Assembly: GCA_030550155.1 (NCBI GenBank)
Contig: JAUQPZ010000011.1
Coordinates: 1-43,014, forward strand
DNA: 43,014 nt
Reading direction: 5' to 3'
DNA from: Thermoproteota archaeon
GTDB taxonomy: Archaea; Thermoproteota; Nitrososphaeria_A; Caldarchaeales; Calditenuaceae
Part shown: one piece after another, positions 1 to 43,014 of the stretch
Layout of the letters: each line of letters begins with the position of its first letter
How positions within the stretch are numbered: position 1 is the stretch's first letter
Position numbers and translations under genes: made by a program
The notes under the pieces: model-generated
What the model was told of the DNA's origin: nothing
Database searches by the model: none
The model's input: only the letters and a program-made list of their open reading frames with translations

Positions 1-2
1 TT

Positions 3-695
3 CCGATCAAGTTTGAAGAGATGATAGAAGCCGTGGTTAGGACCGTTAGGGTGAATGGCTTCAAAGACGCCTATATTCGCCTAATCGTCACTCGAGGGAT
101 TGGAGACCTGGGACTTGACCCGCGAAAGTGTGGCAAGCCCTCGACCATAATTATTGTCGATAAGTTGGATCCATTACTTGGGTCTAAAGCACGTGAGACA
201 GGCGTCAACCTCATAATCAGCTCTACGCGCAGAGACCCCGTCTACGCCACTTCTCACGAGGTTAAGAGCCTTAACTATCTAAACAGCATCCTCGCGAAAC
301 TCGAAGCAATAGCAGCGGGAGCCGACGACGCGGTGATGCTCGATTCTCGAGGATTCGTCTCGGAGGCGACTGGGGCCAATATTTTCACTGTTAGGAGCGG
401 TGTTCTGCTCACCCCTCCACCTACCGCTGGAATACTGCCGGGAATCACTCGAGCGGTGGTGATTGAGCTGGCTCGAAAGCTAGGCATCACGGTCGAGGAG
501 CGCGACATAACACCTACAGAGTTGCTGACGAGCGATGAGGTTTTCCTCACGGGAACAGGCGCCGAGATCGTCCCAGTGGCTATGATAAGTGGGGTGAAGA
601 TTGGTGTAGAGACTCCGGGCCCGATAACTACCAAGATTATCCAGCTATTCGACGAGGCCAAGTATGACCCGCGCAATGGTGTTAAAGCCCTATAA
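3..695 (+). CDS. ilvE: Branched-chain amino acid aminotransferase, 5'-truncated by window edge
   Basis: Class IV PLP-dependent aminotransferase that interconverts Leu/Ile/Val and their 2-oxo acids in the cytoplasm. The reading frame is open to the window edge before the first ATG (position 21), and the codons before it read PIKFEE, so this is the C-terminal three quarters of a protein of about 290-300 residues. Visible family features are the DAYIR segment after the first strand, the PLP-lysine segment EVKSLNYLNS, the SEATGANIF motif and the FLTGTGAEIVPV segment near the C terminus. D-amino-acid aminotransferase and aminodeoxychorismate lyase share the fold, but the DAYIR and LNYL segments favour IlvE. 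The gene ends 110 bp before the next one, which has its own TATA box. Confidence 0.9.
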   Translation, partial: PIKFEEMIEAVVRTVRVNGFKDAYIRLIVTRGIGDLGLDPRKCGKPSTIIIVDKLDPLLGSKARETGVNLIISSTRRDPVYATSHEVKSLNYLNSILAKLEAIAAGADDAVMLDSRGFVSEATGANIFTVRSGVLLTPPPTAGILPGITRAVVIELARKLGITVEERDITPTELLTSDEVFLTGTGAEIVPVAMISGVKIGVETPGPITTKIIQLFDEAKYDPRNGVKAL

Positions 696-772
696 ACAGC
701 CAGGTAAGTCATCAACACGAGCCACCCCCGTCCGTCTAAGGACCCTCCACGAAGTATCATAGGGGAAGGTAA

Positions 773-780
773 GGCTTAAG
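773..780 (+). promoter_or_regulatory. TATA box for the EamA-like gene
   Basis: GCTTAAG sits about 30 bp upstream of the ATG at 806. This is the spacing expected if transcription starts at or next to the start codon, so the mRNA is probably leaderless. Confidence 0.45.
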
Positions 781-805
781 CACTCGAGCAGGCCCATTAT
801 TTTCT

Positions 806-1237
806 ATGGCGGCGGACTTTGCGCGGCTCGATTTAACACTCGCGCTGATCGCTTTTCTATGCCTCGGACTGACAGACTTTGTCAGACGGAAAGGGATGAT
901 TGAGGGTGGGTCTCCTACTGGTTATCTTCTCGTCGAGACTCTGGTCCTACTTGCCATATTGCCTGTAGCGGCCTTGTCTCTTGAAGGCCGTGCACCAGAG
1001 ATAAGCGCCGGATTTCTTCCGTATGCATTAATCTCTGGAGTGACGATCTCGATAGCCCTGTTGGCGCTCATGACGGGACTACGGATAGGCGAGGGAAGCG
1101 TGGTCATACCCATCTCTAGGCTGGGCCTAGCCCTGGCCGCATTCCTCAGCATACTCTTACTGGGAGAGTCGGTTACTTGGACGAAGGCTCTCGGAATAGC
1201 GATGGCTATAGGCGCGGTGATTCTCCTATCCCGCTAA
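806..1237 (+). CDS. Half-size EamA/DMT-family membrane protein
   Basis: A 143-residue inner-membrane protein with about five hydrophobic helices (roughly 9-26, 40-60, 69-90, 97-116 and 122-141). The C-terminal pattern, a short loop then SVVIPISRLGLALAA and LLLGESVTWTKALGIAMAIGAV, is the hallmark second half of an EamA repeat (drug/metabolite transporter superfamily). Full DMT carriers have two such repeats; this protein has one, so it would need to dimerise. The substrate cannot be told from sequence. The start is supported by a TATA box about 30 bp upstream. It is not in an obvious operon. Confidence 0.75.
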   Translation: MAADFARLDLTLALIAFLCLGLTDFVRRKGMIEGGSPTGYLLVETLVLLAILPVAALSLEGRAPEISAGFLPYALISGVTISIALLALMTGLRIGEGSVVIPISRLGLALAAFLSILLLGESVTWTKALGIAMAIGAVILLSR

Positions 1238-1285
1238 CCCCGTCTGGTAATCCGACTGCCGAGGGTTAGTCCTTGCTGAGTAACG

Positions 1286-1293
1286 ATTATTTA
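1286..1293 (+). promoter_or_regulatory. TATA box for the adenosine-specific kinase gene
   Basis: ATTATTTA lies 24-31 bp upstream of the GTG start at 1317, consistent with a leaderless transcript. Confidence 0.45.
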
Positions 1294-1316
1294 GAGTCGC
1301 CATCACTACTAGCTCT

Positions 1317-1808
1317 GTGAGCAGCGTAAAGTTGGAGGTTGTGAGGGTTGAGGTCCCTGAGGGCTGCAATGCTGTTCTTGGGATAACACACTTCATCAAG
1401 AGCATAGAGGACATCTATGAGGCAATAGTCAACACTGTGCCGGGGGCGAAGTTTGGCGTGGCCTTTAGTGAGGCGAGCGGCCCCTGCCTCATACGCCACG
1501 AGGGGACTGACGAGGAGCTGCGAAGGCTCGCGGCGGAGAACCTGTTACGAATAAGCTGCGGACACGCGTTTCTCATTCTTCTCCGAAACATATACCCCAT
1601 CAACATCTTAGGGAGGTTGAAAGAGGTCCCTGAAGTTTGCACGATACTGTGCGCCACTGCCAACCCACTACAAGTAATAGTCGCAGAGACGGATCAGGGG
1701 CGCGGAATCATCGGGGTGGTTGATGGTTACAAGCCTAAGGGTATAGAGAGCGAGCAACACATACGTGAGAGGAGGGAGTTCCTTAGAAGAATAGGCTACA
1801 AGTTCTAA
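1317..1808 (+). CDS. Adenosine-specific kinase (Adenosine_kin/DUF355 family)
   Basis: A 163-residue protein matching the archaeal adenosine-specific kinase family, the group typified by a Pyrobaculum structure, in both length and pattern. Conserved-looking blocks are [16 protein letters not shown] near residues 23-38, [32 protein letters not shown], the [14 protein letters not shown] segment and a C-terminal [12 protein letters not shown] loop followed by a basic helix. The start codon is GTG with a TATA box about 27 bp upstream. The gene ends one base before the stop of the convergent TldE-like gene. Family membership is confident; the physiological reaction rests on limited work on homologues. 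Confidence 0.85.
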
Positions 1809-3143
1809 CTAGATCGTGGATTTTGTGAAGTTTACATCTCTGATAAGGGCGTAGGGTGCCTTCACCGGGACCTCGACCTCCCACCACTTTATCCAATACT
1901 TATCAGCAGTCATCTCCTCAAGGCTCCTCAACAGCTTCAAGATATTGTCGCTCAGCCTCAAGTCTTTCAAGGCGGCCTCGATGCTTCCATTCTTCACAAG
2001 GAACAAACCATCCCGAGGGATCGTTGAGAAGTCGCCTGTCCTGAAGTTTCTATACCTCAGATACCAGTCGTTTGTTACTAATATGCCCCTATCGACTTTT
2101 GAGAGGAGCTGGTTGAGTGTAGCGCCGCCACCCTCGACTACCAAGTTGAAGGGCTCGGGAGCTATCCATCCAGCGTTGGCGGTGCTCTCCACGTTGAACT
2201 TCTTCGCAGTCGCGCTGTTGTGGAGGTAGTTCTTCAGTACTCCTGACTCTATTATCGCTTTTCGCCTCGTCGGGAGGCCTTCATCGTCAAAGGGTTCTGA
2301 GCCATAGGCGCCCGGCAGCGTCGGGTCGTCGATAAGTGTTAGGACTTTGGATGAAACCTCTTGGCCCAGCCTCTCCTCCAAGAATGAGAGGCCCGTCAGG
2401 ACGCTGTAGGCCGAGGCCGCGCTCGCAACCTCCTCGATGATGTTGGCGAAGGTCATGGGTCCAAGTATAGCGTCATAGGTGCCCGGCTCGCCGCTCACAG
2501 GGTTCTTGGCCATCTTGGCTATCTCGCCCGCTATCTCACCTACTCTATACGGATTGAATTCTTCCCGGCTCGAAGTAGCCGTTGAGAACTGCCCACTCGA
2601 GGCTCCATTTAAAAAGGCTCGCACCGAGAGCTCAACCCTCTCAGAGCTAGATTCAGCCCTGACGCCGGCCGACGTATACAACATCCTCCGCCTCTCCGTG
2701 GCTATGAGGGAGCCAGCCACCCGGGCCGCCCCCTGATTTCTCGCGCCAGACACAGCCTCGACCACCCACTCCACGAGCTGCTCCGGAGGCGGAGCCCTCC
2801 TACCCCTCTTGAGAAGCGCCTTATCGTACTTGAACGGCCCTTTAGGGAGCGGGGCATAGATGTCTGTTGACCCGGCCAGTTTGGTTGTCTCTGCGAGGTT
2901 CTCGACCAGTTTCTTGGCCTCCGAGAGGCTGAGGACCGTCGTCGAGGCCACGCCTCTTTTTTCCCCTATGGCTAAGTATGCTGAGACGCTATGCTCATGG
3001 AAGACTTTCGAGACTGTTATCTCGTTGTTCGAGAAGCGGATCATATACGTTGTTGACGCCTCTATGTTTACGGCCGCGTCCGTGGCTCCGTGCCTCTTCG
3101 CGCTCCTCAAGACCTCAGCAGCAACTCTCTTGACCCCAACCAT
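1809..3143 (-). CDS. TldE/PmbA-like subunit of a TldD/E-type protease
   Basis: A 444-residue member of the TldD/PmbA (U62/modulator of gyrase) family. In TldD/E heterodimers, TldD carries the HExxxH zinc site and TldE does not. No HExxxH is present at the position where TldD has it; the region around residues 270-330 instead reads DDPTLPGAYGSEPFDDEGLPT, as in TldE. The C-terminal RTGDFSTIPRDGLFLVKNG segment is typical. I place the start at ATG 3143, not at the upstream in-frame ATG 3194, because a TATA-like AATTAAT lies about 28 bp before 3143. No TldD gene is within the window, so the active partner must be elsewhere. Confidence 0.82.
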   Translation of the reverse strand: MVGVKRVAAEVLRSAKRHGATDAAVNIEASTTYMIRFSNNEITVSKVFHEHSVSAYLAIGEKRGVASTTVLSLSEAKKLVENLAETTKLAGSTDIYAPLPKGPFKYDKALLKRGRRAPPPEQLVEWVVEAVSGARNQGAARVAGSLIATERRRMLYTSAGVRAESSSERVELSVRAFLNGASSGQFSTATSSREEFNPYRVGEIAGEIAKMAKNPVSGEPGTYDAILGPMTFANIIEEVASAASAYSVLTGLSFLEERLGQEVSSKVLTLIDDPTLPGAYGSEPFDDEGLPTRRKAIIESGVLKNYLHNSATAKKFNVESTANAGWIAPEPFNLVVEGGGATLNQLLSKVDRGILVTNDWYLRYRNFRTGDFSTIPRDGLFLVKNGSIEAALKDLRLSDNILKLLRSLEEMTADKYWIKWWEVEVPVKAPYALIRDVNFTKSTI

Positions 3144-3168
3144 ACAGCTAGGAGATCTAGGGGCTTGG

Positions 3169-3175
3169 ATTAATT
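3169..3175 (-). promoter_or_regulatory. TATA-like box for the TldE-like gene
   Basis: On the minus strand GAATTAAT lies about 26-32 bp before ATG 3143 and supports that ATG over the longer reading frame. Confidence 0.4.
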
Positions 3176-3194
3176 CCTTGCCCAGCGGCACCAC

Positions 3195-3204
3195 TCTTAT
3201 TTAT
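3195..3204 (+). promoter_or_regulatory. TATA box for the kinase-like gene
   Basis: CTTATTTATG centred near 3199 predicts a transcript start near 3225. That is downstream of the first in-frame ATG (3203) and upstream of the ATG at 3239, which has a GGTGGA purine stretch about 10 nt before it. Confidence 0.45.
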
Positions 3205-3238
3205 GGAGGCTACATACTCTAACGGTGGATACCGTCCG

Positions 3239-4834
3239 ATGTCTAGGGCGGGGTGGAGGGCGTTGGGCGCTGAGGGCCTCGGTAGCTACAAGATAGTGGC
3301 AGTTCTCGATTACCCTGTAAAGAAAGGTGGAGAGGAACTCCGCGAACGGATTACACTACGTGACTCACCTTATGCAGAACTAGAAACCTCATACAGCGAT
3401 AGATGCAAGGAGATAACTGCTTCCTACACCTTGATGCATCGCGACGCATCCTCATCGATGCTTGGCGACAACTTAGCCCTGAGGCTGCTGACGCCACTCA
3501 ACATCCATCATGGAGAAGACAAGGTCAAACACCTACAATCACTCTATCTGAGGAGAATCACGCGAGCGGTCTCAGATCAGGTCATAAATGACTATGAGCT
3601 AGCAGCGACCAACATCAGGCTACACCCCCTCTTCTTCCTCCTACAATGGCTCAAGCCGAAACTGGCACTGATGCCCAGCCTAGCCAGACTATTCTGGTGG
3701 TTAGACCCCACAGCCAAGGAATACGAGAAATACTTGGTACAGGTTGTGTCTGTGATGCAAGAGGCGCTGAGGGAAGCTGCTCGAGGAGATCTTTTAGTGG
3801 AGATAGAAGGGCTTTACTCGGTCAATCCTTCCAAGGTGTTGCAGAGGCGGTTAGCGAGGACTAATCTCAGGGTCAAGCTCCCGTTCAATTCACAGGTCGT
3901 TAGGGTGATTAGGGAGCCGAGGGCGGCCCTCGGGGCCTTGCGTCTGATACTCTCGGAGGTTCAGATAGATGAGACGGCGTGGCAGATTGACTTGAACCCG
4001 GAGGCCTGGGCATTTATCCAGACGGCCCGAGGTTTACAGCCTCTCTCAAGCGATGCGCCGCTGATAGAGGCTTTAAAGGAGCATCTCTCATTGACTGGGG
4101 TTGAGTTCAGGATAGATAAGAGGGGGTCGATTCTCAACTCCACATATATCATCAGGGTCTACGATGACAGTGGTCTGAAAGACTCGCTCTTCGTGAAGAA
4201 ATACTTCTCCTGGACGGATATCAAGTGGCTAGCCACAAAGCTCTGGGTCATGCCCATGCGAAACTTCTACCTATCACCAGCCACCAGAATGAGCAACGAA
4301 ATCTACTTCCTGAACTATCTTGGAGAGAGGGGGTTCAAAGTCCCACACATAGTCTATGTTTCTTGGGCTGCGAGGGCGCTTGTTGAGAACGCCTTAGACG
4401 GGTTCAACTTGACAGAGGCTTGGACCAAGAATAGGGAGAGACTGGGGAATGTCGATCTTGAAAAATACACCATAGACGTTGGCAGGACTCTTGCTAAAGT
4501 GCATAGAGCAGGTGTCGTGGTGGGGGACTGCAAGTCTGATAACTTCATAGTCTCGCCGCCGAGCATCTGGCTGGTTGACCTGGAGCAGGCGGCCTTAAAG
4601 GGGAGCCAGTCCTGGGACCTTGCCGAGCTGATACTCTACATGGGACATTATCTTGAGCCTGATAAGGCTGAGAGATACGCGTCCCTGGTGACCATTGGCT
4701 ACCTGTCGGAGGGGAGTATTGAAGTTGTAGAGGGGATTCTGGATGGGAGGTTCCAGCTCACAATGCTGCCCTGGACACCTATCTGGACACAGGCATGGAT
4801 GATCAGAGCTGTTGAGAGGGAGCTAAGAAGGTAA
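3239..4834 (+). CDS. Two-domain protein with C-terminal Bud32/Kdo-kinase-like domain
   Basis: A 531-residue protein. The N-terminal half (to about residue 280) is not recognised. From about residue 290 there is an atypical protein-kinase-like fold: an ILNSTYIIRVY strand in place of a glycine loop, the lysine pair in FVKKYF, a helix Glu in MSNEIYFL, a catalytic loop HRAGVVVGDCKSDNF with Asp and Asn, and LVDLEQA in place of DFG. This pattern is shared by Bud32, RIO and WaaP/Kdo kinases and aminoglycoside phosphotransferases, so phosphotransfer is likely but the substrate is unknown. The HGD of Kdo kinases is VGD here. The gene lies head-to-head with the TldE-like gene and tail-to-tail with two nucleotidyltransferase genes. 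Confidence 0.6.
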   Translation: MSRAGWRALGAEGLGSYKIVAVLDYPVKKGGEELRERITLRDSPYAELETSYSDRCKEITASYTLMHRDASSSMLGDNLALRLLTPLNIHHGEDKVKHLQSLYLRRITRAVSDQVINDYELAATNIRLHPLFFLLQWLKPKLALMPSLARLFWWLDPTAKEYEKYLVQVVSVMQEALREAARGDLLVEIEGLYSVNPSKVLQRRLARTNLRVKLPFNSQVVRVIREPRAALGALRLILSEVQIDETAWQIDLNPEAWAFIQTARGLQPLSSDAPLIEALKEHLSLTGVEFRIDKRGSILNSTYIIRVYDDSGLKDSLFVKKYFSWTDIKWLATKLWVMPMRNFYLSPATRMSNEIYFLNYLGERGFKVPHIVYVSWAARALVENALDGFNLTEAWTKNRERLGNVDLEKYTIDVGRTLAKVHRAGVVVGDCKSDNFIVSPPSIWLVDLEQAALKGSQSWDLAELILYMGHYLEPDKAERYASLVTIGYLSEGSIEVVEGILDGRFQLTMLPWTPIWTQAWMIRAVERELRR

Positions 4835-4836
4835 GG

Positions 4837-5868
4837 TTACCCGACCACCTTTATGTATTCTTTACCGACGCCCTCGTAGGAGCCTATTAAGATCTGCCTC
4901 CACGACTCGCGGCTATCATGCATCGCAGATTCCAGTTTGCCGTGAACCTCCACGAGGTCCCCCTCCCTCAAGACACCCGCCAACATCATGTCATAGCAGA
5001 CAACTCTTTCAACATCACTATTCACATCCTCCACATAGTATACCGCTGGAGTGGCTAGCGACTCTTTTACATCAACCACCCTTAGCCTAGCAGTTGCCAT
5101 GCCGAGAGAGACGTAGCGTATCTCGCCATACCTGTGCATGGGCCTCTCGCGAACCGAGTGAATCGAGAATGCGACCCCGTCAAAACTCCCTTTGTTCACC
5201 ACTTTTGAGGCCAGATTAAGGAGCGACTCATGGGGAACCGAGTACCGCGTAGCAGCCCTACGGGCCCATCCATACGGGTCCAATTTTCTCATCAAGGTGA
5301 TTTTTCCCTCGCGCTCCAGTTCCAATAACGTATCCACAACTCTCCAAGTGTTTTCCAGCCCATATACCACCAAGTCTATATCTGAGTTTTGATGATGTAT
5401 GCCCGGCAGTATTGAGCCGGTAACTCCGAAGTAACTGAGTGGGACTCCGGAGGACTCGGAGAGAAGTTTTACGAGGGAGACAAGCTGCCTTTCGAGCCGA
5501 TTGCTTGGGTGGGATTGGAGCAGTTCGCTGAGTCTTTGCTTTGCGCTGTAAGTCCTTGCTATACGGTTGATGGGGGGTGCAATTACTTTAGCGTCCACCG
5601 TGGGGTCATGAAAGACGTAACCAGGCTGATTCTCCTCTAGAAATCTGATGATGCGTAAAAGCTCTGAGACCGTGTATTGCTGAATTACTCGGACCAGCCT
5701 CCTATCATAGCTCCCCCAGACGCCATCTCCCGGCACATATTTGAGACAGCTCCAAACCCTGCCGTCAGGATGTATATCCCCAAGGACGAAGAAAATCCAG
5801 CCCTCCAAAGTCTCAAAGTAGTCATGGTCCCTGAGCTGGAGGGCTCTGCCGCTCTGTGACTCCTGCAT
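4837..5868 (-). CDS. MNT-type nucleotidyltransferase, first of two tandem paralogues (COG1665-like)
   Basis: A DNA-polymerase-beta-fold nucleotidyltransferase of about 343 residues. The core motif GVTGSILPGIHHQNSDIDL (about residues 148-166 from ATG 5868) has the G-S pair and the two Asp that bind Mg-NTP. An N-terminal segment GDIHPDGRVWSCLKYVP and a C-terminal beta-rich segment flank the core. The paralogue upstream has the same three-part layout, so the pair arose by duplication. A GTG at 5880 would add four residues, but an AATTATC box at 5901-5907 fits ATG 5868 better. The genes are 30-45 bp apart and probably share transcription. No antitoxin-like or HEPN partner is adjacent, and the substrate is unknown. 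Confidence 0.7.
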   Translation of the reverse strand: MQESQSGRALQLRDHDYFETLEGWIFFVLGDIHPDGRVWSCLKYVPGDGVWGSYDRRLVRVIQQYTVSELLRIIRFLEENQPGYVFHDPTVDAKVIAPPINRIARTYSAKQRLSELLQSHPSNRLERQLVSLVKLLSESSGVPLSYFGVTGSILPGIHHQNSDIDLVVYGLENTWRVVDTLLELEREGKITLMRKLDPYGWARRAATRYSVPHESLLNLASKVVNKGSFDGVAFSIHSVRERPMHRYGEIRYVSLGMATARLRVVDVKESLATPAVYYVEDVNSDVERVVCYDMMLAGVLREGDLVEVHGKLESAMHDSRESWRQILIGSYEGVGKEYIKVVG

Positions 5869-5910
5869 CTCCCATACCACACGTATAGGCGGAATTAGAA
5901 ATTATCTCTC

Positions 5911-6855
5911 CTAACCCATGATACTAGACGATATAATATAGTCTTCCGGCTTGTTGCCGATGAATATTCTGTGCTTGCCCGAGACGAGGTCGACTTCGAG
6001 TCTTCCACGGGCTTGGAACTCCTCGCCGGCAAACACTTGCTCGGCGAATCTCGACCTGAAGGAGGCTATCTCGGAGGCTTTAAGAGCCTCGCAAGACCCC
6101 GCCAGCACCTTCTCAACGGAGACCTCGAGCCTCATGGGTGTATAGGCTCCCCGAGAGTCATCTAACAGCCTGCCCCTAACCTCTATGTCTTCCAGCTCCC
6201 TCCACCTAGCTGAGCCCCAGGGCTCCCAGTAATTCTCAGGACTTGGAACAACCTTGGCAGAGTATACCACGCCCTTGAATAATCCGTACAGGGCTTTTCG
6301 CGCCTCATGCCTAATCCAGGTCTCGAGGGGCAGTGTGCTGTCCTTCCTCTTTGCGGCGAGGTCGTGGGCATGTTCCGACGAGACAGGCTGTGTGATGCCC
6401 GTTCTCCTCAGTTCCATTAAGGCCTCTACCGCTCTGTAGCCATGGGGCTCTACGATGACCAAGTCTATGTCTGAGTCTCTTCTATGGGCGCCGAGAAGTA
6501 TCGAGCCCGAGATTCCGATTGACTCTAATGGTAAACCTCCCACCTCTGAAACAATAGCGCCGAGCTCTAGAGCCAGCTTTGAGAGCACGTCAACCGGCCT
6601 TAGGCTCCTGAATCCCGCTCTCGACGATAGATGCCTTTCAACTCTCTCAACGGGAATTTGAGGCAGGACCTGGCCCGAGTGGTCGTCGAAGACGAGGCAG
6701 CCGCGCATCCTCTCCTCGATGAAGGCATATACTTCTTCTAGCGCCGCTGCCCGTCCTATGCGCGGGAAAGCTACAACCTTCCCGGGAGGGTGCGAGACAC
6801 CCTTAACCGCCAGAAATCCCAACTCGCTGGTGTAGACGTAGTCTCCCTCAATCAA
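5911..6855 (-). CDS. MNT-type nucleotidyltransferase, second tandem paralogue (COG1665-like)
   Basis: A 314-residue paralogue of the downstream gene. The active-site motif GISGSILLGAHRRDSDIDL spans residues 114-132, with Gly117-Ser118 and Asp129/Asp131. The N-terminal HPPGKVVAFPRIG segment (22-34) matches HPDGRV in the paralogue, and both then have a FxD...P...R stretch before the catalytic domain. After the core the two diverge in sequence but both end in a beta-rich region. All catalytic residues are present, so neither copy looks dead. A minus-strand TATA box (AAATATATT) lies about 30-38 bp before ATG 6855. What is nucleotidylated (RNA, protein or small molecule) cannot be told from sequence. 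Confidence 0.7.
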   Translation of the reverse strand: MIEGDYVYTSELGFLAVKGVSHPPGKVVAFPRIGRAAALEEVYAFIEERMRGCLVFDDHSGQVLPQIPVERVERHLSSRAGFRSLRPVDVLSKLALELGAIVSEVGGLPLESIGISGSILLGAHRRDSDIDLVIVEPHGYRAVEALMELRRTGITQPVSSEHAHDLAAKRKDSTLPLETWIRHEARKALYGLFKGVVYSAKVVPSPENYWEPWGSARWRELEDIEVRGRLLDDSRGAYTPMRLEVSVEKVLAGSCEALKASEIASFRSRFAEQVFAGEEFQARGRLEVDLVSGKHRIFIGNKPEDYIISSSIMG

Positions 6856-6883
6856 TCTAATATCTGATACCCCAAACAGCCAA

Positions 6884-6894
6884 TATATTTAGCG
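6884..6894 (-). promoter_or_regulatory. TATA box for the nucleotidyltransferase pair
   Basis: CTAAATATATT on the minus strand, about 30-38 bp before ATG 6855. The rest of 6856-7012 between the two minus-strand units shows no gene I can support. Confidence 0.5.
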
Positions 6895-7012
6895 GTAGCA
6901 AAACTCCGCAGACATTCTTGACCACATGTAGCTAGTAAGTCTGAGTCTCCGACGACACAACTGGCTGCACGTTGAGCAGCATATCGAGGAGGGCGCCGGG
7001 TTGAGCGTTGCC

Positions 7013-8146
7013 TCAGGCCTCTGGGAGATCTGTCAGGAACCTCTTATTCAGCGCGTAGTAGACCGTAACTATGAAGCCGAGGAGGAAGATCACCAGGGTG
7101 GCTAGTATCGTGAAGACCAGTGGGTAGGGGATCTGGATGTAGACGTTCGAGAAGGGTGAGGGAGGTAGCCCCTTGTCGCCGAGGAGGACGAGGTAGGGCG
7201 CTCTTCCGCCGTCGTTGAGGTATTCGCCCAAGAGTACAATGAGGATGGCCAGCGGACCTAAGGCCAGGGCGTAGCGTGGAGCCTCACCGACCCCCCGCTT
7301 AATCCTCCGCCAGACCATATAGGAGATTACCGTCAGCGCAGCCAGCGCAAGAATCTTGAGAGTAAACATCGGCAGAAGATTTATCGTCGATTGAGCTGCT
7401 CCCAGTAGGTTGCTGTAAAGTATTGGAGCCTTATCTCCCAGTGTTATCAGATACCAGGGACCTATGAGAATCTGGGCAGCTAAGAAGACCACCCCGTGCC
7501 AGAGGCCGATCCAAAGGAATTTGGGTGATGTATTCTCTTTGATGGTGAAGAACGACGCTGTGATGAAGCCCCCCACAGATAACGCGCCCATCCAGGTGTG
7601 AAGTATCAGGGGCGGGTAGAGTGGGTTGTAGAAGACCTCGAGTCTAGCTACGTCGGTTAAGCCTTGGAGCGAGATTGCTAGACCGTGAGGATATGTTATC
7701 TCGGAGAAGATGTATCTGAAGCCCATGGGGACAGCGAAGCCTGAGAGAGCCATGACGAACCCCAGGGCTGAGTGAGAGGAAGGCCGAATCTTCCCCCAAG
7801 TATACCAGAAGAGGGCTATACTTGGTATCCTCACAATTATTGCGGACAAGGCCACGAGTATAGGGAAAAACATCAGGTCTGTAGCGATTGCCAAGAGCGT
7901 TGGGAAGAGCCCCGCGAGTATCACAGTTATTATTGTCCCCCAGACCCCGCTGAATAGCTCGTGAACTACGAGTATCTTGAAGACCCGCCGCGACATTATC
8001 TCCAGCGAGGGGTCGTTTCGACGCCATGCCAAGAACCTGGCCATCGCTGATATCCAGCCCGCCCCCATAGTTATGTTGACAAAGACGACGTGAACGAGGA
8101 CCGCGATGCCAAGTAGATTAAAGCTGAAGAGCTCCGTCGCGTTCAT
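7013..8146 (-). CDS. CydA'-type second subunit of archaeal bd-family oxidase (CydAA')
   Basis: A 377-residue protein with about nine membrane helices. At first sight it occupies the cydB position, but its N terminus (LVHVVFVNITMG, His19) and the helix with LILHTWMGALSVGG (His183) match the heme-ligand helices of CydA (E. coli His19 and His186). The C-terminal loop DGGRAPY is a weakened version of the CydA GRQPW motif. It lacks the quinol-loop Lys/Glu pair found in its partner. This is the architecture described for archaeal CydAA' enzymes, in which a CydA duplicate replaces CydB. Its ATG overlaps the stop of cydA by 4 bp, so the two are translationally coupled. Confidence 0.8.
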   Translation of the reverse strand: MNATELFSFNLLGIAVLVHVVFVNITMGAGWISAMARFLAWRRNDPSLEIMSRRVFKILVVHELFSGVWGTIITVILAGLFPTLLAIATDLMFFPILVALSAIIVRIPSIALFWYTWGKIRPSSHSALGFVMALSGFAVPMGFRYIFSEITYPHGLAISLQGLTDVARLEVFYNPLYPPLILHTWMGALSVGGFITASFFTIKENTSPKFLWIGLWHGVVFLAAQILIGPWYLITLGDKAPILYSNLLGAAQSTINLLPMFTLKILALAALTVISYMVWRRIKRGVGEAPRYALALGPLAILIVLLGEYLNDGGRAPYLVLLGDKGLPPSPFSNVYIQIPYPLVFTILATLVIFLLGFIVTVYYALNKRFLTDLPEA

Positions 8147-9717
8147 TCCTCAAGACCCGCCCCCCTTCTCAACAGCCTGACGAATTCAAGCGGCCTCGTG
8201 GCCACGAGGTACATCCCGTAGAGCCCTCCAGCAGCCATAGCTACGAATACTGCCGTAAATAGAGCCATGGTCGTGGCTGGGACCGGTGTGGGAGTCACAA
8301 GCTCCTCGGGATAGAGAAGGCCGTAGACAGTCCAAGGCTTCCTTCCGACCTCCCTCACGTACCACCCGAGCGAGGCAGGGAGTATCGAGCCCAGGAGTAT
8401 TAGTAGGGTGAGCAGGAAGAGAAGCCTCCTTCTGCTTAAACGGCCTGTAAGAGCGTTAACTATTCTAGAGATGGGGCCAAGGTTAAAGACCGAGGAGACG
8501 AGAGCCAACGCCGACACAAGAGCCACAACACCCCAAGCGATCTTGGTGTAGTATAGCGAGTTAACCAGCGCAACACGGCTCTGGGCGGCCGATACGTCCC
8601 TGAGGCAAAGGTCTCTGAGCTTGATGTCGCCCGAGGGGCCTGGAGTATATCCAGTGACCACCGCGGAGGCTAGGCTTCTGACTGTTGTTTCGCCGTGGGC
8701 TTCACATGCTTGTCGGAAGGAGTCGAAGCCGGGTATTGGCTTTGTGGCGTCACCATATGCGAGGAACGCGAGCAGTGGATTCTGCAACGTCTGCAAGGCC
8801 CCCTCCATCATCGCGAATTTAGTCGGCATGTACGCCGCCACAGCTTTACCCATGCTATCGCCGAAGACTGTGGGCTGGACGATAAGGAGCACGAGGATGA
8901 TAGGCAGGATGGGTCTGAGAAGCTTGACATATCTCGCCTCGCCTGTGCGAAGATGCCGGTAGGCAAGAGCCGCAACCGCTATGGAGACACCTACAATTAC
9001 TGCGGCTGTGACGTTGTGAAGGACGCTCACTTGGGCGTATGGGGAGGAGAGGGCGACGAATGGGTCTCTCAGACTTATTCCGATGGATTGTGCCACCTGC
9101 GGGTCTTGGAGAATCTGGGATGATGTCTCACTTGTCAGTAGACTGTTAACCAAGGCTAACTTTACCTGTACAAGGACCGATGTTTCAAAGGCCGCAGGCC
9201 CATACTCAGGTAGATACGGATATAGGACCGAGGCAAGAGCGCCTGTCCCCCAAGGAACATTTATCCAGCTGTTAAACATCGTGATTAGTGCCCCGGAGAG
9301 CGCGGCGAAGACAAAGTAACCGCCTAGCAGGCCGATACTGGTAAGCGGACTCACTCGCCGGAGAGTCACTATAAAAGCGATGAGAAAGACTATCTCGCCG
9401 ACGAAAGCTGTGAGCTCCGCCGCGAGGGGTACAAATGCCACCGTAGCTATTGCGTAGATTGAGCCCGGCCAGGCCTGAACGAGGCCGAACTCGACTAGAG
9501 TCCCGGTTATAGCTCCTAGGGCAAAGTTAACCGCTAGTACGCCCGTAGCGGTCCTCGCAGCAACATAGTAGTCCTCGTCGCGAGTCCTCCACCACATATA
9601 CATCAGGGCCCCTATTACGAACGGAAACCCCAGAGTAATGCTGACGAAGACGGCGTGTAGATAGATCCCAAGGGCGCTGATAGGCATAAGTAGAGAGACT
9701 ATTTTAGCGGCCGCCAT
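8143..9717 (-). CDS. cydA: Cytochrome bd-type oxidase subunit I (CydA of a CydAA' complex)
   Basis: A 524-residue membrane subunit that would oxidise quinol and reduce oxygen. Recognisable features are His21 in YLHAVFVSITLG (E. coli His19), His234 in SVLHNVTAAVIVG (His186), the quinol-loop pair Lys300/Glu305 in PTKFAMMEG (Lys252/Glu257), GDSMG before it, and GWYVREVGRKPW (GRQPW loop) at 451-462. By hand alignment the position of heme b558 ligand Met393 is Ala394 and that of Glu445 is Ser449. The start is ATG 9717: a TATA box 34-41 bp upstream fits, while the longer frame to 9825 adds a hydrophilic tail not seen in the family. The next gene overlaps by 4 bp. Confidence 0.85.
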   Translation of the reverse strand: MAAAKIVSLLMPISALGIYLHAVFVSITLGFPFVIGALMYMWWRTRDEDYYVAARTATGVLAVNFALGAITGTLVEFGLVQAWPGSIYAIATVAFVPLAAELTAFVGEIVFLIAFIVTLRRVSPLTSIGLLGGYFVFAALSGALITMFNSWINVPWGTGALASVLYPYLPEYGPAAFETSVLVQVKLALVNSLLTSETSSQILQDPQVAQSIGISLRDPFVALSSPYAQVSVLHNVTAAVIVGVSIAVAALAYRHLRTGEARYVKLLRPILPIILVLLIVQPTVFGDSMGKAVAAYMPTKFAMMEGALQTLQNPLLAFLAYGDATKPIPGFDSFRQACEAHGETTVRSLASAVVTGYTPGPSGDIKLRDLCLRDVSAAQSRVALVNSLYYTKIAWGVVALVSALALVSSVFNLGPISRIVNALTGRLSRRRLLFLLTLLILLGSILPASLGWYVREVGRKPWTVYGLLYPEELVTPTPVPATTMALFTAVFVAMAAGGLYGMYLVATRPLEFVRLLRRGAGLEE

Positions 9718-9750
9718 AATAGGCTCCGAGTTGGTGGAAAAATCGACACC

Positions 9751-9758
9751 TAATAAAC
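9751..9758 (-). promoter_or_regulatory. TATA box of the cydAA' operon
   Basis: GTTTATTA on the minus strand, 34-41 bp before ATG 9717. It is immediately preceded by a perfect 12-bp palindrome at 9761-9772. Confidence 0.55.
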
Positions 9759-9760
9759 GT

Positions 9761-9772
9761 TCATACGTATGA
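9761..9772. promoter_or_regulatory. Palindrome upstream of the cydAA' TATA box (candidate operator)
   Basis: TCATACGTATGA is a perfect 12-bp palindrome directly upstream of the TATA box, where an archaeal activator or repressor could bind. No regulator is identified. Confidence 0.35.
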
Positions 9773-9888
9773 TCACGAAGATCGATACACCAATACACAA
9801 AAACACGCCACCTAGCATACATCACATCTCAATACGTGTCAGGATGGTCTATCCCAGTCCCACCCTTAAGGCATGGATATCACGAGGA

Positions 9889-9899
9889 AATATTAAAAA
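9889..9899 (+). promoter_or_regulatory. TATA box for tRNA-Ile
   Basis: AAATATTAAAA lies about 24-34 bp upstream of the mature tRNA 5' end at 9923. Confidence 0.55.
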
Positions 9900-9922
9900 C
9901 ATGCCGCAAAGACCGCCTAGTT

Positions 9923-9997
9923 GGGCCCGTAGCTCAGCCTGGCTGGAGCGTCCGGCTGATAACCGGAAGGTCGTGGGTTCGAATCCCACCGGGCCCA
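9923..9997 (+). tRNA. tRNA-Ile (GAU)
   Basis: The cloverleaf folds cleanly. Acceptor GGGCCCG (9923-9929) pairs with CGGGCCC (9990-9996), with discriminator A at 9997. The D arm contains AGCTC, the anticodon loop has CTGATAA with anticodon GAU, and the T arm reads GTGGGTTCGAATCCCAC. No intron, and the 3' CCA is not encoded. Confidence 0.97.
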
Positions 9998-10119
9998 AGT
10001 TCATCCTTCTAAGCCCCCACCATATTCACGTTAATATTTTATTATTTACAATTATGATATAGTATGTACTCCGTGGTCATAGTTAAAATATCTTCGCCTG
10101 CGAATTGAGTTAGGTGATT

Positions 10120-11356
10120 ATGACTGAGAAGTAAGTGGTTCTACGTATTTGCCGGACTAGTCGCGAACATCATTCTAGGCACTATCTATAGCTGGAGTGT
10201 TTTTAGGAAGCCTTTGGAGTTGAAGCTTTCTTGGACTTCACTTGAGTCTGGGGTCCCGTTTTCAATATTTCTGCTTTTCTTCGCGATCTGTATGCCGTTG
10301 AGTGGGAAGCTGTTGAAGATGTATGGTTCGAGGAGAGTCGCTCTCTTGGGTGGCTTGCTTGTGGGTGTTGGCTGGGTTCTTGCGGGGCTTTCTCTCGGTC
10401 TTCAGGGCTCGCTATTGTTTGTTGCTCTCTTTTATGGTGTGATAGCGGGCTCGGGGGTGGCAATGGTTTACAACACGGCTATCACTGTCTCGAGTAACTG
10501 GGTTCCAGAGAGGAGGGGGCTGGCCGTCGGCTTAACGGTTCTCGGATTCGGGATCTCGCCAATAGTTACTGCTCCAGCAGCACACCTCTTGATAACTAGT
10601 TATGGTGTGCAATCGTCATTCCTGATTCTAGGGGCAGGCTACGGATTGGCTCTCACGGCATTGTCATTGTTCATGATCCTCCCCCGCGCTGAGATTGTAA
10701 AAAGCCAGGAGGCCTCGGGTCAAAGAGGGCTAAGCCTATCCAAAGAATATTCGCCGAGGGAGATGGTGAGGTCGAGGCAGTTCGCTGGCCTCTGGCTCGC
10801 ATACGCGCTGGGGACGCTGGGCGGATTCATCGCCATAAGTCAGGCGGCGAAGTTTGGCCAAGAGGTGGTCAGGCTGAGCCCTGAGCTGGCCGCGGCTGCT
10901 ACGAGCGTCTTCTCCATATTCAATGGCTCAGGGAGGCCGATTTTCGGATACCTAGCGGATAGGCTTCGAATAAGTGTTGTTTCAAGCCTCTCCTTCGTCT
11001 TGGCTATCTGTGGCTCGTTGCTCGCTATTCAAGCAAGTGAGTTCATAATTTACATGGCTTCATACTCAATTCTCTGGCTCGTCTTCGGGGGCTGGCTCGC
11101 ACTGGCCCCCCGGGCCACATCGGTCTTCTTCGGTGTCAGAAACCTCTCAGTCAACTACGGCATAGTGTTCACGGCATACGGGGCCTCTGCGCTGATAGGT
11201 CCGACACTCGCTTCAATTCTCTGGGAGAGCCTTGGCCAATACATACCAGTCTTCCTGACAACCGCAACTCTATACGGCGTCGGCTTAATCATCTCCAACA
11301 CACTCCTCAGACAGCCCACCCTTCCCGAGCGTATGCTTCAAGTCAAAGCGCAATAG
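10120..11356 (+). CDS. OFA-family MFS transporter with a frameshift at codon 5
   Basis: A twelve-helix major facilitator of the oxalate/formate antiporter (OFA) type. The open frame starts only inside helix 1 (TTG 10214). However, ATG 10120, preceded by a GGTGA ribosome-binding site, reads MTEK then TAA. Skipping one T near 10132 continues as KWFYVFAGLVANIILGTIYS, a typical OFA first helix, in frame with the remainder. There is no ATG, GTG or TTG between the upstream stop (10121) and 10214 in the main frame. The body contains the KLLKMYGSRR loop 2-3 signature and FGYLADRLR between helices 8 and 9. The substrate is not predictable. The frameshift may be a sequencing error, a true lesion or unusual initiation. 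Confidence 0.75.
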
Positions 11357-11503
11357 ACAGGCTCAGATACCCCAGAGTCATTCATCAAAATCCTGGTTGA
11401 GTCCTACATCATCGCCTATCATCCAACATGCTGCGCCGAGATAAATATGCCGCTCAAAAACGAGGGTGTTCCGGAGGGGTACTGGCGTGTTTAAACAATC
11501 CGC

Positions 11504-11511
11504 CTTTATTA
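11504..11511 (+). promoter_or_regulatory. TATA box of the srp54 operon
   Basis: CTTTATTA centred near 11507 predicts transcription from about 11532, so the ATG at 11543 is the likely start of SRP54 rather than the GTG at 11519. The upstream gap from 11357 also holds GATAAATATG near 11440 but no gene I can support. Confidence 0.45.
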
Positions 11512-11542
11512 TTGAGTAGTGATTAAGGATTGGCGGGGGCAG

Positions 11543-12895
11543 ATGGATATAGGCGAGGCTCTTCGAGGCGCTATCTCGCGCTTCATGGGCAGGGCATCTC
11601 ACGACAAGGAGGCGGTTGAGGAGCTTATAAGAGACGTTCAGAGAGCACTCCTTACCGGTGATGTAAATGTTGAGCTCGTCATGCAGCTTTCAGATAACAT
11701 CCGCAGAAAGGTTGCGGAGACTAAACCCCCTCCAGGCGTCTCAAGAAGGGACCACGTATTCAAGATACTTTACGAGGAGCTTGTGAGACTTCTTGGAGGA
11801 GTTCAGAGACCGTATAAGCCTAGGGGCAAGCCGCACGTGCTAATGGTCGTCGGGATACAGGGGTCAGGCAAAACAACTAGCGTGGCGAAGCTCTCCAACT
11901 ATCTGGCTAAGGATGGATACAGAGTAGGTGTAATCTGCGCCGACACATATAGGCCCGCCGCTCTAACCCAGCTCCAGCAACTCCTGTCAGATAAAGGCAT
12001 AACAGTCTACGGCGAGGAAAATACGCGAGACCCAATAGAGATTGTTAGGCGAGGACTCGAGAAATTAAAGGCACAGGCCTTAGACATCGTAATAATTGAC
12101 ACTGCGGGGAGGCATAAAGACCAAGACTCGCTAATGAAAGAGATGGATGAGATTCAGGCGGCTGTAAAGCCTGACGAAGTAGCCCTCGTCCTAGATGCGA
12201 CAATTGGGCAACGAGCCAAGAGCCAGGCTGAGGCCTTCAACCGTGTGGCAAAGATAGGATGGGTCCTGCTCACGAAGACTGACACATCGGCTAGAGCCGG
12301 AGGCGCGCTCTCCGCTGTAGCCGTGACAGGAGCACCCATCAGGTTTATCGGCACGGGAGAGCATCTTGAGGATATCGAGACCTTCTCCGCTGACAGGTAT
12401 CTGGCCCGACTCCTAGGCATGCCTGACCTAGCAGGGCTTGTCGAGAGAGTAAGACTCGCAGAGATGAAGATCTCGGAGGAAGAGGCGGAGAAAATGATAA
12501 GCGGCCGATTCACTTTAGTTGACATGATAAACCAGCTGAAGGAAGTCTCTAAGATGGGCCCCTTGGACAAGTTACTCTCCATGCTTCCACTCTCTAAGGC
12601 TAAGCCAATAGACATAGAAGAGGTTCAGGGTCAAGTCAAGAGGTGGGAAGCAATTGTAAACTCCATGACTCATGAGGAGAGACGCGACCCGTCTATAATA
12701 GACTCTTCACGGGCTAAGAGAATAGCGAGAGGGGCCGGCGTGATGGAAAGAGATGTGAAGCAGCTGATCAAGCGCTATAACGAGACAAAAAAGATGATGA
12801 GAGCATTGAAGAGAAGCATGGGAAGGGTTCCGAAAGATCTCATCTTGTCTGGGCTGATGCGGCGTGGAGTTGGCAGAGAAGCTCTCGAAGACTAA
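11543..12895 (+). CDS. srp54: Signal recognition particle GTPase SRP54
   Basis: A 450-residue protein with the N (about 1-90), G (about 95-290) and M domains of SRP54/Ffh. The GTPase motifs are GIQGSGKTT (about 104-112), DTAGRH and TKTD, with the closing loop GTGEHLEDIETF. The M domain carries KMGPLDKLLSMLP and the RNA-binding helices RIARGAGV...VKQLIKRYNETKKMM. It binds signal peptides on ribosomes and 7S RNA and docks with FtsY. It is first in a cluster with pus10, rpl21e, rpoF, DUF655 and ksgA, and overlaps pus10 by 32 bp. ATG 11543 is chosen on TATA spacing. Confidence 0.97.
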   Translation: MDIGEALRGAISRFMGRASHDKEAVEELIRDVQRALLTGDVNVELVMQLSDNIRRKVAETKPPPGVSRRDHVFKILYEELVRLLGGVQRPYKPRGKPHVLMVVGIQGSGKTTSVAKLSNYLAKDGYRVGVICADTYRPAALTQLQQLLSDKGITVYGEENTRDPIEIVRRGLEKLKAQALDIVIIDTAGRHKDQDSLMKEMDEIQAAVKPDEVALVLDATIGQRAKSQAEAFNRVAKIGWVLLTKTDTSARAGGALSAVAVTGAPIRFIGTGEHLEDIETFSADRYLARLLGMPDLAGLVERVRLAEMKISEEEAEKMISGRFTLVDMINQLKEVSKMGPLDKLLSMLPLSKAKPIDIEEVQGQVKRWEAIVNSMTHEERRDPSIIDSSRAKRIARGAGVMERDVKQLIKRYNETKKMMRALKRSMGRVPKDLILSGLMRRGVGREALED

Positions 12896-14222
12896 AGAGA
12901 TACTCGGAAAATATCCGCTCTGCGACAGATGTCTAGGCAGGCTGTTGGCCGCTGAAAAGCCTGAGCAAGGATACAAGCGTCTTGGAGAAGAATTGAAGAC
13001 TAAGCTGCTCCAGGAGGCTGAGGATGCCACAGATGATTCAAGAGAGTCTTCGGCGCTTCTGATAAAGTCTCTTGCTGAGACCGGGTTCGTGCCAGCACAG
13101 GAAGCAGCCACGAGGCTGGGTCTCCCATTTGAGGAGAAGACATGCCCCATATGTCTAGGGAAACTCAAGGATGAGGTTATCGAGACGCTGGCCTCAGAGG
13201 CTCTCAGAAAAATCTCACTCTACGAGTTTGAGGACTTTTTAGTGGGCGCCTACATTCCTAAGCACATAGCGTCGATAGAGGAGAGAATATTCTCCGAGTT
13301 CAACCTAGTCGAGCCAGAGACACTGAGAAAAGAGATAACGAGGGATGTTGGAAAAAGGCTTGAGTCTATTCTGAAGAAGCCAGTTAACTTCTCAACACCC
13401 GAGATGCTCGTTTTAGTGGATATCTTCACCGCGACCGCCGAGGCTAAAGCAGCCCCATTATATATTTTTGGCCATTATCTCAAACTCAAGCCAGACATCC
13501 CCCAGACCCCGTGGTACTGCTCGTCGTGCTGGGGTGCAGGGTGTGAGAGGTGTGGAGACACTGGCAGAATATACCCTGACTCTGTAGCAGAATATATTTG
13601 CGAGCCCTCGATGAAGCTCTCGGGCGCGATCTGGTACAGGTTTCATGCAGCTGGGAGAGAGGATGTTGATGTGATTGTGGAAGGTGCTGGGAGGCCGTTC
13701 ATTGTTGAGCTGATAATGCCTAGGAGGCGCGTGATTCCGCTGGACACCCTGCGCCATCTTATCAGAGAATACTCTGGTGGAAGAGTTGACGTGGAGAATC
13801 TGGCGCTGGCCTCCCGCAAGGACATAGACCTTTTGAAGGAGGTGATGGAGGGAGCCGTCAAGAGGTATATTGCCACAGTCGAGTTCGAGAAGCCCATAAG
13901 CCCCGAAGACATGAAGAAAGTTGAGTCAATGCTCAGAGGCACATTGATAGAGCAATTGACGCCCGTGCGTGTTTTGAGGAGGCGGGGTGAGAGGATGAGG
14001 AGAAAAAGAATACACAACATCTCCGCCAAGATAGTCGATACACATACAGCCCAGTTCGAGATAGAGGCCGAAGGAGGGTTATACGTGAAGGAGTTGATAC
14101 ACGGTGACTCAGGTAGGACAAGGCCTAGCATAGCGGAGATCATCGATAACGCGCCGGGCAGAATTACACTGAGATTTCTCGGAGTCCTCAAGACCCTTCC
14201 ACTAAAAAAGGGCGAGTCCTAA
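12864..14222 (+). CDS. pus10: tRNA pseudouridine synthase Pus10
   Basis: A 452-residue Pus10, the archaeal enzyme making pseudouridine 54/55 in the tRNA T loop. An N-terminal zinc site is formed by CDRC (20-23) and CPIC (94-97) around a THUMP-like region. A second cysteine cluster, CSSCWGAGCERCGDTGR (219-235), precedes the catalytic domain, as in other archaeal Pus10. The catalytic Asp is in GREDVDV (264-270), followed by GAGRPFIVEL. The C-terminal KELIHGDSGRTRPS segment is typical of the family. The start is GTG 12864 inside the 3' end of srp54, consistent with coupled translation. Confidence 0.95.
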   Translation: MELAEKLSKTKEILGKYPLCDRCLGRLLAAEKPEQGYKRLGEELKTKLLQEAEDATDDSRESSALLIKSLAETGFVPAQEAATRLGLPFEEKTCPICLGKLKDEVIETLASEALRKISLYEFEDFLVGAYIPKHIASIEERIFSEFNLVEPETLRKEITRDVGKRLESILKKPVNFSTPEMLVLVDIFTATAEAKAAPLYIFGHYLKLKPDIPQTPWYCSSCWGAGCERCGDTGRIYPDSVAEYICEPSMKLSGAIWYRFHAAGREDVDVIVEGAGRPFIVELIMPRRRVIPLDTLRHLIREYSGGRVDVENLALASRKDIDLLKEVMEGAVKRYIATVEFEKPISPEDMKKVESMLRGTLIEQLTPVRVLRRRGERMRRKRIHNISAKIVDTHTAQFEIEAEGGLYVKELIHGDSGRTRPSIAEIIDNAPGRITLRFLGVLKTLPLKKGES

Positions 14223-14282
14223 CACCCTCTAAAGCCCTCAGAAAACCCAGTGCTAATGACCGGCCCGAATGAAAACCATGAC

Positions 14283-14292
14283 TGTTTATATA
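14283..14292 (+). promoter_or_regulatory. TATA box upstream of rpl21e
   Basis: TGTTTATATA lies 38-47 bp before TTG 14330 and only 8-17 bp before the upstream ATG 14300. This excludes that ATG for transcripts from this promoter. Confidence 0.5.
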
Positions 14293-14329
14293 TGGCTTCA
14301 TGAGCCTCGTTTATAGAGGCTGGGAACGA

Positions 14330-14626
14330 TTGACCAGGCACACCGGCTATAGGCATAGGACTAGACGCCTCTTCACCAAGCCCGCAGGCTCTAGAAGCGG
14401 CCCCAGACCAGAGGTTTATCTCCAAGAATACCAGGTGGGGCAGGCCGTCGCCATCGACATCGATCCATCAACACATGGGGGTATGCCGCACCGGAGATAT
14501 CAAGGAAGGGTAGGGAGGATAGTGGAGAAGAGAGGGCGCGGCTACGTTGTCGCAGTAGAGCTCGGATCCAAGTTAAAGAAGCTGCACGTCTTACCAGAGC
14601 ATATCAAGCCGTTACCTGCGGGGTGA
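14330..14626 (+). CDS. rpl21e: Large ribosomal subunit protein L21e
   Basis: Ribosomal protein L21e, 98 residues from TTG 14330. The N terminus HTGYRHRTRRLFTK matches the SKGYRxxTR start of the family. The core is VAIDIDPSTHGGMPHRRYQGRVGRI, followed by GYVVAVELGSKLKKLHVLPEHIKPL. The upstream ATG at 14300 would give 108 residues with an atypical N terminus, but a TATA box at 14283-14292 lies too close to it. TTG 14330 gives the usual family length and has a GAGGCTGGGA purine tract before it. The gene sits between pus10 and rpoF, the usual archaeal arrangement. Confidence 0.95.
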   Translation: MTRHTGYRHRTRRLFTKPAGSRSGPRPEVYLQEYQVGQAVAIDIDPSTHGGMPHRRYQGRVGRIVEKRGRGYVVAVELGSKLKKLHVLPEHIKPLPAG

Positions 14627-14635
14627 GCGGGTGGC

Positions 14636-15010
14636 TTGCCAAGAAAGATCACATCGTATACTCCTATAACAGTTCCGGAGGTCTTAGAGCTCCTATCTGC
14701 CAAGAAGGAGGAGCTTACACCCCTCCAGCTCCGAGTCTACAACTACGCCTCATTGTTTTCGAAGCTCCCCGCCGATAAAGCGAGGAAGCTGGCCAAGGAG
14801 CTTCAGGAAAAGTTTGGACTCGAGCCGGAAGAAGCATGCCAGATAGTCAACATCGCGCCGACAGACGTGAGCGAGTTGAGGGCGGCCCTGTCTGGGTATA
14901 AGCGTCTCGTCTCAAGCATACTTTTTTCCGACCAGAAACTTTCAGAAATCGTCCAGACCATCCAGTCATACGTTAGTGAAGAGGTAGGCGCTGACCAAGT
15001 GCAAGAATAG
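14636..15010 (+). CDS. rpoF: DNA-directed RNA polymerase subunit F (Rpo4/Rpb4)
   Basis: A 124-residue Rpb4-family subunit that pairs with RpoE (Rpo7) to form the polymerase stalk. The helical HRDC-like C-terminal region with LAKELQEKFGLEPEEACQIVN and IAPTDVSELRAALSGYKR is characteristic. The start is TTG 14636, 9 bp after the L21e stop, with GGGGTGAG about 9 nt upstream as ribosome-binding site. The partner rpoE is not in the window. DUF655 follows 7 bp after the stop. Confidence 0.92.
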   Translation: MPRKITSYTPITVPEVLELLSAKKEELTPLQLRVYNYASLFSKLPADKARKLAKELQEKFGLEPEEACQIVNIAPTDVSELRAALSGYKRLVSSILFSDQKLSEIVQTIQSYVSEEVGADQVQE

Positions 15011-15017
15011 AAGCGTC

Positions 15018-15605
15018 ATGAAGCGAGCCCGACCTAAGTTATACGAGGATGAGGCAATAGTTCTCGACATAGTTCCTTCTACGCGACTTGAAAGGTCGCA
15101 GAGTATGGAGAGGGGGATGCTTCTCGCACAGATACTTGGAGTAGAATACTTCACTCTTTTGGAGGCCGCGATCAACAACAGCCTTAACCCGAGGCCGGGC
15201 ATGCGGATATATATTGGCAAAGATGTTCCCCGGCCTCTTATCAGGATAATAAGGAGGATCAGTTACAGCGAGCTGACAGAGAACGCGAAATACGAGCTTG
15301 AGAGAGCGGTCGAGACACTCGTCAGGCAGAGAGAGGGCAGAATCGTTGAGTTCATAAACAACTGTGGGCCACTCACGCCGCGATTCCACGCATTAGAGGC
15401 GCTCCCCGGCATAGGCAAGAAGCTCTTTATGCGCATAATAGAGGAGAGAGGCAGAGAACCTTTCAAGAGCTTTAAAGACATAGAGGAGCGCGTTGGAATA
15501 CAGAATGTAGAGAAGATAGTTGTGAAGAGGATAATTGAGGAGCTGTCCGACCCCAACGCAAAGCACTGGCTCTTCACGCGCCCACCTGCTCAACAAGAGC
15601 TATGA
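15018..15605 (+). CDS. DUF655 family predicted RNA-binding protein
   Basis: A 195-residue archaeal DUF655 protein. The N-terminal half has an OB-like beta region (YEDEAIVLDIVPS and MRIYIGKDVPRP). The C-terminal half has a helix-hairpin-helix, ALEALPGIGKKLFMRIIEER (about 130-149). Its conserved place between rpoF and ksgA suggests a role in RNA or ribosome biology, but no activity is established that I can cite. Its stop overlaps the ksgA start as ATGA. Confidence 0.88.
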   Translation: MKRARPKLYEDEAIVLDIVPSTRLERSQSMERGMLLAQILGVEYFTLLEAAINNSLNPRPGMRIYIGKDVPRPLIRIIRRISYSELTENAKYELERAVETLVRQREGRIVEFINNCGPLTPRFHALEALPGIGKKLFMRIIEERGREPFKSFKDIEERVGIQNVEKIVVKRIIEELSDPNAKHWLFTRPPAQQEL

Positions 15606-16321
15606 GAGGGCTTAGTCAGCACTTCACAGTTAGCAGAGGATTACTTGAAAGAATCGTTGAACTGGCAGACCCCGCTCCGTCCGACATAGTTGTTGAGCCT
15701 GGATGCGGAGATGGGAGGCTAACTCATCTCCTCGCCGAGAAAGGCTGCAAGGTCATAGCTATAGAGATAGACCCCGAGCTCGCGGCCATAGCCAAGCAGA
15801 GGCTACAGGGCAAAGATAATGTTGAGGTGATCGTTGGGGATATACTCAGGGTTAATTCCATAGGCTTCACTATGGTTGTTGGTAACCCGCCATATCATAT
15901 ATCGAGAAGGCTAATCGAGTGGATAATAGCGAATCCCCAGGCGCGGCTCGTAGTATTGACCCTCCAGAAAGAATTCGCCCACAAGCTATCCGCGCCACCC
16001 GGCAGCAGGAACTACCTCTACATCAGCCTAGTCTCCCAGATGCTTTACAGCATCGAGATACATGACACAGTTCCGCCCTCAGCCTTCAGCCCACGACCCC
16101 GCGTCACATCATGCATAGTCAAGATGCAGAGAAACCTGCAAAAACCCCTTAGTCACGCACAGCTCACTCTACTGAAATACATTTTCACTGACAGGAGACA
16201 TGTTTTAGGAAAAGTTTTGAGGAGGATGGGTTATGAGGCGCCTCAGCAACTTGCCAATAAAAGAATAAGTGATCTAACTATTCACGAGGCCCTCAAACTC
16301 GTAGAGTCTCTGGCAGAGTGA
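15602..16321 (+). CDS. ksgA: rRNA adenine dimethyltransferase KsgA/Dim1
   Basis: A 239-residue SAM-dependent methyltransferase that dimethylates two adjacent adenosines at the 3' end of 16S rRNA. The N terminus LSQHFTVSRG matches the family's QNFL segment. The SAM loop is VEPGCGDGRLT (31-41), the acidic ribose contact is AIEIDPE, and the catalytic motif is NPPY (95-98). The C-terminal domain is short, as in many archaea (families often run 260-280). ATG 15602 overlaps the previous stop by 4 bp. It is last in the srp54 cluster. Confidence 0.95.
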   Translation: MRGLSQHFTVSRGLLERIVELADPAPSDIVVEPGCGDGRLTHLLAEKGCKVIAIEIDPELAAIAKQRLQGKDNVEVIVGDILRVNSIGFTMVVGNPPYHISRRLIEWIIANPQARLVVLTLQKEFAHKLSAPPGSRNYLYISLVSQMLYSIEIHDTVPPSAFSPRPRVTSCIVKMQRNLQKPLSHAQLTLLKYIFTDRRHVLGKVLRRMGYEAPQQLANKRISDLTIHEALKLVESLAE

Positions 16322-16333
16322 GCAGTAGTTAAA

Positions 16334-16343
16334 GTTTATAAGC
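16334..16343 (+). promoter_or_regulatory. TATA box for the ABC ATPase gene
   Basis: GTTTATAAGC lies 26-35 bp before ATG 16369, so the transcript has little or no leader. Confidence 0.55.
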
Positions 16344-16368
16344 AAATTTTCAAAAGACTTGTTGAAGA

Positions 16369-17460
16369 ATGGCCACTGTAAGACTGAAGGAGCTTTATAA
16401 GAGGTTTGATAAGGTTGTCGCCGTGGATGGCGTGTCTCTAGATATTCCGGACGGGGATTTCGTCGTATTGCTGGGGCCTTCGGGGTGCGGGAAGACTACG
16501 ACTCTCCGCTGCATAGCAGGCCTAGAGACTCCTGACCAAGGCGAGATATGGATAGGCGACAGCATCGTTAACGACCTCCCACCCAAGGACAGAGATGTTG
16601 CAATGGTTTTTCAGAACTATGCTCTCTATCCCCACATGAAGGTCTATGATAACTTGGCTTTTCCGCTCAAGATGCGGAAGTTTGAGAAGAGTGAGATTGA
16701 CAGGAGGGTGAAGGAGGTTGCTGATCTTCTTGGAATTCAGCATCTCCTTGAGAGGAGGCCTAGGCAGCTTAGTGGTGGTGAGCAGCAGAGGGTCGCTCTC
16801 GGCAGAGCCATCATCAGGAGGCCCAGGGTTTTCCTTATGGATGAGCCTCTCAGCAACTTAGACGCGAAGCTGAGGCTGTTCATGAGGGCCGAGCTTAAGA
16901 GGCTTCAGAGAGAGCTTAAGACTACGACTGTCTACGTGACTCACGACCAAGCTGAGGCAATGGCGATGGCTGACAAGATAGCCGTCATGAATAAAGGGAA
17001 GGTGCAGCAGTATGATGACCCATACACGATATACAACAAGCCTGCCAATGTTTTCGTAGCGACCTTCATCGGCAGCCCACCTATGAACATGGTTAAGGCC
17101 AGTGTAAGGCAGGAGGGCGGCTCGGTTATTCTGGACGCGGGTTACTTCAGCTATTCCTTGTCTGCTGCGTATTCAGAGGCTGTAGTGAGGGGGGCTCAGT
17201 CGTCTGAGGTGTTGTTGGGTTTGAGGCCAGAAGACATTAGGTTATCTGTGGAGAGGGCCCCAAACTCCGTCTTCCTTAGCGAGGTCTACGTAGTTGAGCA
17301 TCAGGGCGCAAACATGGTTGTGGACCTGAAGATTGATTCAGAGATAATCAAGGCGATTACTCAGCCGCTGCACCTGAGTATAGGTCAGAGTGTCTGGGTA
17401 GGGTTCGACGAGGAGAAGCTTCACGTGTATGATGGTAAAACTGAGCGGATAATTGTGTAG
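16369..17460 (+). CDS. MalK/UgpC-type sugar ABC transporter ATPase
   Basis: A 363-residue ATPase of the carbohydrate uptake (CUT1) ABC class. Walker A is GPSGCGKTT (36-44), the Q loop Gln82, signature LSGGEQQRVALGRA (134-147), Walker B VFLMDEP with Asp158/Glu159, and the H-switch His192. After about residue 240 it has the TOBE/OB regulatory domain typical of MalK, with GLRPEDIRL. No permease or binding-protein gene is nearby, so this may be a shared ATPase serving several transporters, as seen with MsmK. It converges on the chorismate mutase fusion with a 4-bp gap. Confidence 0.9.
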   Translation: MATVRLKELYKRFDKVVAVDGVSLDIPDGDFVVLLGPSGCGKTTTLRCIAGLETPDQGEIWIGDSIVNDLPPKDRDVAMVFQNYALYPHMKVYDNLAFPLKMRKFEKSEIDRRVKEVADLLGIQHLLERRPRQLSGGEQQRVALGRAIIRRPRVFLMDEPLSNLDAKLRLFMRAELKRLQRELKTTTVYVTHDQAEAMAMADKIAVMNKGKVQQYDDPYTIYNKPANVFVATFIGSPPMNMVKASVRQEGGSVILDAGYFSYSLSAAYSEAVVRGAQSSEVLLGLRPEDIRLSVERAPNSVFLSEVYVVEHQGANMVVDLKIDSEIIKAITQPLHLSIGQSVWVGFDEEKLHVYDGKTERIIV

Positions 17461-17464
17461 CTGG

Positions 17465-18862
17465 TTAGCCTCGGCTCTGTTGGAGGTTCTCTATAAGTAT
17501 TTGCAGGCCTCTCCTCAGGTCTTCCTCGCCTAGGCCCACCGATATCCTGATGTATTCAGGGTAGTCGCCGAACGCTGTTCCAGGGGCTACGGCCACTCGT
17601 GATCTCTCGAGGAGGTTGAGGGAGAATTGGGCGGAGTCAAAGCCTTTGTCCCCTATCTTTGGGAAGACATACATCCCTCCATCCGGTTTGACGTAGTTGG
17701 AGCCTATCTTGTCGAGCTCCTTGCACACCATCTCGAGCCTTCTCCTCATTGTGTCGCCGTACTGCTTCGGGGTCTCACTATCCCTCACAGCCTTTATTGC
17801 CGCCATCTGTATGAACTCTGGGACACACGTCACTAGCTGTGATAGAATTCGAGCGGCCCTGTCGGCCACCTCTCTGCTCGCGATGAGGTAGCCGATGCGG
17901 TATCCTGTCATTCCCCAGCTCTTTGAGAACGAGTTTATTATGATTGTCTTCTCATATCCGCTTTGGAGGGCTGAAGTGAACTCAGTGAAGCAGTAGTCCA
18001 TGTATACTTCGTCGCTTACGAGGTAAGCGTCTCTACGCCTGGCCTCTTCGACCAACTCAGACATCTCGGCGGGTTTTAGCGTGATACCCGTGGGGTTGTT
18101 GGGGTAGTTGATGAAGATTGTGCGTGGTTTTTGTTTCAGAACTCTTTCTATGTCTTCTCTCCTTGGCCTCCACCCATCCTCCACCGTTGTGTGGAGCTTT
18201 AGTGTTCTTGAGTGCATCATCTCTACTACTTGCTTGTATAGGGGCCAAGATGGGTCGATGACTACTCCTTGGTCTCCTGGCCTTAGCGTGGCAGCTGCAG
18301 CCAAGTAGACAGCGAATCTCCCGCCAGGCGTAACGACTATCTGCTCAGGAGAGACATCCACGCCGATTCTCTCCCGGAGCAGCTCTTTTATTGCGTTACG
18401 TAGCTCGGGTCTTCCCTTTGCCTCACCATAAGCGGCATATCCGTTTAGCGCTGCCCAGCTAAGTGTCTCTCCTACATGCGTTGGCGCTCCAAAGTCTGGT
18501 TCACCGACCTCTAGGTGGTATACCTTCTCGCCGCTCATCTCTATTTGTTTGGCGCGTCTGAAGATATCCATGTGGGTTATTCTGGATGTTTTTTGAGGCT
18601 GTTGAATCTTCACGGCCTCCTGTATTAGGAGGCTGAGTATTCTTTGTGCTTGTTCCGGGTCTAAGCCATTCTCCTGCGCGGTTTTCGCTATGTGTGTCCT
18701 CAGCTCTGCCTCAGCTTCAAGGTCAACTGCTTCCATGCCTAGGGCACTCTTCAGTTGCCCAAGCCTCTCGGCTAGCCTGTTCCTCTTGGCGATGGCCCTT
18801 AAGATTTCCTCGGTTACCTCTCTTATCTCATTCCTCAGGCTTTTTACCTCGTCCATACTCAT
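17465..18862 (-). CDS. Bifunctional chorismate mutase / class I aminotransferase
   Basis: A 465-residue fusion. Residues 1-90 form an AroQ-class chorismate mutase (SLRNEIREVTEEILRAIAKR, then LAERLGQLK with the usual Arg and Lys). Residues 95-465 are a class I PLP aminotransferase with YPNNPTG (253-259), SDEVY (283-287), PLP-lysine Lys314 in SFSKSWGMTGYRIGY, and a C-terminal YIRISVG arginine. The predicted role is chorismate to prephenate followed by transamination of prephenate or of an aromatic 2-oxo acid; the substrate of the second step is inferred. It is the last gene of the aro operon and its ATG overlaps the aroC stop by 4 bp. No prephenate dehydratase or dehydrogenase is in the window. 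Confidence 0.88.
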   Translation of the reverse strand: MSMDEVKSLRNEIREVTEEILRAIAKRNRLAERLGQLKSALGMEAVDLEAEAELRTHIAKTAQENGLDPEQAQRILSLLIQEAVKIQQPQKTSRITHMDIFRRAKQIEMSGEKVYHLEVGEPDFGAPTHVGETLSWAALNGYAAYGEAKGRPELRNAIKELLRERIGVDVSPEQIVVTPGGRFAVYLAAAATLRPGDQGVVIDPSWPLYKQVVEMMHSRTLKLHTTVEDGWRPRREDIERVLKQKPRTIFINYPNNPTGITLKPAEMSELVEEARRRDAYLVSDEVYMDYCFTEFTSALQSGYEKTIIINSFSKSWGMTGYRIGYLIASREVADRAARILSQLVTCVPEFIQMAAIKAVRDSETPKQYGDTMRRRLEMVCKELDKIGSNYVKPDGGMYVFPKIGDKGFDSAQFSLNLLERSRVAVAPGTAFGDYPEYIRISVGLGEEDLRRGLQILIENLQQSRG

Positions 18863-19968
18863 CCCGCATCACCTCGCAGAACGGGCGGTATGAGGCCCGC
18901 CCTGAGCGCGTGGTCAGCCAGCACTATAGCCACCATCGACTCGACCACAGGGACCGCTCGAGGGACTACGGTCGGGTCATGCCTCCCAGTTACGACCACC
19001 TCATCCATAACTCCCTTGCTCACGTTGAGTGTGCGCTGCGGCTTAGATATTGAGGAGGCCGGCTTGAAAGCGACTCGAACGACTATTTCACCTCCAGTGG
19101 AGAGGCCTCCGACTATTCCTCCCGCGTTATTTGTGAGAGGCGCGACTCGGCCGTTAACTATGCCTAAGGGGTCGTTATGCTCTGACCCCCTCATATCCGC
19201 TGCCCTGAACCCGGCCCCGAACTCTACGCCCTTAACTGCAGGGATGCTTAGAAGGGCTTTGGCGAGGTCTGAGTCGAGGGAGTCGAAGACTGGCTCGCCC
19301 AGTGTGGGTGGCACGTTGATTGCGATGCACTCAACTATTCCGCCAAGAGAGTCTCCTGCGGCTCTGGCTTCGATGATAGCCTGCCTCATGGATTCGGCCA
19401 CCTCTTCATCGGGGCACCTCACATCGTTACTCCATCTCTTCTCTCTAATAGACTCTATTGGAGTTGGTTTGGCCTCTATTCCCCCGATTCTCTTGCTGTA
19501 GGCTAATATCTCGACCCCTAGTGTTATCTTTAGCAGTTTCAGAGCCACGGCCCCAGCCATCACGAAGCCGGCCGTGATTCTTCCCGAGAATCTACCTCCT
19601 CCACGATGGTCGTTGAACCCTCCGTACTTCAGCCGCGCGAAGTAGTCTGCGTGCCCCGGTCTAGGTGTCTCGAGAACCTTGTTGTAGTCGCTCGACACCA
19701 CGTCTTTATTCCATATGAGCATGGCTATTGGTGCTCCTGTCGTGTATCCGTTGTAGACGCCGCTGAGTATCTCGACCTTGTCCTCCTCCTTTCGCTGCGT
19801 AGTTACTATGGATTGACCCGGCCTTCTCAGGTCTAATAGTGACTGGATATCTGACTCGGAGATCCTGAGTCCGGCGGGGCAGCCGTCTATGACCGCGCCG
19901 ACGCATCGGCCGTGGCTTTCCCCGAAGCTCAGAACCACAAACCTCTTCCCCAGCATGTTACCGCTCAA
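18859..19968 (-). CDS. aroC: Chorismate synthase
   Basis: FMN-dependent enzyme converting EPSP to chorismate. Signature regions are SFGESHGRCVGAVIDGCPAG near the N terminus, RPGHADYFARLKYG, HRGGGRFSGRITAG and NNAGGIVGGLSTGG, followed by GRHDPTVVPRAVPVVE. I choose TTG 19968, giving MSGNMLGKRF like the family's M(A/S)GNxxGK, because GAGGTGGAGG lies a few bases upstream and the TTGA overlaps the aroA stop. An in-frame ATG at 19986 would add six residues. The protein is about 369 residues, normal for AroC. Confidence 0.95.
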   Translation of the reverse strand: MSGNMLGKRFVVLSFGESHGRCVGAVIDGCPAGLRISESDIQSLLDLRRPGQSIVTTQRKEEDKVEILSGVYNGYTTGAPIAMLIWNKDVVSSDYNKVLETPRPGHADYFARLKYGGFNDHRGGGRFSGRITAGFVMAGAVALKLLKITLGVEILAYSKRIGGIEAKPTPIESIREKRWSNDVRCPDEEVAESMRQAIIEARAAGDSLGGIVECIAINVPPTLGEPVFDSLDSDLAKALLSIPAVKGVEFGAGFRAADMRGSEHNDPLGIVNGRVAPLTNNAGGIVGGLSTGGEIVVRVAFKPASSISKPQRTLNVSKGVMDEVVVTGRHDPTVVPRAVPVVESMVAIVLADHALRAGLIPPVLRGDAG

Positions 19969-21236
19969 CGGGCCTCCACCTCGCATCCCAGTTTTTTAAG
20001 GTCGTCTAAGAACTGGGGGTATGACACTGAGGCGCACTCAGGGTCCAGGACCTCTAGCCCACCCCCCGAGGCCAATGAGAGGAGTGCGAAGGCCATGAAT
20101 AGCCTGTGGTCTCCCCGCGGGTCTAGCCTGGCGGGCCTCAGCCGCCCTCCACCCACCACGAGGCCGTCATGCAGTTCTTGGACGCGTATTCCAGCCTTAA
20201 AGAGCTCTGACGCGAGGGCGCTTATCCGGTCGCTTTCCTTATATCTTGCATGACCGACACCCCGTATCCTGGTCTCACCCTCGGCAACAGAGGCTAAAAC
20301 AGCGACGACGGGAAGCAGGTCCGGGCTATCGCTCAGCTCAACATCAACACCTCTCAACCCTGCTTCACTCACCTCAACACAGCCCTCATCCTCCCGCACA
20401 TCGGCGCCCATAGCTCTGATTATCTCGACTACTCTATAGTCGGCTTGGGGGAGCGAGGGGTCGAGGCCCGAGATCTTGACGCGGCCCCCCGCCACGAGGG
20501 GCGCGGCCATCATGAATCCTGCGAGCCCGTAGTCACCAGGCACCGTGAAGATTGTGGAGTGGTATCCGCTCGGATTTGAGTAGAAGAGGCTGTATCCTTC
20601 TCTCTCGACTGACGCTCCGAAGGCTTTCATGACGTTGATCGTCGCGTCGATGTATGGTTTGGACACCAGCCTGCCCTGGACCCTGACCTTGACGCCTTCA
20701 GCTGTGCAGCTACCCGCTATTAGGAGGCCTGTGATGAATTGGCTGCTGATGTCGCCCCTGATGACGCATTCTCCACCCATCTCCCCGGCCTCAACTATGA
20801 CTGGCGCGGTGCCGTTTAGCTTGGAGGACCAGGCCTTTATCTTGAGCTGGCCTAGGGCGTCGAGAAGCGGCTGCATGGGCCTCTTTCTAAGGCTCTCGTC
20901 CCCCGTGAGTACTGTGTAGCCTTTTTTCACTAGCCCGGCTACACAGGTCATGATTCTGAGGGTAGTGCCGGAGTTCATGGCGTCCACGACGTTTTCGGGG
21001 GTCTGCGGCTTACTGAGCCCATGCATCGTTATTGCTTGTTCCCGGGCCTCGAGTTGGGCTCCGAAGAGTTTGGCGGCGTTGATTGTGGCCTCTGTGTCTC
21101 TTGAGTAGAGGGGGTTGTTTATGGTTGATGCACCGGGTGCTAGTAGGGCGACTGAGACAGCTCTATGTGTGTAGCTTTTGCTGGGAGGCGCCCTGACCTC
21201 CCCCCGCAGGCCACTCCCCCTAACCTTGACTATCAT
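19965..21236 (-). CDS. aroA: 3-phosphoshikimate 1-carboxyvinyltransferase (EPSP synthase)
   Basis: A 423-residue EPSP synthase joining phosphoenolpyruvate to shikimate 3-phosphate. Family landmarks are PPSKSYTHRAV (17-27), MNSGTTLRIM (PEP loop), SLRKRPMQPL, SSQFITGLL and the C-terminal ARYKESDRI segment. The length is typical. The start overlaps the aroE stop by 4 bp, and the aroC start overlaps its own stop by 4 bp, so translation of the three is probably coupled. Confidence 0.95.
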   Translation of the reverse strand: MIVKVRGSGLRGEVRAPPSKSYTHRAVSVALLAPGASTINNPLYSRDTEATINAAKLFGAQLEAREQAITMHGLSKPQTPENVVDAMNSGTTLRIMTCVAGLVKKGYTVLTGDESLRKRPMQPLLDALGQLKIKAWSSKLNGTAPVIVEAGEMGGECVIRGDISSQFITGLLIAGSCTAEGVKVRVQGRLVSKPYIDATINVMKAFGASVEREGYSLFYSNPSGYHSTIFTVPGDYGLAGFMMAAPLVAGGRVKISGLDPSLPQADYRVVEIIRAMGADVREDEGCVEVSEAGLRGVDVELSDSPDLLPVVAVLASVAEGETRIRGVGHARYKESDRISALASELFKAGIRVQELHDGLVVGGGRLRPARLDPRGDHRLFMAFALLSLASGGGLEVLDPECASVSYPQFLDDLKKLGCEVEAR

Positions 21237-22072
21237 GTTGGGTCCCTCCTCCTAGCCAGCCAAATCCTCACAGCCCTCTCCATCAAGGCGCGGTCAGGCT
21301 CCAACCCAATTATGATTCTGAAGGCCTCGGCTCCCTGCTCCACAAGCATCTTGACGCCGTCGATGTATTTTGAGCCCGCCTGCTCGGCTACAGCCTGTAG
21401 CGGCGTGGTGCGGGGCGAGTAGACCATGTCGAGGATTACGTGGTTTTTAGACAGGTCTTCAGGGCGTAGGGGGCTTTCGCGGTATGTTAGGCCAAGGGGC
21501 GTTGCGTTGATTATTATGTAGGCTTTGCGCGCCTCTCTTCCAGCCTCTCCCAGCGCGACAACCTTGATATCTAGGCCGAGCTTCTCCCTGAATCTCCAAG
21601 CCAGAGCCTCGGCCCTCTCTGGGCTCCGATTGGCTAATACAACCCGACCCACACCGAGCCTCCAAAGAGCATAGAGGGCGGCCGCAGCCGAGCCCCCTGC
21701 ACCAAGAACTAAGCAGCAGCCGGCGCCATCCTCAATCTGAGGCGCGATGCTCCTCTCGACACCCGCCACGTCCGTGTTATATCCTGCCCAACCCCCATGA
21801 ATCCTACGCAGGGTATTGACCGCGCTCACGGCCTCGGCCTCCTCCGAGAGGGAGAGAGATAGGCGGGCGGCCGCCTCCTTATGCGGTATCGTTATGTTGA
21901 GACCCTTAAAGCCTAGGACGTGAAGTGAGTTAAGAGTCCTTTTGAACTGGTCGGGGCGTGTGTCGATGGCTATGTATCTGAGAGGTAAGCCGAGCGCGCG
22001 GAGCGCCGCGTTATGCATGATTGGCGAGGCTGAATGAGATATGGGATGGCCTATGACTGCGAGGAGCGCCAT
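21233..22072 (-). CDS. aroE: Shikimate dehydrogenase
   Basis: A 279-residue NADP-dependent shikimate dehydrogenase. It shows GHPISHSASPIMHNAAL at the substrate site, NITIPHKE with the catalytic Lys, NTDVAG with the catalytic Asp, a Rossmann GAGGSAAAALYAL loop and NATPLGL. It reduces 3-dehydroshikimate made by the aroD product encoded just upstream. The start overlaps the aroD 3' end by 22 bp. Confidence 0.95.
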   Translation of the reverse strand: MALLAVIGHPISHSASPIMHNAALRALGLPLRYIAIDTRPDQFKRTLNSLHVLGFKGLNITIPHKEAAARLSLSLSEEAEAVSAVNTLRRIHGGWAGYNTDVAGVERSIAPQIEDGAGCCLVLGAGGSAAAALYALWRLGVGRVVLANRSPERAEALAWRFREKLGLDIKVVALGEAGREARKAYIIINATPLGLTYRESPLRPEDLSKNHVILDMVYSPRTTPLQAVAEQAGSKYIDGVKMLVEQGAEAFRIIIGLEPDRALMERAVRIWLARRRDPT

Positions 22073-22764
22073 GAGTCGGTAAACACCTCTAGCGCCTCTG
22101 CAACCTCATGCAAGCTGAGCTGGCCCGGCGCAACGGCAAGACCCGGAAGAGAGGCATAAGTGAAAGGCGCGCCCAGGACCACGCTAAAAATCCTTGTTAG
22201 GCTCCACCCCTCACCCATGCTGAAAGCCACAAGCCTCCCGCGAACTCTTTCCTCCGCGTAGAGCGAGAGAATTGCAGCCGCCTCAGAGGGCTTCCGCGGA
22301 CTGTTGACTATCTTAACTATCCCGGCGAGGGCCAGGTCGCTTGACAAAAGCCGCCTCATCTCCCCCACCGTGGGCGAGGCGTCTAAGAAGTGCTTGGACG
22401 ATATTACCTCCACACCCATGCCCTTAAACTCCTCGACCAAGGCGGGGTTTTCGTGTATAGTGTCATGCTCCAAGTCAACATAGTCCATTATTTCCGACAT
22501 ACTCCTTAGAAGTTCAAGCCTTTCCGCCTCTCCTCCAGTATATAATCCGCCCTCCCGCCTAGGCCTCAGCGTCACGATCTTTCGAGGCGCTCCGCTTGAT
22601 ACCGTCTTTGGGACACGCCGCAGCTCTGGAACAGCTAAACCGTCGAGCCTGAGCTCTAAGAGTCTGGCCCCGACCTCGAGCGCCATGCCAGAGAGCTTCT
22701 CAAGCTCCTCTAAGCTTCTCGGTAGTAGGGAGACACAGATTTTCTCAAGTATGTCAGACCTCAT
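22051..22764 (-). CDS. aroD: 3-dehydroquinate dehydratase, type I
   Basis: A 237-residue type I dehydroquinase that forms a Schiff base. LLELRLDGL carries the substrate-site ELR and D. SSKHFLD holds the likely catalytic His and GIVKIVNS the Schiff-base Lys; PGQLS near the C terminus is conserved. A longer frame begins at 22824, inside aroB', but ATG 22764 gives the normal family N terminus (MRSDILEKICVSLLPRS) and overlaps the upstream gene by only 11 bp. Confidence 0.93.
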   Translation of the reverse strand: MRSDILEKICVSLLPRSLEELEKLSGMALEVGARLLELRLDGLAVPELRRVPKTVSSGAPRKIVTLRPRREGGLYTGGEAERLELLRSMSEIMDYVDLEHDTIHENPALVEEFKGMGVEVISSKHFLDASPTVGEMRRLLSSDLALAGIVKIVNSPRKPSEAAAILSLYAEERVRGRLVAFSMGEGWSLTRIFSVVLGAPFTYASLPGLAVAPGQLSLHEVAEALEVFTDSWRSSQS

Positions 22765-23752
22765 CGATGTATTCGTCGACCTCCATGCCCATGTGGCGGG
22801 CAGCCTTACTTGAGAGCCAGACAATTATCTCCTCGCCCTTTGAGAGTGTTGTTACGTCAACTATCTCGCCCTTAGCTGTCACAAGCCTTATCGTCTCCGC
22901 CTTCTGAAGCGTCACGGAGCCCCATGTACCATCCGACTCCGCGTTTACCTGAACCATCGGCCTCCTCTCAATCTTTACGCGCCCAACCGCCACAACCCTT
23001 GCAGAGCCGTCCTTCGAGACCATCAAGACCCTCATACCCGACTTCAGCTCTGAGAGGTAGAGGGTTTTGCCTGTTGGACCTAGAGTGTAGAGGTGGACTG
23101 AGCCAGCGTTCACACGGAAGGGCCTGGGCGGGGTGAACCTCGAGCCCACGGATTCGTTATGGATGAGGAAGAGCATCCTAGCCATGCTTCCGACGAGAAG
23201 ACCTTCACCGTATCTGAGCATCGCTGTCGTGTCTACACAGACCCTCTCGCCCATGCCGACGTCGAAGACATCTGTTACACGCGCAGTCCTTAGCTCAACC
23301 CTCCTCACCTGCTTCACCATCTCTGACAGCAGACCAATCTCGCTTGCGCTGGAGGCGCGATAGATTACGCCGTCAACACCCTTCTCAAGCACACCAAGCA
23401 TAGACTCAGCTTCATCGACGCTCCCAATCCTGACAAAGACTCGTGTCCCAGTTCCCTGAAGCCCCGCAAGAATGTTCTCGAGCGGTATTATCCTCACATC
23501 ACTCGTCTCTACCAGAACCGCCTCTACACCCGTCCTCGCTATGCGGTATACCTCCTCTACGTCACTGGGCTTCGAGACCCTAACCGGCACAAGGTCCCTG
23601 CCGAGCGTATAGATTCTTGCACGCGTCTTCAGCTCGGCGGGCTGCGCCCCCTCCCTGAAGAGGAGAGCCGTGGCGCCTGCGGCCGCAGCCTCTTCAGCCT
23701 CTTTGACCGAGGAGACCTCGACGATTATCTCTTTAGGCTTTATCGAGCTCAA
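22754..23752 (-). CDS. aroB': 3-dehydroquinate synthase II (archaeal AroB')
   Basis: A 332-residue member of the archaeal DHQ synthase II family (typified by MJ1249). It oxidatively deaminates and cyclises the ADH made by the preceding enzyme to 3-dehydroquinate, using NAD. The N-terminal alpha/beta part has EIIVEVSSVKEAEEAAAAGA and a central GVDGVIYRASSASEIG. The C-terminal beta domain has NAGSVHLYTLGPTGKTLYLS and RRPMVQVNAE, both characteristic. It replaces bacterial AroB and is unrelated to it. Its ATG overlaps the ADH synthase stop by 4 bp. Confidence 0.95.
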   Translation of the reverse strand: MSSIKPKEIIVEVSSVKEAEEAAAAGATALLFREGAQPAELKTRARIYTLGRDLVPVRVSKPSDVEEVYRIARTGVEAVLVETSDVRIIPLENILAGLQGTGTRVFVRIGSVDEAESMLGVLEKGVDGVIYRASSASEIGLLSEMVKQVRRVELRTARVTDVFDVGMGERVCVDTTAMLRYGEGLLVGSMARMLFLIHNESVGSRFTPPRPFRVNAGSVHLYTLGPTGKTLYLSELKSGMRVLMVSKDGSARVVAVGRVKIERRPMVQVNAESDGTWGSVTLQKAETIRLVTAKGEIVDVTTLSKGEEIIVWLSSKAARHMGMEVDEYIDEV

Positions 23753-24546
23753 ACCTTGTCCTCTCTTTCAAGTATGGAGAGAGCGTCCTCCAGGCTTCTA
23801 TCCTCTATGACCACCGCTCGTAGGGCCCTGACTATGGTTGCTGGCCTCTCGTGCATGAAGACGTTCCTTCCTATGGTGACGCCCATGGCGCCAGCGTCGA
23901 TCGCCTCTCTAGCCATCTTCAGCACGGCTAGGTCGTTATCCATCTTCGGGCCACCAGCCATCACCACAGGAGCCGGGCAAGCCTCCACGACACGCCTAAA
24001 TGTTTCCACGCTACCGCTGTAAGGCACCTTCACTATGTCCGCTCCGAGCTCGGCCCCGACACGGGCAACATGCATCAGGACGTTGGGGTCGTTGGGGTCT
24101 TTAATCCCCTCTCCCCGCGGATACATCATGGCTATCAATGGCAGGCCCCAAGATTCACACTCGTCAGCTATCTCTCCCAGTTTCCGAAGCATCTCAGGCT
24201 CAGCCTTACTCCCGATGTTTATGTGGACTGAGAGGCCGTCGGCTCCGCGCCGCAGCGCGGCCTCCGCGCCTCCCACTCTGACCTTCCAGTTGGGGTCTGG
24301 GCCGAGGGCTGTGCTCCCTGAGACATGTATTATGAAACCTATTCTCGGGGGCTCGGGCATATGCTTCACGATGCCCTTCTGTACCAAGAAGGCCGTTGCT
24401 CCACCCCTCTCTACTTCGCGGATTGTCTTGTAGATGGTGTCAAGCCCCTTCATTGGGCCGGAGGTTATTCCGTGGTCCATCGGTATGCAGAGCATCCTTC
24501 CCCTATCGGTCAGCCTCGAAATTCTAACCTGTTTCCCCGAGACCAC
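23749..24546 (-). CDS. aroA': 2-amino-3,7-dideoxy-D-threo-hept-6-ulosonate (ADH) synthase
   Basis: A 265-residue DhnA-type aldolase homologous to MJ0400. It condenses aspartate semialdehyde with a 6-deoxy-5-ketofructose 1-phosphate-type donor to give ADH, the archaeal entry to the shikimate pathway. Catalytic positions are Asp24 in PMDHG, Tyr142 in MMYPRG and Schiff-base Lys173 in DIVKVPYSG. The phosphate loops VMAGGPK and GVTIGRNVF follow. Pairing with DHQ synthase II and with asd one base upstream separates it from plain class I fructose-bisphosphate aldolase. Confidence 0.93.
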   Translation of the reverse strand: MVSGKQVRISRLTDRGRMLCIPMDHGITSGPMKGLDTIYKTIREVERGGATAFLVQKGIVKHMPEPPRIGFIIHVSGSTALGPDPNWKVRVGGAEAALRRGADGLSVHINIGSKAEPEMLRKLGEIADECESWGLPLIAMMYPRGEGIKDPNDPNVLMHVARVGAELGADIVKVPYSGSVETFRRVVEACPAPVVMAGGPKMDNDLAVLKMAREAIDAGAMGVTIGRNVFMHERPATIVRALRAVVIEDRSLEDALSILEREDKV

Positions 24547-24547
24547 C

Positions 24548-25600
24548 CTACCTCACCTTTCTTAAAGCGTAGAGCAGCTCGGCCGTCAGTATCGCGGAGC
24601 CAGCCGCTCCCCGGATGAGGTTATGGCTCAGCGACACAAACATCACCGTCCCCGGCCTCTTACCCTTCCTCACCCTACCAACAGAGACCACCATCCCCGG
24701 CACCTCACCCGCGTCGCTATCAAGCCTAGGCTGCGGCCTCTCATCATAGTCGAAGACATTTATTGGACGTCGAGGAGCTGACGGCAACTCCAGCTTCTGA
24801 GGTAACCCGATAAACCCGCTCAAGGACTCCTTGACCTCTTCCACGGAGACATCCCGCTCCAGCTCAACCTGAACAGCCTCCAGGTGGCCCACGATCGTCG
24901 GCACCCTCGTGCAGGTCGCATCTATCTGGACATCAAGGGGCTTTATCTCTCCGTCGACAAGCGTCCCCAGAATCTTTCTAGGCTCCTCCGAGACCTTAGG
25001 CTCCTCTCCGTCGATGTACGGTATAATGTTGCCCAGAATGGCCATTGAGGGGACACCGCTGTAGCCTGCCCCAGAGATAGCCTGCATCGTCACAACGTTG
25101 ACGTATCTGAGCCCGAAGTCGTCTACGAGCGGCTTGAGTGGAAGTGCGAACCCCACCGTTGTGCAGTTCGGAGTAGTGACTATATATCCATCCCATCCGC
25201 GCCTCTTCTTCTGGGACTCTACCAGCTCGATATGCTCAGGATTCACCTCAGGTATGATTAATGGTACATCAGGCCAGTATCTGTGCGCCGAGGCATCGCT
25301 AACTACCGGGAACCCCGCGGCGGCGAACTTAGGCTCCACCTCTCTGGCAGCCTTGGTTGGAAGGCAGCTGAACACCAAGTCGGCGTCTATCTTCGCAGGG
25401 TCCGAGGACAGAACCTCCAAGTCTGCATACTCGCTAGGCACGTGCCCTTTTCCGCGGTAAGCCTCTCCAAGCCTCTTCCCCACAGAGGAGTTACCCGTCA
25501 CCGCCTTAATCTCGAACCACGGATGTCGGCTCAGCATCTGCACGTATATCTGACCCACCATTCCAGTAGCTCCGAGAATAGCTACACCTAACCTACCCAT
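24548..25600 (-). CDS. asd: Aspartate-semialdehyde dehydrogenase
   Basis: A 350-residue NADP-dependent enzyme making aspartate semialdehyde from aspartyl phosphate. The dinucleotide loop is GATGMVGQ (10-17). The catalytic Cys is Cys146 in TTPNCTTVG and the catalytic His is His239 in TRVPTIVGHLEA. It is the archaeal/fungal subtype by length and by the DPAKIDADLVFSCLP region. It leads the aro operon and its product is the direct substrate of the next enzyme, though lysine, threonine and methionine synthesis would also draw on it. A GGTGGTTGTGAT tract immediately precedes ATG 25600. Confidence 0.95.
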   Translation of the reverse strand: MGRLGVAILGATGMVGQIYVQMLSRHPWFEIKAVTGNSSVGKRLGEAYRGKGHVPSEYADLEVLSSDPAKIDADLVFSCLPTKAAREVEPKFAAAGFPVVSDASAHRYWPDVPLIIPEVNPEHIELVESQKKRRGWDGYIVTTPNCTTVGFALPLKPLVDDFGLRYVNVVTMQAISGAGYSGVPSMAILGNIIPYIDGEEPKVSEEPRKILGTLVDGEIKPLDVQIDATCTRVPTIVGHLEAVQVELERDVSVEEVKESLSGFIGLPQKLELPSAPRRPINVFDYDERPQPRLDSDAGEVPGMVVSVGRVRKGKRPGTVMFVSLSHNLIRGAAGSAILTAELLYALRKVR

Positions 25601-25655
25601 ATCACAACCACCACACAGCTGCAGAGCAGAGGGAGGGGAAAGGAGAGCCCGCTAA

Positions 25656-25726
25656 GCATAGGGGCCAAAATAGAAGGCATAGGTCGTAGTAGCTGTTTGA
25701 AGTGTTAAGTCGCTACGACCTACGCC
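25656..25726. promoter_or_regulatory. Inverted/direct repeats in the asd-aroK divergent region (candidate operator)
   Basis: TAGGTCGTAG (25680-25689) and CTACGACCTA (25713-25722) form a perfect 10-bp inverted repeat with a 23-bp spacer. Extending outward the arms match at 13 of 14 positions (25676-25689 and 25713-25726). The half-site GCATAGG also occurs at 25656-25662, exactly 21 bp (two helical turns) before its copy at 25677. The elements lie between the asd operon and shikimate kinase, so one regulator could control both directions. This is inference; no regulator gene is adjacent. Confidence 0.5.
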
Positions 25727-25766
25727 CCTCCCCCTACTCATGCGGGCTCTACAGGATATCCGCTCA

Positions 25767-25774
25767 ATTTATAT
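25767..25774 (+). promoter_or_regulatory. TATA box for shikimate kinase
   Basis: TTTATATC lies 30-37 bp before ATG 25804 and supports that start over the longer frame from 25702. Confidence 0.55.
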
Positions 25775-25803
25775 CTTTTCTACGCCAGAACGTAGCTTGG
25801 AAA

Positions 25804-26670
25804 ATGGCTCGGAGAGGGGTGGGGGAGGCACACGGGGCCGTCTCCATAATCAACGCCATCTCGACCGGCTTTGGCGCGGCCTTAGGAGTGGATTTCCACA
25901 CCCGGGCAGTTGCTGAGCCAGATGAGAGTGGTGTGACGGTGCTGGTTAACAAGGACAGGATTGGCGACGACTCCCTCGTCAAAGAGGTTGTATCTACAAT
26001 CTCTGAGCTGGCAGGGGTAAAGGGGTTGGGGTTCAGGGTTGTCACAGAATCTGACATACCCGTAGCGGTGGGGTTGAAGAGCTCGAGCTCGGCGGCAGTT
26101 GCCGCGGGGCTAGCCGTCCTAGATGCGCTGGGGGAGGTGATTGAGGCTGACAGATTCTTAGCAGGTATTGCAGAGGCTTCGCAGAGATCAGGCGTCTCGA
26201 TAACAGGCGCACTGGATGACGCGGCAGCTTGCATGCTGGGCGGCGTAGTCATAACGGATAACTACGCGAGGAGAATACTGCTGAGGAAAGAGGTTGCCGA
26301 GGACTTATCCGTGGCCATCCTCGTCCCCGAGAGGAAGACCTATACGCGCGAATTTAGAAAAGAGCTCCTCACACCGATCAAAGAGCTAGTGTCTGAGGCC
26401 TTTAGAATTGCAGAGCGCGGAGATTACTGGCGGGCGATGACACTAAACGGCCTACTCCACGCGGCGGCCCTGAACATCAACCCACAACCAATACTCGATG
26501 CTCTCCGGGCTGGAGCGTTGGGGGCGGGCGTCTCAGGCACAGGCCCGGCAATAGCCGCGGTGGCCCCCAGCCCCTTGATTAAGCCGGTCAGGGAGGCCCT
26601 GTCGATGCATGGGAGCCAGGTTGTCGTGAAAAAGGTTGTGAACTCTCCGAGAGGCGGCCGTTCGCAGTGA
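25804..26670 (+). CDS. aroK: Archaeal shikimate kinase (GHMP family)
   Basis: A 288-residue GHMP-superfamily kinase that phosphorylates shikimate at O3, unrelated to bacterial AroK. Motifs are GEAHGAVSIINAI near the N terminus, the ATP loop VAVGLKSSSSAAVAAG, TGALDDAAACMLGG and a C-terminal GAGVSGTGPAIAAV. The family normally begins close to this GEAHGA segment, and a TATA box about 32 bp upstream fits ATG 25804; the longer open frame adds 34 poorly conserved residues. It fills the only shikimate step absent from the minus-strand operon. pth2 begins one base after its stop. Confidence 0.93.
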   Translation: MARRGVGEAHGAVSIINAISTGFGAALGVDFHTRAVAEPDESGVTVLVNKDRIGDDSLVKEVVSTISELAGVKGLGFRVVTESDIPVAVGLKSSSSAAVAAGLAVLDALGEVIEADRFLAGIAEASQRSGVSITGALDDAAACMLGGVVITDNYARRILLRKEVAEDLSVAILVPERKTYTREFRKELLTPIKELVSEAFRIAERGDYWRAMTLNGLLHAAALNINPQPILDALRAGALGAGVSGTGPAIAAVAPSPLIKPVREALSMHGSQVVVKKVVNSPRGGRSQ

Positions 26671-26671
26671 T

Positions 26672-27040
26672 GTGGATTTGGATGAACAAGTCTTTAAACA
26701 GGTCATAGTTGTGAGGCGCGACCTACGCATCGGCCGGGGAAAGCTGGCGGCCCAAGTCGCACACGCATCCTTAACCGCATACCTCGAGACCCTGAAGGTG
26801 AGGCCTGAGTGGGCGGAGAAGTGGCTGAGCACCGGGCAGAGAAAAATAGTTGTCACAGCCTCAAACTCCGAGGAACTAATTTCGATTAAAAGGTCTGTGG
26901 AGGAGGACGGCATACCCACCGCTTTAATACAGGACGCAGGCCTTACCCAGCTCGAGCCCGGCACGGTTACAGCTCTAGGCATAGGGCCGGCGCCCGAGGC
27001 TATTTTAGACAAGACGACCCGCCGACTGAAGCTTTTATGA
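26672..27040 (+). CDS. pth2: Peptidyl-tRNA hydrolase, Pth2 type
   Basis: A 122-residue Pth2 that recycles tRNA from peptidyl-tRNA. Family signatures are KQVIVVRRDLRIGRGKLAAQ, the following VAHASL helix, KIVVTASNSEEL and the C-terminal DAGLTQLEPGTVTALGIGP. The length is typical. The start is GTG 26672, one base after the shikimate kinase stop; TTG 26678 is an alternative. It is probably co-transcribed with aroK although functionally unrelated. Confidence 0.95.
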   Translation: MDLDEQVFKQVIVVRRDLRIGRGKLAAQVAHASLTAYLETLKVRPEWAEKWLSTGQRKIVVTASNSEELISIKRSVEEDGIPTALIQDAGLTQLEPGTVTALGIGPAPEAILDKTTRRLKLL

Positions 27041-27113
27041 TTCTTCGCCTTTTTACAACTGCATAATAATTCGAGCGGTTACATACAACGTCCTATAAGG
27101 ACAGGGTCGGAGA

Positions 27114-27120
27114 TTTATTA
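27114..27120 (+). promoter_or_regulatory. TATA box of acs
   Basis: TTTATTA, about 34-40 bp before ATG 27154, predicts a start of transcription near 27140, inside the inverted repeat at 27138-27155. Confidence 0.5.
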
Positions 27121-27137
27121 ACCAGCCCATAAATGAT

Positions 27138-27155
27138 ATAACGTGAAGACGTTAT
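27138..27155 (+). promoter_or_regulatory. Inverted repeat overlapping the acs start codon
   Basis: ATAACGT-GAAG-ACGTTAT is a perfect 7-bp inverted repeat with a 4-base spacer. The first two bases of the acs ATG lie in its right arm, and the predicted transcription start falls inside it. It could act as a repressor operator. Confidence 0.4.
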
Positions 27156-29187
27156 GAGCCGGAGCCAGCCAGAACCCGTAAGAGAGACACTAAACTTTGA
27201 TGAGAGAATCGTGCTCGAGCATTGGTCGCACAGAAACACCAGTGTGAAAGATTACTGGGCTTCCCATAGCGCAACCCTTGAGAGGTTTGAGGAGTTCTGG
27301 GCCAGCGTGGCTAAGGAACTCGAGTGGTTCAAGCCTTTCTCGAAGGTGATGGAGCCTGGCGAGTATCCGAACGTTTATAAGTGGTTCGTTGGCGGGAAAC
27401 TGAACATGTCTTATCTGTGCCTAGATAGGCACGTTAAGTCTTGGAGGAAGAATAAGGTTGCGATAGTATGGGAGGGCGAGCCGGTTAAAGATAGTGGCGA
27501 GCCACTCGAGGTAAGAGTCCTCACTTACTATGACATGTGGAGATATGTTAACAGGGTTGCGTATGTGATGAAGGAGAAGCTAGGGCTCAAGAAAGGCGAC
27601 AGGGTAGCTTTCTATATGCCCATGGTGCCTGAGCTGCCAGTCCTGATGCTCGCCGCGGCCAGAATTGGAGTCACCTTTACACAAGTCTTCAGCGGCTTCA
27701 GCGCCGAGGCCCTAGCCTCGAGAATCAGCGACCTAGGAGCAAGATATGTCTTCACCACAGACGGCTACTATAGGCGTGGAAAGATCTTACGGACAAAGGA
27801 GATTACTGACGATGCTGTAAAGACATGCCCAACGGTTGAGAAGATTATCTTGATACGGCGCGTAGGCCAGACGGAGACACCTATTGACCCTGCCAAGCAC
27901 ACTTATCTCGACGACCTGCTCGCCGATGTCTCACCAACTGCCTATGTCCCGCCAGAAGAGATGGATAGCACAGACATCCTCTACGTCATCTACACGTCGG
28001 GAACCACCGGCAAACCCAAGGGGATAATACATGACACCGGAGGCTATGCCGTAATTCTTCACGCAACGATGAAGTGGGTGTTCGACATTAAGGACGAGGA
28101 CATCTATTGGTGTACGGCTGATATAGGATGGGTCACGGGCCACTCCTACATAGTCTTCGGCCCGCTGATGTCAGGAGCCTCGATCATAATGTATGAGGGC
28201 GCGCCCGACTATCCCGCGCCAGACCGCTGGTGGAGCATAATTGAGAGATACGGCGTGACGATATTCTACACTTCGCCGACCGCCGTGAGGGCTTTCATGA
28301 GAATGGGGGCAGGGTACGTCACGAGGCACGATCTTTCGACTCTGAGGCTGATTCACAGTGTGGGGGAGCCTATAAACCCTGCTGCCTGGAAGTGGCTGTT
28401 CGAGCTTGTAGGCGGTGGAAGATGCCCAGTGGGGAGCACATGGTGGATGACTGAGACAGGCGGGATCTTGATCTCCCACACGCCAGGGTTGATGCTTGTT
28501 CCTCTCAAACCTGGGACCAACGGCCCCCCGATACCAGGAGTCGAGGTAGATGTCGTTGATGAGGATGGGAAGCCTGTTCCAAACGGCGTCAAGGGATACT
28601 TAATAGTCAAGAGGCCTTGGCCAGGGATGCCTGGGCCCCCGACCGGCATGCTGGGCGACCCGGAGAGATACAACTTGGTCTACTTCTCGAGGTTCAGATA
28701 CTTCTTCACGGGAGACTATGCCATAAAGGATGGCGACGGGTACGTTTGGGTCTTGGGGAGGTCTGATGAGGTCTTGAAAGTGGCTGGCCACAGGATAGGG
28801 ACGTACGAGCTCGAGTCGGCGCTGGTTTCTCACCCCTATGTCGCCGAGTCGGCCGTTGTGGGCGCACCAGACGACGTAAAGGGCGAGGTCCCCATAGCCT
28901 ATGTTGTCCTCAAGTCGGACGCCCCACACACACCGCAGATTAGGGATGAGCTGAGGAGGTGGATTAGAGAGCGTATAGGCGCAATAGCTGAGCCCAAGAG
29001 CATCTTCATAGTTAGTAAGCTGCCGAAGACGAGGAGCGGAAAGATAATGCGGCGGATAATGAGGGCCCTGGCTACGGGGAAGCCTATCGGAGACGTGACG
29101 ACGCTTGAGGATGAGGCCGCCGTAGAAGAGGTTAAGATAGCTTACGAGGCCCTGCTCAAAGAAATAGGTGAAGGAGGAAGATCGTAG
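27154..29187 (+). CDS. acs: AMP-forming acyl-CoA synthetase, acetyl-CoA synthetase type
   Basis: A 677-residue member of the Acs/Prp clade of adenylate-forming enzymes, activating acetate (possibly propionate or a hydroxyacid) with ATP and CoA. It has the P-loop-like YTSGTTGKPKG, the STWWMTETGG motif whose Trp pair lines the small-acid pocket in Acs, the FTGDYAIKDGDGYVWVLGR hinge region, and the C-terminal acylation-lysine motif PKTRSGKIMRR. In 3-hydroxypropionate/4-hydroxybutyrate-cycle archaea related enzymes activate 3-hydroxypropionate or 4-hydroxybutyrate, so the substrate is not certain. It converges with the M24 peptidase gene. Confidence 0.87.
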   Translation: MSRSQPEPVRETLNFDERIVLEHWSHRNTSVKDYWASHSATLERFEEFWASVAKELEWFKPFSKVMEPGEYPNVYKWFVGGKLNMSYLCLDRHVKSWRKNKVAIVWEGEPVKDSGEPLEVRVLTYYDMWRYVNRVAYVMKEKLGLKKGDRVAFYMPMVPELPVLMLAAARIGVTFTQVFSGFSAEALASRISDLGARYVFTTDGYYRRGKILRTKEITDDAVKTCPTVEKIILIRRVGQTETPIDPAKHTYLDDLLADVSPTAYVPPEEMDSTDILYVIYTSGTTGKPKGIIHDTGGYAVILHATMKWVFDIKDEDIYWCTADIGWVTGHSYIVFGPLMSGASIIMYEGAPDYPAPDRWWSIIERYGVTIFYTSPTAVRAFMRMGAGYVTRHDLSTLRLIHSVGEPINPAAWKWLFELVGGGRCPVGSTWWMTETGGILISHTPGLMLVPLKPGTNGPPIPGVEVDVVDEDGKPVPNGVKGYLIVKRPWPGMPGPPTGMLGDPERYNLVYFSRFRYFFTGDYAIKDGDGYVWVLGRSDEVLKVAGHRIGTYELESALVSHPYVAESAVVGAPDDVKGEVPIAYVVLKSDAPHTPQIRDELRRWIRERIGAIAEPKSIFIVSKLPKTRSGKIMRRIMRALATGKPIGDVTTLEDEAAVEEVKIAYEALLKEIGEGGRS

Positions 29188-29194
29188 CCGTTTA

Positions 29195-30328
29195 TCAAAG
29201 GCTCATCGTAGCTTTCGTCAATTGTTTAGGGCCTTCCTCAGTGATTAGGAAGTCGTTTTCCACCCTAACTCCCCCCACTCCTGGCACGTAGAGCCCAGGC
29301 TCGAGAGTAACCACCATATTGGGCTTCAGAACGTCGCTTGATCTAGGTATGAAGAACGGGGGCTCTTGACCGTCTAGACCTATCCCATGTCCCGCGTGGT
29401 GTGGGAAAAACTCTGCGTAACCGGCGTCTTTGAAGACGGAGTGGATTGACCGGTAGACCTGTGCTCCCGTGGCACCTGCCTTAAGCATCTGAATTCCGGC
29501 TTCCATGGCCTTCAACACTATTGAGTGAAGCTTCCTGAGACCCTCCTCAGCCTTCCCACCTACCACATAGGTCCTGCAGGTATCCGACCAATACTCCTTT
29601 GTGGTAACCCATAGATCGAATATGAAGGGCTCACCCTCCTTAACGACCCTCGAAGTCGGCGGCCCCCCTACAGCGACTGTCCTCTCACCTGAGACAAAGT
29701 CGCCCGCGAAATACTGGAAGGTCCCGACGAGCCTGCTCAGCTCCTTATGTATCTCCGAGTAGATCTCCACCTCAGTACGGCCTGGAGTGACGAGCGACCT
29801 AGCCATCGCGTAGGCCTTGTCAGCTAGCTCGCAGCTTTTTGAGATGAGTTCAAGCTCGTCTTCGTGCTTGATCGTCCTCATGGCGAGGATGTCCTGTGAT
29901 ATGTCGGCCACCTCAACGTTTGGGATGCTGCGCTGGAGGGCTGCGTAGAGAGAGTGGGGCAGGTTCCAGGAATCAGCCCCGATTGCTGTGGCTCCTGCAA
30001 AGTAGTCTCTGATGAACTTCTCCGACTCAGAGGCCACGTATCCAGGATACGCTACCATCCTCTCCTCCAGCTTGTAGTTTTCATAGACCTCTATTCTGCC
30101 CCCGAAGGTCTGAGAGGCGAGGGCCGCGTCGGTCAAGCCTGTGAAGAGGACGGGCTCACGGCCGGAGCGTAGAAAGAGGTAGGTGGGCAGTAAAAGCCTC
30201 CAAGTCATGAATCCTGTAAAGTAGTAGACCTCTTTTTTACCCGAGATCACGGCACCCTCTAGGCGCCTCTCACTCAGCAGGCCTTCCAGTAGCCGAATCC
30301 TCTCCCGCGGCCCCTTAGCCCACGGCAT
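29195..30328 (-). CDS. pepQ: M24-family Xaa-Pro peptidase
   Basis: A 377-residue pita-bread-fold metallopeptidase releasing Xaa from Xaa-Pro substrates. The N-terminal creatinase-like domain spans about 1-150. The five metal ligands are visible: Asp238 and Asp249 (FDLWVTTKEYWSDT), His314 (HHAGHGIG), Glu343 (TLEPGLY) and Glu357 (VRVEND). Dipeptidase (PepQ) and aminopeptidase (PepP) types cannot be separated safely; the short N domain favours PepQ. A minus-strand AAATTTATC box lies about 33 bp upstream of ATG 30328. Confidence 0.87.
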   Translation of the reverse strand: MPWAKGPRERIRLLEGLLSERRLEGAVISGKKEVYYFTGFMTWRLLLPTYLFLRSGREPVLFTGLTDAALASQTFGGRIEVYENYKLEERMVAYPGYVASESEKFIRDYFAGATAIGADSWNLPHSLYAALQRSIPNVEVADISQDILAMRTIKHEDELELISKSCELADKAYAMARSLVTPGRTEVEIYSEIHKELSRLVGTFQYFAGDFVSGERTVAVGGPPTSRVVKEGEPFIFDLWVTTKEYWSDTCRTYVVGGKAEEGLRKLHSIVLKAMEAGIQMLKAGATGAQVYRSIHSVFKDAGYAEFFPHHAGHGIGLDGQEPPFFIPRSSDVLKPNMVVTLEPGLYVPGVGGVRVENDFLITEEGPKQLTKATMSL

Positions 30329-30532
30329 AAGACATCGAGACTACTAAACGTTCGGGAAAGATAAATTTTGTCAACATCCCACATAGCTGTTCGAGAATCT
30401 TTGGATAGACAAGCTGAAGACAAGTGCATATGGCGCATCGCTGATTAGGGTGAGTGAAATGGCTATTTCTGGCCATGCCGATGAGCCATTAGAAAGAAGC
30501 TGCAGACGATAGCGCCGCAAAGCAGCCTACTC

Positions 30533-30542
30533 TTATATATAG
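30533..30542. promoter_or_regulatory. Orphan palindromic TATA-like element in the 30329-30569 gap
   Basis: TTATATATAG lies about 28 bp beyond the 3' end of the endonuclease III gene and heads no protein gene. On the minus strand it would initiate near 30510 and transcribe a non-coding stretch that contains an inverted repeat, AATGGCT (30458-30464) with AGCCATT (30484-30490). The rest of the 240-bp gap shows no ORF I can support. Confidence 0.25.
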
Positions 30543-30569
30543 AGCAACGGGGCTAAACGCCGCGGAACG

Positions 30570-31295
30570 TTATGCAGTCTTGGCTCCTCTCGCCTCGGCA
30601 TAGTATTTGCAGAGATCCGTGAGGGGGCAGTCATCGCAGAGCGGTTTTCTTGCCTTACAGACTCTTCGCCCATGAGCTATGAGCAGGAGGTGTGCAAGGT
30701 GTCTATGCTCTTCTCTAAAGACTGCTTCGAGGCTTGCCCGCGCCTCGCCGTAGCTCGCGCCCCTCCTCACCAGTCCGAGACGCTCCGCGACCCTCCCTAC
30801 ATGGGTGTCGATTGGAACTGTCTGTAGAATCCCGGTTGTCGTGAGTAGGACATCGGCGGTCTTGTCCCCCACGCCCGGCAATCCTTTAATCCTCTCCCTA
30901 ACGCTGCCCGGGTCTCCCAAGAGCAGGTTTCTCATCGAGCCTCCATACTCACTCATTATGATTCTCGAAGTCTCTTGGAGAAAGCTGGCCTTTGACCGAT
31001 ACATCCCCGCAACACGTATTGCGGCCTCGATACTCTTTCTCCGCGCTTTAGAGATGGCTGAAGGGGTGAGCCCGACCTTTTCCTCCAGCCTCTCCAAAGC
31101 TTGGAGCGCCGCCTTATCGGTCGTGTTCTGTGAGAGTATCGTGGCTATGAGGACCTCGTAAGGGTCTCTGCTCCTTAGATATGCGAAGAGCGAGACATAT
31201 TCTCGGGCTTCGACGCTGTAGTGTTTCTTCAACCTCTCAACTATCTCTTCCCCCAAACTCAACATAGCCCGGTGAAATCTCTTGAGCGGCTTCAT
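30570..31295 (-). CDS. nth: Endonuclease III (HhH-GPD DNA glycosylase)
   Basis: A 241-residue bifunctional glycosylase/AP lyase for oxidised pyrimidines. The helix-hairpin-helix LPGVGDKTADVLL carries catalytic Lys145, and Asp163 is in VPIDTHVGRV. A 4Fe-4S cluster motif C-x6-C-x2-C-x5-C is complete at Cys213, 220, 223 and 229. The ILSQNTTDKAA helix is also typical. It lies head-to-head with the NuoI-like gene and appears to share a palindromic TATA box with it, which fits ATG 31295. Confidence 0.95.
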   Translation of the reverse strand: MKPLKRFHRAMLSLGEEIVERLKKHYSVEAREYVSLFAYLRSRDPYEVLIATILSQNTTDKAALQALERLEEKVGLTPSAISKARRKSIEAAIRVAGMYRSKASFLQETSRIIMSEYGGSMRNLLLGDPGSVRERIKGLPGVGDKTADVLLTTTGILQTVPIDTHVGRVAERLGLVRRGASYGEARASLEAVFREEHRHLAHLLLIAHGRRVCKARKPLCDDCPLTDLCKYYAEARGAKTA

Positions 31296-31324
31296 AATAA
31301 CGCGTCTTGAGGCTACCGGTAGCG

Positions 31325-31330
31325 TTTAAA
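31325..31330. promoter_or_regulatory. Shared palindromic TATA element between nth and the nuoI-like gene
   Basis: TTTAAA (in GTTTAAATTAG) is centred about 31 bp from ATG 31358 on the plus strand and about 32 bp from ATG 31295 on the minus strand. It could serve as a bidirectional promoter. Confidence 0.5.
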
Positions 31331-31357
31331 TTAGACTCACCGCGCTGGATACCTCAG

Positions 31358-32281
31358 ATGCCAGCAGATACGCTGATAAGACAGGTCCTGAGGCCGATCT
31401 GGACGGCGGCCAAGCACATCTTCTTCAAGCCATATACCTACAAATATCCGTACGAGGAGGTCCCTACCCTGCCTGCAGAAAATTACAGATTTGACCCAAA
31501 GCAGGGCTTCGCATACCCGGGCTTCAAGGGCAGGCACCTACTCATTCTCGAAAAATGTACGGGTTGCAGTCTCTGCGATATCGCGTGCCAGAACATTTCA
31601 GAGGCAATCACGATGGTTTATGCCTTCGACATCTCTCTAGAGGTGGAGGAGAAACATTACAATGATTTCACTGCAGGCAAGGGATCTCTTCCCGAGTTTT
31701 TTGAGAAGTTGTTGGAGGGGGTTTCTGGGCCGCTCTTAGAGCCTGGATCCGTGGCTGGCGGCTCCCACCCGTTGCAGGGGTTTGTCGCTGATTTGAAGAG
31801 GGTCTCGAGGGCTGACGGCAGGGTGAGAATCAGTCTTAACATAGACGCTGTCTGGGAGCACAACGTCGGGACATTCTACAACAACTATCTCGACGACAGC
31901 TTCGACGCCTTGACGGAGAGGGGGTGGAGCTTCAACATTATTGAGGACAAGTTCCCGGACGCCATCACGTATGAAGCTTCGAAAGACGGATGCACCGTCA
32001 GAATCTCGGTTCAGAAGAGAGACCTCAAGTATCCACAGAACAAGAAGTCTTATCTCCCGCAGGTTGATTATGGTAGGTGCGTGTTCTGCGGATTCTGCGT
32101 TGATGCGTGCCCCTTCTATGCCCTTGAGATGACTCCTGATGTTGAGCTCTCGTCAATATCGCGTCAGGGCCTCGTCTATAACCCCTTCATGCTCGCGGGT
32201 AAGAAGGTCTCAACTAACCCGCCGTCAACCAACCCGATAGATGCGATTTATGGTTGGCTGAGAGCCAAGCTCGGCCAGTAG
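31358..32281 (+). CDS. nuoI: NuoI-like two-cluster ferredoxin subunit with a large insertion
   Basis: A 307-residue protein with the two CxxCxxCxxxC motifs of complex I subunit NuoI: Cys67/70/73/77 (CTGCSLCDIACQ) and Cys241/244/247/251 (CVFCGFCVDACP). The flanks RGRHLLILEKC-like and VDYGRCVFCG, and ISRQGLVYNPFML after the second motif, are NuoI-like. In usual NuoI the motifs are separated by about 35 residues; here there are about 163, so roughly 130 residues are inserted. The first motif ends Cys-Gln, not Cys-Pro. The start is ATG 31358, since the frame to 31307 would contain the TATA box. Confidence 0.75.
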   Translation: MPADTLIRQVLRPIWTAAKHIFFKPYTYKYPYEEVPTLPAENYRFDPKQGFAYPGFKGRHLLILEKCTGCSLCDIACQNISEAITMVYAFDISLEVEEKHYNDFTAGKGSLPEFFEKLLEGVSGPLLEPGSVAGGSHPLQGFVADLKRVSRADGRVRISLNIDAVWEHNVGTFYNNYLDDSFDALTERGWSFNIIEDKFPDAITYEASKDGCTVRISVQKRDLKYPQNKKSYLPQVDYGRCVFCGFCVDACPFYALEMTPDVELSSISRQGLVYNPFMLAGKKVSTNPPSTNPIDAIYGWLRAKLGQ

Positions 32282-32308
32282 TTTTACCACCCTCAGGGGC
32301 TGGGATTA

Positions 32309-32317
32309 CGTATTTAG
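32309..32317 (+). promoter_or_regulatory. TATA-like box for the F420 enzyme gene
   Basis: CGTATTTAG, 29-37 bp before GTG 32346. Confidence 0.4.
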
Positions 32318-32345
32318 CCATCCTAGGTTCAGGTGTTTCTGATAG

Positions 32346-33449
32346 GTGTATTTGGATTTGAGCTGGGTCAGGTTAGGCGTTGTTTTGGCGTCGGAGGAGT
32401 ATTCGCCTCAAGAGCTTGTGAGGCATGGCGTCGAGGCTGAGAAGAGTGGATTGGACGTTGTGTGGGGGTCGGACCATTTTCACCCCTGGTTTGACACAGG
32501 AGCGCACGGAGTCTTCATATGGTCAGCCCTCTCGGCGGTAGGAGCCCTAACAAAAAAGATAATTATGGGCACCAGCGTCACATGCCCACTCTTCAGGTAT
32601 CCTCCGCCAATCGTCGCCCAAGCTTTTGCGACTATGCAGAATCTCTTTCCGAGCAGGATGTTCCTCGGCGTAGGAACTGGCGAGGCTTTAAACGAGGTGC
32701 CCTGCGGCTTCACATGGCCATCCTACCGCGAACGCTTAGAAAGGCTTGAGGAGGCCGTCTTCATCATAAGGCTCCTATGGCTGGGGAGGCAGGTAACATA
32801 TCGAGGCAAATATTATGGCGTCGTCAAAGCCAAGCTATACGACCCGCCACCTTCGAGCATACCTATACACATAGCCTCGAGCGGCGTGAGGGGGGCTAAG
32901 TTGGCTGGGGCCCTGGCCGACGCCTTTATGACCCTGCCCGTCGACGACCACACAGTCTATACCCAGAAGCTCTTCCCAGCGCTGGATAAGGGCGCGAGAG
33001 AGGTGGGTAGGACGGGGGAGGAGATAGAGAAGTCGATACTCGTACATGTGGGGTACCATGAGCAAGACCGCGAGAGGGCGTTAAAATCTCTCCTACCCTG
33101 GCGCGGCACCCTTCTACCAATATTCTTTGACCTGAACATCTATGACCCGAGATATATCGAGATGCATGGCAACAGGGTTTCAGAGAAGCTGGTCGAGGAA
33201 GTCTTCTTAGTAGCGACAAAGGCCGACGACATCACGACATATCTAGAGAAATATCTGAGGCTGGGCTTCAGACACATCGCCTTCTCCGTCAGCGGAGACC
33301 CGATAGGATTCATCAAGATGCTGGGCTCTGAAATCGCACCATACCTGAGGGAGGAATATGGTCAGCCCCCAACACCCTACATAGGCAGCTACAGCCGAGA
33401 ACACTTCGAGAAATACATGGAGAGCAGGGGTATAAAACTCGAGCTCTAG
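32346..33449 (+). CDS. F420-dependent LLM-class dehydrogenase, FGD-like
   Basis: A 367-residue luciferase-like TIM-barrel enzyme closest in pattern to F420-dependent glucose-6-phosphate dehydrogenase. The catalytic trio of mycobacterial FGD (His40, Trp44, Glu109) appears as His44 and Trp48 in SDHFHPW and Glu113 in GVGTGEALNE. LFRYPPPIVAQAFATM also matches. Whether the substrate is a sugar phosphate or an alcohol, as in related Adf enzymes, cannot be told. It implies that the cell makes coenzyme F420. The start is GTG 32346; TTG 32352 is possible. Confidence 0.83.
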   Translation: MYLDLSWVRLGVVLASEEYSPQELVRHGVEAEKSGLDVVWGSDHFHPWFDTGAHGVFIWSALSAVGALTKKIIMGTSVTCPLFRYPPPIVAQAFATMQNLFPSRMFLGVGTGEALNEVPCGFTWPSYRERLERLEEAVFIIRLLWLGRQVTYRGKYYGVVKAKLYDPPPSSIPIHIASSGVRGAKLAGALADAFMTLPVDDHTVYTQKLFPALDKGAREVGRTGEEIEKSILVHVGYHEQDRERALKSLLPWRGTLLPIFFDLNIYDPRYIEMHGNRVSEKLVEEVFLVATKADDITTYLEKYLRLGFRHIAFSVSGDPIGFIKMLGSEIAPYLREEYGQPPTPYIGSYSREHFEKYMESRGIKLEL

Positions 33450-33514
33450 ACCAGCTCACGGGTAGAGCTTAAATATCTTGAGACAGACTCCTTGCACGTG
33501 CGTGGGAATGGACA

Positions 33515-34312
33515 GTGACTCACGGCCCCGATCCTCAGAAGCATAAAGAGGGCACGGGTCAACCGAGAAGCTCTGGGCAGCAATTTGATAGAAGACAGTT
33601 CTTGACAGGCACCATCGTGGGTGGAGCCGCGCTCTTTGTCTCTGCAGCGGCATTGCGGTCTGTAGACTATAGTCTTGAGGTCACGCATCTTCATGTGGGG
33701 CTGGGAGCTAGGCTTACCTTCCTACCTGACCTCCATATTCACGAGATTGGCGAGGCTCATGTCGAGAAAACCTTGAAGGCATTAGAGGATGTTGACACAG
33801 ACATGCTGGTTATTGGGGGCGACTTAGTTGATGAGGAGACAAAGAATTTAGAGGCTGTCGGGAAGTTTCTTGACCAGCTTGACGTGAAGGAGAAGTTGTC
33901 GGTTCTCGGAAATCACGAATACTGGAGTGGACATGCCAAAGAAGTGGCCGCGGCTCTTAGGAGTAGGGGGTTCGAGGTCTTGTTCAATGAGCATGTGCAG
34001 ACATCCGTTGGCCCAGTCTTTGGATATGATTGGAGCGAGGAAAGAAGATATCAGGAGCTCAGACTCAACGGGCTCGTCATAGCCCACGACCCCAACGCTG
34101 CGGACAGCGTGAAAGGAAGGGCCCTCGTGCTTTCCGGCCATACACACGGAGGACTCGTCCTTAACGGACACACCATATACTCAAACTCGAGATACGTAAG
34201 AGGGCACTACAGGCTCGGCGGCGAAGTCCACCTCTATGTATCCAGAGGGGTCGGCCAGATGTCTTTCCAGTTCAGGGTCTGGTCAAGACCCGAGCTCCTC
34301 ATACTCGACTAA
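33515..34312 (+). CDS. Tat-exported metallophosphoesterase (YkuE/YaeI-like)
   Basis: A 265-residue calcineurin-fold phosphoesterase. A twin-arginine signal lies at FDRRQFLTG (Arg26-Arg27) followed by a hydrophobic stretch (32-47), so it is probably exported folded by Tat. Metal-binding motifs are DLHIH (72-76), GGDLVD (101-106), GNHEYW (132-137) and SGHTHGG (about 204-210). Similar enzymes act on membrane-linked substrates such as phospholipid head groups, but the substrate here is unknown. The start is GTG 33515, with a TTAAATATC box near 33470. Confidence 0.85.
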   Translation: MTHGPDPQKHKEGTGQPRSSGQQFDRRQFLTGTIVGGAALFVSAAALRSVDYSLEVTHLHVGLGARLTFLPDLHIHEIGEAHVEKTLKALEDVDTDMLVIGGDLVDEETKNLEAVGKFLDQLDVKEKLSVLGNHEYWSGHAKEVAAALRSRGFEVLFNEHVQTSVGPVFGYDWSEERRYQELRLNGLVIAHDPNAADSVKGRALVLSGHTHGGLVLNGHTIYSNSRYVRGHYRLGGEVHLYVSRGVGQMSFQFRVWSRPELLILD

Positions 34313-34387
34313 GGATGTCTTTAGGGAGGCGGGTTCGGTCTTCCCTGCCGGCCTCCACACCCTCCTGGGCTTTTGGATGTTTTAGCT

Positions 34388-34400
34388 TCTTCAAATATAA
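34388..34400 (+). promoter_or_regulatory. TATA box for the small helical protein gene
   Basis: TCTTCAAATATAAAAG has its TATA core 25-35 bp before TTG 34426. Confidence 0.45.
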
Positions 34401-34425
34401 AAGCTGGCTAGACGGGTTATTCGCG

Positions 34426-34773
34426 TTGTCTGCCCGTCAAAAGGCTGCTGGTGCTAGGGAGGTGTGGAGGACTCTGAGGAGTATTGTGACTGACCTCAGG
34501 GGGTTCCTCGAGACAGATGATTATAGGTTTATTCAGGAAGCCTGTGCGAAAGCTGGTTCTCTGGAATCCGTCGGCGAGGCCGCGCATCTCAGCGGGATGA
34601 GGGACCTGGTAGAAAATCTTAGGAGTATGAAGGAGAAGCTTGAGAGGAGCGGCTATAATCTCTCCACAGTCGAGCATGGTTTGCTGGCCCAGCAGGCAGT
34701 TTACACAATATCAAGGGCCAACATCTTAGCGACCGGGCTGGAGTTTCGATTCAAAAGGGCTAGAGGAGGTTAA
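34426..34773 (+). CDS. Hypothetical helical protein, about 115 residues
   Basis: Not recognised. The open frame extends to 34315, but a strong AAATATAAAA box near 34392 lies inside it, so TTG 34426 is the likelier start. The product is almost all helix and strongly charged (REVWRTLRSIVTDLRGF, ENLRSMKEKLERSGYN, then a C-terminal amphipathic helix) with no signal or membrane segment. It follows the metallophosphoesterase but appears to have its own promoter, and converges with the HEAT-repeat gene 10 bp away. Confidence 0.5.
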   Translation: MSARQKAAGAREVWRTLRSIVTDLRGFLETDDYRFIQEACAKAGSLESVGEAAHLSGMRDLVENLRSMKEKLERSGYNLSTVEHGLLAQQAVYTISRANILATGLEFRFKRARGG

Positions 34774-34783
34774 AAGGCCGTCT

Positions 34784-35287
34784 TCAACCCCCCGTTTTAC
34801 GGGCGAACTCCTCCGACCACTCGTCGCGCCGAACAGTAAATAGTCTCTTACAGAAGGCGATGTTGCTCAGGGCGATAATGGCCGAGTCTACCACATCCTG
34901 CGATTCGTCTTTCAAGGCCTCCTCCAAGTCCGAGGATGCCTCGTCGCTCCCGATAACTCCGAGGGCGATGGCTGACTCGTGGCGGACTATGGGGTGTGGG
35001 TCTCTCTTCAACGACTCCACCAAGTAGGGTATGGCCTCTCTATAGCCCAGCTGCCCCAGCGAGTAGGCGGCCTCATGCCTCACTATAGGATTCTCGTCGC
35101 GTAGCAAAACCTCGGCCAAGTCCCTGATGTATTCGCGCCCACCCAGCTCAGCCAGCACACACGTAGCGCGGGCCCTAATAGTGAAGTCATGATGCTTGAG
35201 CAGGCCCCTGAAATACTCAGCGTCTCGCACCCGATATCTCTCCTCCATCTCAAGGAAGATCTCGATACGTGAATCAGGCACCTTCAT
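34784..35287 (-). CDS. Four-HEAT-repeat protein resembling one half of deoxyhypusine hydroxylase
   Basis: A 167-residue protein of about four HEAT repeats (roughly 21-52, 53-84, 85-116 and 117-148). Two consecutive repeats carry His-Glu pairs, His71-Glu72 in IVRHEAAYSLGQLG and His103-Glu104 in IVRHESAIALGVIG, spaced 32 residues apart. Eukaryotic deoxyhypusine hydroxylase has eight HEAT repeats as two such halves, each with two HE pairs 33 apart that bind a di-iron centre. A dimer of this protein could supply all four pairs. PBS-lyase-type HEAT proteins also contain HE motifs, so the function is not settled. It has its own GTTTATC box about 31-36 bp upstream and lies 49 bp after nuoH. Confidence 0.65.
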   Translation of the reverse strand: MKVPDSRIEIFLEMEERYRVRDAEYFRGLLKHHDFTIRARATCVLAELGGREYIRDLAEVLLRDENPIVRHEAAYSLGQLGYREAIPYLVESLKRDPHPIVRHESAIALGVIGSDEASSDLEEALKDESQDVVDSAIIALSNIAFCKRLFTVRRDEWSEEFARKTGG

Positions 35288-35336
35288 GCCTCACTGGGGA
35301 ATGGCTGTGTCTCCTTCTGATAAACCGTTTAATGCG

Positions 35337-36407
35337 TTAGAGGGTTATAGACCAGGACTCGCCGACGAGAGACACGCCGGCCGTTATTATCAGGTTCAAG
35401 AAGGCGAGTGGTATGAGGTATTTCCACCCCAGGTCTAGGACCTTCTCGATGGTCAGCCGGGGATAGACTCCTCTCAGAAGCGCTACTAGTGTGAACAGTA
35501 CGAGCGCCTTCAAGATCATCCAGATGGGTGCTGAGATGCTCTCAGGGATTCCGGGGATCGGAGGCCCCAGCCAGCCTCCGAGATAGAGCAGAGTCCCTAA
35601 GAAGCAGAAGGCCAGGACTTTCTCGAACATGGCTAGCTGAATCATGAGAAAGTAGACGCCAGAGTACTCTGTCTGCCAGCCGAAGACAATCTCGCCTTCG
35701 GCTGTAGGGATGTCGAAAGGAAGCCTCTCGGTCTCGGCAAGCAAGGTAACCAAGAACACGATGAATCCAAGCACCTGTGTGACGGCCAGCGGGACGGCAA
35801 CCTGCGCCTCAACTATCTTCTCTAGGTTCAGTGTGCGGGTTGATAGAACAACTCCTGTGAGGGCTAGGAAGAGAGGGACTTCGTATCCGAAGAGCTGTAA
35901 AGCGATTCTCGACATGCCAATGAACGGGTATTTACTTCTCGAGGCGTATCCCGCCAAGATAATGGGGAGAGGGGACAAAGCAGTTACTAGGAAGAATAAG
36001 AGTAGGCCTATGTCTGACGGATATATCACCCAGCCGGCTCCGAAGGGTAGGAAGGCGTATAGCAGTAGCGATAATATTAGTGCAAGGCAGGGCATGAGGA
36101 CGAAAAGAGGCTTATTGACGCCCTCGGGTATTATCCTCTCCTTTGAGAGGAATTTTAGCGCATCTGCGATCAGCTGCAGTATTCCGGCGACCTTTCCTAC
36201 GTTGAGGGGGCCGATTCTGAGGGAAACCCGCGCGAAGAGTTTCCTCTCGAACCAGACCGCAAAGATTCCGAGCAGAGTGCTGAAGAGCGCGCCGGGGAAG
36301 ATGGCCGCCTTTATGAATGACTCGCTATACAGGAAACGTAGGAGCGTTTGAATAGCTTCAGGCATAGCGTTGTATATTTGGAGAAACTGCTGCACTGGGT
36401 CTATCAA
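35337..36407 (-). CDS. nuoH: Complex I membrane subunit NuoH
   Basis: A 356-residue NuoH/ND1 with eight or nine hydrophobic helices. Diagnostic segments are FERKLFARVSLRIGPLNVG after helix 1 and the acidic AETERLPFDIPTAEGEIVFGWQTEYSG loop of the quinone-channel region. It contributes to the quinone site at the junction with the peripheral arm. Its ATG overlaps the nuoA stop by 4 bp. The remaining Nuo membrane and peripheral genes, except a NuoI-like gene 4 kb away on the other strand, are not in the window. Confidence 0.95.
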   Translation of the reverse strand: MIDPVQQFLQIYNAMPEAIQTLLRFLYSESFIKAAIFPGALFSTLLGIFAVWFERKLFARVSLRIGPLNVGKVAGILQLIADALKFLSKERIIPEGVNKPLFVLMPCLALILSLLLYAFLPFGAGWVIYPSDIGLLLFFLVTALSPLPIILAGYASRSKYPFIGMSRIALQLFGYEVPLFLALTGVVLSTRTLNLEKIVEAQVAVPLAVTQVLGFIVFLVTLLAETERLPFDIPTAEGEIVFGWQTEYSGVYFLMIQLAMFEKVLAFCFLGTLLYLGGWLGPPIPGIPESISAPIWMILKALVLFTLVALLRGVYPRLTIEKVLDLGWKYLIPLAFLNLIITAGVSLVGESWSITL

Positions 36408-36796
36408 GCCGTTGCACCCCTCTCTAGCCGCTGCTTCAAGGATGGGAGCTGGGCAGAGGCGTAGATGGCCCCTGCAGTTATTACTGAGAGAATGAGCAGC
36501 CCGCGAATCAGACTCTCACTGCTTCTCAGCATATCTAGGACAACTATGAAGGCTATGACGGCGAAGACGGCATAAGCGATATAGATGATGACGTAGGGGA
36601 AGTATTCTATGGGAAAGGGCGCGGCCCTCGACGGTAGAGGTGCCTGCCCAGACTCGAAGAGCATCTTCTTGACACGAGAAGGCCTACGCGGCGCTAATAA
36701 GACCGAGACAAGGTAAAACACAGGCGGAGCAATGGCTGTGAGGAGGAGGTAGAGTAGAAGTGTCCAGAGTGCAGCGTCGACTACGGGGGTCAACAT
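36404..36796 (-). CDS. nuoA: Complex I membrane subunit NuoA
   Basis: A 130-residue NuoA/ND3 with three hydrophobic helices (about 8-32, 66-88 and 95-112). The conserved loop is present as FESGQAPLPSRAAPFPIEYFPYVIIYI, with the Glu-Ser-Gly matching the family's ECG; Ser replaces the loop Cys. ND3/NuoA is absent from group 4 hydrogenases, so this supports a Nuo/Fpo-type complex. TATA box ATAAATC at 36823-36832 is about 27-36 bp upstream, indicating a leaderless transcript. Confidence 0.92.
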   Translation of the reverse strand: MLTPVVDAALWTLLLYLLLTAIAPPVFYLVSVLLAPRRPSRVKKMLFESGQAPLPSRAAPFPIEYFPYVIIYIAYAVFAVIAFIVVLDMLRSSESLIRGLLILSVITAGAIYASAQLPSLKQRLERGATA

Positions 36797-36822
36797 CTCA
36801 ATCGGCTAATAACCAAGATTTA

Positions 36823-36832
36823 TACGCTATTT
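36823..36832 (-). promoter_or_regulatory. TATA box of nuoA-nuoH
   Basis: CGTATAAATC on the minus strand, 27-36 bp before ATG 36796. Confidence 0.5.
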
Positions 36833-36890
36833 CAGGAAAACATGTTCAACGTAATCCTTGCACCGCCTCAAAGACTGGCTTACTCCTCCC

Positions 36891-37115
36891 TCACTCAGAG
36901 GGGTTATCAATACCCGCCATCGACCTAAGCTCCAATATCCTCCTCTTCAGATACTCGACCTCCTCACTTGTCGGCTCAGCATTCTTTAACCCAGAGCTAA
37001 GCCTCTTCTTGAGACCAGCCCACCTATACGCCAGCTCCTCAACCTCTTCCCAGCTCAAGTCTTTCTCAAAGATCCTCCTAGACAACTCCTTGAACTCCTC
37101 GACAGGGTCACTCAT
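36891..37115 (-). CDS. Small hypothetical protein coupled to aspS
   Basis: A 74-residue acidic helical protein, not recognised. I start it at ATG 37115, which overlaps the aspS stop as ATGA; the open frame to 37214 lies inside aspS. It reads as two helices, DPVEEFKELSRRIFEKD and a longer WEEVEELAYRWAGLKKRL region, then EEVEYLKRRILELRSMAG, a possible helical hairpin. It is not GatC by pattern. Tight coupling to aspS suggests co-expression but gives no function. Confidence 0.55.
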   Translation of the reverse strand: MSDPVEEFKELSRRIFEKDLSWEEVEELAYRWAGLKKRLSSGLKNAEPTSEEVEYLKRRILELRSMAGIDNPSE

Positions 37116-38440
37116 GGCGTGAGACGGAACCTGTCCCTCGGATACAAAATCACCTCTCTGATGTTCGTCAGCCTCGTAATCACCATGAGCAGCCTTTCGA
37201 AGCCGAGACCCCACCCTGCGTGAAAAGGCATCCCATAGCTATAAACCTCGACGTGGTGCTTGAAGCTTTCAGGATTAAGCCCCTGCTCCTCAAGCCTCCT
37301 CCTGAGTAGGGCGGGGTCGGATATTCTCGTCCCACCGGAGGCCAGCTCGAGCCATTGATACATGAGGTCGAAGGATTCAGAGACTTGAGGGTTCATACTA
37401 TCTGGCTGTATGTAGAAAGGCTTTATGGCCGTCGGGAAATGCGTGATGAAGTAGAAGCCCGTATATTTCTTGGCGAGATGTCTCAGGTCAGGGGTCTCCA
37501 AGTCTCCTCCCCAGCTCTTATGATGGCCGAGCTCCTCCAAGTCCTTTAATGCCTGATCATATGTTATCCTCTTGAAAGGAGTTTTGGGAGGCCTTAGAGA
37601 GACGCCCAGAAGCTCTAGCTCACGCCTCCTATCCTCCACCACTCTCTTAATAACATAAGCCACCATCTCCTCTAGAACCCTCATCACATCCTCGTAGTTC
37701 ATGAAGGCCGCCTCGATGTCGACCGAAGTAAACTCGCTCACATGCCGGCGGGTGTGAGAGGCCTCCGCCCTAAAGTATGGCGCAATCTCAAAGACACGCT
37801 CAAAGACTGTTACAAGCTCCTCCTTGTAGAGCTGTGGACTCTGAGCCAGGTAAGCGCTCTTTCCAAAGTAGTCGACCTTAAAGAGCGCCGCACCTCCCTC
37901 CGTGGCGGTAGCTATGATCTTGGGCGTCCTAACCTCTATGAAGCCCTGCACGCGGAGAAACTCTCTGATGGCTTCAAAGACTGTGTCAGCTATCAGGAAT
38001 ATCGACGTGTTCACAGGCTTCCTCAGGTCCAAGACCCTGTAGTTCAGCCGCGTAGTCATCGAGGCTGATACCTTACCCGTAACATCGTAAGGGAGCTTCT
38101 CGACAGCTCTCGCAACTATCTCGATACCCTCGCCCTTCACCTCGACTCCAAGCCTCGACTGGGGAGCAACCCTCACAGTCCCCCAAACCCTCACCACGGA
38201 TTCGCGCGTCAGGCTATCGAGTGCCTCGAGGTAGACTTTCTCGAGTGTGGAGCGGCTGAAAGTAACCTGGCAGATTCCATCCCAACTCCTGAGAACAATG
38301 AAGAAGAGGGAGCCAAGATCACGGATTTCATGAGCCCATCCATAGAGCCAAACCTTCTTGCCGTCAAGCTCAGGCCTGACCATGCCAGGCCTTACCTGCT
38401 CATAGCCTAAGCCAGCTATAGAAGCCCTATCCTCAACCAT
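37112..38440 (-). CDS. aspS: Aspartyl-tRNA synthetase, archaeal type
   Basis: A 442-residue class IIb synthetase. The N-terminal OB anticodon-binding domain (about 25-120) is followed by the catalytic domain with motif 2 FRAEASHTRRH and motif 3 GWGLGFERLLM. The C terminus YPRDRFRLTP is typical of AspRS rather than AsnRS. At the OB position where the strictly Asp-specific Thermococcus enzyme has Trp26, this one has His37 (GWAHEIRDLG), as in non-discriminating AspRS that also charge tRNA-Asn. That reading is inference, and the second discriminating position is Arg rather than Lys or Pro. A TTTAAATATG box lies about 40 bp upstream. Confidence 0.93.
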   Translation of the reverse strand: MVEDRASIAGLGYEQVRPGMVRPELDGKKVWLYGWAHEIRDLGSLFFIVLRSWDGICQVTFSRSTLEKVYLEALDSLTRESVVRVWGTVRVAPQSRLGVEVKGEGIEIVARAVEKLPYDVTGKVSASMTTRLNYRVLDLRKPVNTSIFLIADTVFEAIREFLRVQGFIEVRTPKIIATATEGGAALFKVDYFGKSAYLAQSPQLYKEELVTVFERVFEIAPYFRAEASHTRRHVSEFTSVDIEAAFMNYEDVMRVLEEMVAYVIKRVVEDRRRELELLGVSLRPPKTPFKRITYDQALKDLEELGHHKSWGGDLETPDLRHLAKKYTGFYFITHFPTAIKPFYIQPDSMNPQVSESFDLMYQWLELASGGTRISDPALLRRRLEEQGLNPESFKHHVEVYSYGMPFHAGWGLGFERLLMVITRLTNIREVILYPRDRFRLTP

Positions 38441-38472
38441 ATGGTCCTGAGACCGGTTTTCAGTCTCTATCC

Positions 38473-38490
38473 CACATATTTAAAGATGTG
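38473..38490 (-). promoter_or_regulatory. TATA box of aspS flanked by a short inverted repeat
   Basis: The TATA core (ATTTAAA on the plus strand) is flanked by CACAT (38473-38477) and ATGTG (38486-38490). It is 33-50 bp before ATG 38440, and the leader contains GAGAC and GTCTC arms (38449-38453, 38463-38467). Confidence 0.45.
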
Positions 38491-38529
38491 TAAAAATTCT
38501 GAGCTTCAACAGAGACAGGAGGAGGTCTC

Positions 38530-39018
38530 TCAGTGTCGCGGCGCGGCCTTTTCGATTCTTATCACACGCCCTTTAAGGGCTCGCGTAACCTCTATGATGT
38601 CCTCGACGGGGAACTGAAGCTTCGAGATGTCATCCACGGTTATGATTGTCTCTTCAGTCCCATCGGGTAGCCAGACAACGTTTATAGCTAAAATCTTCGC
38701 AGGTGACAGAACCTCGGCCAAGAAATCGGTGAAGGAGCGGTTGTCTCTCAGAACCCTCACAAGGGACTTTAACCTGCGGGAAAGCTGGAGCGACAACTCT
38801 GCAGCCTCTTGGCTAGACGCCTCTAAGTTTCTTAAAGCCACAAAAATTTTGTTTCTTAGACGTATTGAACCGGCGTATTCTGCATTAGATAGGAACTGGT
38901 ATCTCTGGTCTATGAGAGCTGTTAAGACGTCGATGTCCAGCCGCGTAACCTCGCCTCTCTCCAGCTTTCTCTGACAACTTGGGCAAAGGGCGCCGCTCCT
39001 GAGATCGAACTCGCACAC
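38530..39018 (-). CDS. Archaeal NusA-like/KH-related zinc protein
   Basis: A protein of about 162 residues. The N terminus CEFDLRSGALCPSCQRKLERG matches a family of archaeal proteins annotated as NusA-like or KH-domain RNA-binding proteins, which begin (I)PVCEFDLKSG.LCPxC and carry a zinc site. The middle is helical. The C-terminal region KILAINVVWLPDGTEETIITV...PVEDIIEVTRALKGRVIRIE fits the KH-adjacent part, but no clear GxxG loop remains. The start is unclear: GTG 39018 lacks a nearby ribosome-binding site, whereas an ATA codon 6 bp upstream is 8 nt after GGTGAT. It may bind RNA; the function is unproven. Confidence 0.6.
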   Translation of the reverse strand: MCEFDLRSGALCPSCQRKLERGEVTRLDIDVLTALIDQRYQFLSNAEYAGSIRLRNKIFVALRNLEASSQEAAELSLQLSRRLKSLVRVLRDNRSFTDFLAEVLSPAKILAINVVWLPDGTEETIITVDDISKLQFPVEDIIEVTRALKGRVIRIEKAAPRH

Positions 39019-39097
39019 CGGTATTTTCAGCTATCACCGCCCCCATTTCTATCATCAGCCCCTTCCCTGTTTTTAAGCTTCTGGGCCACCCAGGCGT

Positions 39098-39370
39098 CTA
39101 AGAGCCTATCTTGATCTCGATTGTGCTCACGTTTACGTCCCTGTTGTCCTGCCCCTTCAGCATCTCCGTCCCCAGCTTTATCTCCTGCACCTTCAGGTCC
39201 TTGTAGAACCTGTTCTTCAGGATCTGTACGACGTCGACGGCCCTGCTTATCGACCTACCCCTCGCCTTCAACGTAACGTGCTGCCCCTGCTGCAGCGATA
39301 TCAGGCACGCCAAGACATAGCTCATCGCCGGCTTCTTGCCAACCAATACAGTTACTTCACTTGCGGACAT
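39098..39370 (-). CDS. albA: Alba chromatin protein
   Basis: A 90-residue Alba, the dimeric DNA/RNA-binding chromatin protein of archaea. VLVGKKPAMSYVLACL includes the conserved Lys pocket (the acetylation site region), then LKARGRSISRAVDVVQILKNRF and KVQEIKLGTE. The frame opens at ATG 39409, but a TATA box at 39414-39425 is too close to it. ATG 39370 has GAGGT about 9 nt upstream and gives the family N terminus MSASEVTVLVGKK. Confidence 0.95.
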   Translation of the reverse strand: MSASEVTVLVGKKPAMSYVLACLISLQQGQHVTLKARGRSISRAVDVVQILKNRFYKDLKVQEIKLGTEMLKGQDNRDVNVSTIEIKIGS

Positions 39371-39413
39371 GTTCTCATTACCTCTGGCTTTCGCAAGTCT
39401 TTTACCCATGGAC

Positions 39414-39425
39414 TTAAATAAAAAC
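39414..39425 (-). promoter_or_regulatory. TATA box of alba
   Basis: TTTTTATTTAAG on the minus strand predicts transcription from about 39392, giving a leader of about 20 nt with a GAGGT ribosome-binding site before ATG 39370. Confidence 0.55.
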
Positions 39426-39455
39426 CTTGAGCACAGCGGCTAAGGAAAACGTCCT

Positions 39456-40226
39456 CTAGAGTAAATCGGCATAGAAATTGACGTGTAACGCGTAGTGGTT
39501 AAGAACCTTGAAGGCCTCTCCATAGCCGAAGCCTCTCTTCTCGCCAATCTTTTGGGAGATTTTTCTGTACAGGTTGATGTCTTCAGGCCCAAACTGGGAC
39601 TTATGCGCCTCTATTGCCTTCATTTTTAAGTCTATAACGTCTGTTATGTCTATGTATATGTTTGGATTTTTGGTCCAGTAATATGCTATGTGTTTGGTGA
39701 GGTGGGGCTTGAGGCCCCTGTCTATGTCCTCCCGATTCACGTTTGGGAGGTTGCTGAAGAAGTAGGCTTCGCTCGCCGCTAGGCCTGTGGCTATGTGGTC
39801 TGGGTGTGCCTCGTAGAGCAGCCAGGGGTCGACGGTTAAAATTAGGTCGGGCCTGTATTGACGGATGAGCGTGATGAGCTTGTTTCTCAGCTCCAGCGTA
39901 GGTCTGAGCTCTGAGTCCCTGTAGTCTAGCCACACAAGCTCCGTGACGCCGAGAGTCTGAGCGGCCGCCTGCTGCTCCTTCTTCCGCATGCTAGACAGCT
40001 CTTCCCACTTTATTGAGGGAGATGTTGTTCCCGCGCCACCATCTGTTACAGTGACATATATGACTCGACACCCACGCTTGACCAGCTTGGCAACAGTCCC
40101 ACCCGCAGCTATCTCAGTGTCGTCAGGATGAGGCTGAATCGACAGTAAAGTGCCACACTCCTCAAAAGCTCTCTCCGGCCTCAGACCTATCAGGGATCTG
40201 ACGTATTCGACCTCTGATGAGGTCAT
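39456..40226 (-). CDS. PIG-L/LmbE family zinc deacetylase
   Basis: A 256-residue PIG-L/LmbE-type protein that removes acetyl groups from N-acetyl sugars or small amides. The zinc-binding motif QPHPDD is at 31-36 and the second His motif EAHPDH at 138-143. A VWLDYRDSEL segment follows the pattern of the family. In bacteria relatives act in bacillithiol and mycothiol synthesis, and in archaea several act on diacetylchitobiose or inositol derivatives; the substrate here is unknown. A minus-strand CTTAAAAG box is about 29 bp upstream of ATG 40226. Confidence 0.87.
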   Translation of the reverse strand: MTSSEVEYVRSLIGLRPERAFEECGTLLSIQPHPDDTEIAAGGTVAKLVKRGCRVIYVTVTDGGAGTTSPSIKWEELSSMRKKEQQAAAQTLGVTELVWLDYRDSELRPTLELRNKLITLIRQYRPDLILTVDPWLLYEAHPDHIATGLAASEAYFFSNLPNVNREDIDRGLKPHLTKHIAYYWTKNPNIYIDITDVIDLKMKAIEAHKSQFGPEDINLYRKISQKIGEKRGFGYGEAFKVLNHYALHVNFYADLL

Positions 40227-40349
40227 GGCAGTAATACCTGTATGGACTGGCTTTTAAGAGTTGAGACCAAACCCCTCTAAAGACGCCTGACCCGCACGGC
40301 TTGGTAAATTTTTAATCTTCAAGTAGACATAGATGGAGTTAACAGAGAG

Positions 40350-41173
40350 ATGAAAGGGACCTCGTGGCAGGACCACATAGCACTTGGGAGAAAGATTCTA
40401 GTCGATGGGGGCACGACGTTCTGTGTCGACCTCGGGCAGGGTGAGAGCGTGCTCATGATACACGGTTGGGGAGCATCTTCATTCAGCTTTCGCAAAAATT
40501 ATCGCGAGCTGTCAAAGAGTTTCAGGGCTGTCGCAGTCGATCTGCCTGGATTCGGACTCTCAGAGAAACTCCGCGGCCCGCTTACCCTCATATCCGTAGT
40601 TGAGCACCTATACAGGTTTATTGAAGCCCTCGGAGCCGAGACAGTCTCGCTCGTGGGCCACTCTATGGGCGGGGCCGTAGCTGTGGCCTTTGCCTCGATA
40701 TATCCCGACAAAGTCAGAAGGCTGATGCTCATCAACCCATCTCTCCAAGTTAGGGGCCATGGAGGGAGGCCGTTCTTCACCGAGCTTGTGAGAAGTAGGG
40801 CTATCGCCAAACTACTAACCCCGTTCCTCCTCAACAAGGGGTTCGTGAGGCGCGCCCTAGTGAGCGCGGTTTGGAACAAGGAGATCGTAGACGATGAGAT
40901 GGTTACGGGCTACTACATGTCGGTCAAGAACTCGGGAACCACCCTCATCGAGGCCACAGGTATCACAGATGATTTCCATGTCTCGCTCCTATACATGGTG
41001 AGAGCTCCCATCCTCTTCCTTCTCGGCGAGAAGGACGCGTGGGTGCCGCCTGACGTCAATATCGAGCTGGCTAAAAAGGTTGGTGCAGAGGTCGTGGTCG
41101 CACAGGCCATATCGTTCAAGAGGAGAGGCCTGAGCTCTTCAACGAGGCTCTGGTAAAGTTTCTATCAAGGTAA
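40350..41173 (+). CDS. Alpha/beta hydrolase with a frameshift before the catalytic His
   Basis: An alpha/beta hydrolase-fold enzyme. The oxyanion region is MIHGWGASS, the nucleophile Ser105 lies in GHSMGGA and the acid Asp229 in LGEKDAWVPP. The open frame ends at 41156 with an odd tail (AISFKRRGLSSSTRLW). In the frame one base earlier, from 41105, the DNA reads GHIVQEERPELFNEALVKFL and stops at 41173, exactly the expected C terminus with the catalytic His. One base is therefore missing near 41103-41105. If real, the product lacks its catalytic His. The natural substrate is not predictable. Confidence 0.8.
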
Positions 41174-41178
41174 ATGAT

Positions 41179-41250
41179 TGGGGCCGGTGGGATTCGAACC
41201 CACGACCTCCGCCGTGTGAGGGCGGCGTCATACCGCTAGACCACGGCCCC
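41179..41250 (-). tRNA. tRNA-Val (CAC)
   Basis: Minus-strand cloverleaf. Acceptor GGGGCCG pairs with CGGCCCC, with discriminator A. The anticodon stem CCGCC/GGCGG closes the loop CTCACAC with anticodon CAC. The T arm is GTGGGTTCGAATCCCAC. No intron, and CCA is not encoded. Its 3' end is only 5 bp from the reconstructed stop of the hydrolase gene on the other strand. Confidence 0.97.
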
Positions 41251-41287
41251 TATGTCAAATCCTCATGTAAAGCCGCAACAAATAATC

Positions 41288-42652
41288 TTATCCGTCTGGT
41301 CCGCGGAGGCCTATCTTGTAGACCTTTACCCCCGCGCTTGCCCACTGCTCGTGGTCTAGAATTCTTCTACCATCTATGATTAGGGGGTTCCGCATCAGGC
41401 TCCTTGCTGTTTGGGGGTTTAGCGCGGAGTATTCCGGCCATTCGGTTGCTATTATCGCGGCGTCCACCCCCATTAGGCACTCCTCCACGCTCTTGCAATA
41501 GGTTACTCCGCTCTCCAGAACCTGTTTGGCGTTGTTGAGCGCCTTAGGGTCGTGGACACGCACCTCTGCTCCGCGGCTAAGAAGCTCTCTCACCATTTCT
41601 ATGGAGGGAGACTCTCTAACGTCGTCGGTCCCCGGCTTGAATGAGAGGCCGAGCACGGCGACCATTCTGCCAGCCAAGCCCCCTAGCATGGTAGATAGCC
41701 TCTCAACCACCCTCGTTCTCTGGGCCTTGTTGATCTCAAGAATAGAGTCTATGAGCGAAGTATCTACTCCTAGGCTTGCCGCGAGGCCTCTCATGGCTCT
41801 GGTATCCTTTGGAAGGCAGCTTCCCCCGAATCCGAGGCCCGCCCGAAGGAACTGGGGACCAATTCTGGGGTCAAGGCCGAGCCCCTCCGCCACCGCTCCG
41901 ACGTCCGCGTCGTTCAGGGACTCGCAGATATTTGAGATGAGGTTGATGAAGCTGATCTTGAGGGCTAGGTAGGTGTTGGTGGCAAGTTTAATGAGCTCGG
42001 CGTTTGTCGGCGTCGTAATCAGCGTCGCTATCTTCCTAGGCGTGTATAGGTGGTCGTAGAAGCTTTTCAAAGCCTCGGCTGCCTCGAGGCTCTTCGCCCC
42101 TATGACTATTCTGTCTGGGTTCATCGTGTCGTGGAGAGCTGACCCCTCCCGGAGAAACTCAGGGTTTGAGCAAAGGTGAAACCCTTCTCCGCAGACTCTA
42201 CCACTAGCCGCCTCTATGATTGGTCTAACCACGTTCCAGGTTGTCCCCGGGGGGACGGTGCTCTTGACGACTATGAGCGGATTCTGGCCCGAGCTGCTTT
42301 TTAGCGCCTCTCCAATCTGTCTCGAGGCCTCCTGGACCTGGGAGAGGTCTGGGATATAGTCGCTGCCTGTGGGCGTTCCAACGGTTATGAATACGATGTG
42401 TGAGTTTTCGAGCACGCCACCCATCTCGGCCCTAACATTTAGCGTCCCTTCATCAACAACTCTCCGTAACAGTTCTTGGAGCCCCTCCTCATGAATAGGA
42501 GCCTCTCCACGTCTTATCCTCTCGGCCCGGGCATGGTCCTTCTCGACGCAAGTCGTCCTGACGCCCTTGGAGGCTAAGAAGGCGCTCAGTGTCAGTCCTA
42601 CGTAGCCCGCACCGATAACTACTGCTCCTCCACTCCACAGGTTTTGACCCAT
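41288..42652 (-). CDS. ugd: UDP-glucose/GDP-mannose-type dehydrogenase
   Basis: A 454-residue NAD-dependent four-electron nucleotide-sugar dehydrogenase, probably UDP-glucose to UDP-glucuronate. The Rossmann loop is GAGYVGLTLSA (14-24). The substrate lysine is Lys222 in NAELIKLATNTYLA and the catalytic Cys279 is in GFGGSCLPKD. The C-terminal domain has VLGLSFKPGTDDVRESPS. The adjacent sugar-phosphate nucleotidyltransferase on the same strand supports UDP-glucose as substrate, giving UDP-glucuronate for surface glycans or N-glycans; UDP-HexNAc or GDP-mannose dehydrogenases look similar. Confidence 0.88.
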   Translation of the reverse strand: MGQNLWSGGAVVIGAGYVGLTLSAFLASKGVRTTCVEKDHARAERIRRGEAPIHEEGLQELLRRVVDEGTLNVRAEMGGVLENSHIVFITVGTPTGSDYIPDLSQVQEASRQIGEALKSSSGQNPLIVVKSTVPPGTTWNVVRPIIEAASGRVCGEGFHLCSNPEFLREGSALHDTMNPDRIVIGAKSLEAAEALKSFYDHLYTPRKIATLITTPTNAELIKLATNTYLALKISFINLISNICESLNDADVGAVAEGLGLDPRIGPQFLRAGLGFGGSCLPKDTRAMRGLAASLGVDTSLIDSILEINKAQRTRVVERLSTMLGGLAGRMVAVLGLSFKPGTDDVRESPSIEMVRELLSRGAEVRVHDPKALNNAKQVLESGVTYCKSVEECLMGVDAAIIATEWPEYSALNPQTARSLMRNPLIIDGRRILDHEQWASAGVKVYKIGLRGPDG

Positions 42653-42712
42653 CTCTACATATCTGTGCTGCTCTGGAGTTGATTTAGAGTTTGCTCAGAC
42701 CTGAGTGGGTCT

Positions 42713-43014
42713 TTACTTTGGATGGTTTTCCTTTTTGGAGAGCTCAAAGGATAGCTGAAGGGCCTCCCAGTAGAGCTGAGGCGTCCCTATATCGAGCCTC
42801 AAGCCTTTATTCAGCTTAATAGCATCCACCCTTAACCCCCAATCAATGAGCCTCTGTATCCCGTCAGTCAGCTGGATCTCGCCACCCGCACCAGGGCCGA
42901 CAGTCTTCAATGCATCGAATATAGATCTACGGAAGATGTACATGGGGACGATCATCAGGTTTGACCGGGGCTCTGCTGGTTTCTCCTCGACCCGAGTCAC
43001 TCTCAACCCTCTGC
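42713..43014 (-). CDS. galU: Sugar-1-phosphate nucleotidyltransferase, N-terminal part beyond the window
   Basis: The C-terminal 100 residues of a nucleotide-sugar pyrophosphorylase; the frame is open to the window edge. Visible features are RVEEKPAEPRSNL, MIVPMYIFRRSIFDAL, GEIQLTDGIQRLI and the C-terminal GLRLDIGTPQLYWEA, as in UTP-glucose-1-phosphate uridylyltransferase. Glucose-1-phosphate thymidylyltransferase is an alternative, but the GalU-like C-terminal LDIGTP.YW and the neighbouring UDP-glucose dehydrogenase favour GalU. It ends 60 bp before ugd and is probably co-transcribed. Confidence 0.85.
   Translation of the reverse strand, partial: RGLRVTRVEEKPAEPRSNLMIVPMYIFRRSIFDALKTVGPGAGGEIQLTDGIQRLIDWGLRVDAIKLNKGLRLDIGTPQLYWEALQLSFELSKKENHPK

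Follow-up and report, generated by a model that had tools for sequence, protein, structure and literature searches.

A likely half-size, deoxyhypusine hydroxylase-type HEAT protein in Thermoproteota and its half-size relatives in Thermoplasmatota

In the window analysed here, which is the whole stretch of 43,014 nucleotides from a Thermoproteota archaeon, a short gene resembling one half of deoxyhypusine hydroxylase (DOHH) is located between one nuoH-like gene and one convergent gene. The full-length orthologous family of its product is referred to as W. The features of the locus, in coordinates of the window, are as follows:

34315–34773, plus strand: convergent gene with no Pfam hit, kept in all five congeners that were examined; it marks the right-hand limit of the interval in which the W gene is present or absent
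34784–35287, minus strand: half-size DOHH-like HEAT gene with ATG start, 167 aa (Pfam, PDB, AlphaFold2)
34787–34795, minus strand: C-terminal Thr-Gly-Gly-COOH, invariant in W; not in canonical DOHH
34976–34981, minus strand: HE motif 2, H103-E104, corresponding to H89-E90 and H240-E241 of human DOHH
35051–35059, minus strand: invariant L77-G78-Q79, with G78 aligned with the human LGQ glycine G214
35072–35077, minus strand: HE motif 1, H71-E72, corresponding to H56-E57 and H207-E208 of human DOHH
35337–36407, minus strand: nuoH-like gene, 49 bp upstream of the HEAT gene and on the same strand

The open reading frame at 34784–35287 is confirmed as genuine. Elsewhere in the window, 33515–34312 (plus strand) encodes a metallophosphatase-like protein, possibly with a twin-arginine signal; the congeners examined have no match to it at the equivalent site. 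Positions 17465–26670 hold what reads by eye as a nearly complete cluster for the aromatic (shikimate) pathway, with one chorismate mutase–aminotransferase fusion (17465–18862; Pfam CM_2 and Aminotran_1_2). At 7013–9825 (minus strand), two genes resembling cytochrome bd subunit I (Cyt_bd_oxida_I) lie next to each other; one of the two is very divergent.

The window protein contains about four HEAT repeats and one long C-terminal helix. Its AlphaFold2 model has a pLDDT of 94.1; the underlying alignment used rows from the half-size DOHHs of Thermoplasmatota and no W-family rows from our genome search. The original prediction had pointed out two HE pairs 32 residues apart in consecutive HEAT repeats. 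This is correct, as is the motif quoted with it: the pairs are residues 71–72 and 103–104, and in the model they occupy equivalent places in consecutive HEAT helices (67–80 and 99–112). The spacing in human DOHH is 33 residues.

The window protein and eukaryotic DOHH (EC 1.14.99.29; human 4d4z, yeast Lia1) are both of HEAT fold, with HE pairs in successive repeats; in both, the first HE is followed by LGQ and the second is part of VRHE, and the window protein retains every residue that binds iron or substrate in one DOHH half. Different from human DOHH, in which two fused halves form one chain of 302 residues with four HE pairs, the window protein corresponds to one half, with 167 residues and two HE pairs. 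The identity between the window protein and eukaryotic DOHH is about 32%. In the PDB sequence search only designed alphaRep-type HEAT proteins outscored human DOHH (4d4z, E 5.8e-23), the closest natural sequence. Among designed HEAT proteins, 4d4z is also the closest natural fold to the model, superposing at 1.9 Å over 130 columns (chain B). The HEAT-repeat fold of the window protein is predicted to be that of one DOHH half.

Pfam matched PF13646 (HEAT_2) to the window protein with an E-value of 5.4e-23, and both Pfam and NCBIfam assign it to generic HEAT families only; neither contains a family carrying the DOHH name. HEAT_2 is a superfamily label and is compatible with DOHH, because DOHH halves are HEAT repeats too.

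In 300 Thermoproteota genomes, the single-sequence search matched 56, and in one of these (G184) the match was weak and to a longer protein; W is present in 55–56 genomes. The full-length orthologues matched at E≤1.9e-37 with 43–78% identity, in open frames of about 165–240 aa, and all non-W matches were at E≥2.1e-14, leaving a clean gap. The holders belong to the window's genus, two further genera of its order and the families f7, f41 and f45, which we infer, from their genome size and the universal presence of haem-copper oxidase, to be ammonia-oxidising archaea. In 38 distinct W sequences, H71, E72, G78, Q79, H103 and E104 are invariant, and so are R38, R40, C43 and D96. In a set of 37 distinct generic HEAT-like repeats, read from the DNA of the examined loci, not one has HE at the matching position. 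Being invariant in the orthologues and missing from the generic repeats, the HE pairs are beyond chance. All W orthologues end in FxxxTGG-COOH (34787–34807 in the window), and thus share an invariant Gly-Gly C-terminus.

Mutagenesis has identified H56, H89, E90, H207, H240 and E241 as the iron ligands of DOHH, and E57, E90, E208, E241, G65 and G214 as its deoxyhypusine-binding residues (PMC9117371). In the human sequence used here the LGQ glycine of the N-terminal half is G63, equivalent to G214 of the C-terminal half, and the G65 of that paper may be a numbering slip for G63; the human sequence used matches 4d4z across residues 1–289. For one DOHH half, the equivalents in W are H71, H103 and E104 for iron and E72, E104 and G78 for the substrate, all invariant in the 38 sequences. 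As judged by alignment, W keeps each residue position tied by mutagenesis to iron or substrate binding in one DOHH half.

We constructed one DOHH profile of 13 rows, comprising 11 Thermoplasmatota proteins and the two human halves, with no W row. On the 300 Thermoproteota genomes, W scored 79–100 bits (the window protein 93.6 bits, E 8.6e-27), whereas all other HEAT proteins scored at most 53.5 bits. With the HE columns masked, W still scored 66.6–88.5 bits and generic HEAT proteins at most 50.1 bits; since the gap persists, the idea that the DOHH likeness is owed to HE alone was rejected. In hhalign, W and DOHH aligned with a score of 190 (E 1.9e-31), compared to 108 for W and the best generic HEAT family. 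The profile comparison that had been proposed thus came out on the side of DOHH.

These scores bear on the simplest alternative, that W is an ordinary scaffold of the HEAT/PBS-lyase type whose HE pairs have a structural or partner-binding role and whose likeness to DOHH is convergent. The generic PBS-lyase HEAT proteins (HEAT_2, NblB, CpcE/F, YibA, alphaRep) share the fold and repeat signature with W, and they are the sole curated families that match it; in addition, the HE-masked tree fails to group W with DOHH. However, those examined contain no HE-HE set and have lower DOHH-profile scores, the masked profile sets W apart from every other HEAT protein examined, and the two His and two Glu residues do not vary among the sampled W members. 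We consider the scaffold explanation improbable.

The closeness to one DOHH half, as originally claimed, holds in the profile, the HE-masked profile, hhalign and the PDB fold, but not in every respect. Several residues shared by the human and Thermoplasmatota DOHHs are missing from W, namely F/LR after R.RA, the Cys of ESC, and SVDPAPP; EALG is also missing, the Glu of VRHEAxEALG being replaced by Ile or Val, and the conserved C-terminal TGG is present instead. In the HE-masked tree W forms a separate clade (97/90). In HE-masked AU tests, the placement of W with DOHH (p 0.52) and with generic HEAT proteins (p 0.50) was equally acceptable. On these alignments and trees W appears to stand outside the canonical DOHH clade, and "DOHH-like" is the best name for it.

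Such a pattern, an invariant active-site half without the DOHH-clade residues outside it, is what would be seen if W were a homodimeric di-iron HEAT oxygenase of the same chemistry acting on another protein or a small molecule rather than on aIF5A. The invariant TGG, peculiar to W, may be read the same way, and a second HE-HE paralogue in some lineages indicates that the scaffold may serve several substrates. Hypusine has also been reported in Sulfolobus (PMC5178350), which has no HEAT_2 protein; its formation in Thermoproteota may therefore be independent of W. On the other side, G78 and both deoxyhypusine-linked Glu residues are invariant, and in one genome (G134) a deoxyhypusine synthase (DHS) gene adjoins the W gene. 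A different substrate is in our view unlikely, and it is the rival that we take most seriously.

The second paralogue, termed B (L050, 2452–2958; L051, 2089–2580; L054, 2282–2776; L230), is found in divergent context in f7 and f45 genomes. Like W, it is about 165–175 aa in size and has two HE pairs in consecutive repeats. Different from W, its DOHH score falls to the generic HEAT level when HE is masked, and it usually lacks the LGQ glycine; B may be another metal-binding HEAT protein. As B accompanies W in f7 and f45 genomes, a heterodimer of the two could be the working enzyme in some lineages. We regard this as very improbable: the masked score counts against it, and B is missing from the window's lineage, where an 865-aa protein is the only one besides W that matches HEAT_2.

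To place W among prokaryotic relatives of DOHH, we scanned 84,980 prokaryote genomes (GTDB contigs) with an alignment led by the N-terminal half of human DOHH, which also contained the human C-terminal half and W rows, and matches were confirmed against the human N-terminal half. Among the 362 relatives found, the best 80 are nearly all from Poseidoniales or unclassified "Euryarchaeota" MAGs and share 44–53% identity with the human N-terminal half. All 80 have a single HE-HE set per locus in one short frame, and the non-redundant proteins among them are 151–181 aa in size. They retain SVDPAPP, R.RA.F.LRN, SALLRHELAYVLGQ, MVRHEAAEALGAIG and ESCEVALD. Within Thermoplasmatota as a whole, 46 of the 194 genomes searched gave matches, a few of them weak and generic or in broken frames; members beyond the main group are likewise half-size. 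One of these proteins folds onto 4d4z (49% identity, E 1.9e-10), and in the HE-masked tree both human halves nest within the Thermoplasmatota half-size clade (99/97). When the window protein was compared with five genomes containing a half-size DOHH, that DOHH was the sole match in each. No link to DHS or aIF5A genes was observed in the flanks examined. Judged by sequence, these proteins of Poseidoniales and other Thermoplasmatota are unmistakably half-size DOHHs. Examples are located at L055–L134 (e.g. L059, 3905–4378, plus strand); they are unannotated and not named in NCBIfam.

With one HE-HE set per half-size chain, a four-HE site requires two chains, and the Thermoplasmatota protein is presumably a homodimer. 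Because these clear DOHHs also lack four HE pairs in one chain, that feature defines the eukaryotic form only, and the half-size architecture that had been proposed is sound in principle. Compared to the Thermoplasmatota proteins, W is also archaeal, with a single half (theirs being about 150–180 aa) and one HE-HE set; however, they clade with the human halves, and the window protein is only about 30% identical to them. The Thermoplasmatota DOHHs probably outrank the window gene in importance.

The genomic context of W was examined for O2 use and for the hypusine pathway. COX1 (haem-copper oxidase) is present in all W holders except the fragmented draft G217, and in roughly a quarter of genomes without W; this is as expected of an O2 user, although shared descent confounds the comparison. 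Of the 300 Thermoproteota genomes, 288 contain DHS, so that its co-occurrence with W, which had been suggested as a check, is uninformative and was rejected as evidence. Every W holder examined, including the window's genome, carries two DHS paralogues, but so do about half of the non-holders, and this pattern too is confounded by descent. In G134 the W gene is divergent from one DHS gene at a distance of 75 bp, with the second DHS adjoining, and the distance between the W gene and a DHS gene is 5 kb in G017 and G049. This linkage is confined to one family, and none was seen in the other lineages examined. The two DHS paralogues, about 25% identical, are convergent neighbours in G134 and in the window's genome (L045, 3626–5566; L049, 5213–7217), and both retain the SW(G/R/H)K active-site lysine region.

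The aIF5A of W holders keeps the hypusine loop SK(T/P)GKHG; in the window's genome, searched with an archaeal IF5A sequence, it reads KSKTGKHGSAK. With two DHS genes and aIF5A, the hypusine substrate pathway is present there, which is weak evidence given the near-universality of DHS. A further, incomplete aIF5A of the MAG lies at the end of a contig (L257, G000:C28) and is identical over 114 aa to that of the congener G078 (L252); contamination or strain mixing in the assembly is possible.

In the window and in G078 the W gene lies between nuoH and the convergent gene; at this syntenic junction it is missing from four of six congeners, and it is thus dispensable; yeast LIA1 is dispensable too (PMC8153317). 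Viral contigs were scanned for relatives of the window protein and none was found, and a viral origin was rejected on this ground. A nuo-related role, suggested by the neighbourhood, was likewise rejected, since congeners have nuoH without W and the neighbours in other lineages are unrelated. The neighbourhood bears as well on the possibility that W is a non-catalytic metal-binding HEAT protein, an iron or O2 sensor or an assembly factor whose HE pairs hold iron at the dimer interface. The invariance of the HE pairs, the aerobic gene content of the holders and the proximity to nuoH, a respiratory-complex gene, in two species are consistent with such a role. However, the nuoH neighbourhood is not kept outside the genus, and metal binding alone leaves the retention of the LGQ glycine and the second-shell Glu unexplained. 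We hold this explanation to be quite improbable.

Taken together, the conserved residues and profile scores indicate that the window gene product is likely a half-size DOHH-type di-iron HEAT protein. The best explanation is a half-size DOHH-type HEAT metalloprotein that pairs to hydroxylate aIF5A deoxyhypusine, a proposal for which we hold belief and doubt in even balance; an aIF5A hydroxylase function of W is plausible to the same degree. Two W chains would pair face to face, in the pseudo-twofold geometry of eukaryotic DOHH, with each chain holding one iron, and together they would build one peroxo-di-iron site. This site would use O2 to hydroxylate the deoxyhypusine side chain, supplied on aIF5A by DHS, yielding hypusine.

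In papers published between 2012 and 2021, archaea are said to have no known DOHH orthologue, although several of them contain hypusine (PMC3306375, PMC5178350, PMC6105217, PMC7773846, PMC8153317); this agrees with the original statement that no archaeal DOHH is generally recognised. We found no literature on DOHH in Thaumarchaeota or ammonia-oxidising archaea; coverage was partial and a recent report could exist. Hypusine has been reported in Sulfolobus acidocaldarius (PMC5178350), in which our HEAT_2 search, with this genome as a control, found no HEAT_2 protein. There must therefore be a further route to hypusine in archaea, or more than one; W cannot account for Sulfolobus hypusine, which would stay a separate unsolved problem.

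Eukaryotic DOHH looks like a duplicated, fused form of the half-size unit. Tentatively, and with slightly more doubt than belief, we propose that archaeal DOHHs are half-size homodimers, canonical in Thermoplasmatota and divergent in aerobic Thermoproteota (the window gene), that eukaryotic DOHH arose by tandem duplication and fusion, and that the ancestral di-iron oxygenase architecture is kept in living homodimers. The Thermoplasmatota half-size DOHHs and W offer small candidate proteins of about 160 aa, which would reveal the origin of eukaryotic DOHH and how its di-iron site evolved from a symmetric homodimer.
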